Assembly (NCBI GenBank): GCA_947504725.1
Contig: CANNHN010000001.1
Location: 186,001 to 250,000, forward strand
DNA length: 64,000 nt
From: Bacteroidota bacterium
GTDB lineage: Bacteria > Bacteroidota > Bacteroidia > 2-12-FULL-35-15
Direction: 5' to 3'
In this document: positions 1-64,000 of the stretch, piece by piece
Numbering within the stretch: position 1 is the first letter of the stretch
Layout of the letters: every line of letters begins with the position of its first letter
Notes under the pieces: model-generated
Told to the model about the DNA's origin: nothing
The model's database searches: none
What the model saw: only the letters and a program-made list of their open reading frames with translations
Position numbers and translations under genes: made by a program

Positions 1-1423
1 GCTGTTTTTGTAAATTTTCAATTGATGGAAGTATAGCTGTTTGAATTCTTCTGGCGTAGTTAATACTATCTGTAATGTCTTTGTTTTTAACTTCAATTTC
101 TATGTACGCTGACTGTAAAGCAATGTTTGCTTTTTGTTTTTCTTTGAATTGACGAAAAATAAAAAAGGCAAGGATAATAACTATTAATAATCCTGCACCA
201 ATCGACCATGTAATAATTTGTTGTTGTTTAAAGTTTGCCGTCTGAATCTCTTTGTCTTTATTCAATAATTCAATTTCTTGTTCTTGTTTTTCGCTGTCAT
301 ACTTGGCTTGCATGTCATTCATTTGTGCACTATTCTCTTCATTAAAGAGACTGTCTTTCATATTCGAATACAAATTATGATAATCGTATGCTTGTTTATA
401 GTCTCCGTTTTTATAAGAGAGGTCGGCTAAATTTAAATAAGAGCCTCTCATCTCTTCTTTGTTTCCAGTTGCAACTCCAATCGACAATGCCCTTTCATAA
501 TAGTTTTTGGCTATCGCAGGTTTATTGAGACTTAAATAACATTGACCAATTGTATTTAAATAAGTTGCATGGGACTTTTTGTCTCCAATATTTTCAACAA
601 TTTCTAGACCTTTTGATAAATATTTTAAGGCATCATCGTATTTTTTTTGTTCAGCATAAACAGACCCAATGTTTCCAAGTGCATTTAAAATCCATTTTTG
701 ATTTTTAATTTCTTCCGCAATTTTCAAACCTTTGAAATAATAGGAGAGTGCTGTATCGTACATTTTTCTTCTTCCATAAACATTCCCCATATTAATATAG
801 CTTGCTGATACTCCGTATTTGTCTTTTAATTCAAAGCGAATATTTAGTCCTTTCAAGTGAAATTCTTCTTCTTTTTTGCTATTCCCTTGTCGACCATATA
901 CATTACCAATTGCAGCGTAGCAGTTACCTATTAAATCTTTTTTGTCGAGAAGTTCATAAAGTTTTAATGTTTTGAAAAAATTTTCATTCGCTTTTGCATA
1001 ATTTCCGGTATATACTTCTAAAATTCCTATTTGGTAAATCATATTAGCCATTCGGAATTGATTCTTTTCTTTTTCAAATAGAATTAAAGCTTCTTGATAA
1101 TTTTTTTTAGCCGATGAAAAGTTCCCTTTTCCGTATTCGAATAATCCTTTTGTATTATAGCATTCAGCAATCCAATGTTGAGAATTTAGTTCATTGGCTA
1201 ATTTAGTAGCTTCTTCAATCAGGGGAGGAACTTTGTTCGGGTTCGTCTGCAGATGTGCACCGCATAGAAGGATCAGTGTGCTGATTTTGCTTGTGTCTTT
1301 TATTGAAGTCTTTAAAACAGCTTCAAGGCTATCAATTTTAGCCTGAATGTTTTTTTGTGCCAAAACGGTATTTGCAGAAATGCAAATAGACAGGAAAATG
1401 AAATATAGTAAATACTTTTTCAT
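1..1423 (-). CDS. TPR-repeat membrane sensor protein (N-terminal part; runs off the left edge)
   Basis: An open frame on the minus strand runs from an ATG at 1423 to the window edge, giving 474 codons without a stop. It starts with a signal peptide ending near VLAQ. About 8-9 tetratricopeptide repeats follow, with recurring motifs such as IGNVYG, MGNVYG and NIGSVYA. A charged helix of the type KYDSEKQEQEIELL leads into one membrane segment (about residues 400-420, GAGLLIVIILAFFIF). The last visible residues, SINYARRIQTAILPSIE, match the linker that usually precedes a SpoIIE/PP2C serine phosphatase domain in Bacteroidota TPR sensors. The catalytic domain itself lies outside the window, so a phosphatase output is an inference from this linker. 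A histidine kinase output is less likely. Confidence 0.75.
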   Translation of the reverse strand, partial: MKKYLLYFIFLSICISANTVLAQKNIQAKIDSLEAVLKTSIKDTSKISTLILLCGAHLQTNPNKVPPLIEEATKLANELNSQHWIAECYNTKGLFEYGKGNFSSAKKNYQEALILFEKEKNQFRMANMIYQIGILEVYTGNYAKANENFFKTLKLYELLDKKDLIGNCYAAIGNVYGRQGNSKKEEEFHLKGLNIRFELKDKYGVSASYINMGNVYGRRKMYDTALSYYFKGLKIAEEIKNQKWILNALGNIGSVYAEQKKYDDALKYLSKGLEIVENIGDKKSHATYLNTIGQCYLSLNKPAIAKNYYERALSIGVATGNKEEMRGSYLNLADLSYKNGDYKQAYDYHNLYSNMKDSLFNEENSAQMNDMQAKYDSEKQEQEIELLNKDKEIQTANFKQQQIITWSIGAGLLIVIILAFFIFRQFKEKQKANIALQSAYIEIEVKNKDITDSINYARRIQTAILPSIENLQKQ

Positions 1424-1464
1424 ATGGAGATATTAAGAGTATCTCGTAAATATATGAAAATTAT

Positions 1465-1917
1465 TTATTTTTTCTTTTTTGATTTAGCTTTTGCTTCAGC
1501 TTTAGCTTTGTCTAGTTTAATATTGTCGCGAATTTCTTTCCAATATTCGGCACCATAAGCAACAAAAATTTCAGAGCCAGCGAGGATGTTTTTTTCTGCT
1601 TTTATCCAACCGGATTGTTTGTACACAACGTAACAACAATTGTTTGTAATGCCTTTTACTTTTGTTATCCCCTTTGCATCGTTAGCATATCTAGCAATTT
1701 CTTTTGGAGTATAGTAGGCATCAACACACTTCTTTTTACTAATGTAAAAGGCGTATCCGTAAATGTCATTTTCTGCTCTTCTGTCTAACTCAGCTTCTGT
1801 AACGATTTCGCCAAGATATTCGACAATCCGCACACCTTTTTTAATGTCTTTTTTTGTGAATAGTCCTTTTCCCGTTCCAGGTAAGGTTGATTTTTTAATT
1901 ATAAAATCTGGGTGCAT
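1465..1917 (-). CDS. SET domain-containing protein (putative protein-lysine methyltransferase)
   Basis: This 150-residue protein is almost entirely one SET domain. Visible motifs are the N-terminal GTGKGLFTKKDIKKG (residues about 14-28), the strand VEYLGEIV, the pseudoknot-forming RYANDAKG...NNC region (about 76-94) and the C-terminal EIFVAYGAEYW (about 116-126), which carries the cofactor-site aromatic residue. SET domains transfer a methyl group from S-adenosylmethionine to lysine. The substrate in bacteria is usually unknown, and nothing here points to one. The C-terminus is a lysine- and alanine-rich tail ending in KSKKKK, which may bind nucleic acid. The usual NHS-C-x-PN motif is degenerate (NNCC). 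It is probably a single-gene unit, with a possible -7 box 19 bases upstream. Confidence 0.85.
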   Translation of the reverse strand: MHPDFIIKKSTLPGTGKGLFTKKDIKKGVRIVEYLGEIVTEAELDRRAENDIYGYAFYISKKKCVDAYYTPKEIARYANDAKGITKVKGITNNCCYVVYKQSGWIKAEKNILAGSEIFVAYGAEYWKEIRDNIKLDKAKAEAKAKSKKKK

Positions 1918-1936
1918 ATATTTGTTTTTGTGGGCG

Positions 1937-1944
1937 CAAAAATA
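1937..1944 (-). promoter_or_regulatory. Possible -7 box for the SET-domain gene
   Basis: The minus strand reads TATTTTTG, a match to the Bacteroidota -7 consensus TAnnTTTG, 19 bases before the ATG at 1917. I see no clear TTG at the expected -33 distance, so this is weaker than the promoters of rpsA or the response regulator gene. Confidence 0.35.
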
Positions 1945-2039
1945 GTAAAAGCTTTTAATGATAAATCATTTGTTGAAGTTTAAATGCAATTATAATTGAA
2001 AAGCAGTTTTTAGAATGAAATTATCGATCGAAAAAATAA

Positions 2040-2168
2040 TTAGTAGGATTGAGCAAGAATTTCTAAAAGAACAAATATAATCTGAAAGGAAATTTCGGCT
2101 ATCATGTGAACATTTTCAATTCTGGCGGCTCTTTTTTGCTTTTCTTCAGTTTCTTCTTTGTCAAAAAC
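2040..2168 (-). other. Open in-frame continuation beyond the stop of the exported-protein gene (possible remnant)
   Basis: After the TAA at 2169-2171 the same frame stays open for 42 codons, until another TAA at 2040-2042. The encoded text begins DKEETEEKQKRAARIENVHM and goes on to a hydrophobic end (ISFQIIFVLLEILAQ). It looks like coding sequence more than random spacer: a charged helix followed by a membrane-like helix. It could be the former C-terminus of the upstream gene, cut off by a nonsense change, or an unrelated small frame. It has no good start codon of its own apart from an internal ATG. Confidence 0.3.
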
Positions 2169-2531
2169 TTAGTCAACCTGGGGACTTGTTTTATTGATAG
2201 GCTTTATCTTTTCAATACGAGCATAAATAGTATCTAATTCTTGAATAGAGATAAGCTTTTCAAATGATCGATTATCTATTGTTTTGAATAGTATTGTATA
2301 GTCATCGACTGAATATTTTACTAGTTGTGCTGATTCAAAAAGCGAATCGTTGTATTCTGTAAAAAGCGACAACTCTTTTTTTTCGTAAACATTAATTGAA
2401 TTTCCTACTGAAGGATGAAATGCAACAATTTTTCCATTTCTATCAGATTGAGAGAAGCCATTTTTAGCTACAGCTATTACTAAAGAAATCGTTATTAAAA
2501 GACTTATAATTGTCCGATTTATAAAAATCAT
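2169..2531 (-). CDS. Small exported protein of unknown function
   Basis: This predicted protein has 120 residues starting from the ATG at 2531; a TTG two codons upstream is less likely. The first 28 residues form a signal peptide or membrane anchor (ISLLITISLVIAVA, then a possible cleavage after FSQ). The remainder is a small soluble domain with no cysteines and no motif I recognise; it includes VGNSINVYEKKELSLF and ends NKTSPQVD. It stands alone between the SET gene and the divergent rpsA promoter. The frame continues open past the stop codon (see the neighbouring entry), so the annotated C-terminus may be truncated. I assign no function. Confidence 0.5.
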   Translation of the reverse strand: MIFINRTIISLLITISLVIAVAKNGFSQSDRNGKIVAFHPSVGNSINVYEKKELSLFTEYNDSLFESAQLVKYSVDDYTILFKTIDNRSFEKLISIQELDTIYARIEKIKPINKTSPQVD

Positions 2532-2671
2532 CTCCAAAGTTAAGGTCTAAAAGTAATATATCCAAAGATTAATATAAATACTTGATTTATATATACTTAA
2601 ATTATATTAAGTAAAGTATTTTGTTGTTCTATTTGAATGGTATATTAAGCTTTTAAAAAAAAATTAAAATA

Positions 2672-2704
2672 TTGTTGCGACAACATTAGAATTTCTTATC
2701 TTTG
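2672..2704 (+). promoter_or_regulatory. rpsA promoter (-33 TTG, -7 TATCTTTG)
   Basis: TATCTTTG at 2697-2704 matches the Bacteroidota -7 box TAnnTTTG. TTG at 2675-2677 lies 19 bases upstream, the expected -33 spacing. Transcription from here would give rpsA a leader of roughly 110 bases. Confidence 0.65.
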
Positions 2705-2750
2705 TGTCCCTTTTAAAAAAGGATTAGATAAAAAGTAGTACTAACCCCTT

Positions 2751-2776
2751 CAATTAAATTGATAATCAATTAATTG
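2751..2776 (+). promoter_or_regulatory. Inverted repeat in the rpsA leader
   Basis: CAATTAAATTGAT is followed, after one base, by ATCAATTAATTG. This is a 12-base inverted repeat with a single bulged A, in the 5' untranslated region of rpsA. S1 autoregulates its own mRNA in other bacteria, so the element may be a regulatory hairpin. It is very AT-rich, and with a one-base centre it would have to open several pairs to form a loop. Confidence 0.4.
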
Positions 2777-2823
2777 GATACAAAAAAAGTCTCCGGAGAA
2801 TCATTAAGCCGGAAAAAATTAAA

Positions 2824-4644
2824 ATGGCAGAAACATTAGAAGTAGCGGTATCATTAGAAGCATTTGATTGGAATGCATTAGGTAACAAAGGTGAAACCTA
2901 TTCACAAGCAGATCGTGATAAATACGATTCTCTTTATGAAAAAACATTAAAATCTGTAGCAGCAAACGAAATCATTGATGGTAAAGTTGTAGCTAAAAAC
3001 AGCAAAGAAGTAGTTGTAAACATTGGTTACAAGTCGGATGGTGTTGTTCAATTAACAGAATTTCGTTACAATCCTGATTTGAAAATTGGTGATATAGTTG
3101 AAGTATATGTTGAATCTCAAGAAGATAAAAGCGGTCAGTTAATTCTTTCTCACAAAACGGCTCGTGCCATGAAATCGTGGGAGCGTGTTAACCAAGCTCT
3201 TAACAACGATGAAATTATTAAAGGATATGTTAAATGCCGTACAAAAGGTGGTCTTATCGCTGATGTATTTGGTATCGAAGCATTCTTACCAGGTTCACAA
3301 ATTGATGTGAAACCAATTCGCGATTACGATGTATATGTTGGAAAAACAATGGAATTTAAAGTTGTGAAAATCAACAATGAGTTCAAAAACGTTGTCGTTT
3401 CTCACAAAGCATTAATTGAAGCGGAATTAGAACAACAGAAAAAAGAAATCATCTCTAAATTAGAAAAAGGACAAGTATTAGAAGGTACTGTGAAAAACAT
3501 TACTTCTTATGGTGTATTTATCGATTTAGGTGGAGTTGACGGATTGGTTCACATTACAGATTTATCTTGGGGACGTATTAACCACCCAGAAGAAATCGTT
3601 AAATTGGATCAAAAAATCAATGTTGTTATTCTTGATTTCGATAACGAGAAAAAACGTATTGCATTGGGCTTAAAACAACTTTCTGCTCATCCTTGGGATG
3701 GTTTGAAAGCTGAATTAGCTATCGGTGATAAAGTAAAAGGTAAAGTAGTTGTTATTGCTGATTACGGTGCTTTTGTTGAAATCGCACAAGGTGTTGAAGG
3801 TTTAATCCACGTTTCAGAAATGAGCTGGAGCCAACATTTGCGCACTGCACACGATTTCTTAAAAGTAGGTGATGAAGTAGAAGCAGTTGTTTTAACACTT
3901 GATCGTGAAGAACGCAAAATGTCATTAGGTATTAAACAATTGATGCCTGACCCATGGAGCAATGTAATTACTAAATATACTAAAGGATCTAAGCATGCTG
4001 CTACTGTTCGCAACTTTACCAACTTCGGTATTTTTGTTGAATTAGAAGAAGGTGTTGATGGTTTAATCCACATTTCTGACTTATCATGGTCTAAAAAAAT
4101 CAAGCATCCATCAGAATTCACTAAAATAGGTGATAAGATTGATGTTGTAGTTTTAGAAATTGATGGTGAAAACCGTAGATTGAGCTTAGGACACAAACAA
4201 TTGGAAGAAAATCCATGGGATGTGTTTGAAACAATCTTTATTGAAAATTCACTACACCAAGGAACAATTATCAGTGTAATGGAAAAAGGTGCAATCGTTT
4301 CTATGCCTTACGGTGTTGAAGCATTCTGCCCAACTCGTCACTTGGTAAAAACGGATGGTTCTTCAGCGAAAGCAGAAGATGTATTGGATTTCAAAGTTCT
4401 TGAATTCAACAAAGAAGGCAAAAAAATCATCGTTTCTCATAGCAAAATCAATGAAGAAGTAACTGCTGCTGACAAGGCTGCTGTTGCAACTGAAAAGAAA
4501 ACGGCTGGAGACGAAGAGAAAAAAGCTGTTAAAAAAGTAAAAGACAGTGTTGAAAAAACAACACTAGGCGATATGGATGTTCTATCTAGCTTAAAAGCGA
4601 ATATGGAAGAATCTGAAAAAAAATCGACTAAAAAGTCTGAATAA
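2824..4644 (+). CDS. rpsA: 30S ribosomal protein S1
   Basis: The protein has 606 residues and six S1-type OB-fold domains in order, at about residues 48-115, 128-195, 214-287, 300-373, 386-460 and 473-540. Domains 3-5 are canonical, with the repeated pattern YGVFIDLGGVDGLVHITDLSW or close variants, and each ends with LGLKQL, LGIKQL or LGHKQL. The first two domains are more divergent, as expected for the ribosome-binding part of S1. The C-terminal 60 residues are a lysine- and glutamate-rich tail. S1 binds mRNA on the small subunit. The gene has its own promoter and is followed by a dense series of hairpins including a strong terminator. The TAA stop is at 4642-4644. Confidence 0.97.
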   Translation: MAETLEVAVSLEAFDWNALGNKGETYSQADRDKYDSLYEKTLKSVAANEIIDGKVVAKNSKEVVVNIGYKSDGVVQLTEFRYNPDLKIGDIVEVYVESQEDKSGQLILSHKTARAMKSWERVNQALNNDEIIKGYVKCRTKGGLIADVFGIEAFLPGSQIDVKPIRDYDVYVGKTMEFKVVKINNEFKNVVVSHKALIEAELEQQKKEIISKLEKGQVLEGTVKNITSYGVFIDLGGVDGLVHITDLSWGRINHPEEIVKLDQKINVVILDFDNEKKRIALGLKQLSAHPWDGLKAELAIGDKVKGKVVVIADYGAFVEIAQGVEGLIHVSEMSWSQHLRTAHDFLKVGDEVEAVVLTLDREERKMSLGIKQLMPDPWSNVITKYTKGSKHAATVRNFTNFGIFVELEEGVDGLIHISDLSWSKKIKHPSEFTKIGDKIDVVVLEIDGENRRLSLGHKQLEENPWDVFETIFIENSLHQGTIISVMEKGAIVSMPYGVEAFCPTRHLVKTDGSSAKAEDVLDFKVLEFNKEGKKIIVSHSKINEEVTAADKAAVATEKKTAGDEEKKAVKKVKDSVEKTTLGDMDVLSSLKANMEESEKKSTKKSE

Positions 4645-4827
4645 TACCGAACTATCGGTACAAGTATTTTGTTCCGCTTACGCGCGGAACAAAATCTAAA
4701 AACCCACGCCATGGTTTTTTAGAAAAAAGCGCCCCCGTACTGTGGGGCGCTTTTTTATTTTAATCAAACTTGTTTTTAAGCTCCGCTTAAAAGCTTAGTT
4801 TGATTTATCCCGACAGAAGTCGGGATC
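4645..4827. repeat. Run of six consecutive inverted repeats after rpsA
   Basis: Six back-to-back inverted repeats fill this spacer, beginning at the base after the rpsA stop codon. (1) TACCGA-acta-TCGGTA at 4645-4660, perfect. (2) ATTTTGTTCCGC / GCGGAACAAAAT at 4666-4695, 12 bp perfect. (3) AAAAACC / GGTTTTT at 4698-4719. (4) The terminator at 4723-4756. (5) A composite stem at 4762-4805: AATCAAACT / AGTTTGATT outside and TTTTAAGC / GCTTAAAA inside. (6) ATCCCGAC-agaa-GTCGGGAT at 4807-4826, perfect. Only number 4 has a clear terminator layout. The others could protect the 3' end of rpsA mRNA or be remnants of dispersed palindromic elements. Confidence 0.85.
4723..4756. terminator. Bidirectional intrinsic terminator after rpsA
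   Basis: GCGCCCC at 4729-4735 pairs with GGGGCGC at 4744-4750. The stem is flanked by A6 on the left and T6 on the right, so it can terminate transcription from either strand. It lies about 80 bases after the rpsA stop. Confidence 0.9.
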
Positions 4828-4989
4828 TCTTTGTCGTAAGGTTAATCCCAATTGACTTAGCTTCGCTTAGACTTACTTATCACGATGAATCCATATAGCT
4901 AACGGGATTTGATCTGTTAGTAATAGACAGGAAACACAATTACAAAACCTGGTTTTTATTTTTAATTACTCTCAATTCAAAATTTTTAC

Positions 4990-4997
4990 TAAATTTG
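4990..4997 (+). promoter_or_regulatory. -7 box of pyrR, very close to the start codon
   Basis: TAAATTTG matches TAnnTTTG and ends only 8 bases before the pyrR ATG at 5006. If used, the transcript would have almost no leader. No convincing -33 element is visible. Confidence 0.45.
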
Positions 4998-5005
4998 TGC
5001 TCTAG

Positions 5006-5542
5006 ATGAAGCCAAGAATCATTTTAGACAGTAAACTTCTAGATATTACCGTTACTCGGCTTTGTTATCAATTAATAGAAATTCACAACGACTTCCAGAA
5101 CACAGTAATCATAGGGCTTCAGCCTCGTGGAACTTTTTTGGCTTCTCGCATCCATAAAAAACTTCAGGAAATTTTAAAACGAAAAGACATCAAGTATGGT
5201 AGTCTGGATACTACATTCTATCGTGATGATTTTCGCCAAAAGGAATTGGTTCCAAATGCAACAAGCATTGATTTTATTATCGAAGGAAAGAATGTGATAC
5301 TTGTAGATGATGTGTTGTTCACAGGAAGAACCATTCGTGCTGGGTTGGATGCAATGCTTGCATTCGGTCGACCAAATGATGTTGAACTTCTGGTTTTGAT
5401 TGACAGACGACTAAGCAGACATTTACCTATACAAGCCAAATACATAGGAAAAGTAATAGATTCCATCGCTTCCGAAAAAGTAAAAGTAGAGTGGAAGGAA
5501 ACAGATGGAGCAGATAAAGTAACACTCTTATCAAACGACTAA
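5006..5542 (+). CDS. pyrR: PyrR: pyrimidine operon regulator / uracil phosphoribosyltransferase
   Basis: This 178-residue type I phosphoribosyltransferase carries the PRPP-binding loop VILVDDVLFTGRTIRAGLDA (about residues 97-116). It also has the PyrR-type flexible-loop region around SLDTTFYRDDF and an LIDRRLSRHLPIQAKYIGK stretch typical of the family. PyrR proteins make UMP from uracil and PRPP, and many also bind pyr mRNA. Its TAA stop overlaps the pyrB ATG (TAATG at 5540-5544), so the two are translationally coupled. I see no obvious PyrR anti-terminator structure in the short upstream region, and the leader looks nearly absent. Whether this copy still regulates by RNA binding is therefore open. 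Confidence 0.93.
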   Translation: MKPRIILDSKLLDITVTRLCYQLIEIHNDFQNTVIIGLQPRGTFLASRIHKKLQEILKRKDIKYGSLDTTFYRDDFRQKELVPNATSIDFIIEGKNVILVDDVLFTGRTIRAGLDAMLAFGRPNDVELLVLIDRRLSRHLPIQAKYIGKVIDSIASEKVKVEWKETDGADKVTLLSND

Positions 5543-6465
5543 TGACAAAACTGAGTACAAAACATTTACTTGGAATAAAAGAGCTGACAGCTGATGATAT
5601 TCATTTGATATTGCACACAGCCGAAAATTTTAAAGAAGTCATTAATCGTCCCATCAAAAAAGTTCCTTCACTCAGAGATATTACCATTGCCAATTTATTT
5701 TTCGAAAACTCTACACGCACAAAATTATCCTTTGAATTAGCAGAAAAGCGCCTAAGTGCTGATGTTGTTAATTTTTCTTCAGGTTCATCCTCGGTAAAAA
5801 AAGGGGAAACATTAATTGACACGGTAAATAATATCCTGGCCATGAAAGTGGATATGGTAGTGATGCGCCATCCTAACCCAGGAGCAGCAGTATTTTTATC
5901 AAAACACATTGATGCTAAAATTATAAATGCTGGTGACGGAGCACACGAACATCCAACTCAAGCATTGCTGGATGCTTTTTCAATAAAGGAAAAGCTAGGA
6001 AGTATAAAAGGAAAGAAGATAGCCATCATCGGAGATATTCTTCATTCACGCGTTGCTTTGTCAAACATATTTTGTCTGCAAAAACTAGGAGCAGAAGTGA
6101 TGGTATGCGGTCCAACTACCTTAATGCCTAAGTATATTCATAGTTTAGGAGTGAAAGTAGAACATGACTTAAGAAAAGCGCTTGAATGGTGCGATGTAGC
6201 CAATATGTTAAGGATTCAATTGGAGCGCCAAGACATAAAATTTTTCCCTTCATTACGCGAATACACCATGTTATTTGGACTTAACAAAGATTTGCTGGAT
6301 TCACTTTCTAAGAAAATAGTGGTTATGCATCCAGGTCCAATCAATAGAGGTGTTGAGATTACTAGCGATGTTGCAGATAGCGCTCAAAGCATTATTTTGG
6401 AACAGGTCGAAAATGGAGTAGCTGTAAGAATGGCTGTTTTGTTTCTTTTGGCAGGTAGAGCATAG
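5542..6465 (+). CDS. pyrB: Aspartate carbamoyltransferase catalytic subunit
   Basis: The protein has 307 residues, normal for the catalytic chain. It contains the carbamoyl-phosphate loop FFENSTRTKLSFELA (about residues 53-67), the second loop SSSVKKGETL, the HPTQALLDAF segment, and the C-terminal HPGPINRGVEI motif that closes over the substrate. It catalyses the committed step of pyrimidine synthesis: carbamoyl phosphate plus aspartate gives carbamoyl aspartate. The gene overlaps pyrR by one base, forming a two-gene operon. No pyrI regulatory subunit follows. The other pyrimidine genes in the window (pyrD at 32.9 kb and the pyrC homologue at 59.2 kb) are not linked to this operon. Confidence 0.96.
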   Translation: MTKLSTKHLLGIKELTADDIHLILHTAENFKEVINRPIKKVPSLRDITIANLFFENSTRTKLSFELAEKRLSADVVNFSSGSSSVKKGETLIDTVNNILAMKVDMVVMRHPNPGAAVFLSKHIDAKIINAGDGAHEHPTQALLDAFSIKEKLGSIKGKKIAIIGDILHSRVALSNIFCLQKLGAEVMVCGPTTLMPKYIHSLGVKVEHDLRKALEWCDVANMLRIQLERQDIKFFPSLREYTMLFGLNKDLLDSLSKKIVVMHPGPINRGVEITSDVADSAQSIILEQVENGVAVRMAVLFLLAGRA

Positions 6466-6508
6466 ATTTCCATAGTTTTCAACACTTTTATTTCTTTGCC
6501 GTTTCTAC

Positions 6509-6540
6509 TTGCTTAGTACCATAAAAATTTCTTACATTTG
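6509..6540 (+). promoter_or_regulatory. Promoter of the STAS-domain gene
   Basis: TTG at 6509-6511 and TACATTTG at 6533-6540 match the Bacteroidota -33 and -7 elements, with 21 bases between them. The ATG of the STAS gene is 18 bases downstream. Confidence 0.6.
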
Positions 6541-6558
6541 TTTAAATAAATTAGCAAT

Positions 6559-6906
6559 ATGAGTTTTCAAATAGATAAGACCGACAAGTACACCATCATT
6601 AAACTGCTTGCAGAAAAGTTGGATAGCAATTTGGCACCTTCTTTAAAATCAGAATTGGTTGTAATAAGTACAGATGGTGCTAAAAACATTATTATTGATT
6701 TATCGGATACTCGTTACTGCGATTCTTCTGGCTTAAGCGCTATTTTGGTGGCTAACCGTTTGTGTAAAAATAGCCAAGGCGCTTTTATTCTTTCAGGTTT
6801 GCAAGATTCTGTAAAAAAACTGATTTCAATTTCTCAATTAGATACCATTTTAAATATAACAACAACTGTGGATGAAGCAAAGGAAATGCTTTCTGTTCAC
6901 GCTTAA
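6559..6906 (+). CDS. STAS-domain protein (anti-sigma factor antagonist-like)
   Basis: This 115-residue protein consists of a single STAS domain. The key loop is DTRYCDSSGLSAILVANRL (about residues 49-67), with the DSSG motif that carries the phosphorylatable serine in SpoIIAA/RsbV-type antagonists. No membrane segment or additional domain is present. Such proteins bind and sequester anti-sigma factor kinases in partner-switching systems, but no partner kinase is in the window. A SpoIIE-type sensor may lie at the left edge, although nothing links the two. The next gene begins 21 bases downstream on the same strand, so co-transcription with the T9SS cargo gene and rnz is likely. Confidence 0.9.
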   Translation: MSFQIDKTDKYTIIKLLAEKLDSNLAPSLKSELVVISTDGAKNIIIDLSDTRYCDSSGLSAILVANRLCKNSQGAFILSGLQDSVKKLISISQLDTILNITTTVDEAKEMLSVHA

Positions 6907-6927
6907 TAACAACCTAAACTAACTCCT

Positions 6928-7695
6928 ATGATTAAAAAACTACTTTTCTCTTTTGCTTTTGTTGCAGCTTTTGGATTTGCTTCTAATGCACAAATTTGCA
7001 CACCAGACATTTCTTGTATCCCTGTCTCAGAGCCATACGGATTATGTCCTGACAGTACAACAGGAATCGCAATTGGAACCGTTGGTGTTCCTTATTCTCA
7101 ATTGATGAGTATAAAAGTTCCTGCTGACCCATCTAGCTTTGGAGCGCCTCCTCTAACTGGTTTAGTATCTATTGAAATTGGAAGTGTAGATAGTTTAGCG
7201 CCTGGGTTGTCTTATGCATGTGTCCCTGGATCATGTGATTTTCCTGCTAGCTCAAATGGTTGTATCTTAATTACAGGAACACCCACTGTAGCTTGGAACA
7301 AACAAGTAATAGTTCACGGAATTGGTCATTTAACTTTGCCTATTATCGGAACTCCTTTTACTCAAGGAATTGACAATTTGCAATATCGCAGTATTGTTCT
7401 TGATCCATCAAGCATTTCAACCTTGGATTTAACAAAATTTGATGTAGATCAAAACTCTCCTAATCCTTTTAGCGAAAGTTCTGAAATTCGTTTTTCTACT
7501 ACTGATAACTCAACTGTTGAATTCAAAGTTTTCAATATGTTAGGTGCTGTTATTTACAACAAGAATTTTAAAACGTCAAAAGGCATTAATAATATTAAGA
7601 TTGAAGCAAATTCATTTGCTCCTGGAGTTTATATTTACTCAATCACAAATGGTGATAAAACAATCACAAAACGTATGATTGTTGCAGGAAAATAA
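6928..7695 (+). CDS. Secreted protein with T9SS type A sorting domain
   Basis: The protein has 255 residues, with a signal peptide of about 21 residues (LLFSFAFVAAFGFASNA). A cysteine-containing middle region follows, with an Ig-like pattern (LAPGLSYACVPGSC ... ILITGTPTV). The C-terminal ~80 residues are a type A T9SS sorting domain: it opens with QNSPNPFSESSEIRFS and ends with GVYIYSITNGDKTITKRMIV. It is therefore probably exported by the Sec and type IX systems and displayed on the surface or released. The middle region has no assigned function. Its TAA stop overlaps the ATG of rnz by one base. The best terminator candidate for its transcript is a strong hairpin inside rnz, 65 bases downstream. 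Confidence 0.85.
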   Translation: MIKKLLFSFAFVAAFGFASNAQICTPDISCIPVSEPYGLCPDSTTGIAIGTVGVPYSQLMSIKVPADPSSFGAPPLTGLVSIEIGSVDSLAPGLSYACVPGSCDFPASSNGCILITGTPTVAWNKQVIVHGIGHLTLPIIGTPFTQGIDNLQYRSIVLDPSSISTLDLTKFDVDQNSPNPFSESSEIRFSTTDNSTVEFKVFNMLGAVIYNKNFKTSKGINNIKIEANSFAPGVYIYSITNGDKTITKRMIVAGK

Positions 7696-8615
7696 TGCAA
7701 AATTTTGAATTAACGATTCTTGGTTGCAGCAGTGCAACTCCAACATCTAAAAGAAATCCAACCGCTCAGCTACTTAACATAGCTGAGCGGTTTTTTTTAA
7801 TAGATTGTGGCGAGGCAACTCAAATTCAATTACGCAGATTCAAACTAAAGTTTCAGCGCATCAACCACATTTTTATCAGTCATTTGCATGGCGATCATTA
7901 TTTAGGATTAATGGGCTTAATTTCTAGTATGCATTTATTGGGACGTACAGTTGAACTTCACTTATATTGTCCAGCCGAACTTCAAGAAATTATTGAAATT
8001 CAGTTCAAACATTCTCAATCATACATTAAGTTTCCTATAGTTTATCATGCGCACAATTATGTTAACAACGAATTGATTTTTGAAGACGAAAGAGTAGAAG
8101 TGAGAACAATTGTCTTAAATCATCGCATACCTTGTTGTGGTTTTGTTTTTAAAGAAAAGCCTTTGTTGCCAACCATTTCGAAAGAAGCAATTCACTTATT
8201 TCAATTAACTGTTGACGAAATTGTAGCGATAAAAGCAGGTGGAGATTTTGTAAAAAGATCAGGTGAAATTATTAAGAATTCTGAACTCCTAAGTATACCG
8301 AATTCTCCAAGAAGCTATGCTTATTGCTCAGACACATGTTATGATGAAAGACTTTTAGAATATATAAAAGGAGTTAACCTCTTGTATCACGAAGCCACAT
8401 TTTTAAATGAAATGCAAGAAAGGGCAAAGGAAACCTATCATACAACTGCATTACAGGCAGGTACAATTGCTAAAAAAGCAGAAGTGAAACAATTGATGAT
8501 TGGACATTATTCAGCTCGTTATAAGGATTTACAACCATTGTTAGACGAAGCTAAATCCGTTTTTGAGAATACAGTTTTAGCCATTGAAGGGGAAAGTACC
8601 ATCGTGCATAACTAA
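7695..8615 (+). CDS. rnz: Ribonuclease Z (tRNA 3' endonuclease)
   Basis: This 306-residue metallo-beta-lactamase fold protein begins with the family start (LTILGCSSATPTSKRNPTAQ), followed by FLIDCGEATQIQLRR. The zinc motif HLHGDH is in FISHLHGDHYLGL (about residues 61-73), and later histidine and aspartate ligands appear in CSDTCYDE, YHEATF and MIGHYSARY. The length is normal for short-form RNase Z. It trims 3' trailers from tRNA precursors. The start codon overlaps the preceding stop (TAATG), so translation is coupled. Codons 22-35 contain a perfect 13-bp inverted repeat and a run of eight Ts (separate entry), a DNA feature that should reduce transcription into the rest of the gene. Confidence 0.94.
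   Translation: MQNFELTILGCSSATPTSKRNPTAQLLNIAERFFLIDCGEATQIQLRRFKLKFQRINHIFISHLHGDHYLGLMGLISSMHLLGRTVELHLYCPAELQEIIEIQFKHSQSYIKFPIVYHAHNYVNNELIFEDERVEVRTIVLNHRIPCCGFVFKEKPLLPTISKEAIHLFQLTVDEIVAIKAGGDFVKRSGEIIKNSELLSIPNSPRSYAYCSDTCYDERLLEYIKGVNLLYHEATFLNEMQERAKETYHTTALQAGTIAKKAEVKQLMIGHYSARYKDLQPLLDEAKSVFENTVLAIEGESTIVHN
7760..7798 (+). terminator. Intrinsic terminator embedded in the rnz coding sequence
   Basis: AACCGCTCAGCTA at 7760-7772 is perfectly repeated as TAGCTGAGCGGTT at 7780-7792, with a 7-base loop and eight Ts at 7791-7798. The stem encodes TAQLLNIAERFF of RNase Z, so the sequence is both coding and terminator-like. It lies 65 bases after the stop of the T9SS cargo gene, the usual place for that gene's own terminator. 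Confidence 0.8.
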
Positions 8616-8637
8616 ACTCAAAAAAATCACCCAAAAG

Positions 8638-8668
8638 TTTGCAGAAACCAATTCAATTTGTACTTTTG
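8638..8668 (+). promoter_or_regulatory. Promoter of the LuxR-type response regulator gene
   Basis: TTTG at 8638-8641 and TACTTTTG at 8661-8668 are full matches to the Bacteroidota -33 and -7 elements with a 19-base spacer. The GTG start is 32 bases downstream. Confidence 0.7.
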
Positions 8669-8700
8669 ACTATTATTTAAAATCAATCTAAATAAAGAAA

Positions 8701-9366
8701 GTGCAAAAAATCAAGATTATTATAGCTGATAGTCATTTCCTAAGTCGCAAAGGTTTAGCGATTGTGCTTGAGGAAAATACTGATTTTTCATTACTTTCAG
8801 AAGCTTTGAGCACTTCTGATTTGGTAAATCAATCCAAATTTTATCACCCTGACTTAATTATTATCGATTATACTTCTGCTAATTTCAATCTGGAGAGTAT
8901 CCCACAAATAGTTAAAAAATACCCGAATACACATTTATTAGCGATTACAGATTTGCAAAGCAATATTTCCATTGCAAAAGCATTAAATTTAGGTGTTACC
9001 AGTCATTTGTTAAAAGATTGTGATCAAGACGAGATTGTAGAAGCAATTTACAAAACGGCTAAAGGCGAAAATTTTATGTGTGGGAAAATTGCAAGTGCTG
9101 TTTTAGTTGACAAAACGCTTGTCAACGAATATACTTGCGAAGGATTAAACATCAGTGACCGTGAAATGGAAATCATTAAGCTGATTGCGGAAGGATTATC
9201 TAATAAAGAAGTAGCTGATAAATTATTTTTAAGTACTCACACCGTTACTACACACCGCAAAAACATCATGAACAAACTTGGAGTAAACAATACTGCTGGA
9301 TTGGTTCTGTTTGCTGTTCGTGAGAATATCATTTCTCCAAACCATTTCCTTTTTGCTGGGAATTAA
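8701..9366 (+). CDS. Two-component response regulator, NarL/FixJ (LuxR-HTH) family
   Basis: The protein has 221 residues starting with GTG. A receiver domain occupies about residues 3-120, with phospho-acceptor Asp56 (LIIIDYTS), the switch threonine in LLAITDLQ and the lysine in HLLKDC. The first acidic pocket reads ADSH instead of the usual DDH, so one acid is a serine. A LuxR-type helix-turn-helix follows at about 149-210 (SDREMEIIKLIAEGLSNKEV, then THTVTTHRKNIMNKLGV). The partner kinase is not adjacent. The next gene on the same strand is a TonB receptor whose promoter carries two tandem palindromes, a plausible target for this regulator. That link is inference from position only. Confidence 0.92.
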   Translation: MQKIKIIIADSHFLSRKGLAIVLEENTDFSLLSEALSTSDLVNQSKFYHPDLIIIDYTSANFNLESIPQIVKKYPNTHLLAITDLQSNISIAKALNLGVTSHLLKDCDQDEIVEAIYKTAKGENFMCGKIASAVLVDKTLVNEYTCEGLNISDREMEIIKLIAEGLSNKEVADKLFLSTHTVTTHRKNIMNKLGVNNTAGLVLFAVRENIISPNHFLFAGN

Positions 9367-9495
9367 CTATCCTTTTTTTTCTGTTTTTTTTTAATGCATT
9401 TTTTCATAAGCCAAATCTCGTTTTCTATTCCAGTATTTAGATAATCATATTTCTCTATTTCAATCAATCATGTTGAAAATATTGATTTTCTAGCC

Positions 9496-9540
9496 ATACC
9501 TAAAAGATGGTATAAACGTAAAATACCTAAAATGCGGTAT
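9496..9540 (+). promoter_or_regulatory. Two tandem palindromes ATACC-N8-GGTAT upstream of the TonB receptor
   Basis: ATACC-taaaagat-GGTAT at 9496-9513 and ATACC-taaaatgc-GGTAT at 9523-9540 are two copies of the same palindrome, 27 bases apart. They share the longer string ATACCTAAAA. The second copy covers the place where a -33 element would be. This looks like an activator- or repressor-binding site of a dimeric regulator. Confidence 0.65.
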
Positions 9541-9561
9541 TCCTAAAACAAAATCTAAAAC

Positions 9562-9569
9562 TACATTTG
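9562..9569 (+). promoter_or_regulatory. -7 box of the FecA-like TonB receptor gene
   Basis: TACATTTG matches TAnnTTTG, 30 bases before the ATG at 9600. No TTG is found at the -33 distance; the tandem palindromes occupy that position. Activation by a bound protein would fit. Confidence 0.5.
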
Positions 9570-9599
9570 CGTATAATTTATAATCAATATAAATAATTT

Positions 9600-12281
9600 A
9601 TGCGACAAATTTTACAGGCCATTTTCATTCTTATTTCTTCTGTTTCTATGTTTGCACAAAATGCAAAAATTACAGGAACATTAAAAAACGAAGTCGACAA
9701 TTCTTCACTTCCATACATATCCGTCAATTTAGATGGAACAGCATCAACTAACTCTGATTTAAAAGGAAATTATGAGTTTTCGAATGTGGCAATTGGAGAG
9801 CACAAAATTACTTTTTCTGCTTTGGGATATCAAAAGAGCGAAATTAGTGTAAAGATTACTTCTGAAAACGAAGCTATTCAACTACCAGAAACGAGATTGA
9901 AACAAAGTGCTATAATGATTCAAGAAGTGGTTGTTAATTCGCCTGCAACTCATTTCTCATCACGTTACGAAGGTTCGAATGTTATTATTTCAGCTAAAGA
10001 AATTCAATTAAGCAAGCCTATTGGCACAGAAGAAGTACTCAAAAAGGTGGCTGGTGTAAATGTATCTGGAGATATGGGGATTTCTAATCGATTAAATGTT
10101 GGAATCCGCGGTTCATATCCTAGAAGATCAGCAAACATTTTATTAATGGAAGATGGAACACCAATAGCTCCCGCTCCATATCTTTCTCCTGAAGCATATT
10201 ATAATCCACCTAGCGACCGATTAGACGGGATTGAAATATTAAAAGGTGCAGATATTTTGGCATTTGGTAGCAATACTATGTATGGGGCAATAAATTACAT
10301 TACTAAAAAGCCACCTACTAAACCAACACTTGGAATCAATTTAGTAGCAGGTGAAAATGGCTATCATTCCGAATATCTTACTTATGGAGGAACTTGGAAT
10401 AATGTTGGCGCAGAACTACAAGTATTAAACAAAGAGTTTGATGGATTTCAAGATAATTCACAATCGGCAATCTTTAACACTTCTGCTAAATTGTATGCCG
10501 AATTAAATCCCCGTTCATCTGTATATGTTAAATTAAATTATCATCAAGAAAAATCTAAAGCAAGTTATAGTGCATTAACTCCGTATTCATATACGATTGA
10601 TCCTCGTCAAAACCCTTTTGATTCGGATGATTTACACACAAAACGATATGCTGTTGACTTGATTCACAATTATAAAGTATCAAAAAATAGTTTACTTTCT
10701 TCTAAAGTTTATGTTTCGCAATTTCAGCGTGATTGGTGGCGACAAGAAAATACGATTATCAAAGCATCAACAGCAGCATCGTATTTAGGAGATGATATTT
10801 ACAATGCCAGCTATGCATATTTGAATGGACAATCTTTTGGTGATAATGATTACATAAGAGTTGGGAAAATTGTTGGAGGTAAAGAAAGCACCCGCGCTAG
10901 AAATCGTTTATTCAGAGTAGGTGGAGTACAAGAAAACTACAAGTATAATCTTGATAAAGGCGATTTTAAGATGAACTTGGAAATTATGGCAAAAGGCCAT
11001 TGGGAAACATTTGCCAATGTTGAATTAAAAAATGATTCATCTCGTTTTTCAAGAAGTGGAATATTAGATAAGGATCAGTTTTTTGAATTGTCTGCATACT
11101 CTGGATTACTCAAAGATAAATTTTCATTAAAAAAGTTTTCTTTTACACCTTCATTACGATATGAGTGGGTTGAAATGCGCTCATACGATAGACTAGCAAT
11201 TTCTAAAATGATAACCAACGATGGAAGTAAGCATTTTGGTAGTCAAAAAAATGTTTATTCGAGTTTTGTTCCTGGTGCATCTTTGTCGTATGATATTTTA
11301 TCAAAAGGAGCTAACCGAATATCTGCATATGCTGGTATTTATAGAGGATACACTGCCCCAACTGCTGAAACTGGCTTTTTAAATGTTGAAGATGGTATTG
11401 TTTCAACACCTACTGTAGATAAGCCAATTAATCGTCTTCCAGAAACAAGTTTGAATTATGAAATCGGTGTTAGAGGTTGCTTACTTAAAGAGTTTGCTTG
11501 TATTCAAGCAACCTATTTCAATAATTCAATATCGAATTATTATTCTGCCGGACGAAATGAAGCTTTTCAAACACTTGGTTCTGTAAACATAAACGGAATA
11601 GAAAGTGTTCTAAATCTCAATTTGCATAAATTGTATGAAAACCAAAAACATCAAGTGGTTGTTAGCTTTTCAGGTACAATGATGAAAGGAAAAGTGTTAA
11701 GTGGATTACTAAAAGATTCAGATTTATTAAAAGCAAAACATACGAATGAAACGAAAGGAGAACTTATTGATAAAATTAATGCTGAAAGAAACGGCTATGA
11801 TGTTTATTTTACGAGTGCTTCAGGCGGTGATAGTTTAGTTACTGGTGAATTAACTATTGATGATTTTAGTAAGATAAAGCGTTTAGATTTTATTTTTGGG
11901 GACGATGGTATAGCAAATAATACAGTGCCGTACTTGCCGCCATATATCTTAAATGCTCGAATCTCTTATTCATACAAGGGTTTCAATTTCGGTGTCAATT
12001 TTAATTATGTAGCGAAGCAATATACCGACTACTTGAATTTTGATAACGAAACTGCCGAAGGAGCTATTGGAAGTTTGGCCGCATTTAAAACGATAGATGC
12101 AAATGTTTCTTACGCATTTGAAAATCACAAAAATAAATACTTAAGCGGATTGACTATTTTTGTAGCAGCTAAAAATATTACAGATGAAGTTTACAAAGCA
12201 TCTCGTTTACATCGTTTATCATCAGGAATTATGCCTGGTGGATTTCGTCAAATCAATGCTGGCATTAAGTTAAATTTTTAA
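9600..12281 (+). CDS. TonB-dependent outer membrane receptor, FecA-like
   Basis: The protein has 893 residues. It has a signal peptide (IFILISSVSMFAQ), then a carboxypeptidase-regulatory-like domain at about 22-95 (NVAIGEHKITFSALGYQKSE), as is common in Bacteroidota receptors. The plug domain at about 120-235 includes VLKKVAGVNVSGDMG, ILLMEDGTPIAPAPYLSPEA and ILKGADILAFGSNTMYGAIN. The plug wording (DGTPI.PAPY, then YGAINYITK) resembles ferric citrate-type receptors. A beta-barrel follows and ends INAGIKLNF with the terminal phenylalanine expected for BAM-dependent insertion. The substrate is not proven; iron chelates are the most likely. The gene lies downstream of a response regulator gene and a tandem palindrome, and is closed by a hairpin terminator. 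Confidence 0.88.
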   Translation: MRQILQAIFILISSVSMFAQNAKITGTLKNEVDNSSLPYISVNLDGTASTNSDLKGNYEFSNVAIGEHKITFSALGYQKSEISVKITSENEAIQLPETRLKQSAIMIQEVVVNSPATHFSSRYEGSNVIISAKEIQLSKPIGTEEVLKKVAGVNVSGDMGISNRLNVGIRGSYPRRSANILLMEDGTPIAPAPYLSPEAYYNPPSDRLDGIEILKGADILAFGSNTMYGAINYITKKPPTKPTLGINLVAGENGYHSEYLTYGGTWNNVGAELQVLNKEFDGFQDNSQSAIFNTSAKLYAELNPRSSVYVKLNYHQEKSKASYSALTPYSYTIDPRQNPFDSDDLHTKRYAVDLIHNYKVSKNSLLSSKVYVSQFQRDWWRQENTIIKASTAASYLGDDIYNASYAYLNGQSFGDNDYIRVGKIVGGKESTRARNRLFRVGGVQENYKYNLDKGDFKMNLEIMAKGHWETFANVELKNDSSRFSRSGILDKDQFFELSAYSGLLKDKFSLKKFSFTPSLRYEWVEMRSYDRLAISKMITNDGSKHFGSQKNVYSSFVPGASLSYDILSKGANRISAYAGIYRGYTAPTAETGFLNVEDGIVSTPTVDKPINRLPETSLNYEIGVRGCLLKEFACIQATYFNNSISNYYSAGRNEAFQTLGSVNINGIESVLNLNLHKLYENQKHQVVVSFSGTMMKGKVLSGLLKDSDLLKAKHTNETKGELIDKINAERNGYDVYFTSASGGDSLVTGELTIDDFSKIKRLDFIFGDDGIANNTVPYLPPYILNARISYSYKGFNFGVNFNYVAKQYTDYLNFDNETAEGAIGSLAAFKTIDANVSYAFENHKNKYLSGLTIFVAAKNITDEVYKASRLHRLSSGIMPGGFRQINAGIKLNF

Positions 12282-12302
12282 TTGTTTAGCTAATATTACT
12301 AG

Positions 12303-12337
12303 AAGCGTTCACAACTAACAGTGAGCGCTTTTTTTAT
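12303..12337 (+). terminator. Terminator of the TonB receptor gene
   Basis: AAGCGTTCAC pairs with GTGAGCGCTT (one G-U pair) across an 8-base loop, followed by a T run. It lies 21 bases after the stop codon. Confidence 0.85.
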
Positions 12338-12381
12338 TTTTGAGTTTTCAAATTGTTATATTTGGTGAAAATCAAGGTAAA

Positions 12382-13221
12382 ATGATTCTAATAGCAGACA
12401 GTGGCTCCACCAAAACAGATTGGCGGTTAATTGATGAAAAAAAGCAAATTCATCAGTTTTTGACTCAAGGCATCAATCCATATTTTAATACTACAGAACA
12501 AATTGCTGGTGTATTAAAATCTGAGCTCATTTCTAATATCCAGTATCCAATATCTAATATCTTTTTCTACGGAGCAGGCTGTAGAGTAGAAGACAAGAAA
12601 AAAATTGTAGAACTCGCTTTGTTGGAAGTCTTCCCCAATAGCAAAATTGTAATTCACTCGGATATTTTAGGAGCAGCCCATTCGCTTTGTGGGAAAAATG
12701 CTGGAATAGTAGCTATTTTAGGAACAGGAGCAAACACATGTTATTACGATGGATCAAATATCGCAGAAAACAGAACGTCTGCTGGTTTTATATTGGGAGA
12801 TGAAGGAAGTGGAGCACATATCGGCAAAACGTTCATTAAAGCATTCCTAAATGATGAAATGCCAAAAGATATTGCAGATAGATTTGTGGCTCGTTTTAAA
12901 TTGAGCAAGGATGATATTATTGACGCAGTTTATCGCCAACCCATGCCCAACCGTTTTTTAGCCTCGTTTAGTAAATTCATATATCAAAATTTAAAGGAGC
13001 AATTCATAATAGATTTAGTTGCAAATTGTTTTCACCAATTTTTTGATAAACATATCTGCAAATACGAAAAGCACAAAGAGGTTAAACTGAGCTGTACGGG
13101 ATCTGTTGCGTTTTATTATAGCAATATTTTAAGAGCTGTAGCTTTGGAGAAAGGTGTTTCTATTGATACGATCACAGAAACTCCGATTGCGGGGTTGACG
13201 TTGTATCATCTAGGTGAGTAG
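12382..13221 (+). CDS. BadF/BadG/BcrA/BcrD-type ATPase, probable N-acetylglucosamine kinase-like sugar kinase
   Basis: The protein has 279 residues with the start placed at the ATG at 12382, because the fold begins directly with the phosphate-1 motif LIADSGSTKTDWRLID. An upstream in-frame start at 12340 would add 14 unrelated residues and begin almost in the terminator. The second ATP motif is seen in VAILGTGANTCYYDG and the adenosine region in GFILGDEGSGAHIGK. The order and length fit the BadF/BadG group that includes eukaryotic-type GlcNAc kinases, which in Bacteroidota are short single-domain proteins. An amino-sugar kinase role is likely but not proven. It stands alone between two terminators. 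Confidence 0.85.
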   Translation: MILIADSGSTKTDWRLIDEKKQIHQFLTQGINPYFNTTEQIAGVLKSELISNIQYPISNIFFYGAGCRVEDKKKIVELALLEVFPNSKIVIHSDILGAAHSLCGKNAGIVAILGTGANTCYYDGSNIAENRTSAGFILGDEGSGAHIGKTFIKAFLNDEMPKDIADRFVARFKLSKDDIIDAVYRQPMPNRFLASFSKFIYQNLKEQFIIDLVANCFHQFFDKHICKYEKHKEVKLSCTGSVAFYYSNILRAVALEKGVSIDTITETPIAGLTLYHLGE

Positions 13222-13225
13222 TTCA

Positions 13226-13390
13226 TTTGCCACAAAGACGCTAAGGCGCAAAGTTTTTATTCCTAAGCAATAAAATAGCTTTTCTTTTTATCTGAAAAAA
13301 TTGCGTTGGATTTGAATTTCCCCAAAATAACATAAATAAAAAAACGCAAAGAAAAAAATATTCCTTTGCGTCTTAGCGCCTTTTGGCAAA
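13226..13390. repeat. Intergenic element bounded by inverted copies of a 27-base repeat
   Basis: The unit at 13226-13253 contains CAAAGACGCTAAGGCGCAAAG. Its inverted copy at 13364-13390 contains CTTTGCGTCTTAGCGCC and ends TTTTGGCAAA. The ends are about 85% complementary and enclose AT-rich sequence. Repeats of this wording are dispersed in many Bacteroidota genomes. The element fills the gap between two convergent genes and also supplies the yebC-side terminator. Confidence 0.75.
13336..13371 (-). terminator. Probable terminator of the YebC-family gene
   Basis: On the minus strand, ACGCAAAG and CTTTGCGT form an 8-bp stem followed by TTTTTTATTT, about 32 bases after the stop at 13403. The 12-base loop is long, so efficiency is uncertain. 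Confidence 0.55.
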
Positions 13391-13402
13391 AATAGTATGA
13401 GA

Positions 13403-14110
13403 CTACTTCATGTTATGATAAACAGTCTGCACATCATCATCTTCCTCTAATTTACTTATCAACTTCATTACTTCTTCTACTTGAGCATCGCTTAATTCAA
13501 CAGTTAAATTAGGTATACGCTCTAATTCAGAACTGATAATGTCTAACTTTTTTTCTTCCAGTGCTTTTTGCATTTTACCAAAATCAGTGAAAGCTGTATA
13601 AATTACAATTTCTTCTTCGTCACTTTCTATTTCGTCTGCACCAAAATCAATCAATTCGAATTCCAGCTCTTCTAAGTTTGCGTTTTCACTCTTAATGCGA
13701 AATACACCCTTACGGTCAAATAAGTAGTCTAATGAGCCAGTTTTGCCTAATTCTCCACCATATTTATTAAAGTTCATACGTACGTTTGCAACAGTACGCG
13801 TTGGATTATCAGTAGCACATTCAATTAAAACGGCAATTCCATACAATCCTTTCCCTTCATAAACAACTTCTTCAAGGTTACTAGAGTCTTTTGATGTAGC
13901 TCTTTTTATTGCAGCATCAATATTAACTTTCGGCATGTTCAAGCCTTTCGCATTCTGAATAGCTACTCTTAATCGTGAATTTCCATCTGGATCTCCACCA
14001 CCTAGTTTTATTGCAATGGCAATCTCTTTTCCAATTCTAGTAAAACCTTTCGCCATTTTATCGTAGCGAGCAAACATTTTGTACTTCCGTTTTTCAAATA
14101 CACGTCCCAT
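13403..14110 (-). CDS. YebC/PmpR-family protein (transcriptional regulator / translation factor)
   Basis: The 235-residue protein has the three YebC domains. The N-terminal part (FEKRKYKMFARYDKMAKGF, then IGKEIAIAIKLGGGDPDGN) is family typical, with the conserved run NMPKVNIDAAIKRA at about residues 58-71. The second and third domains include VYEGKGLYGIAVLIE and LIDFGADEIE. YebC proteins were described as DNA-binding regulators. Recent work on the family also implicates them in translation of proline-rich stretches. I cannot tell which applies here. The gene follows a T9SS cargo gene after 63 bases containing a hairpin, and may have its own promoter. Confidence 0.93.
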   Translation of the reverse strand: MGRVFEKRKYKMFARYDKMAKGFTRIGKEIAIAIKLGGGDPDGNSRLRVAIQNAKGLNMPKVNIDAAIKRATSKDSSNLEEVVYEGKGLYGIAVLIECATDNPTRTVANVRMNFNKYGGELGKTGSLDYLFDRKGVFRIKSENANLEELEFELIDFGADEIESDEEEIVIYTAFTDFGKMQKALEEKKLDIISSELERIPNLTVELSDAQVEEVMKLISKLEEDDDVQTVYHNMK

Positions 14111-14147
14111 AATAAAAAAATTATAAATTATTAATGCTAAATTATAT

Positions 14148-14174
14148 ATTCGATTTTAAATAAAAAAATCGAAT
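14148..14174 (-). other. Hairpin between the T9SS cargo gene and the YebC gene
   Basis: ATTCGATTTT and AAAATCGAAT form a perfect 10-bp stem with a 7-base loop, touching the stop codon of the upstream gene. No T run follows on the minus strand, so it is a weak terminator at best; mRNA 3'-end protection is an alternative. Confidence 0.45.
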
Positions 14175-15652
14175 TAATGTTGAACTATTATTTTTTGTGT
14201 TTTTACAGAAATATTATCTGATACTCGGATCATATACATTCCTTGCTTTAAATTTTCTGTTTCAATAACAATATTTTCGTTTCCTTTTACTTCCAATATT
14301 TCATCGAATATGTTTTTTCCAAGCGCATCAAAAAGTTCTATAATCGTTTTTCCTTGAAACAAACTTAAATCAATATTGATTTTATCATTTGCTGGATTAG
14401 GGTAAATACTAAAATTGATTTCTGCAGCTACAATACTTTCGGGAATAGCTGTAAAAAAACTAACTTCGGGAACACTTGCAAAACATAAAGTATCTGTTTT
14501 TATTAAATAAACATCGTCTATTCCCATGTTAAATCCATTGCTTGTTCCGCAAATAATAAAAGCATTATCATTTGTTGGCTCAACAGAAAATCCATCATCT
14601 CTTTGCAAAGTACCAAACGTTGTTAAGCCATAGTATGACCAATCACTTTTTAAAGTATAGAAAAATATATCACCATTTCCACTGCCATCACCATATGATT
14701 TTGTTGTTCCAGCCATTGATACCTTTCCGTTAGCATCTTCGGTGACTGAAAGGAATTTATCATCTAGTGTTCCACCTATTATTGTTTTAATTGAATCTGT
14801 AACTCCAAGTGGAGATATTTTTACCAGTATTGCATGGGAATTACCTAATCCGAAATTTTTTGATTCTCCAGTTAATAAATAACCTCCGAACATACTTTCT
14901 ACAACATCATTGCTGAAATCAGCAGCAGCACCACCATATTTATTCGACCATAAACTATCTCCTGTAGTCGCGTTTAATTTGAGAGTGTAAAAATCTCCAT
15001 CAATATCACCGTTGCTTTTACTAGTTCCGGTTACTAGATAATTACCATCACTGGTTTGAATAATTGACTTTGCAATGTCTTGCTCCGTTCCACCAAAGGT
15101 TTTTGTCCAAGTTGTGTCGCCATTCATATCGGTTTTGATGATGTAATAATCTTCATCACCATTACCGAAACTATATGTTTCTCCGCAAATAATATAGCCA
15201 CCATCAGCTGTTTGTTCTACACAATTTCCAAAGTCCCAATTTGATCCTCCGTATGTTTTTGACCAGCTAGTATTGTAATTCTTATCAAGCTTTATTAAAT
15301 AAAAATCATACCCCCCAGCTCCGTAACTATTAGTATAGCCTAATATTACATAGCCGCTATCGGCAGTTTGTTTAACACAGGTTCCTCTATCAATGTTTAT
15401 TCCTCCAAATGCTTGATGCCAATAAGGAACGCCAAGCGAATCTGTTTTAACCATGTAAATATCTGTACTTCCCGCTCCGAAACTACTTGTTGAGCCAACT
15501 AAAACATATCCGCTATCAATTGTTTGCTGAGCAGAAACGCCATAATCATAGCCGGTGTTACCAATTACTTTTCTGAATTTAATTTGTGCATTCATTAAAT
15601 TCCCAAATGAAATTAGAGCAATCAAAAGCAGAAGAAACCTTTTTATGTTCAT
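14174..15652 (-). CDS. Secreted repeat protein with T9SS type A sorting domain
   Basis: The protein has 492 residues. After a signal peptide (LLLLIALISFGNLMNAQ) come about seven repeats of roughly 50 residues. Their shared pattern is Gxx.D.G.xVxQTxDxGYxxxGxTxSxGxGxxDxYxxKxD, for example QTADGGYIICGETYSFGNGD. Repeats of this kind are predicted to form a beta-propeller-like fold. The C-terminal ~75 residues are a type A T9SS sorting domain (SIYPNPANDKINIDL ... GMYMIRVSDNISVKTQKIIV). Its role is unknown. It lies 5 bases after kdsA and is the last gene of a minus-strand operon that also encodes a DUF5723-like protein and a lipoprotein. Confidence 0.88.
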   Translation of the reverse strand: MNIKRFLLLLIALISFGNLMNAQIKFRKVIGNTGYDYGVSAQQTIDSGYVLVGSTSSFGAGSTDIYMVKTDSLGVPYWHQAFGGINIDRGTCVKQTADSGYVILGYTNSYGAGGYDFYLIKLDKNYNTSWSKTYGGSNWDFGNCVEQTADGGYIICGETYSFGNGDEDYYIIKTDMNGDTTWTKTFGGTEQDIAKSIIQTSDGNYLVTGTSKSNGDIDGDFYTLKLNATTGDSLWSNKYGGAAADFSNDVVESMFGGYLLTGESKNFGLGNSHAILVKISPLGVTDSIKTIIGGTLDDKFLSVTEDANGKVSMAGTTKSYGDGSGNGDIFFYTLKSDWSYYGLTTFGTLQRDDGFSVEPTNDNAFIICGTSNGFNMGIDDVYLIKTDTLCFASVPEVSFFTAIPESIVAAEINFSIYPNPANDKINIDLSLFQGKTIIELFDALGKNIFDEILEVKGNENIVIETENLKQGMYMIRVSDNISVKTQKIIVQH

Positions 15653-15657
15653 CGTTT

Positions 15658-16473
15658 TTATTTTATTGCATTTCTGATTTTCATCAAATCGACCATCAAT
15701 TTTTCAAAATGATCGAGGTGAAGCATGTTAGCACCATCCGATTTTGCTTTTGCAGGATTTGGATGTGTTTCTAAAAATATTCCATCTGCACCAACTGCTA
15801 TTGCTGCTTTCGCTATTGTTCCAATCAATTCTGGACGACCACCAGTTACGCCACTTGTTTGATTTGGTTGTTGTAATGAATGTGTAATGTCCATAACGAC
15901 TGGAACATTGTTTTTTTGCATTTCAGGTATCGCACGAAAGTCGACTACCAAATCCTGATATCCTAAAAATGTTCCGCGTTCTGTCAACATGATATTTGAG
16001 TTGCCCGATTCACGTACTTTATCAACTGCAAATTTCATAGACTCAGCTGAAAGGAATTGTCCTTTTTTTATGTTCACATGTTTACCTGTTAATGCTGCAG
16101 CTACTAGTAAATCTGTTTGTCGACATAAGAATGCAGGTATTTGTAAAACGTCCACATACTTTGCTGCCAATGCAGCATCTTCGTTTGTGTGAATGTCTGT
16201 GAGTGTTGGAACATTTAATTGTTTTCCAATTTTTGCTATAATTTCTAGTCCTTTTTCATCTCCGATTCCAGTGAATGAATCCAAGCGAGAACGATTTGCT
16301 TTTTTAAAAGATGCTTTGAAAATATACGGAATACCAAGTTTGTCCGTTACTGCTTTTGCCTTTTCAGCAATTTCAAAACAAATTTCTTCCGTTTCAACAG
16401 CACAAGGACCAGCAATTAAAAAAAAGTTGTTATTCTCTAAGTGTTTTATGTTTTTTATATTCTTTAACGACAT
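15658..16473 (-). CDS. kdsA: 3-deoxy-8-phosphooctulonate (KDO-8-phosphate) synthase
   Basis: This is a 271-residue class I aldolase-type synthase with FFLIAGPCAVE at the start of the barrel, the KASFKKANRSRLDSFTG substrate loop (about residues 52-68), VMDITHSLQQPN and the C-terminal DGIFLETHPNPAKAKSDG. It condenses phosphoenolpyruvate with arabinose 5-phosphate in the synthesis of the lipopolysaccharide sugar KDO. I chose the ATG at 16473 over the one at 16497 because it leaves a 4-base gap to the upstream gene rather than a 20-base overlap and matches family N-termini. It sits inside an operon of envelope genes. The LpxL-type acyltransferase gene is 5 kb away. Confidence 0.95.
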   Translation of the reverse strand: MSLKNIKNIKHLENNNFFLIAGPCAVETEEICFEIAEKAKAVTDKLGIPYIFKASFKKANRSRLDSFTGIGDEKGLEIIAKIGKQLNVPTLTDIHTNEDAALAAKYVDVLQIPAFLCRQTDLLVAAALTGKHVNIKKGQFLSAESMKFAVDKVRESGNSNIMLTERGTFLGYQDLVVDFRAIPEMQKNNVPVVMDITHSLQQPNQTSGVTGGRPELIGTIAKAAIAVGADGIFLETHPNPAKAKSDGANMLHLDHFEKLMVDLMKIRNAIK

Positions 16474-16477
16474 AATT

Positions 16478-17746
16478 TTATTTAAAATTTTTAACAAGTG
16501 AAATGTATGCAGATTGTCCAGCCGCTTTTTTAGGAGTTATAAATCCTTCTAAGTTACTGCTTCCAGCATAAATAATAAATCCTTTTCCTAGGTTTGCAAA
16601 AGCTCCAATACCATAATTAAATTTCCCATAGCCACCATAGCCAACAGTTGCTGAAACAGTAAACTTTGGATTGATAATAAAATTTCCTTTTACATATGCT
16701 AATAAATGATAATTGCCATTAAATACATATCGAATTCCTTCCACCAATAAAAAATGTTCGCTGAATTGAGTTTCATAACTCAGATTTAAAACAGCAGGCA
16801 GTGTAACAGAAAGGGATTGATTTTTAAATGGAGCTATTGAGTTTATGATGCTATCCTGTGATGTTGCTGAAAAAGTAGAATCTTGTAAATCATAAATACT
16901 GTTCACATGAAAGCCATCATAATGAAACAAAGAGTCTTGATTTAGAAAAAGAGATTTGCTATTGAACTTTATTGCACCAACATCTGCAATTGAAACACGT
17001 AACTTAGAATTTCCAAATCGTGTTTTAAATGGTGCTTCAAAATAAATATCAATACTTGCACCTACACCGTTAAAAGCTCCAATTCCTTTTTTAGAAGTAT
17101 CTGATTGCGCAACTTGCATGTTAGTATTGAAATCGATGTATTGTCCATCAGCACTTGTAAAAAGCTCCGCTTTTTGTGCAAAAATGGAAGAATATTGTTC
17201 TCCTTTTAAGAGTGATATGGCAATTCCCCAACGAGCAGCGCTATCATATTTTGATGAAAATAATCCCACTTGCAATTGCTGATAACGGAGAAAGGTTAAG
17301 TTGAAATCATTGAAGTCTGCCACTTGTCCTGCATATGCGGCATTTCCATAAAATCCTACTTTGTAAAAATCTTTTGAATAGCGTGCATCAAAATGGGCTT
17401 TGTCGCGCAAACTAAAAAACAAGCTGATGTTTTTTTTGTGAAAAATGGAGTCCATTTTTATTCCAACATATACTCCGTAGTTTACATCGGCACCTATGTT
17501 ATTCATGTTTTTGGTGCGACTTAATACTTGATCTTTTAAACCAGCATCAATAAAACCTCCTTTGTAAAACTTGGAAATAAATTGGGAAGTAAGTGCGGTA
17601 GCGTTTAATCCATATTCAGCAACTAATCCAATTCGCGTTTTTGAAGAATCAGGAAATTCGTCAGCGAATATGGCAGAAATTTGTCCATTTGCGTTGATCT
17701 TGCAAGAAAGTAAAATAAGTATAAAGAGTATCTTTTTCAAAAGCAA
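16478..17746 (-). CDS. Outer-membrane-like beta protein, probably DUF5723 family
   Basis: The protein has 422 residues with a signal peptide (ILFILILLSCKINANGQ). It then shows alternating hydrophobic and polar strands typical of an outer-membrane barrel, ending with a glycine- and aromatic-rich section (VGYGGYGKFNYGIGAFANLG) and LVKNFK. The opening LVAEYGLNATALTSQF and the segment NNIGADVNYGVYVGI resemble the DUF5723 family found in Bacteroidota. This assignment is from memory of the family pattern and should be tested. It is 3 bases from the upstream lipoprotein gene, so the two products may act together at the outer membrane. No function is known. Confidence 0.65.
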   Translation of the reverse strand: MLLKKILFILILLSCKINANGQISAIFADEFPDSSKTRIGLVAEYGLNATALTSQFISKFYKGGFIDAGLKDQVLSRTKNMNNIGADVNYGVYVGIKMDSIFHKKNISLFFSLRDKAHFDARYSKDFYKVGFYGNAAYAGQVADFNDFNLTFLRYQQLQVGLFSSKYDSAARWGIAISLLKGEQYSSIFAQKAELFTSADGQYIDFNTNMQVAQSDTSKKGIGAFNGVGASIDIYFEAPFKTRFGNSKLRVSIADVGAIKFNSKSLFLNQDSLFHYDGFHVNSIYDLQDSTFSATSQDSIINSIAPFKNQSLSVTLPAVLNLSYETQFSEHFLLVEGIRYVFNGNYHLLAYVKGNFIINPKFTVSATVGYGGYGKFNYGIGAFANLGKGFIIYAGSSNLEGFITPKKAAGQSAYISLVKNFK

Positions 17747-17749
17747 AAA

Positions 17750-19348
17750 TTATTGAAGTTGTATTGTATAATTAAAATCGCCCACTAGTTTTACATCAAT
17801 GGAGTACTCGCTATAAATCTTAATGTATTGAGGTTGCGCGCTCGTATTAAATTTAATTTTCAATACAACTTTTTTAGTGTCGTAAAGTAAATTCATTTTA
17901 CTTTCGCTGATTGGAACAGCAATTTTTGTCAGCTTCTTTCCAATCACACGTAAAGCAGCGTTGATAGGAGCTTCTACAATGGTGTTGGCGTATCCAAAAA
18001 TAGAATCAGTTACAACATTACTTTCATCTAATAGGTACATTTGGAGTTGTGCATCAAATGGAAATCCATTGTTGGCGAATAACGTAATGGTTCCTTCATT
18101 AATGTTTTGTGTTCCTCCTGTTTGAGAGATATTCAAATCCAATGTGTCTTGCAAAGTCAAATTGTTTGCAACCAACGAAAGCGGAATTTCCATATCTAAT
18201 GAAGCTTTCATTAATCTATCTGAGTATATAAAATCGTTAGAGCCTGAAATATTTCCCAAAGGGTTGGTGATTATTTGCATCGAATAACCAAACTTATTAG
18301 GTAAGTTTTCAATCATCGGTTTGATGTTCGAATTGGTTGTGTTTAAAGGAAAATTAGCATAAGTAGGATATACAATGCCGCCACTTTCAGCCGCACGATT
18401 GATATTAATTGTGCTTCCAATCATACTGTTTGTTAAATTGATTGTGGTTGCTGTTCTTGTATTAATAGAACTAATATTAGTTACATACAAACGCGCATCC
18501 ATTCCAATAGGGTTTTCTAATTTGAAATTGAAATCAACATCTTCTAATTGTAAAGTGCCATCAACAATTCTATCGAACAAAGTAAAATCGCTGGTACTCG
18601 GACCAACATTGTAAGTGTTATTTCCAAAATAACCTTTTGCGTAGTATGGAATAATGTCGTAAAAAGTATTGTCTATTATCAAACTGTCTGCTGGGGTTAC
18701 TAAAACTGTATCTAAAGCGATTGCACTTACTTGAGCTGTTAAACCTGTATAAATTGTATTTATTTGGGTTCCCAAAGGACCAGTTAAATCAATAGTGTAA
18801 CCAGTTAAATCAAAAGTTTGATTGTAAACTCCAGGAGTAGACCCTACTCTGGCTGGAACTGTAAATGGTTTTGAAAATGGATTTCCTAATGCATCCGTTG
18901 CGCAAGGAATTGAATAAACATATTGAGTTACTTCACGAATTTTACTTTTTACTTTAAATGAAACAAACCCTGATTTTATAATTACCATTTTTAATTCAAT
19001 ACCAGGTAAAGAGTAGGTGGTAGAGGTAGAAGATGGAAATGGAAGTACTTGTCCTGGATTCAATGTTGTAGGAAAGGGTAAAGCATATCCATTGTGAATT
19101 GTTGTATCAGCAATATTAAATAGCGTATCGATATCAATTTTATATAAATCGTTATTAAAAACAATCTTCATGGAACTGTCAGCATTCGCCTGTAATATAG
19201 AATCGGGCAGAATGTTGTTAATATTCATACTGGCCGAAATTATTGGAGCTAAAATATCGGTATCCCAAGAAGCCTTTTCCATCTCTTTTCTACATGAAGA
19301 GAGAAAGAGGTTGCCAACAAGTAAAAGTAATAGGATTGATTTTCTCAT
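17750..19348 (-). CDS. Large lipoprotein of unknown function
   Basis: The protein has 532 residues with a lipoprotein signal (LLLLVGNLFLSSC), so the mature N-terminal cysteine is residue 19. The rest is rich in serine, threonine, asparagine and beta-strand pattern, with no enzymatic motif I recognise. Segments such as DFTLFDRIVDGTLQLEDVDF and IPLSLVANNLTLQDTLDL suggest repeated beta-sandwich units. It is the first gene of the minus-strand operon lipoprotein - DUF5723-like - kdsA - T9SS cargo and is separated from the next gene by 3 bases. An envelope role is inferred only from its signal and neighbours. Confidence 0.75.
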   Translation of the reverse strand: MRKSILLLLLVGNLFLSSCRKEMEKASWDTDILAPIISASMNINNILPDSILQANADSSMKIVFNNDLYKIDIDTLFNIADTTIHNGYALPFPTTLNPGQVLPFPSSTSTTYSLPGIELKMVIIKSGFVSFKVKSKIREVTQYVYSIPCATDALGNPFSKPFTVPARVGSTPGVYNQTFDLTGYTIDLTGPLGTQINTIYTGLTAQVSAIALDTVLVTPADSLIIDNTFYDIIPYYAKGYFGNNTYNVGPSTSDFTLFDRIVDGTLQLEDVDFNFKLENPIGMDARLYVTNISSINTRTATTINLTNSMIGSTININRAAESGGIVYPTYANFPLNTTNSNIKPMIENLPNKFGYSMQIITNPLGNISGSNDFIYSDRLMKASLDMEIPLSLVANNLTLQDTLDLNISQTGGTQNINEGTITLFANNGFPFDAQLQMYLLDESNVVTDSIFGYANTIVEAPINAALRVIGKKLTKIAVPISESKMNLLYDTKKVVLKIKFNTSAQPQYIKIYSEYSIDVKLVGDFNYTIQLQ

Positions 19349-19448
19349 TTAAGCTGATATTTCGACAGATTTTACAAGCTAAAAATACTAAAAAATATTC
19401 AAAAAAAGGTAAAAAGCCTTTCCTTATAGGTAAAAACACGAAGAAATT

Positions 19449-19479
19449 TTTGAAAGCATTAAATAATACAATACCTTTG
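19449..19479 (+). promoter_or_regulatory. Promoter of the small membrane protein gene
   Basis: TTTG at 19449-19452 and TACCTTTG at 19472-19479, separated by 19 bases, match the Bacteroidota -33/-7 consensus exactly. The ATG is at 19502. Confidence 0.7.
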
Positions 19480-19500
19480 TATCATCGTTATACGATACAA
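19477..19500 (+). promoter_or_regulatory. Palindrome TTGTATC-N10-GATACAA overlapping the -7 box
   Basis: Perfect 7-base arms at 19477-19483 and 19494-19500 cover the last three bases of the -7 element and the presumed transcription start, ending just before the ATG. The position suits a repressor operator. Confidence 0.55.
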
Positions 19501-19501
19501 T

Positions 19502-19933
19502 ATGTTAACTAAACGCTTTTTTATTTCTTGGATTGCCTCATCCATTGTGATGTTTGCTCTTTGTTATGCTTGGCATGGCGTATTTTTAACCGACTTTTCA
19601 AGACTTTCCTATCCAATTGGCATATTCTTATTTTTTGCAGTTTTTGTCTATTTGATTATTGGCTTTCTTGCTGCCAAAGCAATTGATATAAAGCAATTAG
19701 AAGTTAAATTTAAAAGAAACCCATTATTACGAGGATTAATAACTGGTGCTAGTTTGGGCTTTAGTTTATTTATTATTACCTCAGTAATTGGCGTTTCCTT
19801 CAGTACAGGTTCTAAATTAGAAAATCTTTTATTAGATGGTTGCTGGCAAACAATAGAACAGGGAGTTGGTGGAATTGTAGTTGGCTTAGCTCACTATTTT
19901 GTTTTTGACCCGAGTGCTGTCATTGAGGATTAA
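19502..19933 (+). CDS. Small integral membrane protein of unknown function
   Basis: The protein has 143 residues with four predicted membrane helices. These are about residues 7-27 (ISWIASSIVMFALCYAWHG), 38-60 (PIGIFLFFAVFVYLIIGFLA), 82-102 (ITGASLGFSLFIITSVIG) and a weaker one near 120-138 (GVGGIVVGLAHYFVF). No signal peptide, no catalytic motif and no family I recognise. It has its own strong promoter with a palindrome over the -7 box, suggesting dedicated repression. It converges with rarA; the two stop codons overlap within the four bases TTAA. Confidence 0.75.
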   Translation: MLTKRFFISWIASSIVMFALCYAWHGVFLTDFSRLSYPIGIFLFFAVFVYLIIGFLAAKAIDIKQLEVKFKRNPLLRGLITGASLGFSLFIITSVIGVSFSTGSKLENLLLDGCWQTIEQGVGGIVVGLAHYFVFDPSAVIED

Positions 19934-21210
19934 TAGCCGTATTTATTCCCCCACAATTTTTTCAAATACTCTTTCAATTCATTTTCTCGAACATTGTTTC
20001 CTGGGTCGTAAATTTTTGTTCCGCTCAATTCAGTTGGAAGATATTCTTGGGCAGAAAAATTATTGGCATAACCATGTGAATATTCATAATTTTCGCCATA
20101 ACCAATGTCTTTCATTAATTTAGTTGGTGCATTGCGTAAATGAAGGGGTACAGGCAAATTGCCCGTTTTACGTACAATTTCAGATGCGATACCAATAGCT
20201 GCGTATGCTGCATTGCTTTTTGCTGAAGTAGCTAAATACGTTACTGTTTGCGATAAAATGATTCTTGATTCAGGGTACCCAATTACATTTACTGCTTGAA
20301 AACAATTGTTCGCAATCACTAATGCTGTTGGATTGGCATTGCCAATATCTTCAGATGCTAAAATCAATAATCTTCTTGCAATAAACAATGGATCTTCACC
20401 ACCTTCAATCATTCTAGCCAACCAGTACACAGCTGCATTTGGGTCGCTTCCACGAATAGATTTGATAAATGCAGAAATAATATCGTAATGATTTTCGCCC
20501 GCTTTATCATAAATAGCAATGTTTTGTTGAACGATGTTATTTACTTTTTCATTTGTTATTTCAACAGTTTCGCCTCCAATTGAATTGATTACCAATTCAA
20601 AAACGTTTAACAATTTTCTTCCGTCACCACCTGAAAGTCTTAATAATGCTTCGTTTTCAAGGATGTGAATTTTTTTTGTTTTTAAAACGGCATCTGTTTT
20701 CATTGCTAATTCTAACATTTCTAAAAGATCTTCTTTTTCTAGATGTTTTAAAATATAAACCTGACAACGAGATAAAAGAGCGGAAATAACTTCAAATGAA
20801 GGGTTTTCTGTAGTTGCGCCAATTAACGTAATGGTTCCTTTTTCAACAGCCCCTAATAGTGAATCTTGCTGTGATTTGCTGAAACGGTGAATCTCATCAA
20901 TAAATAAAATGGGGTTACTCTGACTAAACAATCCGTTCGACTTCGATTTCTCGATTACTTCACGAATATCTTTTACTCCTGAATTAATGGCGCTAAGTGC
21001 ATGAAATGGACGTTTTAATTGATGCGCTATAATGTTTGCTAAAGTTGTTTTCCCAACTCCAGGCGGCCCCCACAAAATAATAGATGGTAATAAATTGGAT
21101 TGAATGGCATTTCTTAAAATAGCTCCTTCACCCACAATGTGCTTTTGGCCAATGTAGTTATCCAAACTAGTTGGACGCATTCGTTCTGCGAGTGGAGTAG
21201 TAGTTGACAT
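19930..21210 (-). CDS. rarA: Replication-associated recombination protein A (AAA+ ATPase)
   Basis: This 426-residue clamp-loader-like AAA+ ATPase has Walker A WGPPGVGKTTLANI (about residues 47-60), Walker B ILFIDEIHRFSKSQQD, sensor 1 GATTENPSF and the RarA C-terminal tetramerisation region, including SAFIKSIRGSDPNAAVYWLA. It acts at stalled replication forks with single-stranded DNA-binding protein. The start was placed at the ATG at 21210, where TAATG overlaps the stop of the upstream cytochrome gene and the family N-terminus (PLAERMRPTSLDNYIGQ) begins. An upstream ATG would add ten unrelated residues inside the neighbour. Confidence 0.95.
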   Translation of the reverse strand: MSTTTPLAERMRPTSLDNYIGQKHIVGEGAILRNAIQSNLLPSIILWGPPGVGKTTLANIIAHQLKRPFHALSAINSGVKDIREVIEKSKSNGLFSQSNPILFIDEIHRFSKSQQDSLLGAVEKGTITLIGATTENPSFEVISALLSRCQVYILKHLEKEDLLEMLELAMKTDAVLKTKKIHILENEALLRLSGGDGRKLLNVFELVINSIGGETVEITNEKVNNIVQQNIAIYDKAGENHYDIISAFIKSIRGSDPNAAVYWLARMIEGGEDPLFIARRLLILASEDIGNANPTALVIANNCFQAVNVIGYPESRIILSQTVTYLATSAKSNAAYAAIGIASEIVRKTGNLPVPLHLRNAPTKLMKDIGYGENYEYSHGYANNFSAQEYLPTELSGTKIYDPGNNVRENELKEYLKKLWGNKYGY

Positions 21211-21584
21211 TAATCTTTCATTCCATTGTTTACCCAACATTCAATTTTATCAATGTCTGCTTGGTTTAATTGTGCTGCATTTGCAGGCATGTTAGGAAAG
21301 CCCTTTTGATGTTTAATGCATCCTACTAATTCCCCTTCCTTTGCAGCTTTTCTAACATCAACAACCGTAAGAAAATTTAAACCATCAGCCCCGTTATAAC
21401 CATGACAACTGGTGCAATGCTGGTCAATAATTGGTTTTATGTCAGCATATGCCCCGCCCTGTGTGCTACAATCCAATGCGGGTTTAATAATTGCAACTGT
21501 TTCTGCTTTTGGAGCTTCTTGAGCTGTTTTACATGCTGCTATCGAAAGCGAAAGGCATGTGATAATGAATAATGATTTTTTCAT
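21210..21584 (-). CDS. Lipoprotein with one c-type haem motif
   Basis: The protein has 124 residues with a lipoprotein signal (LFIITCLSLSIAAC). One haem-attachment motif CTSCH lies at about residue 56 (DQHCTSCHGYNGADG), and a possible axial methionine is found in GFPNMPANAAQL. The overall pattern, a single small haem domain behind a lipid anchor, fits a periplasmic electron carrier or the cytochrome domain of a surface protein. No oxidase or dehydrogenase is adjacent, so the partner is unknown. Its stop codon overlaps the rarA start, an odd pairing that is probably transcriptional rather than functional. Confidence 0.85.
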   Translation of the reverse strand: MKKSLFIITCLSLSIAACKTAQEAPKAETVAIIKPALDCSTQGGAYADIKPIIDQHCTSCHGYNGADGLNFLTVVDVRKAAKEGELVGCIKHQKGFPNMPANAAQLNQADIDKIECWVNNGMKD

Positions 21585-21650
21585 ATAGTTTATATTTTTT
21601 TGTTTCTTTTTTAATTGTTTACTACCAACTGTCTATTACCTATTGATTCA

Positions 21651-22529
21651 TTATTTCCCTTCAGGGCGTTTGTGTTTCCAGCGTTTATGGCTCCACAACC
21701 AATATTGCGGAGCAGCCAGAATATCTTGTTCAAGCATACGAGTTACCATTTCTGTTAGTTCTCCTTGCTTCGTTTCTTTTGGCTGGTCGAATGTTTCAAA
21801 AAACTCGAAACTGTAATAGCCCCTTTTTTCTTTATTGATTCTGCCATATAATACAGGTTGATTGTACTCTTTTGCAAACTTTTCTGTGCCAAACAAAACA
21901 CCAGTATCTTGATTTAGAAATGTCATCCAATGGCAATTATTGGGATTAGATGGTGATTGATCAATTGCAAAAATCGTAGCTGTATAATTGTTTTTTTCTT
22001 GTTCGTAAACCTGTTTAACAATTTTTGTTGAAACCATATACAACCCATATTTGCTGCGTGTGTTGCGCATCTTCTGATCGAAATACTTATTTGATAAAGG
22101 TTTGTAAATCCCTATTGTTTTATGCTTGATAAGCGCATCAACAGCTACAGCAAATATCTCCCAATTCGCTAAATGTCCACCTGCAATAATTACACTTCTT
22201 TTTTGATCGAAATATTTGTTTATCAATTCTGGATTTTTGCAAACAACACGCTTTAGAACTTGCTTTTCAGAAATAGTGAATGTTTTAATGCTTTCTAATA
22301 TTAAGTCGCAAAAGTGACGATAAAATTTATCGCAAATTTCTTGGTGCTCTTTTGCTGATTTTTCTGGAAAAGAACGCTGAATATTCCCTAAAACCACCTT
22401 TTTTCTATACCCTATTGCTTTATATAAAATAAGATACGTAAAGTTGGATACTCCATATAACAATGGGAAAGGAAGTGTAGAGATAGGAAGAATTACACCA
22501 TAATAAAGAAACCTGTTCATTAGATTCAT
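21651..22529 (-). CDS. Lysophospholipid/lipid A acyltransferase, LpxL/HtrB family
   Basis: The protein has 292 residues with an N-terminal membrane segment (ILPISTLPFPLLYGVSNFTY). The acyltransferase core has the H-x4-E type motif in GGHLANWEIFAV (about residues 117-128), then KPLSNKYFDQKMRNTRSKYG and FAIDQSPSNPNNCHWMTFLN. The C-terminus ends with the family signature PQYWLWSHKRWKHKRP. These enzymes add secondary acyl chains to lipid A at the inner membrane. Bacteroidota relatives may also modify other lipids. Two start codons (22529 and 22520) are possible. A TATCTTTG box lies at 22549-22556 on the minus strand. Confidence 0.9.
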   Translation of the reverse strand: MNLMNRFLYYGVILPISTLPFPLLYGVSNFTYLILYKAIGYRKKVVLGNIQRSFPEKSAKEHQEICDKFYRHFCDLILESIKTFTISEKQVLKRVVCKNPELINKYFDQKRSVIIAGGHLANWEIFAVAVDALIKHKTIGIYKPLSNKYFDQKMRNTRSKYGLYMVSTKIVKQVYEQEKNNYTATIFAIDQSPSNPNNCHWMTFLNQDTGVLFGTEKFAKEYNQPVLYGRINKEKRGYYSFEFFETFDQPKETKQGELTEMVTRMLEQDILAAPQYWLWSHKRWKHKRPEGK

Positions 22530-22548
22530 TCGAAAAATTTTTATAAAA

Positions 22549-22556
22549 CAAAGATA
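22549..22556 (-). promoter_or_regulatory. -7 box of the acyltransferase gene
   Basis: The minus strand reads TATCTTTG, 19 bases before the ATG at 22529. A -33 element is not clear. Confidence 0.45.
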
Positions 22557-22587
22557 AAGTATAGTTTTACACCACGTATTTAAATTT

Positions 22588-22606
22588 TTGGCAAAATAAT
22601 TGCCAA
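22588..22606. promoter_or_regulatory. Palindrome TTGGCAA-N5-TTGCCAA in a divergent spacer
   Basis: Perfect 7-base arms around AATAA lie between the acyltransferase gene (minus) and a small secreted-protein gene (plus). A regulator site is possible; no partner is known. Confidence 0.35.
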
Positions 22607-22648
22607 CAACACATTTAAATAAGCTATTAATTGTTTAATTTAACTAAA

Positions 22649-23098
22649 ATGAAAAATACATTCAAAATCTACTGTTTGTCAATTGTGACATTCCTATTGT
22701 TTTCCGCTTCTGCAGTTGCTCAAAAAGTAAAACCAACTAAGTTTTTAGACAATAAAAAATTCAATTGTCAATTTTACGAAGTAAAACCTACAGTTAGAGG
22801 AAAGGCGCAACCAAGTTTATTGTTTTTAAAGGGCGGTAAAGTAGAAGCGGATTTGATGTATGAAAAATTAGCATTGCCTCCAGTTGCAATGCGTGTAACA
22901 TTGGATTCAACCTATACAGAAGATGAAGTGGAGATGCACATGGTAACATTTGAAGCGGATCACTCAGAAGAAAAAAATGATTACCATTGGGAAGTAACGT
23001 TAATTAATTATGATATTGAAGGTACTGTTGTTCAAATGAAATCAGGAGTAGAAAAGAAGAAGTTTGAATTTGCTGGTTCAGAAAAAACGAAGAAGTAA
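22649..23098 (+). CDS. Small secreted protein of unknown function (possible paralogue of the one at 47.6 kb)
   Basis: The protein has 149 residues starting at the ATG at 22649, which places a clean signal peptide first (IVTFLLFSASAVAQ, cleavage after Gln). The mature part is a small beta-rich domain with FLKGGKVEADL early and YHWEVTLINYDIEGTVVQMK followed by KKKFEFAGSEKTKK late. The same layout (W-E, I-x-GT, a lysine-glycine turn, F-x-F-x-G and a lysine-rich end) is found in the protein at 47621-48118, which suggests a shared lipocalin-like fold. I know no function. The next gene starts 29 bases downstream. Confidence 0.7.
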   Translation: MKNTFKIYCLSIVTFLLFSASAVAQKVKPTKFLDNKKFNCQFYEVKPTVRGKAQPSLLFLKGGKVEADLMYEKLALPPVAMRVTLDSTYTEDEVEMHMVTFEADHSEEKNDYHWEVTLINYDIEGTVVQMKSGVEKKKFEFAGSEKTKK

Positions 23099-23127
23099 AA
23101 GCAATTTTCTTTTATCTAGCTATAAAG

Positions 23128-23685
23128 ATGAATAAAGAAGTACAAGATCTTATTCAGCAAGGAAAAGATTCTATTGTTCAATCAGCCTTAAAGCTTGTTG
23201 GTGGAGGGGTTACGATGGATCACTTCACGAAAATTGTAGTACAGGCTAGTAAAAAGGAAATCTATGTCTCCCTTTTAAATCCTATTAAATATCTTCCTAA
23301 AAACTCTGCATTTTATACGGATATAGAAGCGATTCTAATTGAAAAGGGAACGACTTGCCGAGAATATTCTAATCCAAAAGTTAATAACTCGGATATAATG
23401 GATCTTCCATTCTATAAAGAAACCGAAGAAGGAAGGAAACATATTCATTTTGTCTTTGAATCAATTAAAAGTGGTGCTCCTTTTGATATTTCGAAGTTTG
23501 ATGGAAGTATGATTATTCGAGATGAAACTAATTTTTTCGATATAAATGTTGAGTCAGAATATTATCATTCTTGGTATAAATTAGATAAGTTGACAGGGGG
23601 GCTTTTCGATAAAGGGCATGCACACTTCCTAGAACCACCGAGCTCAAATGCCGACAATCGTGAAATATTAATTGAGATAAAATAG
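23128..23685 (+). CDS. Hypothetical cytoplasmic protein
   Basis: The protein has 185 residues with no signal peptide and no membrane segment. The N-terminal 40 residues look helical (MNKEVQDLIQQGKDSIVQSA). The remainder is mixed, with YYHSWYKLDKLTGGLFDKGH and a terminal NADNREILIEIK. I recognise no motif or family. It follows the small secreted-protein gene by 29 bases on the same strand, so it is probably co-transcribed. It converges with smpB. The length and even codon pattern support a real gene. Confidence 0.6.
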   Translation: MNKEVQDLIQQGKDSIVQSALKLVGGGVTMDHFTKIVVQASKKEIYVSLLNPIKYLPKNSAFYTDIEAILIEKGTTCREYSNPKVNNSDIMDLPFYKETEEGRKHIHFVFESIKSGAPFDISKFDGSMIIRDETNFFDINVESEYYHSWYKLDKLTGGLFDKGHAHFLEPPSSNADNREILIEIK

Positions 23686-23743
23686 TAGCGAAAAAAAGGC
23701 ATTATTGATTTCCTTTTCTAATCGATAAAAAGGTCGTATAATC

Positions 23744-24196
23744 TTATTTCAATCGTCTATCTGTCTCTCGCTCAATATCTTTTTTCTTAATATCAGCACG
23801 TTTATCAAATAGTTTTTTCCCCTTTGCTAAAGCAATTTCCAGCTTCGCCATTCCTTTTTCATTAATGAATAAACGCAAAGGGACAATCGTTAGGCCTTGG
23901 TCTTTTAATTTTCCTTGAAGCTTATTTAATTCTTGACGATTTAGCAATAATTTTCTGTCGCGTTTCTCTGGAACGTTATTGTAGGTTCCATTAAAATAAG
24001 GTGATACATTCATGTTTCTGACAAACAATTCGTTTTTCAAAAACACACAAAAAGCATCTGTAATGTTTGCTTTTCCTTCACGGATTGATTTGATCTCGGT
24101 TCCTGTCAGCTGCATGCCTGCCAGGTATTTATCAATAAAAGCATATTCATAAGATGCTTGTCTATTCTTTATATTGATATTGTTTTCTAAACTCAT
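23744..24196 (-). CDS. smpB: SsrA-binding protein
   Basis: The 150-residue protein has the SmpB OB-fold: NRQASYEYAFIDKYLAGMQL at residues 10-29, then TGTEIKSIREGKANITDAFC and a C-terminal basic tail (LFDKRADIKKKDIERETDRR) that enters the decoding site. SmpB with tmRNA rescues stalled ribosomes. No tmRNA gene (ssrA) was seen in the window. A -7 box lies only 7 bases upstream of the ATG, so the mRNA is probably almost leaderless. That promoter overlaps the 3' end of the upstream transporter gene. Confidence 0.96.
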   Translation of the reverse strand: MSLENNINIKNRQASYEYAFIDKYLAGMQLTGTEIKSIREGKANITDAFCVFLKNELFVRNMNVSPYFNGTYNNVPEKRDRKLLLNRQELNKLQGKLKDQGLTIVPLRLFINEKGMAKLEIALAKGKKLFDKRADIKKKDIERETDRRLK

Positions 24197-24203
24197 AAGG
24201 CCA

Positions 24204-24237
24204 CAAAGGTAGTAAAAAGCCCTCGCTTACTTCACAA
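24204..24237 (-). promoter_or_regulatory. Promoter of smpB, nearly leaderless
   Basis: The minus strand reads TACCTTTG at 24204-24211, 7 bases before the ATG. A TTG at 24235-24237 is 23 bases further upstream, at the long end of the normal spacing and inside the end of the transporter gene. Confidence 0.5.
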
Positions 24238-26098
24238 TTAAAACGGGTACATTCACATTGTGTCGTACTTCGTCCAATGTTGTTCCAAATAATAAATCTT
24301 TCAATGCTCTATGACCGTGCGCGCCCATTACTAATAAATCACAATTGCAATTGTTTACAATCTCTGGGATGCTCTTTTTCGGACTTCCAAAACCAAGTTT
24401 AATTTCAACGTTGTAGCCTTTTGCTTCTAATTCTACTTTGTATTTTTCTAAATTCGATTGATCTGAAAGTGTTTCCCAATCATCAATGTCTGAACCCATC
24501 ATTCGAGCTCCGGCTGTTTCAACAATATGGATTAATATGTATTCAGCTTCTTTTCCACCTTGTGAAAAAGCATTACTAATGGCTTTGCTATCACTTGAAC
24601 TAAAATCAACAGTGATGGCAATACGGTTGTATTTTTTTCCATCAGTGATTTCTAGCTCTCTCGGTAGACCATCAGGCGCATATGTTGTTTTGTGTTTCAC
24701 ACTTTTTATGATTGGTGCAAAGGTAATGTATAGTAATAAAACTCCAGCACCAACTACCAATGGAACAACAGTAAAATAATAAACAGCAGGATTTTCTGCG
24801 CCTGCAATCCATCCACTCAAAGTCTCTATAACAAGTTTTGCATTTAATGAAACGATAGTTAATGCTATCAACCAAGCTAAAATTTTCACCCATAGTTTGT
24901 TTGCAAATTCACCCATTTGCTTTTTATTACTGGTTAAGTGAATCAATGGAATAACAGCAAATCCTAATTGTAAACTCAGAATAACCTGACTTAAAATCAA
25001 CAATTCTCCAGTTGCATCTTCTCCCAATAAATAGATTACAAGGAATGCGGGAATGATTGCAATCAAGCGTGTAATCAATCTTCTAAGCCAAGGCTGAATT
25101 CGTAAATTCAAATAACCTTCCATTACAATTTGTCCAGATAGTGTTCCCGTCAACGTAGAACTTTGTCCGGCTGCGATCAATGCAATAGCAAAAAGAGTAG
25201 GAGCGAGGCTGCCTAAAATGTTTTCTAATAATTTGTGAGCATCTTGTATTTCAGAAACTTCTGTATTCCCGGTTGTATAAAAGGCCGCGGCAGCAAGGAT
25301 TAAAATGGCTCCATTAACAAACAAGGCCATGTTTAAAGCAATGAACGTATCAATGAAATTATATTTTATTGCATCCCTAATTCCTTTAAGTGAACGATCT
25401 ATTTTTCGGGTTTGAACTAATGATGAGTGCAAATATAAATTGTGAGGCATTACTGTTGCGCCAATAATACCAATGGCAATATAAAGCGCTGTATTGTTGG
25501 GCATTGAAGGAATAAATCCTTTTACTAATTCCAATCCATCTGGTTTTGCTAAAAACAATTCAACTATAAATGCAACTCCTATTGTTGCCACTAAAGCCAA
25601 AATGAAGGCTTCCATTTTACGCATTCCATAGCGTTGAAGTACCAATAACAAAAGAGTATCAGCCACGCTAATACTTACACCAGCCAATAATGGAAGGCCG
25701 AATAATAATTGTAAACCGATTGCCATACCAATTACTTCCGCCAAATCACAAGCAGCAATAGCGATTTCGGCTAAAAACCAATTGAAAAAATTAATTGTCT
25801 TTGGATATGCTTGTCGTGATGCTTGAGCCAAATCTAATCCTCTAACCAATCCTAATTTTGCACTTAAGCTTTGTAAAAGCAAAGCCATTAAGTTACTCAT
25901 CAATAAGACCCAAAGCAATTTATAACCAAACTGACTACCACCAGCAATATCGGTAGCCCAGTTGCCTGGATCCATGTAGCCAACACTTACAAGGTAAGCC
26001 GGACCCATAAAAGCAAACAGCTTTTTCCAAAAACCAGCTTTGTTTGTGGATACACTAGAATGTACTTCTGATAAAGATCTATTTGAATTGTCGCTCAT
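24227..26098 (-). CDS. Nramp-family divalent metal transporter fused to a universal stress protein domain
   Basis: The protein has 623 residues. Residues about 25-450 form the Nramp/MntH transporter with eleven membrane helices. The metal-binding DPGNWATDIAGG motif is in the first, and GATVMPHNLYLHSSLVQTRK is in the sixth. Residues about 475-623 form a UspA domain, starting YNRIAITVDFSSSD and containing the nucleotide-binding G-x2-G-x9-G-[ST] type motif in GAHGHRALKDLLFGTT. The transporter would import manganese or iron with protons; the UspA part may sense ATP or stress. It follows the DtxR/MntR-type repressor gene by one base, so the pair is an operon under metal control. Confidence 0.93.
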   Translation of the reverse strand: MSDNSNRSLSEVHSSVSTNKAGFWKKLFAFMGPAYLVSVGYMDPGNWATDIAGGSQFGYKLLWVLLMSNLMALLLQSLSAKLGLVRGLDLAQASRQAYPKTINFFNWFLAEIAIAACDLAEVIGMAIGLQLLFGLPLLAGVSISVADTLLLLVLQRYGMRKMEAFILALVATIGVAFIVELFLAKPDGLELVKGFIPSMPNNTALYIAIGIIGATVMPHNLYLHSSLVQTRKIDRSLKGIRDAIKYNFIDTFIALNMALFVNGAILILAAAAFYTTGNTEVSEIQDAHKLLENILGSLAPTLFAIALIAAGQSSTLTGTLSGQIVMEGYLNLRIQPWLRRLITRLIAIIPAFLVIYLLGEDATGELLILSQVILSLQLGFAVIPLIHLTSNKKQMGEFANKLWVKILAWLIALTIVSLNAKLVIETLSGWIAGAENPAVYYFTVVPLVVGAGVLLLYITFAPIIKSVKHKTTYAPDGLPRELEITDGKKYNRIAITVDFSSSDSKAISNAFSQGGKEAEYILIHIVETAGARMMGSDIDDWETLSDQSNLEKYKVELEAKGYNVEIKLGFGSPKKSIPEIVNNCNCDLLVMGAHGHRALKDLLFGTTLDEVRHNVNVPVLIVK

Positions 26099-26099
26099 G

Positions 26100-26759
26100 T
26101 TATTTTTTTATCGCCAGAATATTCTTTGCAACATCATTGCTGATGAAAACGGTTGTTTTTTTATTGATGGTGATTTGCAGTGACCGATCAAAAAACACTA
26201 CTTCTTTGATTTTTATTTCATCCCCCAAAGCTATTCCTGTTTTATCAAGATATTGTAAGAATGCTGTTGTATGATCAACTACGCCAGTCATTACAAGCAC
26301 ATCGTTTTTAATATAGTGAGCAATGGATTTGGATTTTTGTGCTTGAATTTTCCCATTTGCATCTGGAATGGGATCACCATGCGGATCAAATTTTGGGTAA
26401 TTCAAAAATTTATCAATTTGTTCGATTAATTTATCTGAATTGATGTGTTCAAGCTGTTCGGCTACATCATGCACCTCGTCCCATTTAAAATCAAGTTTTT
26501 CCAATAAAAACATTTCCCATAAACGGTGTTTTCTAATGACACTCAATGCTACTTTTTCTCCTTTTGAAGTAAGCGTAACACCTTGGTATTTTTGATAATT
26601 GATGAGTTTCTTGTCTGAAAGCTTCTTTAGCATGTCTGTTACAGATGCCGCTTTTGTGCTCATTTTTTCAGCAATTGCATTTGTTGAAACTTCTGAACCA
26701 ACTTGCTCTGTTAGTTTATAGATTGCTTTTAAATAATTTTCTTCTGTAAAAGAATGCAT
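26100..26759 (-). CDS. Metal-dependent transcriptional repressor, DtxR/MntR family
   Basis: The protein has 219 residues. The N-terminal winged helix is seen in NAIAEKMSTKAASVTDMLKK and SDKKLINYQKYQGVTLTSKG. A dimerisation and metal-binding region follows, with HRLWEMFLLEKLDFKWDEVH and the EQLEH motif. The C-terminal ~75 residues resemble the FeoA/SH3-like domain found in longer members (ALGDEIKIKEVVFF). It would bind DNA when loaded with manganese or iron. The Nramp-UspA gene follows after one base, and a DtxR-like box lies in the divergent promoter, so autoregulation together with control of the TonB receptor is the simplest reading. Confidence 0.93.
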   Translation of the reverse strand: MHSFTEENYLKAIYKLTEQVGSEVSTNAIAEKMSTKAASVTDMLKKLSDKKLINYQKYQGVTLTSKGEKVALSVIRKHRLWEMFLLEKLDFKWDEVHDVAEQLEHINSDKLIEQIDKFLNYPKFDPHGDPIPDANGKIQAQKSKSIAHYIKNDVLVMTGVVDHTTAFLQYLDKTGIALGDEIKIKEVVFFDRSLQITINKKTTVFISNDVAKNILAIKK

Positions 26760-26781
26760 ATGGGTTTGAATATTTTCTTCA

Positions 26782-26789
26782 CAAAGATA
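26782..26789 (-). promoter_or_regulatory. -7 box of the repressor-transporter operon
   Basis: The minus strand reads TATCTTTG, 22 bases before the repressor ATG at 26759. The DtxR-like box lies 29 bases further upstream, just beyond the -33 position. Confidence 0.5.
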
Positions 26790-26818
26790 TAAAAAATTTA
26801 AAACATTCTCAAAATAAA

Positions 26819-26834
26819 TTTAGGCTAGTCTAAA
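26819..26834. promoter_or_regulatory. DtxR/MntR-like operator
   Basis: TTTAGGCTAGTCTAAA is a near-perfect 16-base palindrome (one G-T imbalance). It resembles the core of DtxR-family boxes such as TTAGGTTAGCCTAA. It lies between the divergent repressor and TonB receptor genes, 9 bases upstream of the receptor's -7 box. Confidence 0.75.
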
Positions 26835-26843
26835 AATAATTCA

Positions 26844-26851
26844 TATATTTG
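26844..26851 (+). promoter_or_regulatory. -7 box of the metal-locus TonB receptor gene
   Basis: TATATTTG matches TAnnTTTG, 15 bases before the ATG at 26867. The DtxR-like palindrome sits immediately upstream, inside the -33/-7 spacer, where binding would block polymerase. Confidence 0.6.
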
Positions 26852-26866
26852 TCGAAATATTTTAGA

Positions 26867-29116
26867 ATGCGTCTTCTTTTTTTTATCCCTCTTTTTCTTT
26901 TTTTTAATGCTTCTGCACAAACAGGTAGTATTAAAGGAAGAATTACCTCGGAAGGAAGAATGCTTGATTTTGTTAGTGTTGGCATTGCTGGCACAGCTTA
27001 TTCTTCAACGACTAATGAAAATGGACTCTATGTAATTAAAGATGTTCCTTTTGGGAATCACGAGCTTGTTATGACCATTTCGGGGTATAAAACCGAGAAG
27101 AAAGCGATAGAGATAAACTCTTCAGATGCGATTACAATTGACCAGGAGTTATTTTCATTAACAGGAAGCTTAAACGAAGTAGTGATTTCTGGAACCATGA
27201 AGGAGATGTCGCGTTTGGATTCTCCTATACCTGTTGATGTCTTAACGCCTACCTTATTCAAAAAAAATCCAACTCCAAGTTTGTTTGAATCTATGCAAAT
27301 TGTAAATGGTGTTCAACCTCAACTGAATTGCAATGTTTGCAATACAGGTGATATTCATATAAATGGAATGGAAGGCCCATACACCATGATTACAATTGAT
27401 GGAATGCCGATTGTAAGCGCTTTGTCAACAGTATACGGGTTAAGTGGTATTCCAAATAGTTTGGTGAATAGGATAGAAGTAGTAAAAGGTCCAGCTAGTA
27501 CATTGTATGGGTCCGAAGCTGTTGGTGGTTTAATTAACGTGATAACAAAAGACCCAAAGGATGCTCCTCGCGTGAGTGTTGATTTATTTGCAACAACCGA
27601 TCAGGAATACAATATTGATTTAGGTTTGAAAACAAGTACTAAAAAAGCAAGTACTTTATTAGGAATAAATTATTTCAATTTTCAGAACCTGATGGATAAA
27701 AACGGAGATAATTTCACAGATATTACTCTTCAAAACAGAATTTCAGTGTTTAATAAATGGAATTTTGTCAGAAAAGAAAACAGAGTTTCAAATATTGCAG
27801 CCAGGTTCGTATACGAGGACAGGTGGGGCGGAGAAATGCAATACGAAAATAAATTCAGAGGAACAGATAGTGTTTATGGTGAATCAATTTATACTTCGAG
27901 ATATGAATTAATCGGGATTTATCAATTGCCAATTAAAAAGGAAAATATCTTTTTGCAATATTCGTTTAATAACCATAATCAAAATTCGTATTATGGAACA
28001 ACTTCATATCAGGCGATACAAAACATTGCTTTTGCACAGTTGTATTGGAATAAAAAATTAAATGATAAAGCAGATGTTCTGGTTGGTATACCTTTAAGAT
28101 ACACTTATTATGATGATAATACACCAGGAACTATTTCTAAAGATACTGTGTCGCCACAAAACAAGCCTCAGCAGACTTATCTTCCAGGCGTATTTGTTCA
28201 AACGGAAATCAAATTTAAAAAGCTTACAACATTAGCTGGTCTGAGATACGACTACAATTCAGACCATGGAAGTATTTTGTCGCCCCGACTAGCCTTTAAG
28301 CTTGCCATCAATAAAAACAACATTCTTAGATTGAGCATGGGAAATGGTTACAGAGTAGTTAACTTATTTACTGAGGATCATGCCGCTCTTACTGGTGCTA
28401 GAGAAGTTGTTATTAAAAATGATTTGAAACCCGAAAAATCATGGAATGCAAATTTGAATTTTCAAAAAAGTATTGTTTTAGAAAACACGTTCATTAGCAT
28501 GGATGCAAGTGTGTTTTACACCTATTTCTCGAATAAAATTATTGGCGATTTCAATTCTGATCCAAATAAAATAATTTTTGATAATCTGAATGGATATGCT
28601 ATTTCACAAGGTGTTGCTTTAAGTATTGACATCATGCATACAAGTGGATTAAAAGCAATTATAGGTGCCACGTATATGGATGTTTTTAGCGTTGAAAAAG
28701 ATTCGATGAACGTTGATGTAAGATCGCCTCAAATGCATGCGCCAAAGCTTTCTGGTAATTTCACTATCAGTTATTCATTTGCTAAATTAGGATTAAGTAT
28801 TGATTATACTGGAAATGTAAAGAGCCCTATGTTTTTGCCTGTAGTTCCTAATGATTTTCGTCCAGAACATTCGCCTTGGTATACAATCCAAAACATTCAA
28901 TTGACAAAAAAATTCAAAAAAGGATTTGAGTTCTATGGAGGTGTTAAAAATGTTTTTGATTTTACTCCAAGTGATCCTATTTTAAGACCATTTGACCCGT
29001 TTGATAAGGACATTGCAGAAAACAATCCTTACGGATATACCTTTGATCCTTCTTACAATTATTCGCCAATGCAAGGAAGAAGGTTTTTTATAGGGTTGAG
29101 ATATACTTTTTATTAA
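26867..29116 (+). CDS. TonB-dependent receptor, probably for a metal or metal chelate
   Basis: The protein has 749 residues from the ATG at 26867; an in-frame TTG at 26849 lies in the promoter and is rejected. It has a signal peptide (LLFFIPLFLFFNASAQ), a carboxypeptidase-regulatory-like domain (about 20-100), a plug with NCNVCNTGDIHINGMEG and VVKGPASTLYGSEAVGGLIN, and a barrel ending FFIGLRYTFY. The CxxC pair in the plug is unusual and may bind metal or form a disulfide. A DtxR-like box in its promoter and the divergent Mn/Fe repressor-transporter operon suggest a metal chelate as substrate. Its stop codon overlaps the convergent neighbour within TTAA. Confidence 0.88.
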   Translation: MRLLFFIPLFLFFNASAQTGSIKGRITSEGRMLDFVSVGIAGTAYSSTTNENGLYVIKDVPFGNHELVMTISGYKTEKKAIEINSSDAITIDQELFSLTGSLNEVVISGTMKEMSRLDSPIPVDVLTPTLFKKNPTPSLFESMQIVNGVQPQLNCNVCNTGDIHINGMEGPYTMITIDGMPIVSALSTVYGLSGIPNSLVNRIEVVKGPASTLYGSEAVGGLINVITKDPKDAPRVSVDLFATTDQEYNIDLGLKTSTKKASTLLGINYFNFQNLMDKNGDNFTDITLQNRISVFNKWNFVRKENRVSNIAARFVYEDRWGGEMQYENKFRGTDSVYGESIYTSRYELIGIYQLPIKKENIFLQYSFNNHNQNSYYGTTSYQAIQNIAFAQLYWNKKLNDKADVLVGIPLRYTYYDDNTPGTISKDTVSPQNKPQQTYLPGVFVQTEIKFKKLTTLAGLRYDYNSDHGSILSPRLAFKLAINKNNILRLSMGNGYRVVNLFTEDHAALTGAREVVIKNDLKPEKSWNANLNFQKSIVLENTFISMDASVFYTYFSNKIIGDFNSDPNKIIFDNLNGYAISQGVALSIDIMHTSGLKAIIGATYMDVFSVEKDSMNVDVRSPQMHAPKLSGNFTISYSFAKLGLSIDYTGNVKSPMFLPVVPNDFRPEHSPWYTIQNIQLTKKFKKGFEFYGGVKNVFDFTPSDPILRPFDPFDKDIAENNPYGYTFDPSYNYSPMQGRRFFIGLRYTFY

Positions 29117-29514
29117 AGAGCAAAAAAGGTATACGTTCTGTTAGCTGTTTTTTTAGTTGCAGCATCGGTAAGTTTTACATCGATGGTGTTGTCAGAAACT
29201 GTGCCTTTGTATTTTTGTTCACCTGTCATTCCGGTTACTTCAAATTTTACAACACATTTCTTCAAGGAATAAGTTCCTTTTAAAACCATGTCTTTATTTT
29301 CTTTGTGGAACCAGCTAAACACATCCATGTAATCATTTACTGAAGTTGATGCTAAAGCAGTTCCATCTTCGTAAAAACGAATAATTGCAGAATGTTCATT
29401 ATCGATTTTGTAAGCATAAATTCCATTGTACTTTATTGCACAATTGGATTTGTTGTTGGGCGCAACAAATGAGAATGAAAGAAGAATACAAAAAACAAGA
29501 GTTAATTTTTTCAT
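29113..29514 (-). CDS. Small secreted protein of unknown function
   Basis: The protein has 133 residues from the ATG at 29514, which gives a good signal peptide (LTLVFCILLSFSFVAP). Seven in-frame upstream codons are possible but would lie next to a terminator. The mature part is a small beta-rich domain with YNGIYAYKIDNEHSAIIRFY, FSWFHKENKDMVLKGTYSLK and GTVSDNTIDVKL, a lipocalin-like strand pattern. No known family is recognised. It sits after the terminator of the T9SS type B cargo gene and converges with the TonB receptor. Confidence 0.7.
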   Translation of the reverse strand: MKKLTLVFCILLSFSFVAPNNKSNCAIKYNGIYAYKIDNEHSAIIRFYEDGTALASTSVNDYMDVFSWFHKENKDMVLKGTYSLKKCVVKFEVTGMTGEQKYKGTVSDNTIDVKLTDAATKKTANRTYTFFAL

Positions 29515-29533
29515 ATCACAAATGTATAAAAAC

Positions 29534-29564
29534 AAAAACAGTCTCGAATAGTCGAGACTGTTTT
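29534..29564 (-). terminator. Terminator of the T9SS type B cargo gene
   Basis: AACAGTCTCGA and TCGAGACTGTT form a perfect 11-bp stem with a 4-base loop. On the minus strand it is followed by TTTTTGTTTTT. It lies about 20 bases after the cargo gene stop. Confidence 0.9.
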
Positions 29565-29584
29565 ATTAATAAATTAGTTATGTC

Positions 29585-31537
29585 TTATTTTCTAAGTAAA
29601 TGAACAAATCCTTTGTTTTCAATTGGCTGAGCATCCACAACACAAGCAGAAGTATAATGTGCTAACCAGAAATAAACTCCTTCTGAAGCATCCTTGCCGT
29701 TTACTTTCCCATCCCATTTGTCTGTTAAATCGTTTGTTTCAAAAACTTTCTTACCCCAACGATCATAAACTTCAATGTGGAATTCCTTCACATAAGCGAA
29801 TTTATTGAAATCAAATGTCGGATTCTCAAAATCTCCATCTGGTGTAAATACATTTGTTTTCACAATGTAGTTTGGTAAAGCTGGTGGAGGCGTATAATTC
29901 AATATTGTTGTTAAATATACAGGACAACCAACTGCAGGGTACATTACTACAGTAAATTGTGATCCAGCAATTGGATTTAATAAAAATAGAGAGTCGCCCG
30001 TTCCTAATAATGGTCCAGTTCCATCAGGAAGTATATACCATTCGTAATTAACATATCCAGCAGGAGCGTATAAATTAATTGATGGATCACCCGGACAGAA
30101 AACTGTTCCAATTCCAAGAGTATCTCCTGGGTTAGGTGGATTTGCTATCGTTAATGTATCAAGAGTTGAACAACCGCCAAGAGAAGAAACTGTGATATAA
30201 TAGGTTCCTGGAGGGACTCCAAGTAAACTATCGTTATTGCTTCCTACTGTTAATCCTGTTGAAGCATCTACCCAAACAAAGGTAAATGGTGGAATTGCAC
30301 CAGATGGTGTTACGTAAGCGTACCCATCGGTATAATCATGACATGTTGCAGGGATAACGCTTGAGTTAGCCGCAATTTCGGAATAAGCAAGCGTAACTGT
30401 TAATGACGTTCCACATCCAGAAGCAGAAAGCATACTAACACTGTAAACCTGTCCTAAAATTGGATTTATAATTGCAAGTGTATCGTTTGTTGCACCCGGG
30501 ATAATTGTTGAAGTTGCATCGTACCATTGGTAAGTATTGAATCCTGGAGGTGCAGTTAACAATAATAAAGTATCATCTGGACAAAAAGCAACTTGGGCAG
30601 CTAACTGAGAACAACTAGCATCGATATAAGCATAACCGAAATGTCCCGTTAAAGTACAATCACTTGTTTGAAATTGGATTGAAACTGTCGAGCCGATGTA
30701 TGGAGTCAAATCAATGCTAACAGTCGTCCATTTTTTATAGTATCCTACTAATGAACCGAATGTATCATTAAAGGGGCGAAAAGTGGTGTCACTTGCTGCT
30801 GCTATTCCTTCAACTGAATAAACACCGCAAGGTCCAGAAACCGGAGCTCCTGTTGCATCAAAAACAGTTATATCAAATCGAGGTTGTTCCAAAGCTGAAT
30901 GGCCAGTTGGATTTTCTAAAACAACTGCATATTGATATGTAAAAGAAGTATTCGATGCTGTTACCGTAATTGGGTATCTAAGATACTCAGTTTCAGCACC
31001 AATTTGGTCATTACCTAAACGTGTAGAAAAGGTTAATCCACCTGGTGCTATCAATGGAATTTCTGGTAAACCTGAAACAGTATTAATTGCTAAAGGATCA
31101 AATCCTGGCCCTGAAACAAGTGTATGGCGTCCTGTTACAAATCCTGGAGTCCAGGTTGTCGGCAAGATATCACATAAACCTGTAGCTCCTGCCCAATTTA
31201 AAAAAGTTCCGTCTTCGAAACCAGCATTATCACATGGTCCTAATGACTTTCGTTGTTGAGAAAAGAAGGTGTTTTTTTCTTGAACTATTCCTAATTTAGC
31301 ATTGATAAATTCCTTTTTCTTATGGCGAATAATCGATCTAAATTCGATTTCTCTTATTCCTTTTACCTTTAAGTCAGCAATGATTGCTTCTTCATCAAAG
31401 CCAACAAGCAATGCTGCTTCATCTTCATGATTGTGAGGTGTAATAGTTGAATTGTGAAGAACTTCTTGAGCAAATAAGGTATTTACTGAAATTAATGAAG
31501 CAATTCCAAAAACGGTTAAAAAGTTGATTTTTTTCAT
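29585..31537 (-). CDS. Large secreted protein with gliding-motility-associated C-terminal (T9SS type B) domain
   Basis: The protein has 650 residues from the ATG at 31537, where a signal peptide begins (FLTVFGIASLISVNTLFAQ). A 40-codon in-frame extension upstream lacks any such signal. The N-terminal half includes a domain opening GPCDNAGFEDGTFLNWAG, like the MAM/galactose-binding type, with six or more cysteines. Two PKD/Ig-like segments follow (FCPDDTLLLLTAPPGFNTYQ and FCPGDPSINLYAPAGYVNYE) around a SprB-like unit (PPFTFVWVDASTGLTVG). The end is a type B sorting domain: NVFTPDGDFENPTFDF then EVYDRWGKKVFETND. It is probably surface-anchored; an adhesin role is inferred from the domains. Confidence 0.87.
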   Translation of the reverse strand: MKKINFLTVFGIASLISVNTLFAQEVLHNSTITPHNHEDEAALLVGFDEEAIIADLKVKGIREIEFRSIIRHKKKEFINAKLGIVQEKNTFFSQQRKSLGPCDNAGFEDGTFLNWAGATGLCDILPTTWTPGFVTGRHTLVSGPGFDPLAINTVSGLPEIPLIAPGGLTFSTRLGNDQIGAETEYLRYPITVTASNTSFTYQYAVVLENPTGHSALEQPRFDITVFDATGAPVSGPCGVYSVEGIAAASDTTFRPFNDTFGSLVGYYKKWTTVSIDLTPYIGSTVSIQFQTSDCTLTGHFGYAYIDASCSQLAAQVAFCPDDTLLLLTAPPGFNTYQWYDATSTIIPGATNDTLAIINPILGQVYSVSMLSASGCGTSLTVTLAYSEIAANSSVIPATCHDYTDGYAYVTPSGAIPPFTFVWVDASTGLTVGSNNDSLLGVPPGTYYITVSSLGGCSTLDTLTIANPPNPGDTLGIGTVFCPGDPSINLYAPAGYVNYEWYILPDGTGPLLGTGDSLFLLNPIAGSQFTVVMYPAVGCPVYLTTILNYTPPPALPNYIVKTNVFTPDGDFENPTFDFNKFAYVKEFHIEVYDRWGKKVFETNDLTDKWDGKVNGKDASEGVYFWLAHYTSACVVDAQPIENKGFVHLLRK

Positions 31538-31684
31538 ATAAAGCTTTAAGTTTTGAATGACCAAGATACTATCTTTTGTTTTACTTTGATGCAGGAAAGG
31601 CAAAAAAAGTTGCACCTGTTTAAAATTAAACTGTTTTTGTTGAAATAAAGTAAACATTATGGCATCAAATTGGTATTTAGCTAC

Positions 31685-31692
31685 TAAATTTG
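31685..31692 (+). promoter_or_regulatory. -7 box of the TPR protein gene
   Basis: TAAATTTG matches TAnnTTTG, 27 bases before the ATG at 31720. The -33 element is not clear. Confidence 0.4.
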
Positions 31693-31719
31693 AAAACTAT
31701 TAAAAAACAAAACTTATCC

Positions 31720-32790
31720 ATGAAGATTAAATCAACTCTCCTGTTAACGTTTTTGATTGTTTCATTAACATCTACATCTCAAAGTTTATCAGTCATTATT
31801 CAAAATGCAAATACGAAACTAGCAGCAGGGAATTATAGCGAATCTGAAATAGATTTTTCTAACGCCATTCGTTTAAACGACCCTGCAACGGTTACTTACC
31901 TTGATAAACTAAAAAAATACGGAACATTAAACGAGTACCAAAAATCAACATCAGATATGCCCGATGGTTTTGTGTTTAACCATGATTTAGCTATCCCTTA
32001 TTACGGAAGAGGAATGAGTAATATTGGACTTGGCAAGCAAGAAGAGGCATTGGCAGATTTTGAGAAAGCAATCGCTATTGATCCAAAATATGCTGAAGCT
32101 TATTGTGAAAGAGGACTAATATTGATTTCAAAAGGTACAAAGGATAAAGGCTGTATGGATTTGCGCAAAGCGAAAGGACTTAAAAATGAAAAGGCGAAAG
32201 GTTTATACGATTCAAATGCTTGCTCTTCAATGAGTACTACTTTTATAATTGCTGGTGATTCAAAAATGGCTACAAAAGATTATGCAGGTGCAGTTGCTGA
32301 TTACACTGCCGCAATTCAATTAAATAGTGATTCTATCCAACCGTATATTAAACGTGGCGAATGCAATGTTTTACTTAAAAAGTACGACAAAGCAATTCTT
32401 GATTATAACAAAGCATTAAAAATAAAGCCTGATACCATTAAGATTGTTTATTTGCGTGGACTAGCCTATAATGCAGCATCGAATTGGAAAATGGCTTTTG
32501 CGGATTTCTCTTCTGTTGTTCGTTTGAGCCCGAACTATTATGAAGCATATTTACAAAGAGGCGCTGCGTGTGAAGGGATGGAAAACTACAGATCAGCGAT
32601 GTATGATTATTCTGAAGCGATTCGTATAAAACCAAAAGATGGATTAGCATATTATAAAAGAGGGTTAGCGAATTCTGACTCAAAAGATTATAGCCATTGT
32701 AAAGATCTTAAAATAGCAGCCTCTCTTGGAATTGAAGAGGCTAAATCTTTAGCTGAAAATTGTGCTCCGCCACCACCAAAAGAAAAATAG
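31720..32790 (+). CDS. Secreted or periplasmic TPR-repeat protein
   Basis: The protein has 356 residues from the ATG at 31720; an in-frame TTG ten codons earlier overlaps the -7 box. A signal peptide (STLLLTFLIVSLTSTSQ) is followed by about six tetratricopeptide repeats, with regular motifs YYGRGMSNIGLGKQEEALAD, YIKRGECNVLLKKYDKAILD and YYKRGLANSDSKDYSHCKDL. Two cysteines recur in a CxDLRKA / CKDLKIA setting at the ends of repeat blocks, as in Sel1/TPR hybrids of Bacteroidota. It ends with a proline-lysine tail. TPR proteins of this kind are scaffolds; no partner is evident. Confidence 0.82.
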   Translation: MKIKSTLLLTFLIVSLTSTSQSLSVIIQNANTKLAAGNYSESEIDFSNAIRLNDPATVTYLDKLKKYGTLNEYQKSTSDMPDGFVFNHDLAIPYYGRGMSNIGLGKQEEALADFEKAIAIDPKYAEAYCERGLILISKGTKDKGCMDLRKAKGLKNEKAKGLYDSNACSSMSTTFIIAGDSKMATKDYAGAVADYTAAIQLNSDSIQPYIKRGECNVLLKKYDKAILDYNKALKIKPDTIKIVYLRGLAYNAASNWKMAFADFSSVVRLSPNYYEAYLQRGAACEGMENYRSAMYDYSEAIRIKPKDGLAYYKRGLANSDSKDYSHCKDLKIAASLGIEEAKSLAENCAPPPPKEK

Positions 32791-32879
32791 CAATCAATTG
32801 TCATTTTGTACACATTTGTGCCATATCAAGGGAAGCCGAGATATCTGCTTTAAAGCGTCTTTCCATTGCTATTTTTCGC

Positions 32880-32887
32880 TAATTTTG
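32880..32887 (+). promoter_or_regulatory. -7 box of pyrD
   Basis: TAATTTTG matches TAnnTTTG, 16 bases before the pyrD ATG at 32904. No TTG is seen at the ideal -33 spacing. Confidence 0.4.
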
Positions 32888-32903
32888 CCTGAAATTTATT
32901 GCA

Positions 32904-33941
32904 ATGTATAAAAGCATAATTAAGCCTATTTTCTTTCTTTGGGACCCTGAAAAGATTCATCACATCGTTTTCAAAATCATTAAGTTTCTTTGCGCTTTTC
33001 CTAGTGTACCTTCAATTATCAAAAGTATTTATTCTGTTAACGACAAACGTTTAGAACGGAAATTGTTTGGATTAACATTTCCTAATCCTGTTGGATTGGC
33101 TGCTGGCTTTGATAAAGATGCGAAGTTGTATGACGAGTTAGGTTATTACGGATTTGGATTTATAGAAATAGGAACACTTACACCTAAAGCTCAACCAGGA
33201 AATGATCAACCACGTATGTTTCGGTTACCCGAAGATGAAGGATTGATTAACCGAATGGGATTCAACAATGGTGGAGCAGAAGCGGCTGCTGAACGATTGA
33301 AAAATAGAAAATCAAATATTATTGTTGGTGGAAATATTGGAAAAAACAAAGTAACTCCGAATGAAGATGCCGTTAGCGACTATGAAAAATGTTTTGAAAC
33401 ACTTTTTGATTATGTAGATTATTTTGTGGTGAATGTGAGTTCTCCAAACACTCCTGGGTTACGTGCATTGCAAGACAAAGAACCTCTGACAAAATTATTA
33501 TTGCGCGTAAAAGAATTAAATGCTCAAAAGAAAAATCCGAAAGCGATTCTTTTGAAAATAGCGCCAGACTTAACAAACGAACAATTAGATGACATCATTG
33601 TTATTGTAAAAGAAACAAAAATTGATGGCGTGATTGCAACGAATACAACAATCGATAGAAGTAATTTGGTTACTGATAAAAGCAGAATTGAAACTTGCGG
33701 AGCTGGTGGATTGAGTGGAAAGCCATTGACCAAAAGAGCTGTAGAAGTGGTAAAGTATTTAAGCGATAAATCAAACAAGTCATTCCCAATAATTGGAGTA
33801 GGAGGAATTCATACAGGAAAAGATGCAGTTGAAATGATGAAAGCAGGAGCGAGTTTGGTGCAAGTGTATACAGGTTTTATTTATGAAGGTCCTGGGATAG
33901 CGAAAAAGATTAATAAAGAAATTTTAAAACAAGGATTATGA
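32904..33941 (+). CDS. pyrD: Dihydroorotate dehydrogenase (quinone), class 2
   Basis: The 345-residue enzyme has the class 2 N-terminal membrane-associating helices (about 1-40). The FMN barrel follows with [48 protein letters not shown] and the catalytic-serine loop [15 protein letters not shown]. It ends with [20 protein letters not shown], which binds the FMN phosphate. It oxidises dihydroorotate to orotate and passes electrons to quinone. The HMG-CoA lyase gene overlaps its stop (ATGA at 33938-33941). That pairing has no obvious metabolic logic. The other pyr genes are elsewhere in the window. Confidence 0.96.
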
Positions 33942-34786
33942 AAATTGTAGAATGTCCTAGAGACGCGATGCAAGGCATCCATGATTTTATTCCTACGGAG
34001 AAAAAAGTAGCTTATATCAATTCTATTTTAAAATGTGGTTTTGATACAGTAGATTTTGGAAGTTTCGTTTCTCCGAAAGCAATCCCGCAAATGCGAGATA
34101 CGGCTCAAGTTTTGGATCAATTAGAATTATCAACTACAAATTCGAAATTGTTAGCAATTGTGGCAAATACAAGAGGAGCAGAGGATGCAGTTGAGTTTGA
34201 AGAAATCTCATATTTAGGTTTTCCTTTTTCTATTTCTGAAACATTTCAACAACGAAACACAAATTCAAGTATTTCAGAATCTATAACTCGAGTAGAAGAG
34301 ATTCAAGATTTATGTGTGAGAAATAAAAAGGAGTTGGTTGTCTATATATCAATGGCTTTCGGTAATCCATACGGAGACGAGTGGAGTAGTGATGTTGCAA
34401 TTAACTGGACAAAACGTTTAGCTCAAATGGGAATCAATATCATCGCTTTAAGCGATACAATTGGTGTCTCCAATCCTGATAATATCAAAGCATTGTTTTC
34501 GAAATTAATTCCTGAATTTCCTGGAGTTGAAATCGGAGCGCATTTGCACACAACTCCAACCACTTGGGAAGAAAAAGTACATGCTGCTTATTCTGCTGGA
34601 TGCAAACGATTTGATAGTGCTATAAAAGGCTATGGCGGTTGTCCCATGGCAACCGATAAATTAACCGGGAACATGCCGACTGAAAATTTGCTTCAGTATT
34701 TTAAAAAGAACAACATCAAAACAGGAATTGATGAAAATGCTTTTAAAGCTGCGATGGAATTATCAGGAAGTACATTTCCTTTATAG
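33938..34786 (+). CDS. Hydroxymethylglutaryl-CoA lyase
   Basis: This is a 282-residue TIM-barrel enzyme of the HMGL family. The start [20 protein letters not shown] carries the catalytic arginine-aspartate pair, and [20 protein letters not shown] follows. Metal-binding histidines are in [14 protein letters not shown], and the C-terminal active-site loop with cysteine is [20 protein letters not shown]. It cleaves HMG-CoA to acetyl-CoA and acetoacetate, usually in leucine degradation. A related 2-isopropylmalate-type activity is less likely given the cysteine loop. It overlaps pyrD by 4 bases and is probably translated by coupling. Confidence 0.88.
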
Positions 34787-34802
34787 GTATCGTTATCATT
34801 AG

Positions 34803-34888
34803 CATGTCCTTCCGACCGAAGTCGAGGAAACTAACGGAGCATTATCTGCAATTCATATTAGATTTCTCGACTCCGCTCGAAATGACAA
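34803..34888. repeat. Inverted pair of the 'TTTCTCGACTCCGCTCGAAATGACA'-type intergenic repeat
   Basis: A unit at about 34861-34886 (TTTCTCGACTCCGCTCGAAA) is repeated in inverted, slightly diverged form at about 34805-34831 (TTCCGACCGAAGTCGAGGAAA core). Each unit is itself partly palindromic. This kind of element is dispersed in Bacteroidota intergenic DNA. It lies between HMG-CoA lyase and the DUF4442 gene. Confidence 0.65.
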
Positions 34889-34909
34889 ATAAGTAACATT
34901 CTGATAGAA

Positions 34910-35404
34910 ATGACAACTAAAATGCTTAACTCAAAATTCCAAAAACTCGTCAACAACTCATTCTTATTCCGCATTTATTTGTTGAAGTCTTTGCCAATGG
35001 CATATATCGCAGGAGTGTGTGTAAAAGAATTGTCTGATTCTAAAGCCATCACAACAGTGAAGTTTGGCTGGTTAACACAAAATCCTTTTCGTTCGATGTA
35101 CTTTGCTTGCCAAGCCATGGCTGCCGAAATGAGTACTGGATTGTTAGTGATGAATTCAATTTATAATTCTACTCCAGCAGTTTCTATGTTGATTGTGCAA
35201 AACAAAGCCACATACTTCAAAAAAGCCATAGGAAAAATAACATTCACTTGTTCTGATGGAAATCATATCACCGAAATAATTGCTAATGTTAAACAAGGTG
35301 GGGAAGGCGTAACTACCGACCTGAAATCAATTGGGGTAGACGAACAAGGCGATACTGTTGCTGAGTTTATTTTTACTTGGTCGTTGAAAGCTAAAATCAA
35401 ATAG
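34910..35404 (+). CDS. DUF4442 hotdog-fold protein (thioesterase-like)
   Basis: The protein has 164 residues with a single hotdog domain. The hydrophobic helix AYIAGVCVKELSDSKAITTV and the long central helix PFRSMYFACQAMAAEMSTGL are typical of the DUF4442/PaaI-like group. No signal peptide. The usual catalytic aspartate or glutamate of acyl-CoA thioesterases cannot be assigned with confidence; Glu in MAAEMSTG is the candidate. It precedes a fatty acid desaturase gene on the same strand by 87 bases, which fits a lipid role, though each gene may have its own promoter. An alternative start is four codons downstream. Confidence 0.75.
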   Translation: MTTKMLNSKFQKLVNNSFLFRIYLLKSLPMAYIAGVCVKELSDSKAITTVKFGWLTQNPFRSMYFACQAMAAEMSTGLLVMNSIYNSTPAVSMLIVQNKATYFKKAIGKITFTCSDGNHITEIIANVKQGGEGVTTDLKSIGVDEQGDTVAEFIFTWSLKAKIK

Positions 35405-35457
35405 TTTTGAACACCTGATTTTTGATTAATTAACAGAAAACGAGGTAGTTTTATGAT

Positions 35458-35465
35458 TACCTTTG
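35458..35465 (+). promoter_or_regulatory. -7 box of the desaturase gene
   Basis: TACCTTTG matches TAnnTTTG, 26 bases before the ATG at 35492. No clear -33 element. Confidence 0.45.
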
Positions 35466-35491
35466 AATCAATCAATAAATTAAAATAAAGA

Positions 35492-36559
35492 ATGCAAAAA
35501 GTTAGTTTCAATAACAAAAACAGCGATTTTTTCAATACGCTTAAAAGTAAGGTTGATAGTTACTTCAAATCAAACAATATTAAGGAAACGGGCAACTATA
35601 AATTATTCATCAAAATGGCCTTGTTGTCGGTTTCATTAGTTGCTCTTTATACGATTCTCGTTTTTTTTACACCTAATATATGGATTTCATTGGGGTTGTG
35701 TCTTTTAATGGGGATAAACTTCGCAGCTATTGGTTTCAATGTAATGCACGATGGAGCACATGGTAGTTTTTCCACAAAAACATGGGTAAACGAAATGATG
35801 GGATATTCTTTAAATGTTATGGGCGGAAGTGTTTACTTATGGAAGTATAAACACAATGTAAATCACCATTCGTTCACAAACATTGAGGGAATGGATGAAG
35901 ATATCGATATCAAGCCATGGATTCGTGTTCATGCAGATCAAAAAAAACATTGGTATCACCGTTTTCAACACGTTTACTGGGCAATCTTATATTGCACGAC
36001 TTACCTGTTATGGATTTTTGTACAAGATTTTAAAAAGTATTTTACAGGTAAAATTGGTGAATTGCCTTTTCGTAAAATGGATTCAAAAGAACATGTTATT
36101 TTTTGGGTTAGCAAGATATTATACATTAGTGTTTTTCTTGTCTTACCTATATTCATGGTTGGATTAGTTGAAACAATCATAGGCTATTCAGTAATTGCAG
36201 CAATCACAGGATTTATTATTGCGATTGTATTCCAATTGGCACATGTGGTTGAGGATGCAAGTTTTGAGGCACCAACAACGGATAATCATAAAATAGAAAC
36301 GGAGTGGGCGGTTCACCAAATTCAAACTACTGCAAATTTTGCTACAAAAAGTAAAATAGTTTCTTGGTTTACTGGTGGATTGAATTATCAAGTAGAACAT
36401 CATTTATTTCCACGTATAAGTCATGTTCACTATCCAAAAATCAGTGAATTGGTTCGTGAGACATGTCAACAATTTGGAGTGACGTATTTAGAGTTTCCAA
36501 CAGTGTTAAGTGCAGTGAGATCACATGTGTTACATTTGAGACATGTAGGAAGAGCTTAA
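35492..36559 (+). CDS. Membrane fatty acid desaturase (acyl-lipid / front-end type)
   Basis: The protein has 355 residues and four or more membrane helices. It carries the three histidine boxes of membrane di-iron desaturases: MHDGAHGSF (about residues 87-95), KHNVNHHSF (about 122-130) and QVEHHLFPRISHVHY (about 301-315). The Q-x2-HH form of the third box is that of front-end or linoleoyl-CoA type desaturases, but no cytochrome b5 domain is fused. It would introduce a double bond into membrane acyl chains, often for cold adaptation. A terminator follows at 36582. Confidence 0.93.
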   Translation: MQKVSFNNKNSDFFNTLKSKVDSYFKSNNIKETGNYKLFIKMALLSVSLVALYTILVFFTPNIWISLGLCLLMGINFAAIGFNVMHDGAHGSFSTKTWVNEMMGYSLNVMGGSVYLWKYKHNVNHHSFTNIEGMDEDIDIKPWIRVHADQKKHWYHRFQHVYWAILYCTTYLLWIFVQDFKKYFTGKIGELPFRKMDSKEHVIFWVSKILYISVFLVLPIFMVGLVETIIGYSVIAAITGFIIAIVFQLAHVVEDASFEAPTTDNHKIETEWAVHQIQTTANFATKSKIVSWFTGGLNYQVEHHLFPRISHVHYPKISELVRETCQQFGVTYLEFPTVLSAVRSHVLHLRHVGRA

Positions 36560-36581
36560 AAGTAATTATGAATTTATAAAT

Positions 36582-36611
36582 AAGGGATCCTAGTTTGGGT
36601 CCCTTTTTTTA
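36582..36611 (+). terminator. Terminator of the desaturase gene
   Basis: AAGGGATCC and GGGTCCCTT (one T-G pair) form a stem with a 6-base loop followed by seven Ts. Confidence 0.85.
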
Positions 36612-36803
36612 TTTTGAAATGGGCCCTCTGTTGTTTAAGTTGGGCTCAGGTGAAGCATTTAGGTGCAAATACGAATTCTGTATTGCTTTGTCTTGATGCC
36701 TTATAATTCCTGTTTTGCTCGCTCACATCCTTGACATTATTTCTAAAAGTAATGGAAACTAATTTCTTTGAACCGAACCTTTGTTCAATTTTTTGAATAT
36801 AGT
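36612..36803. other. Intergenic stretch without a recognised gene
   Basis: Nothing definite is annotated here. The minus strand has an open frame of about 50 codons, ending near 36650, with a coding-like sequence (QRFGSKKLVSITFRNN ... SNTEFVFAPKCFT) but no ATG. It may be a gene remnant. No repeat or promoter was recognised. Confidence 0.4.
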
Positions 36804-36846
36804 TATAAAAAAAGAGAGGAACCCAATTGGATTCCTCTCTTTAAAA
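36804..36846 (-). terminator. Terminator of the large FG-GAP T9SS cargo gene
   Basis: AAAGAGAGGAA and TTCCTCTCTTT form a perfect 11-bp stem with a 10-base loop; on the minus strand seven Ts are at the base of the stem. It lies 16 bases after the cargo gene stop. Confidence 0.85.
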
Positions 36847-36857
36847 TTTGTAATCTA

Positions 36858-39758
36858 TTATTTAGTTAATGTAAGCTTGCTTACTAACTTATTGTTCTTA
36901 TTTCTTAGAGTAATAAAATACGATCCTGCATTTAACGCATCAACATCTAATTTAATAGTTTGTCCTTGCATTGGATTTTCAACAGAAGCAGTTTGTACTA
37001 ATCGTCCAGTTACATCTGTAATTTCTATAGCTGTTGTAGCATTCATAGCATAACCAAATGTGATGTTCACTTCTGAGCTAGCAGGGTTTGGGAAAATAAT
37101 TACACCGTTGTTTTGTTCAGATGAAGAAATCCCTGTTGAACTAGTAATTGTTGCAACAACAGGAACACGAGGTGTGCTATTACAGTATACAGAAGCACCT
37201 TGTACTTTCCAATCGTAAAAATAATAGTAATACAATGGTCCTTGATTAGATCCTGTTAATGATACCAAACCAGCTAATGTGTATGGGTAAGAAACGCCAG
37301 AACCACTTCTTTGCATTTTAGGGCTTGTTGTTCCAAAGCTAGTTGTGTTTACAGCTCCGTCTGTTGTTAAATGATATCCAGTACCAGGAGCTAAAGCAAA
37401 GTTTAACGTGATGATTGTAGTATCCGCTGGTAAGTTAATAGTTAAACTATTAATTGTAGCCATTGAAGCATCTTGTAAAATAATTTGTCTGATTCCAGGA
37501 GTGATTGTATACACTTTAACTGTTTGAAGTGTACAAGCACCAATAACATCAAAGTCAACAGAACCATTTGTAGTAGTACTTGAAGAATACAAACTAGAAC
37601 CTGTATGGTCTGGTTGTCCTGTATAACCTAATGCACCAGGGTAAATGTTTGATTCATCAATATAATAAGTAGTTGTAGTTGTTATAAGTGGAGTATTAAA
37701 ACTAACACCCGTTCCAACAGATGTGCCACCTGTAGAAGCAGTATACCAATTAATTGTTCCAGTAGTTCCAGTTGCAGTTAAATTTAAAGAGACAGGTCCG
37801 ATTCCAGATGCACCTGTTCCAGTTGGAGCAACTGGTGAAGCTAAAATAGTTACCGTAGTCGAAGGGGCAGTCCATGATTGGCATACTCCAGTAGTTGTTA
37901 AATTGTAAGTCCCAGAAATCAATGGAGTAATTGATTGTGTACTTGCAGTAAATCCACTTGGGCCAGTCCAACTATATCCAATTGCAGGTGTACTTGTTAA
38001 TGTTAAAGATCCTCCGCAAGAATTAGTACCCGAACTTACAACAGAAGGTGTTTCATCAGGATTCATTGTAACATTAATTAATGGAGAAAGGTTTGTACAA
38101 CCTGTAGCATTCGTTACAATAACATAATAGTCACCAGTTGATGAAACGCTGATAGTTGGAGTAGTAGCTCCATTTGACCATAAGTAAGAAGTATATCCTG
38201 ATGGTGCATTTAAGTTAACAGATCCTCCAGTGCAAAATGCATGTGGACCAGGAATAACATTGTTTGTGATAGCGCAACCGCCTTCAATAACAGTAACAAA
38301 CTGATTGGCGCTTAAAGTTCCAAATGTATTTGTTAAACCAGAAGGCCATTCAATAAGTGCAGATGCTATTGTAGCATCTGTTCCTAATCCAAAATGTAAA
38401 TCGAATGAATTTTCTGTTCCATATGATTCACCAGCTCTTACTTCACGCACTTGAGTCCCCCAAGAACCTGTTATAGTCACTTTTGCTCCAATCGCATTGT
38501 GATTACTTACTGTTCCAGTTAAATTGAACGTGATAAAATTGTTTGAGTTTTTATCATTCATCCATAATACATCATCAACAGTAGTAGGAGAATTGTATAC
38601 GTTACCATAAGAAGTAACTAAATCAATAAAACCATCGTGATTTAAGTCACCAGTAGCAAACGACAAGAACGTTGTCATTGCTCCACCAAATGCATTCGCT
38701 GCTTGTGTATAAGTTCCATCGCCATTGTTTTTGTATAAACGCAAACCAGGACCCGAAATTAAAATATCTAACCATCCATCATTGTCAAAATCTTCAACAA
38801 AAGACTCAATCGCATCAAATGAAGTTGAGAATCCAGAACCAGCTGTAACGTCTGTAAAAACTCCTGATCCGTTGTTTGAATAGATTTGACTGTTTTCACC
38901 GTGATTTGTTAATACAACATCTTGGTCGCCATCATTATCTAAATCACCAAAACTAGAAGTCCATGTTTGTTTGAAATTTCCCGGTAATTCTAATAATGTT
39001 GCAGCTGCATCTTCAGTAAATACTCCCGCTCCATTGTTTCTAAATAAACGATCTCTTCTTCTTTGATCGCTATAGCTTGTTGCACTTTGGCGGCAATGTG
39101 CAATGTATAAATCCAAATCTCCATCATTATCAATATCTAACCAAACACTTCCATAGTTACCTGAATCGTATGGGTCGCCACCATAAGTCATACCTGGATT
39201 AATTTCTGTATCAATTAAGGTAGTCGTTAATGTCATAGTACCAGAATTGTTTTTATAGATTTTCATGTAGTCGTTGTCATCGCAAACAGCTAAATCAACC
39301 CATCCGTCATTATCAATATCTCCAAAAGTAAGATTTTGAACAAAGTAAGAACCACTCAAAACTGTTGTAGTTGTAGTAATTGTACTTCCTGACCAAAATA
39401 ATTTCACCAATGAAGTTGAACCAGCTCCGGTTGCAACATCTTTCCAACCATTGTGATCAACATCTGCAACAGCCATTCCCCATACGTTTCCTGCGCCAAC
39501 ATCTCCTAAGTTGTAATGCGTGTAAGTACCATTTAAGTTTTGTAATTGAACTACAAGATCACTAGCTTGATCCATTTTAACAATGTCATCAAGACCATCA
39601 TCGTTAACATCCACAACTGTTATAGAGTTCCCACTATGAGTTGCAGTAGGCGTTAAGCTGTTCATGTTTGTGAACGAAAACTGTGCGTTTGCTGCTGTAA
39701 TACCCATTAAGCAGGTTGTTGCAAGCAGAATCGATTTACTGAATGTAGATTTTACCAT
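36858..39758 (-). CDS. Large secreted protein: FG-GAP/VCBS repeats, ASPIC/UnbV domain, T9SS type A sorting domain
   Basis: The protein has 966 residues. After a signal peptide (ILLATTCLMGITAANAQ) come about seven FG-GAP/VCBS repeats with calcium-type loops DVNDDGLDD, DIDNDGWVD, DIDNDGDLD, DLDNDGDQD, DFDNDGWLD and DLNHDGFID (about residues 25-400), predicted to form a beta-propeller. An ASPIC/UnbV domain follows (REVRAGESYGTENSFDLHFG, about 445-500). Ig/PKD-like segments (PSGYTSYLWSNGATTPTISV) come next, and then a type A sorting domain (IFPNPASSEVNITF to the C-terminus). It is probably a surface calcium-binding adhesin or structural protein; that role is inferred from domains. Confidence 0.9.
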   Translation of the reverse strand: MVKSTFSKSILLATTCLMGITAANAQFSFTNMNSLTPTATHSGNSITVVDVNDDGLDDIVKMDQASDLVVQLQNLNGTYTHYNLGDVGAGNVWGMAVADVDHNGWKDVATGAGSTSLVKLFWSGSTITTTTTVLSGSYFVQNLTFGDIDNDGWVDLAVCDDNDYMKIYKNNSGTMTLTTTLIDTEINPGMTYGGDPYDSGNYGSVWLDIDNDGDLDLYIAHCRQSATSYSDQRRRDRLFRNNGAGVFTEDAAATLLELPGNFKQTWTSSFGDLDNDGDQDVVLTNHGENSQIYSNNGSGVFTDVTAGSGFSTSFDAIESFVEDFDNDGWLDILISGPGLRLYKNNGDGTYTQAANAFGGAMTTFLSFATGDLNHDGFIDLVTSYGNVYNSPTTVDDVLWMNDKNSNNFITFNLTGTVSNHNAIGAKVTITGSWGTQVREVRAGESYGTENSFDLHFGLGTDATIASALIEWPSGLTNTFGTLSANQFVTVIEGGCAITNNVIPGPHAFCTGGSVNLNAPSGYTSYLWSNGATTPTISVSSTGDYYVIVTNATGCTNLSPLINVTMNPDETPSVVSSGTNSCGGSLTLTSTPAIGYSWTGPSGFTASTQSITPLISGTYNLTTTGVCQSWTAPSTTVTILASPVAPTGTGASGIGPVSLNLTATGTTGTINWYTASTGGTSVGTGVSFNTPLITTTTTYYIDESNIYPGALGYTGQPDHTGSSLYSSSTTTNGSVDFDVIGACTLQTVKVYTITPGIRQIILQDASMATINSLTINLPADTTIITLNFALAPGTGYHLTTDGAVNTTSFGTTSPKMQRSGSGVSYPYTLAGLVSLTGSNQGPLYYYYFYDWKVQGASVYCNSTPRVPVVATITSSTGISSSEQNNGVIIFPNPASSEVNITFGYAMNATTAIEITDVTGRLVQTASVENPMQGQTIKLDVDALNAGSYFITLRNKNNKLVSKLTLTK

Positions 39759-39861
39759 GGTTGTTTTGTTATTTGTTTAATTTGGGCGCTTATTTATAGT
39801 TGATGAAAATACAATTATTTTGTTGAATTACAAATAATTGCTGTCAAATTTCGATGAATAT

Positions 39862-39890
39862 AAAAAGGAACCTGTTAGAGGCTCCTTTTT
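39862..39890 (-). terminator. Probable terminator of fabI
   Basis: AAAAAGGAACC and GGCTCCTTTTT form an 11-base stem with one mismatch, with T5 on the minus strand side. It lies 58 bases after the fabI stop. Confidence 0.65.
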
Positions 39891-39947
39891 ATATGATATA
39901 GTAATTCAAGTAAGATTACTCTGCTTTGGTCGAAATGATAATTAGGA

Positions 39948-40763
39948 TTATTCTACACCTAATTTCGTCATTACGTCCATACTCACACCAGTAGATGAGT
40001 ATCCTCCATCGTGGAATAAGTTCTGCATTGTTACCATTCTTGTTAAATCAGAGAATAGGGTAATGCAATAGTTCGCGCAATCTTCAGCACTTGCATTTCC
40101 TAACGGAGCGATGGCATTTGCATAATCATAAAAATCACCAAATCCTTTTATTCCTGTTCCTGCAGTAGTTTTTGTTGGAGATTGAGAAACGGTATTGATA
40201 CGTACTTTTTTATCCAAACCGTAATGATATCCAAAACTACGAGCAATTGATTCAAGCATAGCTTTGATGTCGGCCATGTCAGTATAGAACGGATATGTAC
40301 GTTGCGCGGCCATATAAGTTAATGCTACTACACTTCCCCATTCATTGATTGCATCCATTTTTTTAGCAACAGCCAACATTTTGTGTAACGACATAGCGGA
40401 AACATCGATTCCCTTTGCAAAGTAATCGTAGTTTGATTCTGTATATGGGATATTTTTTCGGATGTTCACACTCATGCCAATTGAGTGAAGTACAAAATCG
40501 ATTTTTCCTCCCAATACTTCTTGTGATTGCGAAAACAAGTTTGTAAGGTCTTCAACACTAGTAGCGTCAGCTGGTATGATTTTAGAATTGGTTTTCTCAG
40601 CTAATTTGTTTATTTCTCCCATTCGCATAGCGATAGGGGCATTGGTTAGTACAAATGTAGCTCCTTCTGCGTGTGCTTTTTCTGCTACTTTCCATGCAAT
40701 TGAATTTTCATCCAATGCACCTGAAATGATTCCACGTTTTCCTTTTAATAAGTTGTATGACAT
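39948..40763 (-). CDS. fabI: Enoyl-[acyl-carrier-protein] reductase (NADH), FabI type
   Basis: This 271-residue short-chain dehydrogenase-like reductase begins LLKGKRGIISGALDENSIAW, the FabI nucleotide-binding start. The catalytic residues are in TYMAAQRTYPFYTDMADIK: the two tyrosines are ten apart and the second is followed by six residues and Lys, exactly the FabI spacing. The C-terminal part has RINTVSQSPTKTTAGTGIKG. It performs the last reduction of each fatty acid elongation cycle. A TATATTTG box lies at 40818-40825 on the minus strand. Confidence 0.95.
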   Translation of the reverse strand: MSYNLLKGKRGIISGALDENSIAWKVAEKAHAEGATFVLTNAPIAMRMGEINKLAEKTNSKIIPADATSVEDLTNLFSQSQEVLGGKIDFVLHSIGMSVNIRKNIPYTESNYDYFAKGIDVSAMSLHKMLAVAKKMDAINEWGSVVALTYMAAQRTYPFYTDMADIKAMLESIARSFGYHYGLDKKVRINTVSQSPTKTTAGTGIKGFGDFYDYANAIAPLGNASAEDCANYCITLFSDLTRMVTMQNLFHDGGYSSTGVSMDVMTKLGVE

Positions 40764-40817
40764 ATATTTTTAGTTAGAGATTTGTTTATTGTTAAATTAG
40801 TGAATGTTTGTTAAGGA

Positions 40818-40825
40818 CAAATATA
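40818..40825 (-). promoter_or_regulatory. -7 box upstream of fabI
   Basis: The minus strand reads TATATTTG, 54 bases before the fabI ATG at 40763. No convincing -33 element. Confidence 0.4.
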
Positions 40826-40868
40826 ATAATTACTAAGAATAATTTTCATTAATTACTGTAAACATATT

Positions 40869-40900
40869 CCCTCTCCGTTTGGAGAGGGCTAGGGTGAGGT
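40869..40900. repeat. 'CCCTCTCC..GGAGAGGG' intergenic repeat at the end of recN
   Basis: CCCTCTCC-gttt-GGAGAGGG at 40869-40888 is a perfect 8-bp hairpin, followed by CTAGGGTGAGGTTTT. The same layout (TTCTCC, GGA..AGG, then GATGAGGTTT) recurs at about 63420-63470. It touches the recN stop codon and may terminate recN transcription weakly. Confidence 0.65.
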
Positions 40901-40901
40901 T

Positions 40902-42557
40902 TTAGCTTTTTAACAACTCTTTTGCATTGCTTATTGCTGCGGCTGTTGGAGAGCCAGTACTTAGCATTTTTGCAACTTCCTGTATTCTTTCTTCAGATGA
41001 CAATCTTTTGATATTGCTATAGGTTTTGTTGTTTTTGTCTTCTTTATAAACAAATAAATGGGATTGTCCTTTACTTGCAATTTGTGGCAAATGAGTGATT
41101 GTAATAACTTGCATTTTGTTTGCCATCTTATCCATTATACTTCCCACTTTATCAGCTACATCGCCTGAAACACCTGTATCAATCTCATCAAAAATAATGG
41201 TTGGCAAAGCTGTGAGTTGTGCAATCAATGATTTTATACTTAACATCAATCGTGATAACTCTCCGCCAGATGCTACTTTATTCAATTCTTTAAAATCGCT
41301 TCCTTTGTTTGCAGAAAATAAAAAACTCACTTTATCCAATCCGTTTATGCCTAATGTTTCTGATTCTATATGCTCTACTTTTAGTTGTGCATTTGGCATA
41401 GATAAAGAGGAAAGGAGGGAAGCGATTTCTTTTTCAATTTTAGGAATAGATTTTTTTCTACTAGCCGACATCTTTTTTGCATGGACCATCAATGATTTTT
41501 GCAATGCACTCAGTTCTTTATTTACTTTTTCTATCTCCGCTTCAAGTGAACTAAAATCTAGAAGTTTGTTACTTAAATCATCTTTAATAGCAATCAACTC
41601 TTCAATTGTTTTTACTTGATGTTTTAATTGCAAACGATAAACAGCATCTATTTTTATAGTAAGTGCTTCAATTCTTTTAGGATCATAAACTATATCCTGC
41701 TCCAATGTTTCTAGCTCGTTGCTGATATCTTTTAATTCAATATAGGCGCTGGAAAGGCGAGTGCTTAATTCATTGATTTCGGTTTTGAATTTAGCCATTC
41801 CTGCAAGTATGATTTTAATTTCATTCAAGGAAGAAAGTAAATTTTGTTCGCCACCTGTTAATTCGTGTGCCGATTTTGATAGGCTTGATTTTATATCTTC
41901 TGCATTGTTCAAAGTCTCTAACTCTTGTTCCATTGCCAGTTGCTGATCTGCTTTCAGATTTGCATCTTCCAATTCATTGAATTGAAATTGAAAATAATCC
42001 AAATCTTTTTTAGCTTGAGCTTCTTTTTCTGTTAATTCTTTGAGTTGCTTTTCTAAGGCTTTATATTTTTTAAAACCTTCCGAGTATTCTTCTAGGGTAG
42101 AAGCGTGGTCAGCGAATGCATCCACCACAGAGAGTTGAAAAACACTACCATTCAATGTAAGCGTTTGGTGTTGCGAATGAATATCAATTAAGTATTCTGC
42201 TAGTTCTTTTAATTGATTTAACGTAACAGGTGTATCATTAATAAAAGCACGCGATTTTCCTTCTGGATTAATTTCTCTGCGGATAGAAGTTATTTCATCA
42301 TAATCCAATTCGTGTGCGATAAAAAATTCTTTTAAAGAATAGCCTTTGATATTAAAGTTCGCCTCAACAACACATTTTTTTGTTTTGTCTTGTAATGCTT
42401 GTGTGTCGGAACGACTTCCAGCAATCAATCCCAAAGCGCCAAGAAGAATAGATTTCCCAGCACCCGTTTCGCCTGTAATGATGGTCAAACCGTTTGTAAA
42501 CTCTACTTCGAGTTTATCAATCAAGGCATAATTTTGTACGGAAATGTTTTTAAGCAT
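40902..42557 (-). CDS. recN: DNA repair protein RecN (SMC-like ATPase)
   Basis: The 551-residue protein has an SMC-type head split by a coiled coil. Walker A is TIITGETGAGKSILLGALGL (about residues 27-46). The antiparallel coiled coil spans about 150-370. The ABC signature is ASGGELSRLMLSIKSL and Walker B is IIFDEIDTGVSGDVADKVG. It helps join and process double-strand breaks with RecA. The length is normal for RecN. It is the last gene in the conserved Bacteroidota order bamD - rpoZ - coaBC - porD - recN, separated from porD here by 237 bases that contain a palindromic element. Confidence 0.96.
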   Translation of the reverse strand: MLKNISVQNYALIDKLEVEFTNGLTIITGETGAGKSILLGALGLIAGSRSDTQALQDKTKKCVVEANFNIKGYSLKEFFIAHELDYDEITSIRREINPEGKSRAFINDTPVTLNQLKELAEYLIDIHSQHQTLTLNGSVFQLSVVDAFADHASTLEEYSEGFKKYKALEKQLKELTEKEAQAKKDLDYFQFQFNELEDANLKADQQLAMEQELETLNNAEDIKSSLSKSAHELTGGEQNLLSSLNEIKIILAGMAKFKTEINELSTRLSSAYIELKDISNELETLEQDIVYDPKRIEALTIKIDAVYRLQLKHQVKTIEELIAIKDDLSNKLLDFSSLEAEIEKVNKELSALQKSLMVHAKKMSASRKKSIPKIEKEIASLLSSLSMPNAQLKVEHIESETLGINGLDKVSFLFSANKGSDFKELNKVASGGELSRLMLSIKSLIAQLTALPTIIFDEIDTGVSGDVADKVGSIMDKMANKMQVITITHLPQIASKGQSHLFVYKEDKNNKTYSNIKRLSSEERIQEVAKMLSTGSPTAAAISNAKELLKS

Positions 42558-42654
42558 AGCGATGCTAAGTTAAAGTTTTTTGAAGTGTATTTTGAAAGGA
42601 TTAAAGAAAAGAAATTAACAGGGGAGTTCATTTTTAGCAGCACATTCTCGCTAA

Positions 42655-42760
42655 CGTCATTCCGTGCCACGACACGGAATCTCCCAGTTAAGGATTCGAG
42701 TCATAATCATGAGATCCCGAGCCTGCCTAGAGCGTAGTCGAAGGGTGGCACGGGATGACG
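42655..42760. repeat. Palindromic intergenic element between porD and recN
   Basis: CGTCATTCCGTGCCAC at 42655-42670 is matched by its inverted copy GTGGCACGGGATGACG at 42745-42760 (one G-T difference). An inner hairpin ATTCCGTG-ccacga-CACGGAAT occupies 42659-42680. GAGATCCCGA at 42711-42720 recalls the elements at 4807 and 53757. It resembles REP/MITE-like elements. Confidence 0.7.
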
Positions 42761-42794
42761 ATTTAAAATGATAAAAACGTTTGAAACTTAAAAA

Positions 42795-43694
42795 TTACTG
42801 ACAAGCAGCAATCTTTGTGTACTTATTACTGTTGGTAGGATCTATCTCGTTGAGAAGAGTTGTAACTTTTGCTTTTTCATCAGCGAAGCCGCCACAAAAA
42901 ACATTTACAATTTCATCTGCTTTAGCTATAAAAAATACTTGTAAACTAAAAGAAAGCGGTTTTACTTGATGTACTTTTTTAAGTTCCATTAAGCTTTCTA
43001 AAATAGCAGCACGACCAGCATCTTTATTGTCCGCCATTACATCCAAGCCTTTGCGATGAATGCCGTACATCGCTTCTCTCATGCTTACAAATGTTGCATC
43101 AAGCATGTTATTAATTAACCAATATCTATTGTTGTTACTGTCAAATGCTTTCCAACCTTGGTAACCAGAACTTTGAGCATTGTTAACAACGGCAAGTGCT
43201 TTTTGTAAATAAGGTGTTCCACCATTCAAAGAAAAAGAATCGTAATCCAAGCCAATAACATAATAAGCGTAAAAGGCTAAAATAGATGTTAAATTTCCAT
43301 TGTAAGTATTTTCAACAAACTCAAGCGGTTGTGCTTCTGTATATTTAAATACAATATCATTATCATTAAAATTTAAAAGAGCTGAATTGTAAGAAGTTTT
43401 AAATACGGGTCTTCGAGCCTGAATTTGTAAGGTTCCTCTGAATTCGTCAGCACCAATTCTTTCTGTTATGTTTATTAAAATACTACAATCAATACGTTCT
43501 TCAATTTTAAAAGGCTCATTGGTCCATTTACGTGTAAGCATAAACTCATAAATAGCAGTTTGCATTGCATCAAATACACGTTTGTCGGTACCAGCAATTT
43601 GAGTTGAGTTTACGGTAACTTTACAATCGAGTTCTTGTGAAAACAAAGACTGGAAGATTCCAACAAAGACAAGAAGAAGTAATAGTTTACGCAC
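42795..43694 (-). CDS. porD: Type IX secretion system protein PorD (DUF4835 family)
   Basis: The protein has 299 residues with a signal peptide (LLLLLVFVGIFQSLFSQ). It begins ELDCKVTVNSTQIAGTDKRV and contains FRGTLQIQARRPVFKTSYNS and LAFYAYYVIGLDYDSFSLNG, the conserved core of DUF4835. The position between coaBC and recN is the usual one for this family in Bacteroidota. DUF4835 proteins are annotated as PorD, a periplasmic or outer membrane component of type IX secretion. This fits the four T9SS cargo proteins in the window. The role of PorD in the machine is not well defined. It abuts coaBC with no spacer. Confidence 0.85.
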   Translation of the reverse strand: MRKLLLLLVFVGIFQSLFSQELDCKVTVNSTQIAGTDKRVFDAMQTAIYEFMLTRKWTNEPFKIEERIDCSILINITERIGADEFRGTLQIQARRPVFKTSYNSALLNFNDNDIVFKYTEAQPLEFVENTYNGNLTSILAFYAYYVIGLDYDSFSLNGGTPYLQKALAVVNNAQSSGYQGWKAFDSNNNRYWLINNMLDATFVSMREAMYGIHRKGLDVMADNKDAGRAAILESLMELKKVHQVKPLSFSLQVFFIAKADEIVNVFCGGFADEKAKVTTLLNEIDPTNSNKYTKIAACQ

Positions 43695-44897
43695 TTATTT
43701 AGATTTTATATATAGAATTGTTTTTAAAATATCTTTCGCAACATCTTCCTTACTCTTTAACTCAAATTTAGTGATTTTATTGTTTTTATCAATGATGGTG
43801 ATTTTATTTGTATCTGTTTTAAATCCCGCTCCTTTATCCTTCAATGAATTCAATACAATCAAGTCTAAGTTTTTCTTTTTGATTTTCACTTTTGCATTTG
43901 CAACTTCATTTTCTGTTTCCAAAGCAAAGCCAACTAATAATTGTTTTTGTGTTTTTAACTTTCCTAATTCTGCCAATGTATCTTTTGTCGGAATTAAGTT
44001 AATCGCTTTAGTAGCGGATGATTTTTTAATTTTTTGATTAGCCGTTTCCGAAGGCATGTAGTCGGCTACAGCTGCAGAAAGTATAGCAATGTCACTGCTT
44101 TTAAAAGCTTTAACAGATGCTTTGTATAATTCCTCTGCAGAAGTAATATCTATTCTTAAAATATTTTTGTTGTTGGTTTTTAAATTATTTGGACCACAAA
44201 CTAATGTCACTTCAGCACCTTGATTAGCTAACTCATCAGCTAAAGCAAATCCCATTTTACCCGAAGAATGATTTCCAATAAAACGAACGGGATCAATTGC
44301 TTCATATGTAGGGCCTGCTGTTACAAGTATTTTTTTGTTTGCAAAAGGCAAGTTTCTTGAAAACTCTTTTTCTAAAAAGGAAATAATCTCTTCGGGCTCA
44401 GCCATACGCCCTTCACCATATAAACCACTCGCTAATTCACCAGTTCCTGGATGTATGATTTTATTTCCAAACGATTCAATACGTTTTAAATTATCTTTTG
44501 TGCTTTTGTGTTTATACATATCCAAATCCATTGCAGGTGCAACGTAAACTGGACATTTAGCGGATAAATAGCTAGCTAATAATAAATTATCACAAATACC
44601 ATTTGCCATTTTAGCTAGAGTATTTGCAGAAGCAGGAGCAATTATAAATGCATTAGCCCACAATCCTAATTCAACATGGTTGTTCCATTCACCTTTTTTA
44701 TTTTTAGTAAAATCAATTAAAACAGGGTTTTTGGAAAGTGTAGAAAGGGTAAGGGGAGTAATAAATTCGGTAGCAGCCGTTGTCATAATTACTTTGACAT
44801 TTGCTCCAGCTTTAACAAGTAAACGAACAAGAAATGCTGATTTATATGCAGCAATACTAGCTGTTACACCAATTAATATGTTTTTGTTTTTAAGCAT
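43695..44897 (-). CDS. coaBC: Bifunctional phosphopantothenoylcysteine decarboxylase / phosphopantothenate-cysteine ligase
   Basis: The protein has 400 residues. The CoaC half (about 1-180) is a flavoprotein with NILIGVTASIAAYKSAFLVR, the active-site histidine in GEWNNHVELGLWAN, the PASANT motif and the cysteine loop in PVYVAPAMDLDMYKHKSTKD. The CoaB half (about 185-400) has VTAGPTYEAIDPVRFIGNHS, SSGKMG and the KIKKSSATKAINLIPTKD lysine region. It makes 4'-phosphopantetheine for coenzyme A. A long-loop terminator-like hairpin ends only 6 bases upstream of its ATG, so its expression may depend on read-through from bamD-rpoZ. Confidence 0.96.
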   Translation of the reverse strand: MLKNKNILIGVTASIAAYKSAFLVRLLVKAGANVKVIMTTAATEFITPLTLSTLSKNPVLIDFTKNKKGEWNNHVELGLWANAFIIAPASANTLAKMANGICDNLLLASYLSAKCPVYVAPAMDLDMYKHKSTKDNLKRIESFGNKIIHPGTGELASGLYGEGRMAEPEEIISFLEKEFSRNLPFANKKILVTAGPTYEAIDPVRFIGNHSSGKMGFALADELANQGAEVTLVCGPNNLKTNNKNILRIDITSAEELYKASVKAFKSSDIAILSAAVADYMPSETANQKIKKSSATKAINLIPTKDTLAELGKLKTQKQLLVGFALETENEVANAKVKIKKKNLDLIVLNSLKDKGAGFKTDTNKITIIDKNNKITKFELKSKEDVAKDILKTILYIKSK

Positions 44898-44902
44898 ATG
44901 TC

Positions 44903-44964
44903 AAAAAAAAGCAGTTCGCAATTATTACTAATTTCAATAAAATCGAAACAGGATAAAGCGAACT
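44903..44964 (-). promoter_or_regulatory. Terminator-like hairpin (possible attenuator) between rpoZ and coaBC
   Basis: On the minus strand AGCAGTTCGC and GCGAACTGCT, perfectly complementary over 10 bases, are separated by about 40 bases and followed by eight Ts. The T run ends 6 bases before the coaBC ATG. The long apical part contains a smaller hairpin (TTTC / GAAA). This could end the bamD-rpoZ transcript or regulate coaBC. Confidence 0.6.
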
Positions 44965-44983
44965 GCTAAATGTATTTTTAGTA

Positions 44984-45316
44984 TTACTTGTTTTCAACCA
45001 CCGTGATTGGGTTACGGTGATAGATTTTGTCATCAAAAAACTCTTGAATAGCAATCAAAGAAGGTTTTGGTAAACGCTCGTAATATTTAGAAATTTCAAT
45101 TTGCTCGCGGTTTTCAAAAATCTCTTCCAAATTGTCTGTGTTTGATGCAAACTCAGCTAATTTGTTAGTCAACTCTTCTTTCATTTCTGCGCTAATTTGG
45201 TTAGCACGTTTAGAGATGATAGCAATACTTTCGTAGATATTACCAGTTTTACCATCTAAACTTCTTAAATCGCGAGTGGTAGTTGTTAAATCTGCATTTG
45301 TTTTTTTGTAGTCCAT
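44984..45316 (-). CDS. rpoZ: DNA-directed RNA polymerase omega subunit (Bacteroidota type)
   Basis: The protein has 110 residues and matches the Bacteroidota omega form: DGKTGNIYESIAIISKRANQ (residues about 21-40) followed by ISAEMKEELTNKLAEFASNT, with the tail KPSLIAIQEFFDDKIYHRNP. The IYES-x-ISKRANQ stretch corresponds to the conserved VxIAxxRARQ-type helix of omega. It stabilises beta' during RNA polymerase assembly. It lies 17 bases after bamD and before coaBC, the usual gene order. Confidence 0.88.
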   Translation of the reverse strand: MDYKKTNADLTTTTRDLRSLDGKTGNIYESIAIISKRANQISAEMKEELTNKLAEFASNTDNLEEIFENREQIEISKYYERLPKPSLIAIQEFFDDKIYHRNPITVVENK

Positions 45317-45333
45317 TTGATAATTGATTTTGA

Positions 45334-46209
45334 TTATGATTTGTTAAACTTTTCTAAATTCTTTAATGCACTTGAATAAACTAATTCCGCTTGTTTCAAG
45401 TATTCGCTTTTAGGGAAATTATCTAAAAACTTTATGTAGTGATCTGCTGCTGCTTTAAAACGCTCTTGTTTTTTTGATTCAATGCTATTCAAAGCAAGTA
45501 AATAATATGAACGGATAATTAAATAATTTAATTCTTCTGTGTTTTTAGAACCAGGAAAATCTTTTAAGTGGTTTCCAAATGAAACAACAGCCGCTCTGTA
45601 ATCACTCATGTTGTAATATAACATTGAGCTTTCATAAGATTTAAGCTCCAGTTTTCCTCTTAATTTGTCAAGAATATCGTTGCATTCTTGAATGTGTATA
45701 CTTTGAGGATATTGAGTTGTAAAGCGTTGAAATTCTTTTATTGCAAGCTTTGTGTCAATTTGATCCAAGCTGTATTGAGGTGAATTCAAATAAAAACAAT
45801 ATGCATTCATATATGCACATTCCTCAGCATGTTTACTTGTCGGAAAGTTTCTAACAAAGCTTCTGAATTGGTATCCTGCCACAATATAATCGCTTAGGTT
45901 GTAGCTACAATATGCATAATAATAATGAACTTCTTCACCTTTTGAAGTTCCTCTATAAACACCCATCAACTCTTCAAACAACGTTAATGCTCTCGTGTAT
46001 TCTTCTTTTTCAAAATATTTTACAGCTGCAGTATATTTTGCATCCATATCGCTGCTTTTTACCAACTTATTAAACTTACCAATAGTTGGGTCAAAACGCT
46101 TCTTTTTAGTATTTCCTGCAGAGTCGTAAACGCGCTCCTTGTTGGTGCAAGAAGACCAGGCTAGTGCTGAAACCAGTAAAAGAATGATATAAAATTGTTT
46201 ATTTCGCAT
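45334..46209 (-). CDS. bamD: Outer membrane protein assembly factor BamD (TPR lipoprotein)
   Basis: The protein has 291 residues with a lipoprotein signal (FYIILLLVSALAWSSC). About five TPR units follow, with YTAAVKYFEKEEYTRALTLF, HYYYAYCSYNLSDYIVAGYQ, NFPTSKHAEECAYMNAYCFY and DYRAAVVSFGNHLKDFPGSK. This is the architecture of BamD, which with BamA inserts beta-barrel proteins, including the TonB receptors in this window. It is the first gene of the bamD - rpoZ - coaBC - porD - recN cluster and has a promoter 10 bases upstream. Confidence 0.93.
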   Translation of the reverse strand: MRNKQFYIILLLVSALAWSSCTNKERVYDSAGNTKKKRFDPTIGKFNKLVKSSDMDAKYTAAVKYFEKEEYTRALTLFEELMGVYRGTSKGEEVHYYYAYCSYNLSDYIVAGYQFRSFVRNFPTSKHAEECAYMNAYCFYLNSPQYSLDQIDTKLAIKEFQRFTTQYPQSIHIQECNDILDKLRGKLELKSYESSMLYYNMSDYRAAVVSFGNHLKDFPGSKNTEELNYLIIRSYYLLALNSIESKKQERFKAAADHYIKFLDNFPKSEYLKQAELVYSSALKNLEKFNKS

Positions 46210-46219
46210 AAAAGGACTG

Positions 46220-46252
46220 CAAATATAAGATTTTTGGATGAAATAAATACAA
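46220..46252 (-). promoter_or_regulatory. Promoter of bamD
   Basis: The minus strand reads TATATTTG at 46220-46227 and TTG at 46250-46252, 22 bases apart. Only 10 bases separate the -7 box and the ATG, so the leader is very short. Confidence 0.55.
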
Positions 46253-46364
46253 TAAAATTGATAAATTCAGTGAACTGATTTTGTTAATTAAAATCCCTTT
46301 GAAAATAGGCTACAAACCATTAATTTCGCTTCTTTAAATTTTAAAACTATACAATAACGACAAT

Positions 46365-47609
46365 ATGAAGGATTTATTTGAAAAGATAAAAGCAAACCGT
46401 GGACCGATTGGTATGCACGCGAAAGAGTCACACGGCTATTTTACTTTCCCGAAATTAGAAGGAGATATTAAGCCAAGAATGATTTTTCGAGGAAAAGAAC
46501 GCTTAAACTGGAGTTTAAATAACTATTTAGGATTAGCAAACCATCCCGAAGTGCGCAAAGCAGATGCTGACGCGGCTGCAGCTTATGGATTTGCAATGCC
46601 TATGGGAGCTCGTATGATGAGCGGAAATTCTAATTTACATGAACAATTAGAGACTGAATTGTCAGCCTTTGTTTATAAAGAATCTACGATACTTTGCAAT
46701 TTCGGATACCAAGCAATGGTTTCAGCTATCGATTGTTTAGTTGATCGTCACGATGTGATTGTTTACGATGCAGAATCACATGCTTGTATCTTGGACGGAG
46801 TTCGCTTACATATGGGAAAACGTTATGTTTTTAAACATAATGATATCGAAGATTTCGAAAAACAAATGGTGAGAGCTACAAAATTAGCGGAAGCTCAAAA
46901 TGGCTCAATCCTAGTAATTACAGAAGGAGTGTTCGGAATGAGCGGTCGTCAAGGAAAATTAAAAGAGATTGTTGATTTAAAGAGCAAATACAAATTCCGT
47001 TTATTTGTAGATGATGCTCATGGTTGTGGGACAATGGGTAAAACTGGTGGTGGAACTGGGCAGGAGCAAGGTTGTCAAGATGGAATTGATATTTATTTCG
47101 GAACATTTGCAAAATCATTTGCATTAATTGGCGGATTTATTTCAAGTGAAGAACATATTGTTGAATATTTAAGATACAATATGCGTTCTCAAATTTTTGC
47201 AAAAGCATTGCCTTTGCCATTGGTAGTAGGAGCATTGAAGCGTTTAGAATTAATGAGAAATCATCCTGAATACAAAGATAAATTGTGGGAAATTACGCAT
47301 GCAATGCAAGACGGTTTAAGAAAAGCTGGATTTAACATCGGATTGACAAATTCTCCTGTAACTCCTGTATTCATGAATGGTTCCATTCCTGAAGCAACCA
47401 ATTTAATTTTGGATTTACGTGAAAATTTCAACATTTTCTGTTCAATGGTTGTGTACCCTGTTGTTCCAAAAGGAGTAATCATTCTTCGTTTGATCCCTAC
47501 TGCTGTTCATTCTATGGAAGATGTAAATTATACAATTGATGCATTTTCTAAGATAGTAGGGAAATTGAAATCGGGACAATACATGTCGGATAAAATCGCA
47601 GCTCACTAA
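46365..47609 (+). CDS. Serine palmitoyltransferase-type alpha-oxoamine synthase (PLP enzyme)
   Basis: The protein has 414 residues and a fold-type I PLP enzyme core. NWSLNNYLGLANHPEVRKAD starts the core, and the PLP-stacking histidine is in YDAESHACILDG (about residues 140-150). The aspartate-histidine pair is in FVDDAHGCGTMG, and the PLP lysine is in YFGTFAKSFALIGGF. The segment LRYNMRSQIFAKALPLPLVV closely resembles bacterial serine palmitoyltransferases of Bacteroidota, which join serine and palmitoyl-CoA in the first step of sphingolipid synthesis. 2-Amino-3-ketobutyrate CoA ligase or BioF are alternatives, but this N-terminal extension and the MRSQ segment favour sphingolipids. Confidence 0.85.
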   Translation: MKDLFEKIKANRGPIGMHAKESHGYFTFPKLEGDIKPRMIFRGKERLNWSLNNYLGLANHPEVRKADADAAAAYGFAMPMGARMMSGNSNLHEQLETELSAFVYKESTILCNFGYQAMVSAIDCLVDRHDVIVYDAESHACILDGVRLHMGKRYVFKHNDIEDFEKQMVRATKLAEAQNGSILVITEGVFGMSGRQGKLKEIVDLKSKYKFRLFVDDAHGCGTMGKTGGGTGQEQGCQDGIDIYFGTFAKSFALIGGFISSEEHIVEYLRYNMRSQIFAKALPLPLVVGALKRLELMRNHPEYKDKLWEITHAMQDGLRKAGFNIGLTNSPVTPVFMNGSIPEATNLILDLRENFNIFCSMVVYPVVPKGVIILRLIPTAVHSMEDVNYTIDAFSKIVGKLKSGQYMSDKIAAH

Positions 47610-47620
47610 AAATAAATCAA

Positions 47621-48118
47621 ATGAAAAAAATAATTCTTTTAGCATTCATAACTATTTCCAGCTTGCCGAGTTTCGCTCAAGCAAAAAAGAAACATCCCTT
47701 AAGTGGACGAATTTATGCTGTAACACTGATAGAAGAAGGAAAGAAAAAATCTGATCCGATAAATGACAATGTGAGCTTTTTAGCTGGAGAAAAATTCAAT
47801 ACTAACTTCATGTTTCAAGCACAATTTCCTCAAACAGATTATCAGAGTGAAACGGATACCACTTCTGGAAGCCCCGTTTATAAATTTAGTGTTGAGTCTA
47901 AAAATTCAGATGAGGGTCGTTTTTCATGGGAAGGACAAGTAGAAGGAGATAATATTTCCGGAACAGCGATTATCCGAAAAAAAGGGAAGATTGTTCATTC
48001 TTATACTTTTACTGGAACTCACAAAAACAAAAAGAAAGTGAAACCAGCACCTAAAGCGGTTGCGGCTCCAGTTACGGATTCAAGTGCAACTAAAACTGAT
48101 TCTACTAAGACAGAATAG
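47621..48118 (+). CDS. Small secreted protein of unknown function (possible paralogue of the one at 22.6 kb)
   Basis: The protein has 165 residues with a signal peptide (IILLAFITISSLPSFAQ). The mature domain has HPLSGRIYAVTLIEEGKKKS, VSFLAGEKFNTNFMFQAQFP and GRFSWEGQVEGDNISGTAII, ending with a lysine, alanine and threonine-rich tail. It shares the order of features with the 149-residue protein at 22649: a W-E strand, I-x-GT, a K-G turn, YTFTG and then KK. A lipocalin-like fold is suggested. It starts 11 bases after the serine palmitoyltransferase gene, so a lipid-related role is possible but unproven. Confidence 0.75.
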   Translation: MKKIILLAFITISSLPSFAQAKKKHPLSGRIYAVTLIEEGKKKSDPINDNVSFLAGEKFNTNFMFQAQFPQTDYQSETDTTSGSPVYKFSVESKNSDEGRFSWEGQVEGDNISGTAIIRKKGKIVHSYTFTGTHKNKKKVKPAPKAVAAPVTDSSATKTDSTKTE

Positions 48119-48143
48119 AGTACCAATTTTGGATTGTATTTTT

Positions 48144-48262
48144 AGCCGCAGATTAGCAGATTTCTAAACGCTTAATATTTTGGCAGATTCTATGTGTTTT
48201 CTACACAGAATCTGCCAAAATTATTTATACAGAATATAAAACCTGCGAATCTGCAGCTGATT
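48144..48262. repeat. Nested inverted repeats of the 'CGCAGATTAGCAGATT' type
   Basis: An outer pair, AGCCGCAGATTAGCAGATTT at 48144-48163 and its inverted copy around ACCTGCGAATCTGCAGCT at 48241-48258, encloses an inner hairpin. In the inner one TTTTGGCAGATTCTATGTG at 48178-48196 pairs with CACAGAATCTGCCAAAA at 48204-48220, with one bulge. It lies between a secreted-protein gene and the convergent cold-shock gene. Confidence 0.75.
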
Positions 48263-48288
48263 TTTATTTATTTTTTAGAGCAATAAAA

Positions 48289-48313
48289 AACCCAGAGTGT
48301 TAAGCTCTGGGTT
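48289..48313 (-). terminator. Terminator of the cold-shock protein gene
   Basis: AACCCAGAG and CTCTGGGTT form a perfect 9-bp stem with a 7-base loop; on the minus strand it is followed by TTTTATTG. It lies 21 bases after the csp stop. Confidence 0.85.
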
Positions 48314-48334
48314 CCTTATTTAAAGCAAAATATA

Positions 48335-48523
48335 TTAAGCTTTTTTTACGTTTACCGCATTTAAACCTTTTTTGCCTTCAGCAACATCAAACGTTACTGT
48401 GTCGTTTTCTTTGATTTTGTCTTCCAAACCTGTTGCGTGAACAAAAATTTCTTGACCTGAATCATCTTTAATAAAACCAAAACCTTTTGCTTCGTTAAAG
48501 AATTTTACTGTACCTGTTTTCAT
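48335..48523 (-). CDS. Cold-shock domain protein
   Basis: This 62-residue single cold-shock domain begins MKTGTVKFFNEAKGFGFIKD, with RNP1 KGFGFI. RNP2 is IFVHAT at about residues 26-31, and the domain ends KKGLNAVNVKKA. Such proteins bind single-stranded RNA or DNA and act as RNA chaperones. It is transcribed alone from a clear promoter with a leader of roughly 30 bases, much shorter than the long thermosensing leader of E. coli cspA, so that mode of regulation is unlikely. Confidence 0.95.
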   Translation of the reverse strand: MKTGTVKFFNEAKGFGFIKDDSGQEIFVHATGLEDKIKENDTVTFDVAEGKKGLNAVNVKKA

Positions 48524-48556
48524 TGTAATGTGATTTGTTTGTTTTTAATTAGTCAG

Positions 48557-48587
48557 CAAATATATGCCATAATTATATAAAAGTCAA
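48557..48587 (-). promoter_or_regulatory. Promoter of the cold-shock gene
   Basis: The minus strand reads TATATTTG at 48557-48564 and TTG at 48585-48587 with a 20-base spacer. Confidence 0.6.
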
Positions 48588-48678
48588 TTTTTTTCATTTT
48601 ATATCGCTTTTTTAGGTCGGAATATCGATAAATTAGCCTTGCTAAGCGAAACTTGTTAGTTTGAAAAGGGAGGAAATA

Positions 48679-49341
48679 TCAGCCTCTTTGCCCGAAAATA
48701 GAGCTTCCTACGCGGACCAGGGTGCTTCCTTGCTCAATTGCAAGATGGTAATCAGAACTCATACCCATGCTTAGGTTAGAAAGCTCAAAATTGAAAGTTG
48801 AAACGTTGTGGAATTTGTCGTAAAATGTCTTTAATGACTTGAATTCATTGGATATTTGTTCTTTTCTATCTGTATTTGTTGCCATTCCCATAAAACCAAC
48901 AATTTTTATGTTTTTTAAAGCTTTCAGTTCCGCTGAAGCGACTAATTCTTCGGCTTCTTCAAAACTCAATCCGAATTTCGTTTCCTCTTTGGCAATGTAA
49001 ATCTGCAACAAACAATTGATGATTCTATTGTTCTTTTCTGCTTGTTTATTTATTTCTTGTAGCAGTTTTAAGCTATCAACTGAATGGATCAATGAAACAA
49101 ATGGAGCGATGTACTTTACTTTATTGCTTTGTAAGTGCCCGATCAAATGCCATTGGATGTCTTTTGGCAAGACTTCATACTTATCCACCAGCTCCTGAAC
49201 TTTGTTTTCTCCAAAGATTTTGTGTCCTGCATCATAAACTTCCTGAAGTTTGTTGACAGGATGTGTTTTTGTAACCGCAATAAGTGTGACTTGTGGTGGA
49301 AGAGATGACTTTATTTTATGGAGGTTGTTTGCAATACTCAT
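48679..49341 (-). CDS. YggS/PLPBP-family pyridoxal phosphate-binding protein
   Basis: The protein has 220 residues with a single alanine-racemase-like barrel. The PLP lysine is in TLIAVTKTHPVNKLQEVYDA (about residue 25). GENKVQELVDKYEVLPKDIQ and WHLIGHLQSNKVKYIA follow, and the C-terminal phosphate-binding part is NLSMGMSSDYHLAIEQGSTL. YggS-type proteins maintain vitamin B6 homeostasis and have no known catalytic activity. It overlaps the upstream DUF1015 gene by 4 bases (ATGA), forming an operon with serA. Confidence 0.95.
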   Translation of the reverse strand: MSIANNLHKIKSSLPPQVTLIAVTKTHPVNKLQEVYDAGHKIFGENKVQELVDKYEVLPKDIQWHLIGHLQSNKVKYIAPFVSLIHSVDSLKLLQEINKQAEKNNRIINCLLQIYIAKEETKFGLSFEEAEELVASAELKALKNIKIVGFMGMATNTDRKEQISNEFKSLKTFYDKFHNVSTFNFELSNLSMGMSSDYHLAIEQGSTLVRVGSSIFGQRG

Positions 49342-50582
49342 TCACTTAGCGAATAAATAACCAAACCACTTCTCATCTTAGGTTCTACCCAAGTGGTTTT
49401 CGGGGGCATAATGTTATTTGTATCTGCAATGTGTTTCAATTGTTCCATTTCAACTGGATACAAGCCAAATGCTAATTTAAAATTCCATTTATCTACCTGG
49501 TGTTTCAATTCTTTCATTCCTTTTATTCCAGAAACAAATCCAATTCGTTTGTCGGTTTTCAAATCGTGTACATTTAAAATAGGAGAGAGGATGTGTTCTG
49601 TAAGGATTGATGCATCCAGACTTCCAACAGGTTCTTCGTTGTGAATGATTTCTTTTTTTGCGTCTAAGGAATACCATTTCCCTTCCAAATACATACTGAA
49701 ATTATGTTTTTTAGAAGGTTTGTATAATTCTTCCTTTTCTTCTATCGTAAATTTCTCAGAAAGCTTTTTGATAAAGTCAGCTGCAGATAAATCATTTATA
49801 TCTCTAACAACACGATTAAAATCAAAGATCTTCAATTGTGTTTCAGGAAAGAAAACTCCTAAATAATAATTGTATGGTTCTTTGCCAGTAAAATTCGGAT
49901 TCTTCTCTCTGCGTGATTTACCAAGCAATCCTGAAGATGCTGAACGATGATGTCCATCTGCAATATACACTGCAGGAATTTTAGAAAAACGTTCTTGAAT
50001 CGTTGAAACAGTCGCTGCATCATTTACCAACCACAATTTATGTCTAACTCTATCTGTCGTTGTAAAATCATATACAGGCTCTGTTTGTATTGATTTTGCT
50101 GTTACTTCATCAATCACTTTATCGTTGGGATAACTAAACAAAACTGGTTCTGCATTAAAATCGCAGACTTCCAAATAGTGCATTAATTTTTCTTCTCTAT
50201 CGGTTAATGTTTGTTCGTGTATTTTTATGACTCCGTTGAAATAATCGTCAATGCTGGAACAGCCGATGATTCCGGTATACACATTGCTATCTTTTAATTG
50301 CTGATAGATGTAATAAGTTGGTTTCTCATCCGTCACAAAAACTTCTTCTTCAACAAATTTTAAATATTTTGCTTTTGCTTTTTGCAAACGTTCGATCGAA
50401 CCAGGCTTGGATTTTTTTCCATCGCTGTAATCCGGACTAATCACATGCAGAAAAGAGAAAGGGTTACTTGCCAGTTTGTCGTGTAACTCGGCAGTGTTGT
50501 ACCCGTCAACTGACCTAGATGCAACTAAATGTACTTTATCACGAGAAGGACGAATGCCTTTAAAAGGAATAATGTTAGCCAT
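49338..50582 (-). CDS. DUF1015 domain-containing protein
   Basis: The 414-residue protein is a full-length DUF1015 family member. It begins IIPFKGIRPSRDKVHLVASR and contains YNTAELHDKLASNPFSFLHV, the histidine-rich AVYIADGHHRSASSGLLGKS (about residues 210-229) and FNFSMYLEGKW-like strands late. The conserved ADGHHR motif suggests a metal or phosphate site, and the fold is thought to be related to ParB/sulfiredoxin-like enzymes. In Bacteroidota it often lies next to serA, as here, so a link to serine metabolism is plausible. No biochemical activity is established that I know of. Confidence 0.88.
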   Translation of the reverse strand: MANIIPFKGIRPSRDKVHLVASRSVDGYNTAELHDKLASNPFSFLHVISPDYSDGKKSKPGSIERLQKAKAKYLKFVEEEVFVTDEKPTYYIYQQLKDSNVYTGIIGCSSIDDYFNGVIKIHEQTLTDREEKLMHYLEVCDFNAEPVLFSYPNDKVIDEVTAKSIQTEPVYDFTTTDRVRHKLWLVNDAATVSTIQERFSKIPAVYIADGHHRSASSGLLGKSRREKNPNFTGKEPYNYYLGVFFPETQLKIFDFNRVVRDINDLSAADFIKKLSEKFTIEEKEELYKPSKKHNFSMYLEGKWYSLDAKKEIIHNEEPVGSLDASILTEHILSPILNVHDLKTDKRIGFVSGIKGMKELKHQVDKWNFKLAFGLYPVEMEQLKHIADTNNIMPPKTTWVEPKMRSGLVIYSLSE

Positions 50583-50583
50583 T

Positions 50584-51504
50584 CTATTTATTTACTTGGA
50601 ATGTTTTATCTCCGTTCTTAAAAAACTTTACAATCTGATTTGCCGCTGCTAATCCTGCATTGATATTCGCTTCAGAGGTTTCTGCTCCTTGTTTTTTAGG
50701 AGTGCAATAATATCTGTTCTCAAACTTTAGAAGCTCCTCGTGATTACTAGGCATAATGTCGGAGATGTATTTAAAATCAGGACGCTTTTCAAATACTTGT
50801 TTTAATTCTGCTTCGTTAATTACTTCTTTACGTGCAGTATTAATAACGGTCGCGCCAACAGGCATTTTAGATAATAATTCTAAATTGATTGAGTTCTTTG
50901 TTTTTTCTGTTGCAGGAATATTTAAAGAAATGTAATGACAAGTAGAATAAAGCTCTTCAACAGAATTAACACCTTTGATACCGTCCTTTTCAATTACTTC
51001 TCTTGGAACAAATGGGTCGAATGCATATACATCCATTTCAAATCCTTTTGCTATGCGTGCTACATTTTTTCCTACGTTTCCGTAAGCATGAATGCCTATT
51101 TTTTTTCCTTTTAATTCTGTGCCAGAACCTCCTTTAAAGTTAGCTCTAGCCATGAATACAAGCATTCCAAAGGTTAACTCCGCCACAGCATTTGAATTTT
51201 GTCCAGGTGTATTCATTGCTGCAATTCCTTTTTCAGTTGCAGCAACAAGGTCAATATTGTCGTAACCAGCTCCAGCACGAACAATCAACTTTAGATTCTT
51301 ACCCGCTTCAATCACTTGTTTTGTTGCTTTATCACTTCTAATAATCATAGCATCTGCATCAGCAACCGCTTTAAGAAGGTCGTCTACATTCGTATAATTT
51401 TCCAATAGGCTAATTTCATAACCAGCTTCTGTAATTATCTTCTTTATTCCGTCAACAGCTGTTTTCGCAAAAGCTTTTTCTGTAGCAACTAATATTTTGG
51501 TCAT
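50584..51504 (-). CDS. serA: D-3-phosphoglycerate dehydrogenase-like protein (short form, Lys in place of catalytic His)
   Basis: The protein has 306 residues, with the substrate domain at both ends and an NAD domain from about residue 100. NLKLIVRAGAGYDNIDLVAA, NTPGQNSNAVAELTFGM and the nucleotide loop GKKIGIHAYGNVGKNVARIA identify the family. There is no ACT/ASB regulatory tail. At the position of the usual catalytic histidine (TPH-x-G) it has TPKKQGAET, Lys270. This variant appears to be common in Bacteroidota SerA as far as I recall, so activity is likely retained. It is followed by DUF1015 and YggS genes (1-base gap, then 4-base overlap). Confidence 0.88.
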   Translation of the reverse strand: MTKILVATEKAFAKTAVDGIKKIITEAGYEISLLENYTNVDDLLKAVADADAMIIRSDKATKQVIEAGKNLKLIVRAGAGYDNIDLVAATEKGIAAMNTPGQNSNAVAELTFGMLVFMARANFKGGSGTELKGKKIGIHAYGNVGKNVARIAKGFEMDVYAFDPFVPREVIEKDGIKGVNSVEELYSTCHYISLNIPATEKTKNSINLELLSKMPVGATVINTARKEVINEAELKQVFEKRPDFKYISDIMPSNHEELLKFENRYYCTPKKQGAETSEANINAGLAAANQIVKFFKNGDKTFQVNK

Positions 51505-51595
51505 AATTTTATATTTAATTCAGTGTAAAAATAAGTTTTTATCGGTGTAAGTGCAAAAGAATTCACATTTGTGGTTTTCTATGGGGTGACGTGGG

Positions 51596-51825
51596 TTTAA
51601 ACACATAGAGACATAGAATTTTTTGCTCCTTCAAAACGTGTTTCTTGTTTAAAGTTGAATACAATTCTAACTAGCACTTCTTTAGATTTTCTGCTATTTT
51701 CATAGTGCAGAAGCAAGCTACTGCCATAGGTGTTTGTAGTTATAATTAAATCTCTCTGTTAAAAAATTATTTTTCTATGTCTTAGCCAAACCTTTCCCTT
51801 TTTTCTATGTCTCTATGTGGTTAAA
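51596..51825. repeat. Inverted pair of the 'ACATAGAGACATAGAA' repeat (fills the 325-base gap)
   Basis: TTTAAACACATAGAGACATAG at 51596-51616 has an inverted copy at 51803-51825 (TTCTATGTCTCTATGTGG, then TTAAA). A partial third unit, TTTTCTATGTCTTAGCC, is at about 51770-51787. About 185 AT-rich bases separate the pair. The gap between serA and the membrane protein gene holds no gene that I can support. Confidence 0.75.
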
Positions 51826-51829
51826 CCTG

Positions 51830-53218
51830 CTATTTACGGAGCGCCACATGAAATTTTAAGTCGTATCCCAAACGCAACTCTTTGTTCGTAAAATGGCTTG
51901 TATCACTTGCTATTTCAGTTGAATATAGCATTCCGGCAGGAGGCAAAGGAGCTAGGTAAACCAATGAATCTCCTTTAATGGTTTTGTTTAATGTTGTTAT
52001 AAATTCTATTCTTTCATCATTCGCTTTAGCATACTTTGATGCAATTGGATATTGATAAATCAAGTGAAATAACATCAATCCAACTCCAATAACAACTGAA
52101 CAATATTTTAAAGAAATCAAAGATTTCTCTTTCAAAACTCCTTTGTAACCGGCATAAAAGAAGACTACAGAACAGTATATGGCAAACAGAAACGAACTCA
52201 ATAACCACATTCGTGGCGGACCCGTTTCTACCATTACATAGGCAACAATGAAAAAGAAGATGAATAATACTATTGTAAAAGCAATGCTTATTTTAATGAA
52301 AAATGATTTGAGGGAAAGTTGAAGAAATTTTACTTCTATTGATTTTACATCATCTCCAAGCAATAGAAAAGGAAATGCAAAAATAAAAATGTAAGGTAAT
52401 TTAAATGGAAGATAGAAGATCCCAAATTTTGCAAAAGATTTTGCTGTGATGTAACACGAGTTTAAAAATTGATGCTCTGGGAAAAGCCCGTCCCGCAAAT
52501 AATTTCCTGGAGCAATTAAAAAGATGATGAATGAAATTCCTAATGCAGAATAAACTATCAATGCTTTTTTATTGATAGAAAGAAATGATTTAAAATTTCC
52601 TGAGTGACGGTAATTGTGAAATAGATAAAGTGTAAAAAATAAACCAAATATTACGGAATATACTTCGGAAGACCCGCCAACATAAACAATGCAGAGTAGG
52701 GCAAGGGTTGTAGAAAAAAAGGTATTCTTTCCATCACTAAGAAAAACACAACCCCAGATAAAAGCAATAATGCTCCACATGTAAGAGCTTTGAGCACAAA
52801 ACCAAAACCATGATTCACCGATATCTACACAAAGGAAAAACAAAAGTGCGGTAAAAGAAGCTGCTATTAAGCGTTTTTGGACTGGTGTAATAACGAATGA
52901 TAATTTGGAAGCAACATTACCTAATAAAAAGTAGACTCCAGCGAAAATCAAAAGAGCAGAAATAAAAGGAAATAGGATGAAATAACTATAATTCACATCG
53001 AATGCTTTGTAAAAAAAATCCATTGCAAATGTTGCAGCAAATCTTCCGCACCATTCCATGTATTGAGAAGTAACTCCTGTTATGATTCCATGATTACGAA
53101 CATCCCAAATAAAATAGTAATCATCTGTTGCTAAGCGATTGAAAAAGGAAAGCATCAGCAATAAACAGACAAAGAGTATAAGTATAAATGTGAGTTGTTT
53201 TGAATAAGCTTCGCTCAT
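51830..53218 (-). CDS. Polytopic membrane protein, probably DUF6056 / GT-C-like
   Basis: The protein has 462 residues and about eleven predicted membrane helices. The first periplasmic loop after helix 1 has an acidic ATDDYYFIWDVRNHG followed by YMEWCGRFAATFAMDFFYKA. The DD-YY and W-x-GR pattern is seen in DUF6056 proteins, which resemble GT-C glycosyltransferases. A long C-terminal periplasmic part ends SHFTNKELRLGYDLKFHVAL. A role in transferring sugars to surface polymers is possible. I have no direct evidence and no adjacent glycan genes. It lies beside the ribosomal operon terminator. Confidence 0.65.
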   Translation of the reverse strand: MSEAYSKQLTFILILFVCLLLMLSFFNRLATDDYYFIWDVRNHGIITGVTSQYMEWCGRFAATFAMDFFYKAFDVNYSYFILFPFISALLIFAGVYFLLGNVASKLSFVITPVQKRLIAASFTALLFFLCVDIGESWFWFCAQSSYMWSIIAFIWGCVFLSDGKNTFFSTTLALLCIVYVGGSSEVYSVIFGLFFTLYLFHNYRHSGNFKSFLSINKKALIVYSALGISFIIFLIAPGNYLRDGLFPEHQFLNSCYITAKSFAKFGIFYLPFKLPYIFIFAFPFLLLGDDVKSIEVKFLQLSLKSFFIKISIAFTIVLFIFFFIVAYVMVETGPPRMWLLSSFLFAIYCSVVFFYAGYKGVLKEKSLISLKYCSVVIGVGLMLFHLIYQYPIASKYAKANDERIEFITTLNKTIKGDSLVYLAPLPPAGMLYSTEIASDTSHFTNKELRLGYDLKFHVALRK

Positions 53219-53229
53219 GAAGTAAATTT

Positions 53230-53265
53230 AAACAAAAAAGGTCTCACATTTCTGTGAAACCTTTT
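53230..53265 (-). terminator. Terminator of the thrS-infC-rpmI-rplT operon
   Basis: AAAAGGTCTCACA and TGTGAAACCTTTT form a 13-base stem with one mismatch and a 4-base loop. On the minus strand it is followed by TTTTTTGTTT. It lies 40 bases after the rplT stop. Confidence 0.9.
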
Positions 53266-53305
53266 CTGTCGTAGCATTAAGTAACTATTTATTTAAAATT
53301 GAAAT

Positions 53306-53650
53306 CTATTTTACTGATTCAACAATTGCTTTGAAAGCATCAGGGTTGTTCATTGCTAAATCTGCAAGAACTTTTCTGTTTAAATCAATGTTTTTAGCGT
53401 GAACTTTACCCATAAATACTGAGTAAGACATTCCGTAAGGACGAACACCAGCGTTGATACGTTGGATCCAGATTCCACGGAAAGTACGTTTCTTTTGTTT
53501 TCTATCGCGGTAAGCGTAAGTTAAACCTTTTTCTAAAACGTTTTTAGCAATAGTAAGAACGTTTTTTCTAGCTCCCCAATATCCTTTTGTTTGTTTTAAT
53601 ACTTTTTTTCTTCTGGCTCTTGAAGCCACCGAGTTAACCGATCTAGGCAT
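53306..53650 (-). CDS. rplT: 50S ribosomal protein L20
   Basis: The 114-residue protein has the L20 signature: [20 protein letters not shown] (residues about 5-24), [20 protein letters not shown] and [20 protein letters not shown]. It binds 23S rRNA and is needed for early assembly of the large subunit. In E. coli and Bacillus it represses its own operon by binding an mRNA site before rpmI. Here an unusually long 168-base gap separates it from rpmI and contains two hairpins, so a leader or processing site specific to rplT is possible. Confidence 0.97.
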
Positions 53651-53756
53651 GTTTTTTTGTTTTTTGGTTACAGCGTCCTATTTAAGGATCTTTGTGCTGG
53701 TTTCCTGGTTTATACTAATTTAATTGTTTCTTTTTTTTGTTCTTTTTTTTCATGAG

Positions 53757-53809
53757 ATCCCGAATCAAGTTCGGGATAATACTATCTAAGATTTCATAAA
53801 AATGAAATC
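53757..53809. repeat. Two hairpins between rpmI and rplT
   Basis: ATCCCGAA-tcaag-TTCGGGAT at 53757-53777 is a perfect stem of the same type as those at 4807-4826. GATTTCAT-aaaa-ATGAAATC at 53790-53809 is a second perfect 8-bp hairpin just after the rpmI stop. Neither has a T run on the minus strand, so termination is unlikely. Confidence 0.7.
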
Positions 53810-53818
53810 AAGATATTA

Positions 53819-54019
53819 TTACTTCCCAATCGTCAACATTGCTTTTACGCGTGGCAAATCTGTAACATCAACTAAAGTAGTACCTGTTAAAGCACGTTTA
53901 GCTTTTGTTGTTTTCTTTGTCAAGATGTGGCTTTTAAAAGCATGTTTTCTTTTTACTTTCCCTGTTCCAGTTAACGAAAATCTTTTTTTCGCTCCTGAAT
54001 GCGTTTTCATTTTTGGCAT
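53819..54019 (-). CDS. rpmI: 50S ribosomal protein L35
   Basis: This 66-residue highly basic protein starts [20 protein letters not shown], the L35 signature, and continues [20 protein letters not shown]. It is a small structural protein of the large ribosomal subunit. It lies 71 bases after infC in the standard infC - rpmI - rplT order. A long spacer with two hairpins follows before rplT. Confidence 0.97.
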
Positions 54020-54090
54020 CGTACTGATTATTATTTATTGTTTATTGTTTGTTCTCTTTTTAATTCTTTTAATTGCTTATTGCCAATTGC

Positions 54091-54744
54091 CTATTTCTTC
54101 TTAGGTGCAATCACCATAATCATTTTCTTTCCTTCCAAAACTGGCATTTGCTCTGGTTTTCCGTATTCCTCAAGTTCATTTACAAAACGAAGTAATAAAA
54201 TCTCTCCGTGCTCTTTAAACAAAATTGAACGACCTTTAAAAAATACAAACGCTTTTACTTTTGAACCTTCTTGTAAAAACTTAATGGCATGATTCTTTTT
54301 AAAATTAAAATCGTGCTCATCTGTTTGTGGACCGAAGCGAATTTCCTTAATCACTGTTTTAGCAGCTTTCGACTTCAGTTCCTTTTGTTTTTTCTTTTGA
54401 TCGTATAAAAACTTTTTATAATCAACTATTTTACAAACCGGTGGAACTGCAGTTGGAGAAATCTCCACTAAGTCCAATCCTGCTTCTTTAGCAATTGCCA
54501 AGGCTTTATCTATTGGATAAACTCCTGGTTCAATTCCTTCAAAAACTACACGTACTTCCTTCGCTCTGATGCGTTCGTTAATAGCATGAAGTTCTTCTCT
54601 TCTTCTTTGTCCGCCTCTTCCAAAACGTCTATCAACGTTTGCAGCAGGAGCTGTTCCTGTTGCTGAAGTTCCGGGTTTTACAAATTTCCCTGGTGCAGGC
54701 TTATTAAATTTATTACCTGAATTGTTGTTAAATGGAGCTGCTAT
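54091..54744 (-). CDS. infC: Translation initiation factor IF-3, with an AUA start codon
   Basis: The protein has 217 residues with the start placed at ATA (54744-54742). The conserved domains are present: [20 protein letters not shown], then [38 protein letters not shown] and [20 protein letters not shown]. The frame has no ATG or GTG upstream of the conserved N-domain. A TAG lies five codons before the ATA and overlaps the Shine-Dalgarno AGGAGG (54753-54758), 8 bases away. The first ~45 residues are a low-complexity NK/AP-rich extension, as in other Bacteroidota. Use of a rare start codon lets IF-3 control its own synthesis in enteric bacteria (AUU), so the same logic is likely. thrS lies 36 bases upstream. 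Confidence 0.9.
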
Positions 54745-54752
54745 AGCTTGTT

Positions 54753-54758
54753 CCTCCT
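54753..54758 (-). promoter_or_regulatory. Strong Shine-Dalgarno site of infC
   Basis: The minus strand reads AGGAGG, a full anti-16S match, 8 bases before the AUA start. Most genes in this window have no such motif, so this site helps identify the unusual start codon. Confidence 0.85.
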
Positions 54759-54780
54759 AAATTTGTTAATACTCTATTGA

Positions 54781-56712
54781 TTAAATCTGTTTTTTAATTT
54801 CTGTGTTGATAATGTCTGCAAACGCTTCTAAATCAAAGGTTCCTAAATCACCATCTCCTTGTTTTCGAACTGCAACTGTATTCTCCGCTTCTTCCTTTTC
54901 CCCTACAATCAGCATGTAAGGCACTTTTTGCAATTCAGTATCTCGTATTTTCTTCCCAATTTTTTCGTTCCTATCGTCTACGAGCCCGCGAATATCGTAA
55001 TTTTTTAACAATTCTAAAACTTTTTTTGCGTAATCATTGTATTTTTCGCTGATTGGAAGAACTGCAACTTGGTCGGGAGTCAACCACAATGGGAATTTCC
55101 CAGCACAATGCTCTATCAAAACAGCAATAAAACGCTCCAAAGACCCAAAAGGAGCACGGTGAATCATTACCGGACGGTGTTTTAGGTTGTCGCTGCCAGT
55201 ATACTCCAATTCAAAACGCTCTGGAAGGTTATAATCTACTTGGATTGTACCCAATTGCCATTTACGTCCAATGGCATCTTTCACCATAAAATCGAGCTTA
55301 GGACCATAAAATGCTGCTTCACCCAATTCAACCACTGTCGTTAGACCTTTTTCAGCTGACGATTCAATAATAGCCGCTTCTGCCAATGCCCAATTTTCAT
55401 CAGAACCAATATATTTGGTTTTGTTTTCTGGATCTCTTAAAGAAATTTGTGCTGTATAATCTGTGAAACCTAAAGCATTAAAAACATACAGTACCAAATC
55501 AATTACTTTACAGAATTCTTCTTTCACTTGATCGGGGCGACAAAATAAATGCGCATCATCTTGTGTAAATCCACGCACACGCGTTAATCCGTGCAATTCA
55601 CCAGCTTGCTCATAACGATAAACGGTACCAAATTCTGCAAAACGGATTGGTAAATCTTTGTAGGAGCGGGGTGATGTTTTATAAATTTCGCAGTGGTGCG
55701 GACAGTTCATTGGTTTTAAGAAAAACTCCTCTCCTTCATGTGGAGTGCGGATAGGCTGAAATGAATCGGCTCCGTATTTTTCATAGTGACCTGAAGTAAT
55801 GTATAAATTCTTATTACCAATGTGCGGAGTTGCAACTGGTAAATAACCACTTTTTAATTGTTGCTTTTGTAAAAACTGAATCAAACGTTCGCGCAAAGCT
55901 GCACCTTTTGGAAGCCACAATGGTAAGCCCATTCCTACTTTTTCAGAAAAAGCAAAAAGTTCTAATTCTTTTCCAAGTTTACGGTGATCGCGTTTTTTTG
56001 CTTCTTCTAAAAGAACTAAGTAGTCTGCTAAATCTTTTTGTTTAGTATAAGTGATCGCGTAAACACGAGTCAACATTTTATTTTTTTCATCGCCTCTCCA
56101 ATACGCTCCAGCAACGTTCATTAGCTTTACAGCCTTTATAACGCTTGTGTTTGGAATGTGTGGTCCGCGACATAAATCAGTGAAATTTCCTTGTTGATAA
56201 AAAGTAATTTGTCCATCAACTAATCCTTCTAAAAGATCAAGTTTGTACTCATCATTTTTCTCAGTAAAATATTTTATTGCATCTGCTTTTGAAACTTCTG
56301 TACGTTTGAATTCGCTTCCTAATCGAGCCAATTCAAGCATTTTGTCTTCTATCCTTTTGAAATCTTCTTGAGAAATTGTTTTTCCTCCTAAGTCGATATC
56401 ATAATAAAATCCATTGTCGATTGGGGGACCAATTCCGAATTTTGTTCCAGGATAAAGTGCTTCCAATGCTTCTGCCATCAAGTGTGCAGAAGAGTGCCAA
56501 AGCGTTGATTTTCCTTCAGCATCGTTCATGGTTAGTAAAACCAATTTCGAATCTTCGTTGATTTGTCGGGATGAATCCCAAACTTCACCGTTTACTTTGG
56601 CTGCTAAAACATTTCTCGCTAAACCTTCAGAGATTGATAACGCAACTTGGTGCGCTGTAGTTCCTTTTTCGTATTCACGAACAGAACCATCGGGTAGTGT
56701 AATTTTAATCAT
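54781..56712 (-). CDS. thrS: Threonine-tRNA ligase
   Basis: The 643-residue enzyme has the TGS domain at the N-terminus ([20 protein letters not shown]). The editing domain follows with the [20 protein letters not shown] metal site and, after it, the SAD-like region. The class II core has motif 2 ([20 protein letters not shown]) and motif 3 ([20 protein letters not shown]). The anticodon-binding domain is at the C-terminus ([20 protein letters not shown]). Active-site zinc ligands are seen in [13 protein letters not shown]. The start is the ATG at 56712, seven codons after an upstream frame start that begins before the TGS strand. It is first in thrS - infC - rpmI - rplT. Confidence 0.97.
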
Positions 56713-56797
56713 TTTTTTTAGTTTGCCAAACATCCAAACAAACGGACGCAGGAATTAATAAGGGTACAAAGATAATTGATTATTTGAATTGTAGAAT

Positions 56798-57244
56798 TTA
56801 TTTCCCTTTAAAACCAATTAGCATCACAATGCATGCTTTGTGATCGGCTTCGGTATTACTTGGTGGGATTTCGTAGACGATAGAGTAGGTGCCAAATGCA
56901 AGAGGTTCGTATGTCCACGTTTTATTGTTGGCATCCATTATTTTTTCAGCCAATTTCACATTCGGATTTGCTTTATCGTAAATGTTAACAATCACTTGTT
57001 CTTCGAAATCAGAAGTACAAAATATAAGTTTGTATTTCTGGTTTTCAAAGGCTATGAACTCGATTGGAATATTTTTATTGATTTGTTCAAACGAAAACTC
57101 ATTCATTAAAAAACCATCATACTTATAAGGCTTTTTAATACTTATTTTGTTTTCTTCAATGATTTGAGAGATTTTGTATTGAGAAAATGAAAAATGAGAT
57201 AAACACAAAAAGAGAAGAAGAAGGAATGTGTGTGTGTTGCGCAT
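56798..57244 (-). CDS. Small secreted protein, PYKYD family, paralogue 3
   Basis: The protein has 148 residues with a signal peptide (FLLLLFLCLSHFSFSQ). The family motif KKPYKYDG is at about residues 37-44, then MNEFSFEQINKNIPIEFIAF, the central strand YKLIFCTSDFEEQVIVNIYD, and a C-terminal YSIVYEIPPSN ... CIVMLIGFK. The same layout is shared with the two adjacent genes upstream (57279 and 57744). The domain looks like an all-beta sandwich of about 120 residues. I recognise no known family. It is the last of four genes before thrS. Expression with thrS is possible, as only 85 bases separate them. Confidence 0.75.
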   Translation of the reverse strand: MRNTHTFLLLLFLCLSHFSFSQYKISQIIEENKISIKKPYKYDGFLMNEFSFEQINKNIPIEFIAFENQKYKLIFCTSDFEEQVIVNIYDKANPNVKLAEKIMDANNKTWTYEPLAFGTYSIVYEIPPSNTEADHKACIVMLIGFKGK

Positions 57245-57278
57245 GAAATTAATCTTCTAATTCTTCTTTACCAACATA

Positions 57279-57737
57279 TCATATTAATAATACAACACAA
57301 CCCGTTTTTACTTTTCCGTCAATACTTTTAGGTACATCATATTCTATGTAGTAATTTCCTGCTTTTGCTGGTTGAAATGACCAAAAATTATTGTCAACTC
57401 CTTGCGCATTATCGTACACTTTAGTTCTTCCTTTTTTTACTCTGCTACTTTTGTCGTAAATATTCATTTTAACTTGCTCTTCAAAACCTGAAGAACAAAA
57501 AATCAATCTGTATTTCATTCCACGAAAAGCAGTAAAAAGCACTTCTTGTTTTTTTACTTTATTATCAAATGTAAATTCAGTTATAACATAAGCATCATAC
57601 TTATATGGTTTTGGGACATTCGGTTTGCAGCTCTTCATAATCTGCTTCGCTTTACATTGCCAAAAACTATTATGGTTAGTACACAATAGCGCACTAACCA
57701 TAATAAGAATAGTAAAAATAAATTTACTTTTATTCAT
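57279..57737 (-). CDS. Small secreted protein, PYKYD family, paralogue 2
   Basis: The protein has 152 residues. The signal region is IFTILIMVSALLCTNH. A KSCKPNVPKPYKYDAYVITE block follows, with PYKYD at about residues 44-48 and two cysteines shortly before it. The shared core is YRLIFCSSGFEEQVKMNIYD, and near the end come AGNYYIEYDVPKSIDGKVKT and GCVVLLI. The stop falls right after VLLI, whereas both paralogues continue with G-[YF]-K, so it is shorter by two to five residues. The gene is 6 bases after paralogue 1 and 34 bases before paralogue 3. Function unknown. Confidence 0.75.
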   Translation of the reverse strand: MNKSKFIFTILIMVSALLCTNHNSFWQCKAKQIMKSCKPNVPKPYKYDAYVITEFTFDNKVKKQEVLFTAFRGMKYRLIFCSSGFEEQVKMNIYDKSSRVKKGRTKVYDNAQGVDNNFWSFQPAKAGNYYIEYDVPKSIDGKVKTGCVVLLI

Positions 57738-57743
57738 TAAATA

Positions 57744-58205
57744 TTATTTGTATCCAACCATAAAAACCATACAGCCAGTTAATTTAGCACTTGTACTATC
57801 AGCAGGAACATCATAATCGACAAACATTTTACGAGCACGAGGAACATCAAAAATTAATTGTGTTTCATCTGCTTTAGCATCTTTGTTTGAGAAAATAGCT
57901 TCTCTCTTTTTAGCCGCTTTATCTTTTGTATATACGTTTATTTTAATTCCTTTAGGCATTCCTGAAGTGTTAAAAACCAAACGGTATTTTTCACCAATAA
58001 AAACTGGCACTTCAACTTCTAATTGTTGTGCTTTTTTAGTAAAGTTAATTTTTGTGAACTTTTGGCTATCGTATTTATACGGATCCAATTTTTTCTTACA
58101 ACTTGTTGTAAGCGCCTTTTTGTCGCAGTTGTCAGCCGTTTGAATGGTTGTAAATCCAAAAACAAACACCAACCCAACTAAACTTATATAAAATGCTTTT
58201 TTCAT
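57744..58205 (-). CDS. Small secreted protein, PYKYD family, paralogue 1
   Basis: The protein has 153 residues with a signal peptide (FYISLVGLVFVFGFTTIQTA). TSCKKKLDPYKYDSQKFTKI carries the PYKYD motif at about residues 42-46 and a nearby cysteine. The family core is YRLVFNTSGMPKGIKINVYT, then RARKMFVDYDVPADSTSAKL and a final GCMVFMVGYK. It lacks the phenylalanine-cysteine pair (IFC) of the other two, having VFN instead. It follows the lipoprotein gene by 34 bases. The three paralogues are only about a third identical by eye, so the duplication is old. Function unknown. Confidence 0.75.
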   Translation of the reverse strand: MKKAFYISLVGLVFVFGFTTIQTADNCDKKALTTSCKKKLDPYKYDSQKFTKINFTKKAQQLEVEVPVFIGEKYRLVFNTSGMPKGIKINVYTKDKAAKKREAIFSNKDAKADETQLIFDVPRARKMFVDYDVPADSTSAKLTGCMVFMVGYK

Positions 58206-58239
58206 ATCCTTAAATTTAATTTTTTATCTTTTTTTAGAA

Positions 58240-59118
58240 TTATCCGTTTATAAACTTAACACGTAAAGCTTCAATTTTTGTTGTTAATTGAGATACTTCA
58301 TCATCTGTTAATGTTAATTCTTTTTCTGTATCTTCCTCACCTTCTGGATTGTTTTTAACTGAAGGTAAAGCATCATATATGTCTTTAATTACAACGAGGT
58401 CAGCTATCAAACCAGAAATTGCAGGGTCTTTTTTCTCTTCTGCTTTCAACGCGTTAATAATACTTCCTAAGATTGTCATTTGTTCAGCCAATTTGCTATT
58501 CAATTCTTTGTCTTTCCCTTTCACATATACTTTTGAACCGATATACATACTTTCAATCCAAGCTCCAGAGAAAACGATAGAAGTAATTTGCTGTTGATCA
58601 TTTTCATCTAAATACATATCAGTAACCATTTGCAATTCTGCAATAATGTATGCCAATGAATCTTCGTTACTTAAATTTTTCTCAAAACGTTTAGACAAGT
58701 TTCCTTGATCAAAAACAGTTCCCATGCCTAAGTTGTCAGCTAACTGACGGCTCAATTTCATGTATGTCATTGCCTCTTGATTTTGCTTATTCAAAACTGT
58801 ATAAGATAAATCAGCACTGTAAACACCTAAATTGATTGCTTTGGTTAAGTTTGAAGTATATTTTGCCGGATCTTTTAAATCACTAGTAACACCAGTTTTG
58901 TATTTTAATCCTGATTTTTTGAAAATAGATGCAATTTGTAGAGGCGAAGGAAGGGAATAGGTTACCTCTTCTGTTTCTACTTCTACTGAAACTGAATCTT
59001 CTGTAGGAGGAATAACCGTTTCTTCAGTTGCAGTGTCGCTACCGCAAGCTACCATAAACAAACTAGCTGCAATGAACAATGCGCCTTTTACTACTAGTGA
59101 TTTTTTCTTTAAAAGCAT
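58240..59118 (-). CDS. Lipoprotein of unknown function (first gene of the PYKYD operon)
   Basis: The protein has 292 residues with a lipoprotein signal (GALFIAASLFMVACGS), so residue 26 is the lipidated cysteine. An acidic linker (DSVSVEVETEEVTYSL) follows. The remaining ~220 residues are almost all alpha-helical, with KAINLGVYSADLSYTVLNKQ, SLAYIIAELQMVTDMYLDEN and SGAWIESMYIGSKVYVKGKD. The acidic C-terminus ends with a helical SQLTTKIEALRVKFING. I recognise no enzyme motif. It heads an operon with three small secreted proteins, so it may be the membrane-anchored partner of those proteins. Confidence 0.75.
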   Translation of the reverse strand: MLLKKKSLVVKGALFIAASLFMVACGSDTATEETVIPPTEDSVSVEVETEEVTYSLPSPLQIASIFKKSGLKYKTGVTSDLKDPAKYTSNLTKAINLGVYSADLSYTVLNKQNQEAMTYMKLSRQLADNLGMGTVFDQGNLSKRFEKNLSNEDSLAYIIAELQMVTDMYLDENDQQQITSIVFSGAWIESMYIGSKVYVKGKDKELNSKLAEQMTILGSIINALKAEEKKDPAISGLIADLVVIKDIYDALPSVKNNPEGEEDTEKELTLTDDEVSQLTTKIEALRVKFING

Positions 59119-59217
59119 TTTCTTATTAATTATTGGTTAATACCTGTTTAGTTTTATTTAGAAGGCTAAACTACAAAAAAATATCAATCTGCAAAAATCT
59201 AATGTTCATAAGATTTT

Positions 59218-60489
59218 CTACCCTTTGTTAAAGTAGGTTTGTTTATTATTGATAATTCCTATGACTTTCCCGGTAAATTTAGTTCCTATAAATGGAGTGT
59301 TGTTTGACTTAGATAGAATGTGTTTCTTTTCGAAAACCCATTCTTTATTTGGATTGAAGAGTGTTAAGTTTGCGATTTCACCCTCCGCAATTTTATTTTC
59401 CTTTAGCTTTAAGATCCTGCGTGGATTTGCTGTAATTGTTTCAATAATTGTATCCAGTTTTATCTTGCCTTTATTAGAATTTAGCAGTCCGAATGCACTT
59501 TCCAGACCAATCATCCCATTTGATGCATAATCAAATTCTACGTCTTTTGATTCAATGTCTTGTGGGCGGTGATCGCAGCTAAGAGAGTCAATTGTTCCGT
59601 CTGAGATGCCTTTTTTAAGTGCTTCCATGTCCGTTTTTGTTCTGAGTGGAGGATTTAGCTTGTAGTTGCTGTCGAATCCATTCAGTAAGCTGTCTTCTAA
59701 AGCAATGTTGTAGATATTAGCTGACGCTGTTACTTTCAATCCTTTGGCTTTTGCATTTCGGATAAGTTCTACCGATTTTTGTGTGGATATGTTAGATATG
59801 TGGATAGTAGCATTTGTATATTCAGCTAAAAAGATATTTCTATCTACCATCAGTTCCTCAGCAAGGGCTGGAATTCCTTTTAAACCAAGTTGTGTTGATA
59901 CAACTCCTTCGTTCATTTTTCCATCGTTTGAGATGGATTTTTCATCACAATGTGTTATAATGAGTCCATCAAAATTTTGAGCGTACAGAAGGGCTCGCAT
60001 CAATAAACCTGAGTCCTTCACCGCTTTCTTATCATCCGAAAAGGCTACAGCTCCAGCCATTTTCATATCATACATTTCCGATATGTCTTGTCCTTCTTGA
60101 TTATTAGAAAGTGTTCCTATCGGATACACATCTATTATAGAATCTGATGTCTTGTTCTTTATATATAATACTTCAGCTTTTGAATGAATTGTTGGATTTG
60201 TTGAAGAGACAACTGCAACTCCAGTATATCCACCTGAAGCAGCAGCTTTCATTCCGCTTTCAATATCTTCTTTGTGTTCGAATCCTGGGTCGCAAAAACT
60301 AACTTGCATGTCTAACCAGCCTATTGAAAGATGCAAATTTTCTGCTTCTACAACTTTCACGCTTTTATCTGCCGCTATCTTTGATTTTATGGATTTTATA
60401 ATTCCATTTTCTATTAATACATCCATCACTTTCCCATTGTGGGCTGACTTAGAGTCAATGATGTGAGCCGATTTGATAAGTATGTTCAT
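59218..60489 (-). CDS. Dihydroorotase homologue lacking the HxH metal motif (probably non-catalytic)
   Basis: The 423-residue amidohydrolase-fold protein is of class I dihydroorotase length. At the place of the family signature D-x-H-x-H-x-R-[DE]-PG it reads DMQVSFCDPGFEHKEDIESG, so Gln62 and Ser64 replace the two metal-binding histidines and Cys66 replaces the substrate arginine. Other sites are partly kept: THCDEKSI, ATIHISNI and SCDHRPQD. Similar sequences lacking HxH are found in Bacteroidota and resemble the inactive PyrC' chains that pair with aspartate carbamoyltransferase elsewhere. Catalysis is doubtful. A true dihydroorotase is expected elsewhere in the genome. The gene lies 12 bases after the BatA-like gene. 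Confidence 0.85.
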   Translation of the reverse strand: MNILIKSAHIIDSKSAHNGKVMDVLIENGIIKSIKSKIAADKSVKVVEAENLHLSIGWLDMQVSFCDPGFEHKEDIESGMKAAASGGYTGVAVVSSTNPTIHSKAEVLYIKNKTSDSIIDVYPIGTLSNNQEGQDISEMYDMKMAGAVAFSDDKKAVKDSGLLMRALLYAQNFDGLIITHCDEKSISNDGKMNEGVVSTQLGLKGIPALAEELMVDRNIFLAEYTNATIHISNISTQKSVELIRNAKAKGLKVTASANIYNIALEDSLLNGFDSNYKLNPPLRTKTDMEALKKGISDGTIDSLSCDHRPQDIESKDVEFDYASNGMIGLESAFGLLNSNKGKIKLDTIIETITANPRRILKLKENKIAEGEIANLTLFNPNKEWVFEKKHILSKSNNTPFIGTKFTGKVIGIINNKQTYFNKG

Positions 60490-60501
60490 TTTTTACACGT
60501 A

Positions 60502-62556
60502 TTATTTCATATACCTTAATAGCAAAACCTCAATCGCTAAAAATATTAGCGCTAAAATAAGACAAAGTTTCCATAATTTTTTGCCTTGTTCTAATTCCAT
60601 CAACGACTGAGCTATATTAGCTGAATCCAACTCTAAAATCTGAATATTCAAAAATCCGTTTTCTGTTAGCGCTTCATTCAGTCCTTCTACATTGTAGCAT
60701 GTTAAGTCTGATTCTGTTCTGTTAAAATTGTATGATATTCCACCAATAATATCAGTATTAGCAAGCAAATCATAATTATCCGCTTCTTTAATTTGATTGT
60801 GAACCAAGATGGATGTTATGGAATTCTGTAGTTTATGCTCAGGGATAATGTCAACTTTTTTCGCGTTATTTTTTATGTGAAAAACATTTTCTCCACTTAT
60901 AATTTTGTTGCTTTCAATTACTTCGTCAGCACCAATGCTGTAAAAAAGTGGCTGAGAACTTTGACTATGCATCCCTATCTTATAAAGCGTAGGGACAAAA
61001 ATAGCATGCTTCGTTAAATTACTAAAACTTTCAGCAACACCTACCGCTGATAAATAGAGTTTCCCCTTTCCAAATTCAAATACACTTAAATAAGCGTCTC
61101 CATTTTGGAGTTTTAATAAATATTGTTCATTGCTTCTTGTTGTTTTGGATAAAACAAAATGCTCATTTACTTTTGGTAAATCAAGATTAGTAGAACTAAA
61201 TGTTTTTTTATCAAACACATCTTTATATATAAGATGTTCTAAATTAATTTTATCAACTTTCGTATTAGCAGTATCCAATCGCTCATAATAATTTGCACGA
61301 ATAGATATTAAAAACGTTTTATATGTATTGATTTCAATCTCTTTGTTTGGGAAAACTAGAACACTTCCACCATTTTCTATAAATCTTTTTAACTCTTGCC
61401 CTAAGCCGGAAGTAATCGTTTTTAGTTCGTTTAAAACAAGCAACTTGTTTTTTCCAAATAGTGAGTAGTCTATTTTATTTTCAACAGCATTTGAAAAAAT
61501 GAATAGCGAATCAGAACCAAATAATTTATTTAAAGAAGACAACTCATCGTTTATTCCTAATCCATTTATACAAAATACAGGAATGTTTTTCTCTACTTCA
61601 AAGGTGAAATAGAATTTATCATCAAATGTTACGGGGTAATCCTGGAGTTCTATCCTGCAATGTTGTATCCCAATTTCTTTGGAAGCGAAGGATAGAATTA
61701 TTTCTGTTTCACTGTTTTTATCTAAATTAAAACTAGCTGGTGTTTTTTGAATATTGTTAATGAAAAGCTTTATTGAATTATTTTCCAATACTTTCTCGGA
61801 CACATTTTTCACTCGAACATGCAGCTTTTCTATTTGATCAATCTGCCTGATTGGACTTTCAAACCAGCATGTATCAATAAAAATATTGCTTCTTTTAGCT
61901 GCCTCGAGTGGAATTAATTTGAATTGAATGGATGTGTCATTTTTTAATTGTTTCCAATTAAATGAGCTTTTTTGAAAGTCGGAAATGATGTAAGACACTT
62001 TGTTTTTATCAATTTGTTGAAAAGCGTCTACCTGTCTTAGTGCAATTTCAGAAAGAAGGCGAGTGCTAGGTGTTATTTCAACATCATCAAGAAGTTCAAT
62101 AAATTCTTCCTTATTAACGAATCGTTGATGCTTACCTTCAAAATCGTTTGTCAAAAGTTGAAATCGGTCTGTTGGTTTGTAAGCAGAAACAATTTCTAAA
62201 GCACGTCTTTTGGCATCGTCAAACAATGTTCCATTTTTATTAATGGCTTCCATACTGAAAGAGTTGTCGATGAAGATACTAATGGTTTTGTCACCAACAG
62301 AATTCGGGCTGCTTTTTGAAGGAATGAATGGTTGTGAAAATGCGAGTACAAGTAAGCTGATTGCTAATATTCGTGCAGCAAGGACCAATAAATGTTTTAG
62401 TTTGGACTTCGCTTGTGTTTCTTGTTTTACTTCTTTTAGAAAGCGAACATTACTGAAGTAAACTGTTTTAAATTTTCTAAAATTAAATAAATGAATAATG
62501 ATTGGAATTGCGATTGCTGATAGTGCAAAAAGAAATGCAGGGTAGGTGAAGCTCAT
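60502..62556 (-). CDS. BatA-domain / von Willebrand A membrane protein
   Basis: The protein has 684 residues from the ATG at 62556; a TTG one codon earlier is rejected. It opens with the BatA N-terminal helix pair (SFTYPAFLFALSAIAIPIII, then HLLVLAARILAISLLVLAFS). A vWA domain with the metal-site motif FIDNSFSMEAI (about residues 95-105) follows, and then a long extracytoplasmic region with beta domains. A C-terminal membrane helix (LCLILALIFLAIEVLLLRYM) ends the protein. The family is widespread in Bacteroidota and often sits next to this dihydroorotase homologue. Its function is unknown; a glutamine amidotransferase-like sensing domain (IPVFCINGLGINDELSSLNK) is possible. Confidence 0.85.
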   Translation of the reverse strand: MSFTYPAFLFALSAIAIPIIIHLFNFRKFKTVYFSNVRFLKEVKQETQAKSKLKHLLVLAARILAISLLVLAFSQPFIPSKSSPNSVGDKTISIFIDNSFSMEAINKNGTLFDDAKRRALEIVSAYKPTDRFQLLTNDFEGKHQRFVNKEEFIELLDDVEITPSTRLLSEIALRQVDAFQQIDKNKVSYIISDFQKSSFNWKQLKNDTSIQFKLIPLEAAKRSNIFIDTCWFESPIRQIDQIEKLHVRVKNVSEKVLENNSIKLFINNIQKTPASFNLDKNSETEIILSFASKEIGIQHCRIELQDYPVTFDDKFYFTFEVEKNIPVFCINGLGINDELSSLNKLFGSDSLFIFSNAVENKIDYSLFGKNKLLVLNELKTITSGLGQELKRFIENGGSVLVFPNKEIEINTYKTFLISIRANYYERLDTANTKVDKINLEHLIYKDVFDKKTFSSTNLDLPKVNEHFVLSKTTRSNEQYLLKLQNGDAYLSVFEFGKGKLYLSAVGVAESFSNLTKHAIFVPTLYKIGMHSQSSQPLFYSIGADEVIESNKIISGENVFHIKNNAKKVDIIPEHKLQNSITSILVHNQIKEADNYDLLANTDIIGGISYNFNRTESDLTCYNVEGLNEALTENGFLNIQILELDSANIAQSLMELEQGKKLWKLCLILALIFLAIEVLLLRYMK

Positions 62557-62563
62557 CAAAGGA

Positions 62564-62593
62564 CAAATATAATGAATTTTCTAATATCTTCAA
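62564..62593 (-). promoter_or_regulatory. Promoter of the BatA-like gene, nearly leaderless
   Basis: The minus strand reads TATATTTG at 62564-62571 and TTG at 62591-62593, 19 bases apart. Only 7 bases separate the -7 box from the ATG. Confidence 0.6.
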
Positions 62594-62594
62594 G

Positions 62595-63374
62595 TTAAAA
62601 CTTCTCAAAAACGCCCAATCCAAACAAAGCAAAATCGTACTTAACAGGATCTTTAGCATCAAATTTCTTAAGATTACCTGTTAATTCCTCCACTGCTTTC
62701 CAATCGTTTTGAGTTCGTTTTAATAGTCCCAGTTTTCGAGCTACATTTCCAGAATGAACATCAAGCGGACACATTAAGTGGGAAGGGAGCAATGAAGTTT
62801 TCCATATTCCAAAATCTACTCCTTGATTATCATTTCTAACCATCCAGCGTAAATACATACACAAACGCTTTGCAGATGAGTTTTCACTTGGATTGGAAAC
62901 ATGCTTTCCTGTTCTATAAGGATGCTCAATTGAAAAAAAAATCTTTCTAAAATTCATTATCGCTTCTAGTGTATGGTCTGATTTAACATTTGAATTAGGA
63001 GAGAAGGCATTTTGTAAACCACCATGATTTTTATAAATATTTTGTATCGATTTAATAAAAAATGCAGCATCAATACCATTAAATGTTCGATGTACGAAAT
63101 TATCGAAGCGGGAAACATCTTTTTTCTTGGCGGACATAATAAAATCGTGCGGATTATTTCCCATCAATTTCATCATTTTATTCGCATTGTTTATTATTGT
63201 TACTCTTTGCCCCCAAGCAATAGTGGCCGCTAAAAAACCGGCAATTTCAATATCTTCCTTTTGGGTAAATTGATGAGGAATGCAAATTGGATCGCTTTCA
63301 ATGAAGCTAATACGATTGTATTTATCGTACTTCTCTTCCAGAAAATCTTTTAGATCAATCTTGAGTAATTTCAT
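62595..63374 (-). CDS. TIGR02757/DUF2400 family protein
   Basis: The 259-residue helical protein matches the TIGR02757 pattern: SDPICIPHQFTQKEDIEIAG (about residues 26-45), LAATIAWGQRVTIINNANKM, and the C-terminal section PSHLMCPLDVHSGNVARKLG followed by LTGNLKKFDAKDPVKYDFAL. The CPLDVHSG-x-VARKLGL stretch resembles the helix-hairpin-helix region of the endonuclease III superfamily, so a nucleic-acid role is possible but unproven. No signal peptide. The gene ends just upstream of the promoter of the BatA-like gene, so the two are transcribed separately. A palindromic intergenic element lies upstream. Confidence 0.85.
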   Translation of the reverse strand: MKLLKIDLKDFLEEKYDKYNRISFIESDPICIPHQFTQKEDIEIAGFLAATIAWGQRVTIINNANKMMKLMGNNPHDFIMSAKKKDVSRFDNFVHRTFNGIDAAFFIKSIQNIYKNHGGLQNAFSPNSNVKSDHTLEAIMNFRKIFFSIEHPYRTGKHVSNPSENSSAKRLCMYLRWMVRNDNQGVDFGIWKTSLLPSHLMCPLDVHSGNVARKLGLLKRTQNDWKAVEELTGNLKKFDAKDPVKYDFALFGLGVFEKF

Positions 63375-63408
63375 TTGTAATTCGGAAGGTGTTTTCTAAA
63401 AAATATCT

Positions 63409-63469
63409 TCCGCTTCCCTTCCTTCTCCATTTGGAAAAGGTGTCCCGCTTTTAGCGGGGCGGATGAGGT
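63409..63469. repeat. Intergenic repeat 'CCTTCTCCATTTGGAAAAGG..GATGAGGTTT'
   Basis: CTTCCCTTCCTTCTCCATTTGG is followed by GGAAAAGG, a hairpin CCCGCT-ttt-AGCGGG, and GATGAGGTTT. The overall wording matches the element at 40869-40900 (CTCTCCGTTTGGAGAGG then GGTGAGGTTT). Both are probably members of one dispersed family. Confidence 0.65.
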
Positions 63470-64000
63470 TTAATCGTTCTCGATTTTATGAACCAGTTTT
63501 TTCAAGGAATCATCCATGCGTTTAAAGAAACGATAACGCTGTTTTTCAGCAACTCCACTTATAAGATTTGATTTTCGTATTAAGTTTTTTAACCACAAGT
63601 CTGTTTCATTGCAGAAGCCAGGATTTGTTGTTGGCATTACATTGAAAGTATGATAAGATATATAAGCTGCTTTCATTGTTCCCATTTGCGACATAACACA
63701 ATTGTTACCGATCATCACATCACTATGGTACAATTCATAGTTGTTTCCGGAGCTGGCTGGTTTATCGTTCGAATCAAATTTGACATTTGTTTCTGCTTGC
63801 TTATTTATCCTTGCAAACAATAAGCTAAGTTCTCCACATACTTTCAATGCATCTTCCTTACTGTGAAAAGCTCCGGCATCCCAATAAAACTCTATTTGTT
63901 TCAATGTGCTGGTTGCCGTATCATCCGACCAGATTTCTATAGAAGATATTTGCGAATACATATCATAGATATCCTTTGCAATGTTTATTAATTCTTCATC
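63470..64000 (-). CDS. Hypothetical protein (N-terminal part missing; runs off the right edge)
   Basis: The frame is open from the window edge to a stop at 63470, giving 176 visible codons. The visible start is an internal stretch, DEELINIAKDIYDMYSQISS, so the true start lies beyond 64000. It contains FYWDAGAFHSKEDALKVCGE and IGNNCVMSQMGTMKAAYISY, and ends SLKKLVHKIEND. Five cysteines or more are absent; only three occur. No family is recognised, and the location of the product cannot be judged without the N-terminus. Confidence 0.6.
   Translation of the reverse strand, partial: DEELINIAKDIYDMYSQISSIEIWSDDTATSTLKQIEFYWDAGAFHSKEDALKVCGELSLLFARINKQAETNVKFDSNDKPASSGNNYELYHSDVMIGNNCVMSQMGTMKAAYISYHTFNVMPTTNPGFCNETDLWLKNLIRKSNLISGVAEKQRYRFFKRMDDSLKKLVHKIEND

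Follow-up and report, generated by a model that had tools for sequence, protein, structure and literature searches.

A putative intrinsic terminator encoded within the ribonuclease Z gene of Bacteroidia, and its dependence on the upstream gene

Intrinsic terminators that lie within operons and limit the expression of the downstream gene are already known. In Shigella flexneri, an intergenic intrinsic terminator downstream of dksA controls gluQ-rs, and altering this terminator raised gluQ-rs expression (PMC3542578). E. coli has many premature and ORF-internal 3′ ends, an example being the intrinsic terminator of ispU/uppS (IspZ) (PMC7815308), and a report on Methanococcus maripaludis describes operon-internal termination that leads to different expression of genes in one operon (PMC10450193). 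The literature searched held no description of a class-wide, covarying terminator that is located in the N-terminal coding sequence of a downstream enzyme and depends on which gene lies upstream. Judging from sequence comparison, it is this class-wide, dual-coded and neighbour-dependent form that would be new at the locus described here.

The window analyzed is a stretch of 64,000 nt from a Bacteroidota contig (CANNHN010000001.1, positions 186,001 to 250,000), and all coordinates refer to it (Table 1). The gene encoding RNase Z (rnz), a tRNA-processing enzyme, follows a gene encoding a protein with a T9SS type A sorting domain, hereafter the cargo gene, and the TAA of cargo and the ATG of rnz overlap by one base. 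In lineages without the cargo gene, the STAS gene adjoins rnz directly. At one related locus, L012, which covers the gene region of L058, STAS and rnz are separated by two cargo-like genes in tandem.

Table 1. Coordinates of the hairpin elements and surrounding genes in the window
Feature	Position	Strand	Remarks
pyrB, aspartate carbamoyltransferase	5542..6465	+	conserved order pyrB-STAS-(cargo)-rnz
STAS / anti-sigma factor antagonist gene, next upstream of cargo	6559..6906	+	
T9SS type A sorting-domain protein gene (cargo)	6928..7695	+	PF18962 E 1.4e-11; TIGR04183
rnz, ribonuclease Z, 306 aa, intact	7695..8615	+	NCBIfam NF000801 and TIGR02651 above cut-off
Putative terminator stem, 5′ arm AACCGCTCAGCTA	7760..7772	+	rnz codons 22-26, ..PTAQL
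Loop CTTAACA	7773..7779	+	codons 27-29; sequence differs among relatives
Putative terminator stem, 3′ arm TAGCTGAGCGGTT	7780..7792	+	codons 29-33, ..AERF
T8 tract	7791..7798	+	codons 33-35, Phe-Phe-Leu, TTT TTT TTA

The stem-loop at 7760-7792 (AACCGCTCAGCTA-CTTAACA-TAGCTGAGCGGTT) consists of 13 bp without mismatch, 7 of them G-C pairs, and a 7-nt loop, and the first two bases of the T8 run (7791-7798) pair with AA, leaving six U unpaired. The minimum free energy of this hairpin was −21.3 kcal/mol (z = −7.7), and none of 200 dinucleotide shuffles was equally stable. The G+C-rich stable stem-loop and the adjacent U tract on the transcribed strand, by which an intrinsic terminator is recognized, are both present, and the whole structure falls in codons 22-35 of rnz, approximately 66-104 nt downstream from the start codon. 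A preliminary description had reported a perfect 13-bp stem, a 7-base loop and T8 in these codons, which the sequence and its folding confirmed, and had held the rnz frame to be intact, as was borne out by a 306-aa ORF scoring above the NCBIfam ribonuclease Z cut-offs. The stem sequence is single-copy in the genome even when up to three mismatches are allowed, which rules out a dispersed repeat or mobile palindrome. The Rfam search gave only unrelated families below threshold, none of them near the gathering score, and a known RNA family was thereby ruled out. A bidirectional terminator was also ruled out, since the minus strand of the hairpin has no T run and there is no convergent gene.

We compared the hairpin with gene-end terminators of the same genome, scanning 464 kb under tighter calling criteria (7 or more T of 8, dG ≤ −15). 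The strong terminators obtained were located after gene stops in 41 cases, in other intergenic positions in 10 and in opposite-strand ORFs in 5, and the rnz hairpin was the only one within a same-strand ORF. It was among the strongest in the 464 kb and its form matches that of the gene-end terminators. The stem starts 64 bases past the cargo stop and its midpoint lies 79 nt past it, on the far side of the distribution of stop-to-hairpin distances, for which the genome median was 33. Elsewhere in the window, three consecutive hairpins were observed at 4723-4826, past a gene ending at 4644 (S1-like repeat protein), and the first of them is a strong terminator.

Selection on the hairpin was analyzed within the only genus of the order in the genome collection searched (36 genomes), using 30 rnz loci with amino-acid identity down to 70%. 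The stem core and the T run were kept in all 30 loci, with the pairing retained at synonymous sites. When each gene was shuffled synonymously, a terminator-like hairpin at codons 22-35 was expected in 5.0 loci compared with the 30 observed, and a strong hairpin in 0.3 compared with 29; no other part of the gene stood out. The synonymous diversity of codons 22-35 was 0.42 of that expected, the lowest of any 13-codon window in the gene (median 0.92), and returned to the background from codon 36, one codon past the T run. Codon use in both arms was nearly fixed, with Thr23 ACC in 29/29, Ala24 GCT in 30/30 and Gln25 CAG in 29/30 in the 5′ arm, and Ala30 GCT and Glu31 GAG each in 30/30 in the 3′ arm. 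Arg32 was encoded only by CGG, which extends the stem, or by CGT, which extends the T run, and the T run itself was encoded by TTT in 59 of 60 codons for F33 and F34 and by TTA or TTG in 30/30 for L35. In addition, synonymous diversity was low in rnz codons 2-22 (7698-7760), at about half of the expectation in several windows, but this part has no covarying structure and its low diversity possibly comes from translation-initiation constraints.

The amino acids here are near-invariant in the genus (TAQLLNIAERFFL), and the motif xRFFL yields T runs anyway, so that the hairpin might be a by-product of protein conservation or, alternatively, a DNA operator palindrome, in either case with no role in termination. 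We consider this extremely improbable. Synonymous-shuffle nulls, which keep the protein, yielded far fewer and weaker hairpins, by which a chance or protein-driven origin was ruled out, and the operator part is contradicted by the minus strand, which lacks a T run, and by the type of mismatch. Among xRFFL sequences that were not selected for the hairpin, G-U mismatches exceeded A-C mismatches (41 versus 15), which argues for an RNA of the rnz strand.

The same site was examined in 144 distinct rnz sequences from outside the genus, obtained by class-wide and named-genome searches; most genomes in the whole comparison are metagenome-assembled. A hairpin at the homologous codons was found in 46 of the 144, although such terminator calls depend on the threshold; in the comparison with synonymous shuffles, 45 were observed and 8.0 expected. 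The carriers belong to at least 14 GTDB families including that of the window. In the 42 non-genus xRFFL sequences, again not selected for the hairpin, the mean energy was −16.3 versus −4.5 ± 0.4 under synonymous shuffles. In an alignment of 50 sequences chosen for having the hairpin, 10 of the 14 pairs of the stem had changed on both sides, and the covariation score was 0.268, compared with 0.125 ± 0.010 for shuffled and at most 0.086 for slid partners. Compensatory changes include CGCTC/GAGCG to CGCCC/GGGCG in three loci (L114, L117 and L165) and to CTCTC/GAGAG in two (L066 and L172); in L172, Ala is replaced by Ser on one side, and on the other side Arg is encoded by AGG. T content exceeded the synonymous null in the genus, xRFFL and cargo sets alike. 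The stem ranged from 10 to 14 bp among relatives and the loop was free to vary, while the T run was kept. The shuffle nulls and the covariation show that the hairpin is selected on its pairing beyond the protein code and is not due to chance.

The window stem (12-13 bp) with its 7-nt loop resembles a minimal RNase Z substrate, the acceptor/T-arm helix. Cleavage of such a tRNA-like stem by RNase Z would give autoregulation of the enzyme, for which there is probably a constant need, as at least 4 of the 5 tRNA genes sampled lack CCA. The hairpin might otherwise serve mRNA processing or protection of a 3′ end. This group of explanations is very unlikely, however, as it is the T run that stays constant while stem length and loop vary freely, the hairpin has no T-loop motif, and the element is missing when STAS is upstream. 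A substrate mimic was rejected on the same grounds, since a constant 12-bp stacked helix with a 7-nt T-loop was not found and neither stem length nor loop is kept.

If the hairpin ends the cargo transcript, its presence should depend on gene order. We classed the upstream gene from 450-600 nt of sequence, using a profile of T9SS tails or the resemblance to STAS, and found the hairpin in 41 of 67 non-genus loci with cargo upstream and in 5 of 76 others (Fisher, p = 8e-13), with one locus (L070) counted as negative in spite of having both hairpin and cargo, because an apparent frameshift at T9 misplaced its rnz start. In L070, the T9 after CGG throws rnz out of frame, which may be a homopolymer sequencing error or genuine slippage. 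Correlated evolution of hairpin and cargo was assessed by Pagel's test on a tree of rnz from which codons 18-40 had been removed, leaving out L147, for which the cargo call was uncertain; the likelihood ratio was 31.9 (p = 2e-6). In sequence sets assembled irrespective of the hairpin, the mean dG was −13.0 with cargo upstream versus a null of −4.3 (sd 0.31), and −4.0 with STAS upstream versus −3.7 (sd 0.33), which equals the null.

The location of the terminator followed the spacing of the two genes as well. Where cargo abuts or overlaps rnz, 38 terminators were internal to rnz and 2 were upstream of it, whereas at a distance of at least 30 nt, 6 were upstream and 3 internal (p = 1.5e-4 versus abutting); 14 of the 54 abutting pairs outside the genus had no called terminator. 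With STAS upstream, the hairpin was kept in 9 of 30 genus members and in 5 of 144 others, at full strength in L013 and L074. Genus stems with no intact cargo directly upstream (n = 9) were weaker than the rest, with a median of −14.4 versus −21.7 (p = 8e-4), a comparison that represents few independent cargo losses. Relic cargo tails remain before rnz in L013 and L017 of the genus and in L119 outside it (NRMVLSGK, KMVI and YKMAVST, each followed by a stop), indicating that cargo was lost first and the stem weakened afterwards in most cases, L013 still being strong. The element thus lies after the upstream stop, before most of rnz, and depends on the upstream gene, as an intra-operon terminator does. 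The preliminary description had proposed that the sequence ends the cargo transcript while encoding RNase Z; the comparison supports this, in that the presence of the hairpin tracks an upstream T9SS cargo gene, and relatives with the same gene order retained the stem, with compensatory changes across Bacteroidia, rather than losing it.

The hairpin could instead be an attenuator of rnz itself, in which the leading ribosome or a factor sets termination versus read-through whatever the upstream gene. Its fixed place in rnz, where a ribosome at least 17 codons into the gene would mask the 5′ arm, is in accordance with such a role, as are its retention in the genus members with STAS upstream mentioned above and the lowered synonymous diversity that extends into codons 2-22. 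Nevertheless, we regard an attenuator as unlikely, because hairpin presence follows the cargo gene and, outside the genus, loci with STAS abutting rnz have a hairpin energy equal to the null. The sole hairpin upstream, at 7722-7739, shows no covariation, by which antiterminator pairing with it was ruled out, and no other antiterminator was found. Likewise, neither a conserved alternative pairing nor an aptamer, as expected upstream in a leader attenuator or riboswitch, was detected by covariation or by Rfam match.

It is likely, in our estimate, that 7760-7798 is an intrinsic terminator for the cargo transcripts (and those of STAS/pyrB) coded in the rnz frame, with read-through giving a low level of RNase Z mRNA, and in many Bacteroidia the element probably ends the message of the upstream secreted-protein gene. 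Several observations speak against this reading, namely the hairpins kept with STAS upstream, the abutting pairs that have no called terminator, the long distance from the cargo stop and the small number of independent cargo losses behind the energy difference in the genus. At the level of sequence, it is demonstrated that the structure exists, that it is selected independently of the protein, that it depends on the upstream gene, and that all full-length rnz transcripts cross it. Because cargo stop and rnz start overlap, no space remains between the genes, and codon choice places the putative terminator in the rnz frame. RNA polymerase arriving from the cargo gene would mostly halt at 7797-7799, and the minority reading past the element would supply the RNase Z mRNA, a low expression level that the gene layout implies. 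A ribosome approximately 17 codons into rnz may mask the 5′ arm and thus increase read-through. Cargo mRNAs ending at the element would include the rnz start but lack its stop codon, and non-stop rescue products are predicted for this reason.

A further extension is that the dual-coded terminator works as a regulated switch, in which ribosomes at the overlapping rnz start, fed by translation termination of cargo, decide read-through and tie the RNase Z supply to translation and to T9SS protein expression, and that the neighbour gene also shaped the amino acids of the enzyme. This is conceivable but doubtful at present. Outside the genus, the RFFL motif was found in 33 of 66 sequences with cargo upstream and in 6 of 44 with STAS upstream, counts that ignore phylogeny.

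The locus appears to be a clear natural example of a stop signal that evolved within the coding sequence of a housekeeping enzyme and that appears or weakens with its neighbour gene. Gene order can, on this evidence, impose an RNA-level constraint on the codon use, and perhaps the amino acids, of the next gene, and ORF-internal terminators should not be dismissed as false positives. Transcription-translation coupling in Bacteroidota also becomes testable at a site where read-through would be needed for a probably essential enzyme.

Among the known systems, that of M. maripaludis is archaeal, and dual coding in the downstream ORF was not found described for it (PMC10450193). The rnz element resembles E. 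coli ispU/uppS in that intrinsic termination would occur prematurely, before or within a housekeeping gene whose expression needs read-through (PMC7815308), but the E. coli ends come from RNA sequencing of a single species, whereas the rnz element is known from deep comparison and its presence depends on the upstream gene. As in dksA-gluQ-rs, the putative terminator stands between the gene upstream and a tRNA-related gene that follows it, which in that system uses the upstream promoter (PMC3542578). Unlike that intergenic terminator, the one at rnz lies inside the downstream frame, where its bases encode the enzyme and covary across families.

Follow-up and report, generated by a model that had tools for sequence, protein, structure and literature searches.

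An operon for a lipoprotein and three small secreted proteins in Bacteroidota, a candidate envelope accessory of an ABCG-like exporter

Results and Discussion

Gene organization of the operon

The window analyzed here is a stretch of 64,000 nucleotides from contig CANNHN010000001.1 of a Bacteroidota bacterium. Beside thrS-infC-rpmI-rplT, it carries four minus-strand genes (Table 1), named after the families they encode: LP, the lipoprotein family, and SP, the small secreted-protein family paired with it. The open reading frames were confirmed, and the gaps from LP through SP1 and SP2 to SP3 are 34, 6, and 34 bases, in line with an earlier note on this DNA, which had described gaps of 6-34 bases. 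An LP gene with an adjoining SP gene on the same strand, which we refer to as an LP-SP module, is present in this operon.

Table 1. Genes of the operon, with positions in the window
Feature	Position	Strand	Description
LP	58240-59118	minus	Open reading frame, 292 aa; first gene of the operon
SP1	57744-58205	minus	Open reading frame, 153 aa
SP2	57279-57737	minus	Open reading frame, 152 aa; second tandem SP
SP3	56798-57244	minus	Open reading frame, 148 aa; third tandem SP

A motif check of the window SPs showed that PYKYD is invariant in all three, and Y[KR]L[IV]F, [IV]xY[DE][IV]P, and [AG]C[IVM]V were each found. BLASTP gave 40% identity between SP2 and SP3 (E 2e-36), 31% between SP1 and SP2 (E 6e-23), and 27% between SP1 and SP3 (E 2e-13). 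At the sequence level, this likeness exceeds chance, and the proposal that the three are diverged paralogues with common motifs holds. The note had also recognized no described family, and no Pfam or NCBIfam family matched the four window proteins above its curated cut-off. A toxin or defense role was rejected, as the hits to TreTu_C (0.014) and TcdA1_RBD_3 (0.1) were weak single-protein Pfam hits, below the cut-off and unshared. A PADLOC search with proteins P0001-P0004 gave no match at E ≤ 0.001. The Bacteroidota promoter pattern TTTG-N17-22-TANNTTTG had no minus-strand match upstream of LP; it was unenriched in the window (9 found versus 6.1 expected) and was discarded as a candidate.

The lipoprotein LP

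Cys25 of LP is a lipobox-type cysteine and is invariant across 73 aligned relatives. The AlphaFold2 model is all-alpha (pLDDT 86, pTM 0.80), a prediction that agrees with the helical lipoprotein proposed from the sequence. LP matches at E ≤ 0.01 were obtained in 50 of the 59 genomes searched, its own included, and two more distant genomes of the phylum gave weak matches (G330, E 1.4e-7; G338, E 4.1e-10).

The comparison with PDB sequences yielded no convincing relative. Foldseek matches to imelysin, DUF3829, or SNAP-like proteins (best E 0.066) and the fold match to VIA (Z 8.4 over 95 residues) do not rise above the noise level given for helical proteins, and neither imelysin nor DUF3829 occurs among the Pfam hits listed (25 of 48 families in one listing). 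Known lipoprotein families were likewise rejected: the LppK and DUF4969 hits span only N-terminal residues 4-66 and stay below the cut-off, and the PG1828 family hits 3 of the 73 relatives, with a best E of 0.0022.

The Bacteroidota surface lipoprotein export signal (LES) has been described as a polar residue and an acidic run directly after Cys+1, with the consensus forms QKDDE, SDDDD, and SDDFE. Among the 107 of 127 LPs whose lipobox was found by pattern, position +2 after the cysteine is glycine in 66, and acidic residues occupy position +4 in 40% and position +8 in 49%. The published signal is not clearly present in these N-termini, so LP may face either the periplasm or the surface.

The small secreted proteins

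SP1 matches at E ≤ 0.01 were found in 36 of the 59 genomes, its own included, and SP is present in 110 of 198 genomes of the class Bacteroidia. SP2 was modeled by AlphaFold2 as a beta-sandwich (pLDDT 87, pTM 0.74), with helices solely at 4-21, the signal peptide, and 30-40, and with a beta strand at the C-terminal end. Its best structural match is the GOLD domain of p24 (p24delta1; Z 8.7, 89 residues, 2.3 A), tied with the pilin Ena2A (Z 8.4, 97 residues, 3.9 A), followed by supernatant protein factor (Z 7.6), a subtilase tail (Z 7.3), and the disulfide-linked Bacillus pilin 7a02 (Z 7.0); PPC-like and other sandwiches also score Z 7 and more. The model thus predicts a GOLD/PPC-like beta-sandwich. 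In Pfam searches up to E 1, none of the window SPs matched GOLD (PF01105) or PPC (PF04151), and each of these two families hits one of the 86 SPs, SP1 included, of our alignment (E 6.7e-5 and 4e-4, respectively); TPPII is similarly a weak hit of a single member. The best PDB sequence match, the BspA V domain (0.013), was unconvincing.

Two co-varying cysteines, 28 and 147, are both present in 73 and both absent in 11 of the 86 SPs; SP3 is without the first. Their co-variation suggests a probable disulfide, which could also form between molecules instead of within one.

Pairing of LP and SP across Bacteroidia

When only the LP sequence was used to retrieve loci (the 80 best among at least 583 confirmed stretches, with each LP of a multi-LP locus counted), SP adjoined 77 of the 78 LPs away from contig ends. 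It also adjoins five of six LPs in the window genome and 45 of 52 in relatives, a set that, in contrast to the LP-only scan, includes loci chosen for SP hits. SP genes in six loci were recovered by six-frame search, and nine LPs are without SP. The linkage of the genes in other genomes, on which the earlier note had made its reading depend, is therefore seen at almost every locus analyzed.

LP and SP distances correlate over 127 pairs (r 0.88, against 0.09 for the best of 1000 shuffles), a value that also mirrors shared species history. A paralogue test answers part of this concern: 115 of 124 reciprocal-best LP partners kept the same SP partner, versus 45 expected. These genomic data establish the LP-SP pair as real and old. 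We found no LP-SP fusion protein among 140 LP and 139 SP open reading frames. The number of SPs behind one LP is one, two, or three, depending on the genome, which gives no indication of a complex with a set number of three SPs or of three ligands. The proposed multi-subunit assembly anchored by the lipoprotein thus survives in part: the neighborhood fits one LP-anchored assembly, and a fixed trio is not supported.

The ABCG-like exporter

In the window genome, LP has six clear matches plus one at E 0.03, and SP has seven matches. One pair lies on contig C5 together with the single exporter of the genome, in which an ABC domain (PF00005, E 4.6e-30, residues 265-416) is followed in one chain by an ABC2 membrane domain (PF01061, E 4.6e-17, residues 565-756). 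The earlier note, limited to the window, missed these other LP copies and the exporter and SiaB-SiaC ties elsewhere in the genome. In the comparison with PDB sequences, the exporter matched ABCG1, ABCG5/G8, and CDR1 best (E down to 2.5e-44), with ABCB chains next. The exporter N-terminus has no sequence relative in the PDB; among exporter N-termini, 16 of 19 match TerB at E ≤ 0.1 (best 5.8e-10). An FHA domain suggested by eye was absent from the Pfam hits. Three PADLOC hits on the exporter all overlap the ABC domain. Six hydrophobic segments were counted in 30 of 33 full-length exporters and seven in the other three, and a stricter threshold gave five in one exporter. The loop before the last membrane helix spans 225-244 residues, about 237.

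Of the 70 exporter places, which include gene fragments (two pieces in G040:C82 were joined), 56 have LP at a distance of 1 kb or less; four exporters with room for LP have none. The gene orders seen were LP-SP-ABC, ABC-LP-SP, LP-ABC, and SiaC-LP-ABC, the last being an operon type without SP. Across 59 genomes, 47 have both LP and exporter, two have LP only (G001, 85% complete; G057, 91%), none has the exporter only, and ten have neither; G030 (LP E 0.005) was scored LP-negative, and the counts would otherwise be three LP only and nine neither. With one genome per family, the same four counts are 15, 1, 0, and 8 (p 1.2e-5). In a phylum sample of 99 genomes, apparently a subset of 296, LP, exporter, and SiaC occur in the same three and SiaC alone in one more, the LP counts being lower bounds because eight candidates were scored per genome. 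Together, linkage and co-occurrence make a strong case for a link between the LP family and the exporter. This linkage denotes a functional association, not binding or transport.

The SiaB-SiaC phosphorylation switch

SiaC lies within 5 kb of at least 30 of the 70 exporter places, versus 0.56 expected for 4-Mb genomes; the count is a lower bound because the first 119 SiaC places were used. It is also present in 20 of 37 exporter-bearing loci. The C5 SiaC (PF09345, E 1.4e-45) contains LEYFNTSSSK, which aligns with the phosphopeptide LLYLNTSSIK and conserves the phospho-acceptor Thr (NTSS motif). An adjoining SiaB relative belongs to DUF6272 (E 2.2e-43, at L057:3-560), another at L214 matches PDB 6kko_A (E 1.4e-13), and a SpoIIE/PP2C domain protein, a candidate SiaA-type phosphatase, was found at L216, the locus scanned for it. 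In one genome, a single protein fuses SiaC to the N-terminal domain type of the exporter (27 bits in HMMER, 71% in hhalign). In Pseudomonas aeruginosa, aggregation is under the control of SiaABCD (PMC7647112), and a modulating action on adjacent proteins has been proposed for the SiaC family (PMC8457831).

Proposed mechanism

As sister copies lie beside the exporter and the phosphorylation switch, the module probably belongs to an export machine that can be switched. We propose that LP, a lipid-anchored helical protein, is the cognate partner of SP, which would be exported by the Sec route as a soluble beta-sandwich and held by LP. The TerB-like N-terminus of the exporter, on the cytoplasmic side, would be controlled by the SiaB/SiaC phosphorylation switch; the long loop of the exporter would extend into the periplasm, where LP-SP may dock and take over or retain an exported, presumably lipid-like amphiphile. 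Such an accessory role would match the setting common to most sister copies of one clade. We consider it somewhat probable that LP-SP is an envelope accessory of a switch-gated ABCG-like exporter, and that the window copy is a paralogue serving the single exporter of its genome in trans.

A more far-reaching version, which we offer tentatively and regard as less likely than not in its entirety, is an undescribed Bacteroidota export machine in which a SiaA/B/C switch gates the TerB-ABCG exporter via its N-terminal domain. Each exporter would have several interchangeable LP-SP cartridges, encoded at different housekeeping loci, to receive the substrate in the periplasm, and the window operon would be one cartridge with three alternative SP heads. 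To our knowledge, no experiment on the LP-SP module exists.

Setting of the window copy and alternative readings

No exporter lies near the window operon, and the SiaC copies of this genome are away from it, so its use of the exporter in trans is our inference; the C5 copy of the same genome does adjoin the exporter. The window operon is best read as a stand-alone, old paralogue beside thrS with SP duplicated to three. GOLD/PPC-like folds are frequent ligand or protein binders. The copies beside thrS could have split from the exporter and work alone. LP would then display SP1-SP3 as a complex that binds ligands in the periplasm or at the surface, which is close to the view of the earlier note. 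The absence of an exporter in cis, the duplicated SP, and the fixed housekeeping site (20 of 127 pairs) are consistent with such a split, as is the LP tree, where all 20 thrS-side pairs fall inside one 37-row set apart from the exporter-side clade. The same set, however, includes three LP-SP pairs of the window's own clade that start 1.8 kb from an exporter, with one opposite-strand gene between (L136). Moreover, no exporter-bearing relative is without LP, and the exporter is missing from only 2 of 49 LP-positive genomes. We judge independence of the thrS copy unlikely. At another locus of the window's own clade (L071), 2.6 kb separate SiaB-SiaC from a thrS-side pair. Pairs located downstream of an exporter (ABCup) are few and show no clustering in the LP tree.

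LP-SP might instead be a sensor or regulator that reads the envelope state and acts via the exporter and the Sia switch. SiaB-SiaC adjoins many copies, the window genome has several LP copies against one exporter, and the proposed modulation of adjacent proteins by the SiaC family would agree with this role. Homology nevertheless places SiaC in the cytoplasm, unlike LP and SP, and the exporter is the sole membrane-spanning partner found, which renders a regulatory role improbable. Least probable of all is a surface matrix, fibre, or adhesion function, regulated jointly with the exporter as part of a programme for aggregation or biofilm formation, in which SP might polymerise via its paired cysteines with LP as anchor: the Ena2A and 7a02 matches, level with those to GOLD, and the SiaABCD precedent speak for it, but both cysteines are missing in 11 of 86 SPs, a type IX sorting tail was hit in only one of 86 (E 0.005), and sites by thrS, polA, or dxs in many genomes are odd for a facultative surface programme.

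Accessory function at the exporter remains our preferred reading, and two families that no Pfam or NCBIfam model matches above the cut-off emerge as near-constant neighbours across many Bacteroidia families. Among openly accessible papers, we found none joining GOLD domain, lipoprotein, Bacteroidetes, and ABC transporter, DUF1987 mentioned in one, no mention of DUF6272, and, by title among the matches listed, none on topic for SiaC/SiaB with an ABC transporter in Bacteroidetes; the TerB papers listed concern tellurite resistance or general genomics by title. This envelope module of mostly uncultured Bacteroidota is apparently undescribed so far. In the publications consulted, the output of SiaC-type switches is a diguanylate cyclase. 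If our proposal is true, such switches would also directly control export across the membrane, as their second type of output, and an envelope part that is common but unannotated in uncultured Bacteroidota would gain a testable function.

Comparison with known systems

The predicted SP fold is shared with the GOLD domains of p24/TMED, Sec14-like proteins, and ACBD3 and with PPC-like protease tails, whereas SP is a secreted protein of bacteria that stands alone and has a lipoprotein as its partner. The C-terminal transmembrane segment and coiled coil of p24/TMED are absent in the SP2 model, in which the signal peptide is the sole membrane-type segment. Ena-type Bacillus pilins resemble SP in predicted fold (Ena2A within 1 Z unit of the best GOLD match) and in cysteines, but SP comes from Gram-negative genomes, where it is linked to a lipoprotein, and there is no evidence that it polymerises. 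For LP, the DUF3829-like Bacteroidota lipoprotein 3rh3 and the imelysin-like 3pf0 are weak fold matches within helical-bundle noise (Z 5.4 and 6.2) that differ in being absent among the LP sequence matches listed.

The ABCG transporters ABCG1, ABCG5/G8, and CDR1 are closest to the exporter by PDB sequence match, and it differs from them in its TerB-like N-terminus and the loop of about 237 residues that precedes its last helix. In eukaryotic ABCG proteins, this loop is smaller. A study on Rv1747 of Mycobacterium tuberculosis (PMC5549992) describes a putative FHA-ABC exporter tied to phosphoprotein signaling, with ABC and membrane domains in one chain and a regulatory N-terminal region in the cytoplasm to which a phosphoprotein binds. 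This layout recalls the exporter described here. The latter differs in its TerB-like N-terminus with no FHA match, its long loop before the last helix, its LP and SP partners, and SiaB/SiaC in place of PknF and Rv2623. With the SiaA/B/C(/D) system of Pseudomonas aeruginosa, the loci share the SiaC acceptor Thr, SiaB relatives, and, at one locus, a SpoIIE/PP2C protein; there the neighbouring gene encodes the diguanylate cyclase SiaD, whereas here the neighbours are an ABC exporter, a lipoprotein, and a secreted protein.

Organization of the operon and predicted folds

The window operon encodes a lipoprotein (LP), whose signal peptide carries its lipobox-type cysteine at residue 25, and three secreted proteins (SP1–SP3) with, by eye, ordinary signal peptides. 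The genes are spaced by 34, 6, and 34 bases.

Features of the LP–SP operon and its surroundings in the window
Feature	Position	Strand	Placement	Basis
dihydroorotase-like gene	59218-60489	minus	upstream of LP	sequence recognition
LP	58240-59118	minus		window ORF
SP1	57744-58205	minus		window ORF
SP2	57279-57737	minus		window ORF
SP3	56798-57244	minus		window ORF
thrS	54781-56733	minus	downstream of SP3	sequence recognition
infC	54091-54768	minus	downstream of operon	sequence recognition

The rpmI and rplT genes also lie downstream; the names of these and of the flanking genes in the table come from sequence recognition, not from a family search. No ATG, GTG, or TTG precedes the conserved N-terminal sequence of infC. 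Its frame stays open ahead of the TTG with which a 136-aa ORF starts, and this upstream part contains infC-like sequence. Translation probably begins at a non-standard codon, a feature known for infC in many bacteria.

All the motifs that the earlier note had listed for the SPs were found in the window proteins, and the proposed paralogy of the three was borne out by their homology. LP, SP1, SP2, and SP3 had no above-cut-off match in Pfam or NCBIfam.

The AlphaFold2 model of LP (73 aligned sequences; pLDDT 86, pTM 0.80) is all-helical, and no convincing match was found among PDB structures. The SP2 model (86 sequences; pLDDT 87, pTM 0.74) is an eight-stranded β-sandwich. GOLD domains of p24 proteins gave its top structural match (Z 8.7, 89 residues, 2.3 Å), and the Ena2A fibre subunit of Bacillus scored about as high (Z 8.4, 97 residues, 3.9 Å). 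Next, at Z about 7, came the GOLD domains of Sec14-like and ACBD3 proteins and the PPC-like tails of secreted proteases. The best Foldseek match was Sec14-like 3 (E 3.9e-4), and weak Pfam matches of single SP members to GOLD, TPPII, and PPC point in the same direction. We term the predicted SP fold GOLD/PPC-like and claim no membership. Of 86 sequences, 73 have cysteines at both of the positions matching SP2 residues 28 and 147, and 11 have neither; two, including window SP3, retain the last alone. Judging from this pattern, they likely form an intra- or intermolecular disulfide, which would place the SPs in an oxidising compartment.

Pairing and distribution of LP and SP

We searched 59 genomes: the window genome, 35 congeners, and a single representative of each of 23 further families in the class. 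At E ≤ 0.01, LP matched 50 genomes and SP1 matched 36; one of the 50 (G030, E 0.005) is marginal and was scored LP-negative in the co-occurrence counts. The window genome carries seven SP matches and six clear LP copies, of which the five outside the window operon are 29–35% identical to the window LP. SP occurred in 110 of 198 genomes of the class sample, and LP in at least seven of 296 in the phylum sample, two of these weak. The two weak matches (G330:C3:47911-48504, E 1.4e-7; G338:C63:27598-28191, E 4.1e-10) come from a different family of the phylum and are possible far relatives. A contig scan by LP gave at least 583 confirmed stretches, of which the best 80 were kept. All 80 were metagenome-assembled, and all but one, labelled Verrucomicrobia, bore Bacteroidota labels (Flavobacteriales, Crocinitomicaceae, Fluviicola, and others). 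The exception (L142, isolate SAT140) holds a typical SP-LP-thrS locus and clusters with Flavobacteriales, so its genome has probably been mislabelled. In the LP tree, the window is grouped with one or more contigs bearing the label Chitinophaga pinensis (L124).

A six-frame search showed an SP adjoining 77 of 78 non-edge LPs in the loci fetched by LP alone (best 80 of at least 583; 71 downstream and 6 upstream of LP), five of the six window-genome copies, and 45 of 52 LPs in other relatives, leaving nine LPs across the three sets with no adjoining SP. The number of SPs that follow an LP ranges from one to three. LP and SP distances correlated (r 0.88, 127 pairs; at most 0.09 in 1000 shuffles), and reciprocal-best LPs kept the same SP partner in 115 of 124 cases versus 45 expected (genomes with at least two pairs). 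These sequence comparisons indicate that LP and SP evolve as cognate pairs. Three loci (L062, L063, L066) contain SP genes, nearest to SP2 among the window SPs, with no LP within 2.5 kb; by eye, a SpoIIE-like phosphatase lies ~3 kb from the lone SP of L063.

An exporter and a SiaB/SiaC switch beside sister pairs

Sister pairs frequently adjoin an ABCG-like exporter of 1030 residues, in which a TerB-like N-terminus precedes an ABC domain and an ABC2 membrane domain; its best PDB matches are CDR1 and ABCG1. At E ≤ 0.1, TerB was matched in 16 of 19 homologues (best 5.8e-10); the exporter of the window genome itself fell just short of the cut-off. Six hydrophobic segments were found in 30 of 33 full-length exporters and seven in three. 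In the 30, segments five and six are 225–244 residues apart (median 237), and the corresponding loop of ABCG proteins is extracytoplasmic.

The 59 genomes contain 70 exporter places. LP lies within 1 kb of 56, and one more has an LP 1.5 kb away on the opposite strand; a contig end cuts or lies close to nine (two with an adjoining SP), and four lack LP although room is there. The orders LP-SP-ABC, ABC-LP-SP, LP-ABC, and SiaC-LP-ABC were all observed (ABC, exporter), which argues for a functional link and against frozen synteny. In the 59 genomes, the exporter and LP occurred together in 47, LP alone in 2, the exporter alone in 0, and neither in 10 (Fisher 1e-9); the counts with one genome per family were 15, 1, 0, and 8 (p 1.2e-5). 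One exporter-side LP gene (L235:1992-2467, plus strand, G012:C84) matched in two overlapping frames, a frameshift in either the gene or the assembly.

At many loci, genes for SiaC (PF09345) and SiaB (DUF6272) adjoin those for the exporter or LP. SiaC is present in 20 of 37 exporter-bearing loci and within 5 kb of at least 30 of the 70 exporter places, versus 0.56 expected. In a phylum sample of 99 genomes, LP, exporter, and SiaC share the same three, with SiaC alone in one more. One SiaB relative matches 6kko chain A. The acceptor threonine of Pseudomonas aeruginosa SiaC, shown in PMC7647112 (peptide LLYLNTSSIK), is kept in SiaC from the exporter locus of the window genome. In one genome, a single protein (L216, 6359-7462, minus strand) combines an exporter-like N-terminal region with a SiaC domain (E 1.3e-36). 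That region matched the exporter N-terminus at 27 bits (E 1.3e-10 against a single sequence) and by hhalign (probability 71%, E 3.6e-5); the neighbouring genes encode an exporter, SiaC, two SiaB relatives, and a SpoIIE phosphatase. This fusion makes a case for SiaC–exporter contact. PMC8457831 proposes modulation of adjacent proteins as a common role of such domains; at these loci, the adjoining protein is the exporter. In the window genome, the exporter is separated from siaB-siaC by two genes (L057:1126-2443, minus strand) that are, by eye, sigma-factor- and anti-sigma-like, which suggests transcriptional control at this locus.

Genomic places of the paralogues

Among the 127 pairs, 31 precede the exporter and 20 precede thrS, whereas 17 follow polA and 9 follow dxs. 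On the tree of LPs, the exporter-upstream pairs required one label change (support 76) versus a shuffled mean of 25.9, the thrS-side pairs three versus 18.4, the polA pairs four versus 15.9, and the dxs pairs two versus 7.8. Five TamA-side pairs formed a single clade (support 100; shuffled mean 4.9 changes), and four exporter-downstream pairs showed no clustering. The tree thus indicates old paralogues kept at fixed places. The window LP falls with all 20 thrS-side pairs in a starred 37-row set that includes Crocinitomicaceae and other Flavobacteriales. Homologous TPR-like proteins of 670 aa (L059:3978-5990, minus) and 645 aa (L071:7094-9031, plus) are encoded in divergent orientation beside LPs from two different LP groups.

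Proposed role and relation to known systems

The most economical reading is that LP–SP would form the envelope-side part of a switch-gated export system. For the window copy, the tie to the exporter is indirect. None is encoded beside the window operon, but the genome has one exporter match as well as six LPs. The 37-row set of the window LP also includes three pairs that start at a distance of 1.8 kb from an exporter (L136), and a pair with SiaB-SiaC 2.6 kb away (L071). The main rival is that the window copy may have become independent of the exporter.

The searched portions of the literature contained no description of LP, of SP, or of SiaC with an ABC exporter. Every domain type but LP has recognisable relatives or folds. 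The nearest functional analogue of the proposed gated exporter is Rv1747 of M. tuberculosis, described in PMC5549992 as a putative ABC exporter whose N-terminal FHA domain is bound by a phosphoprotein.
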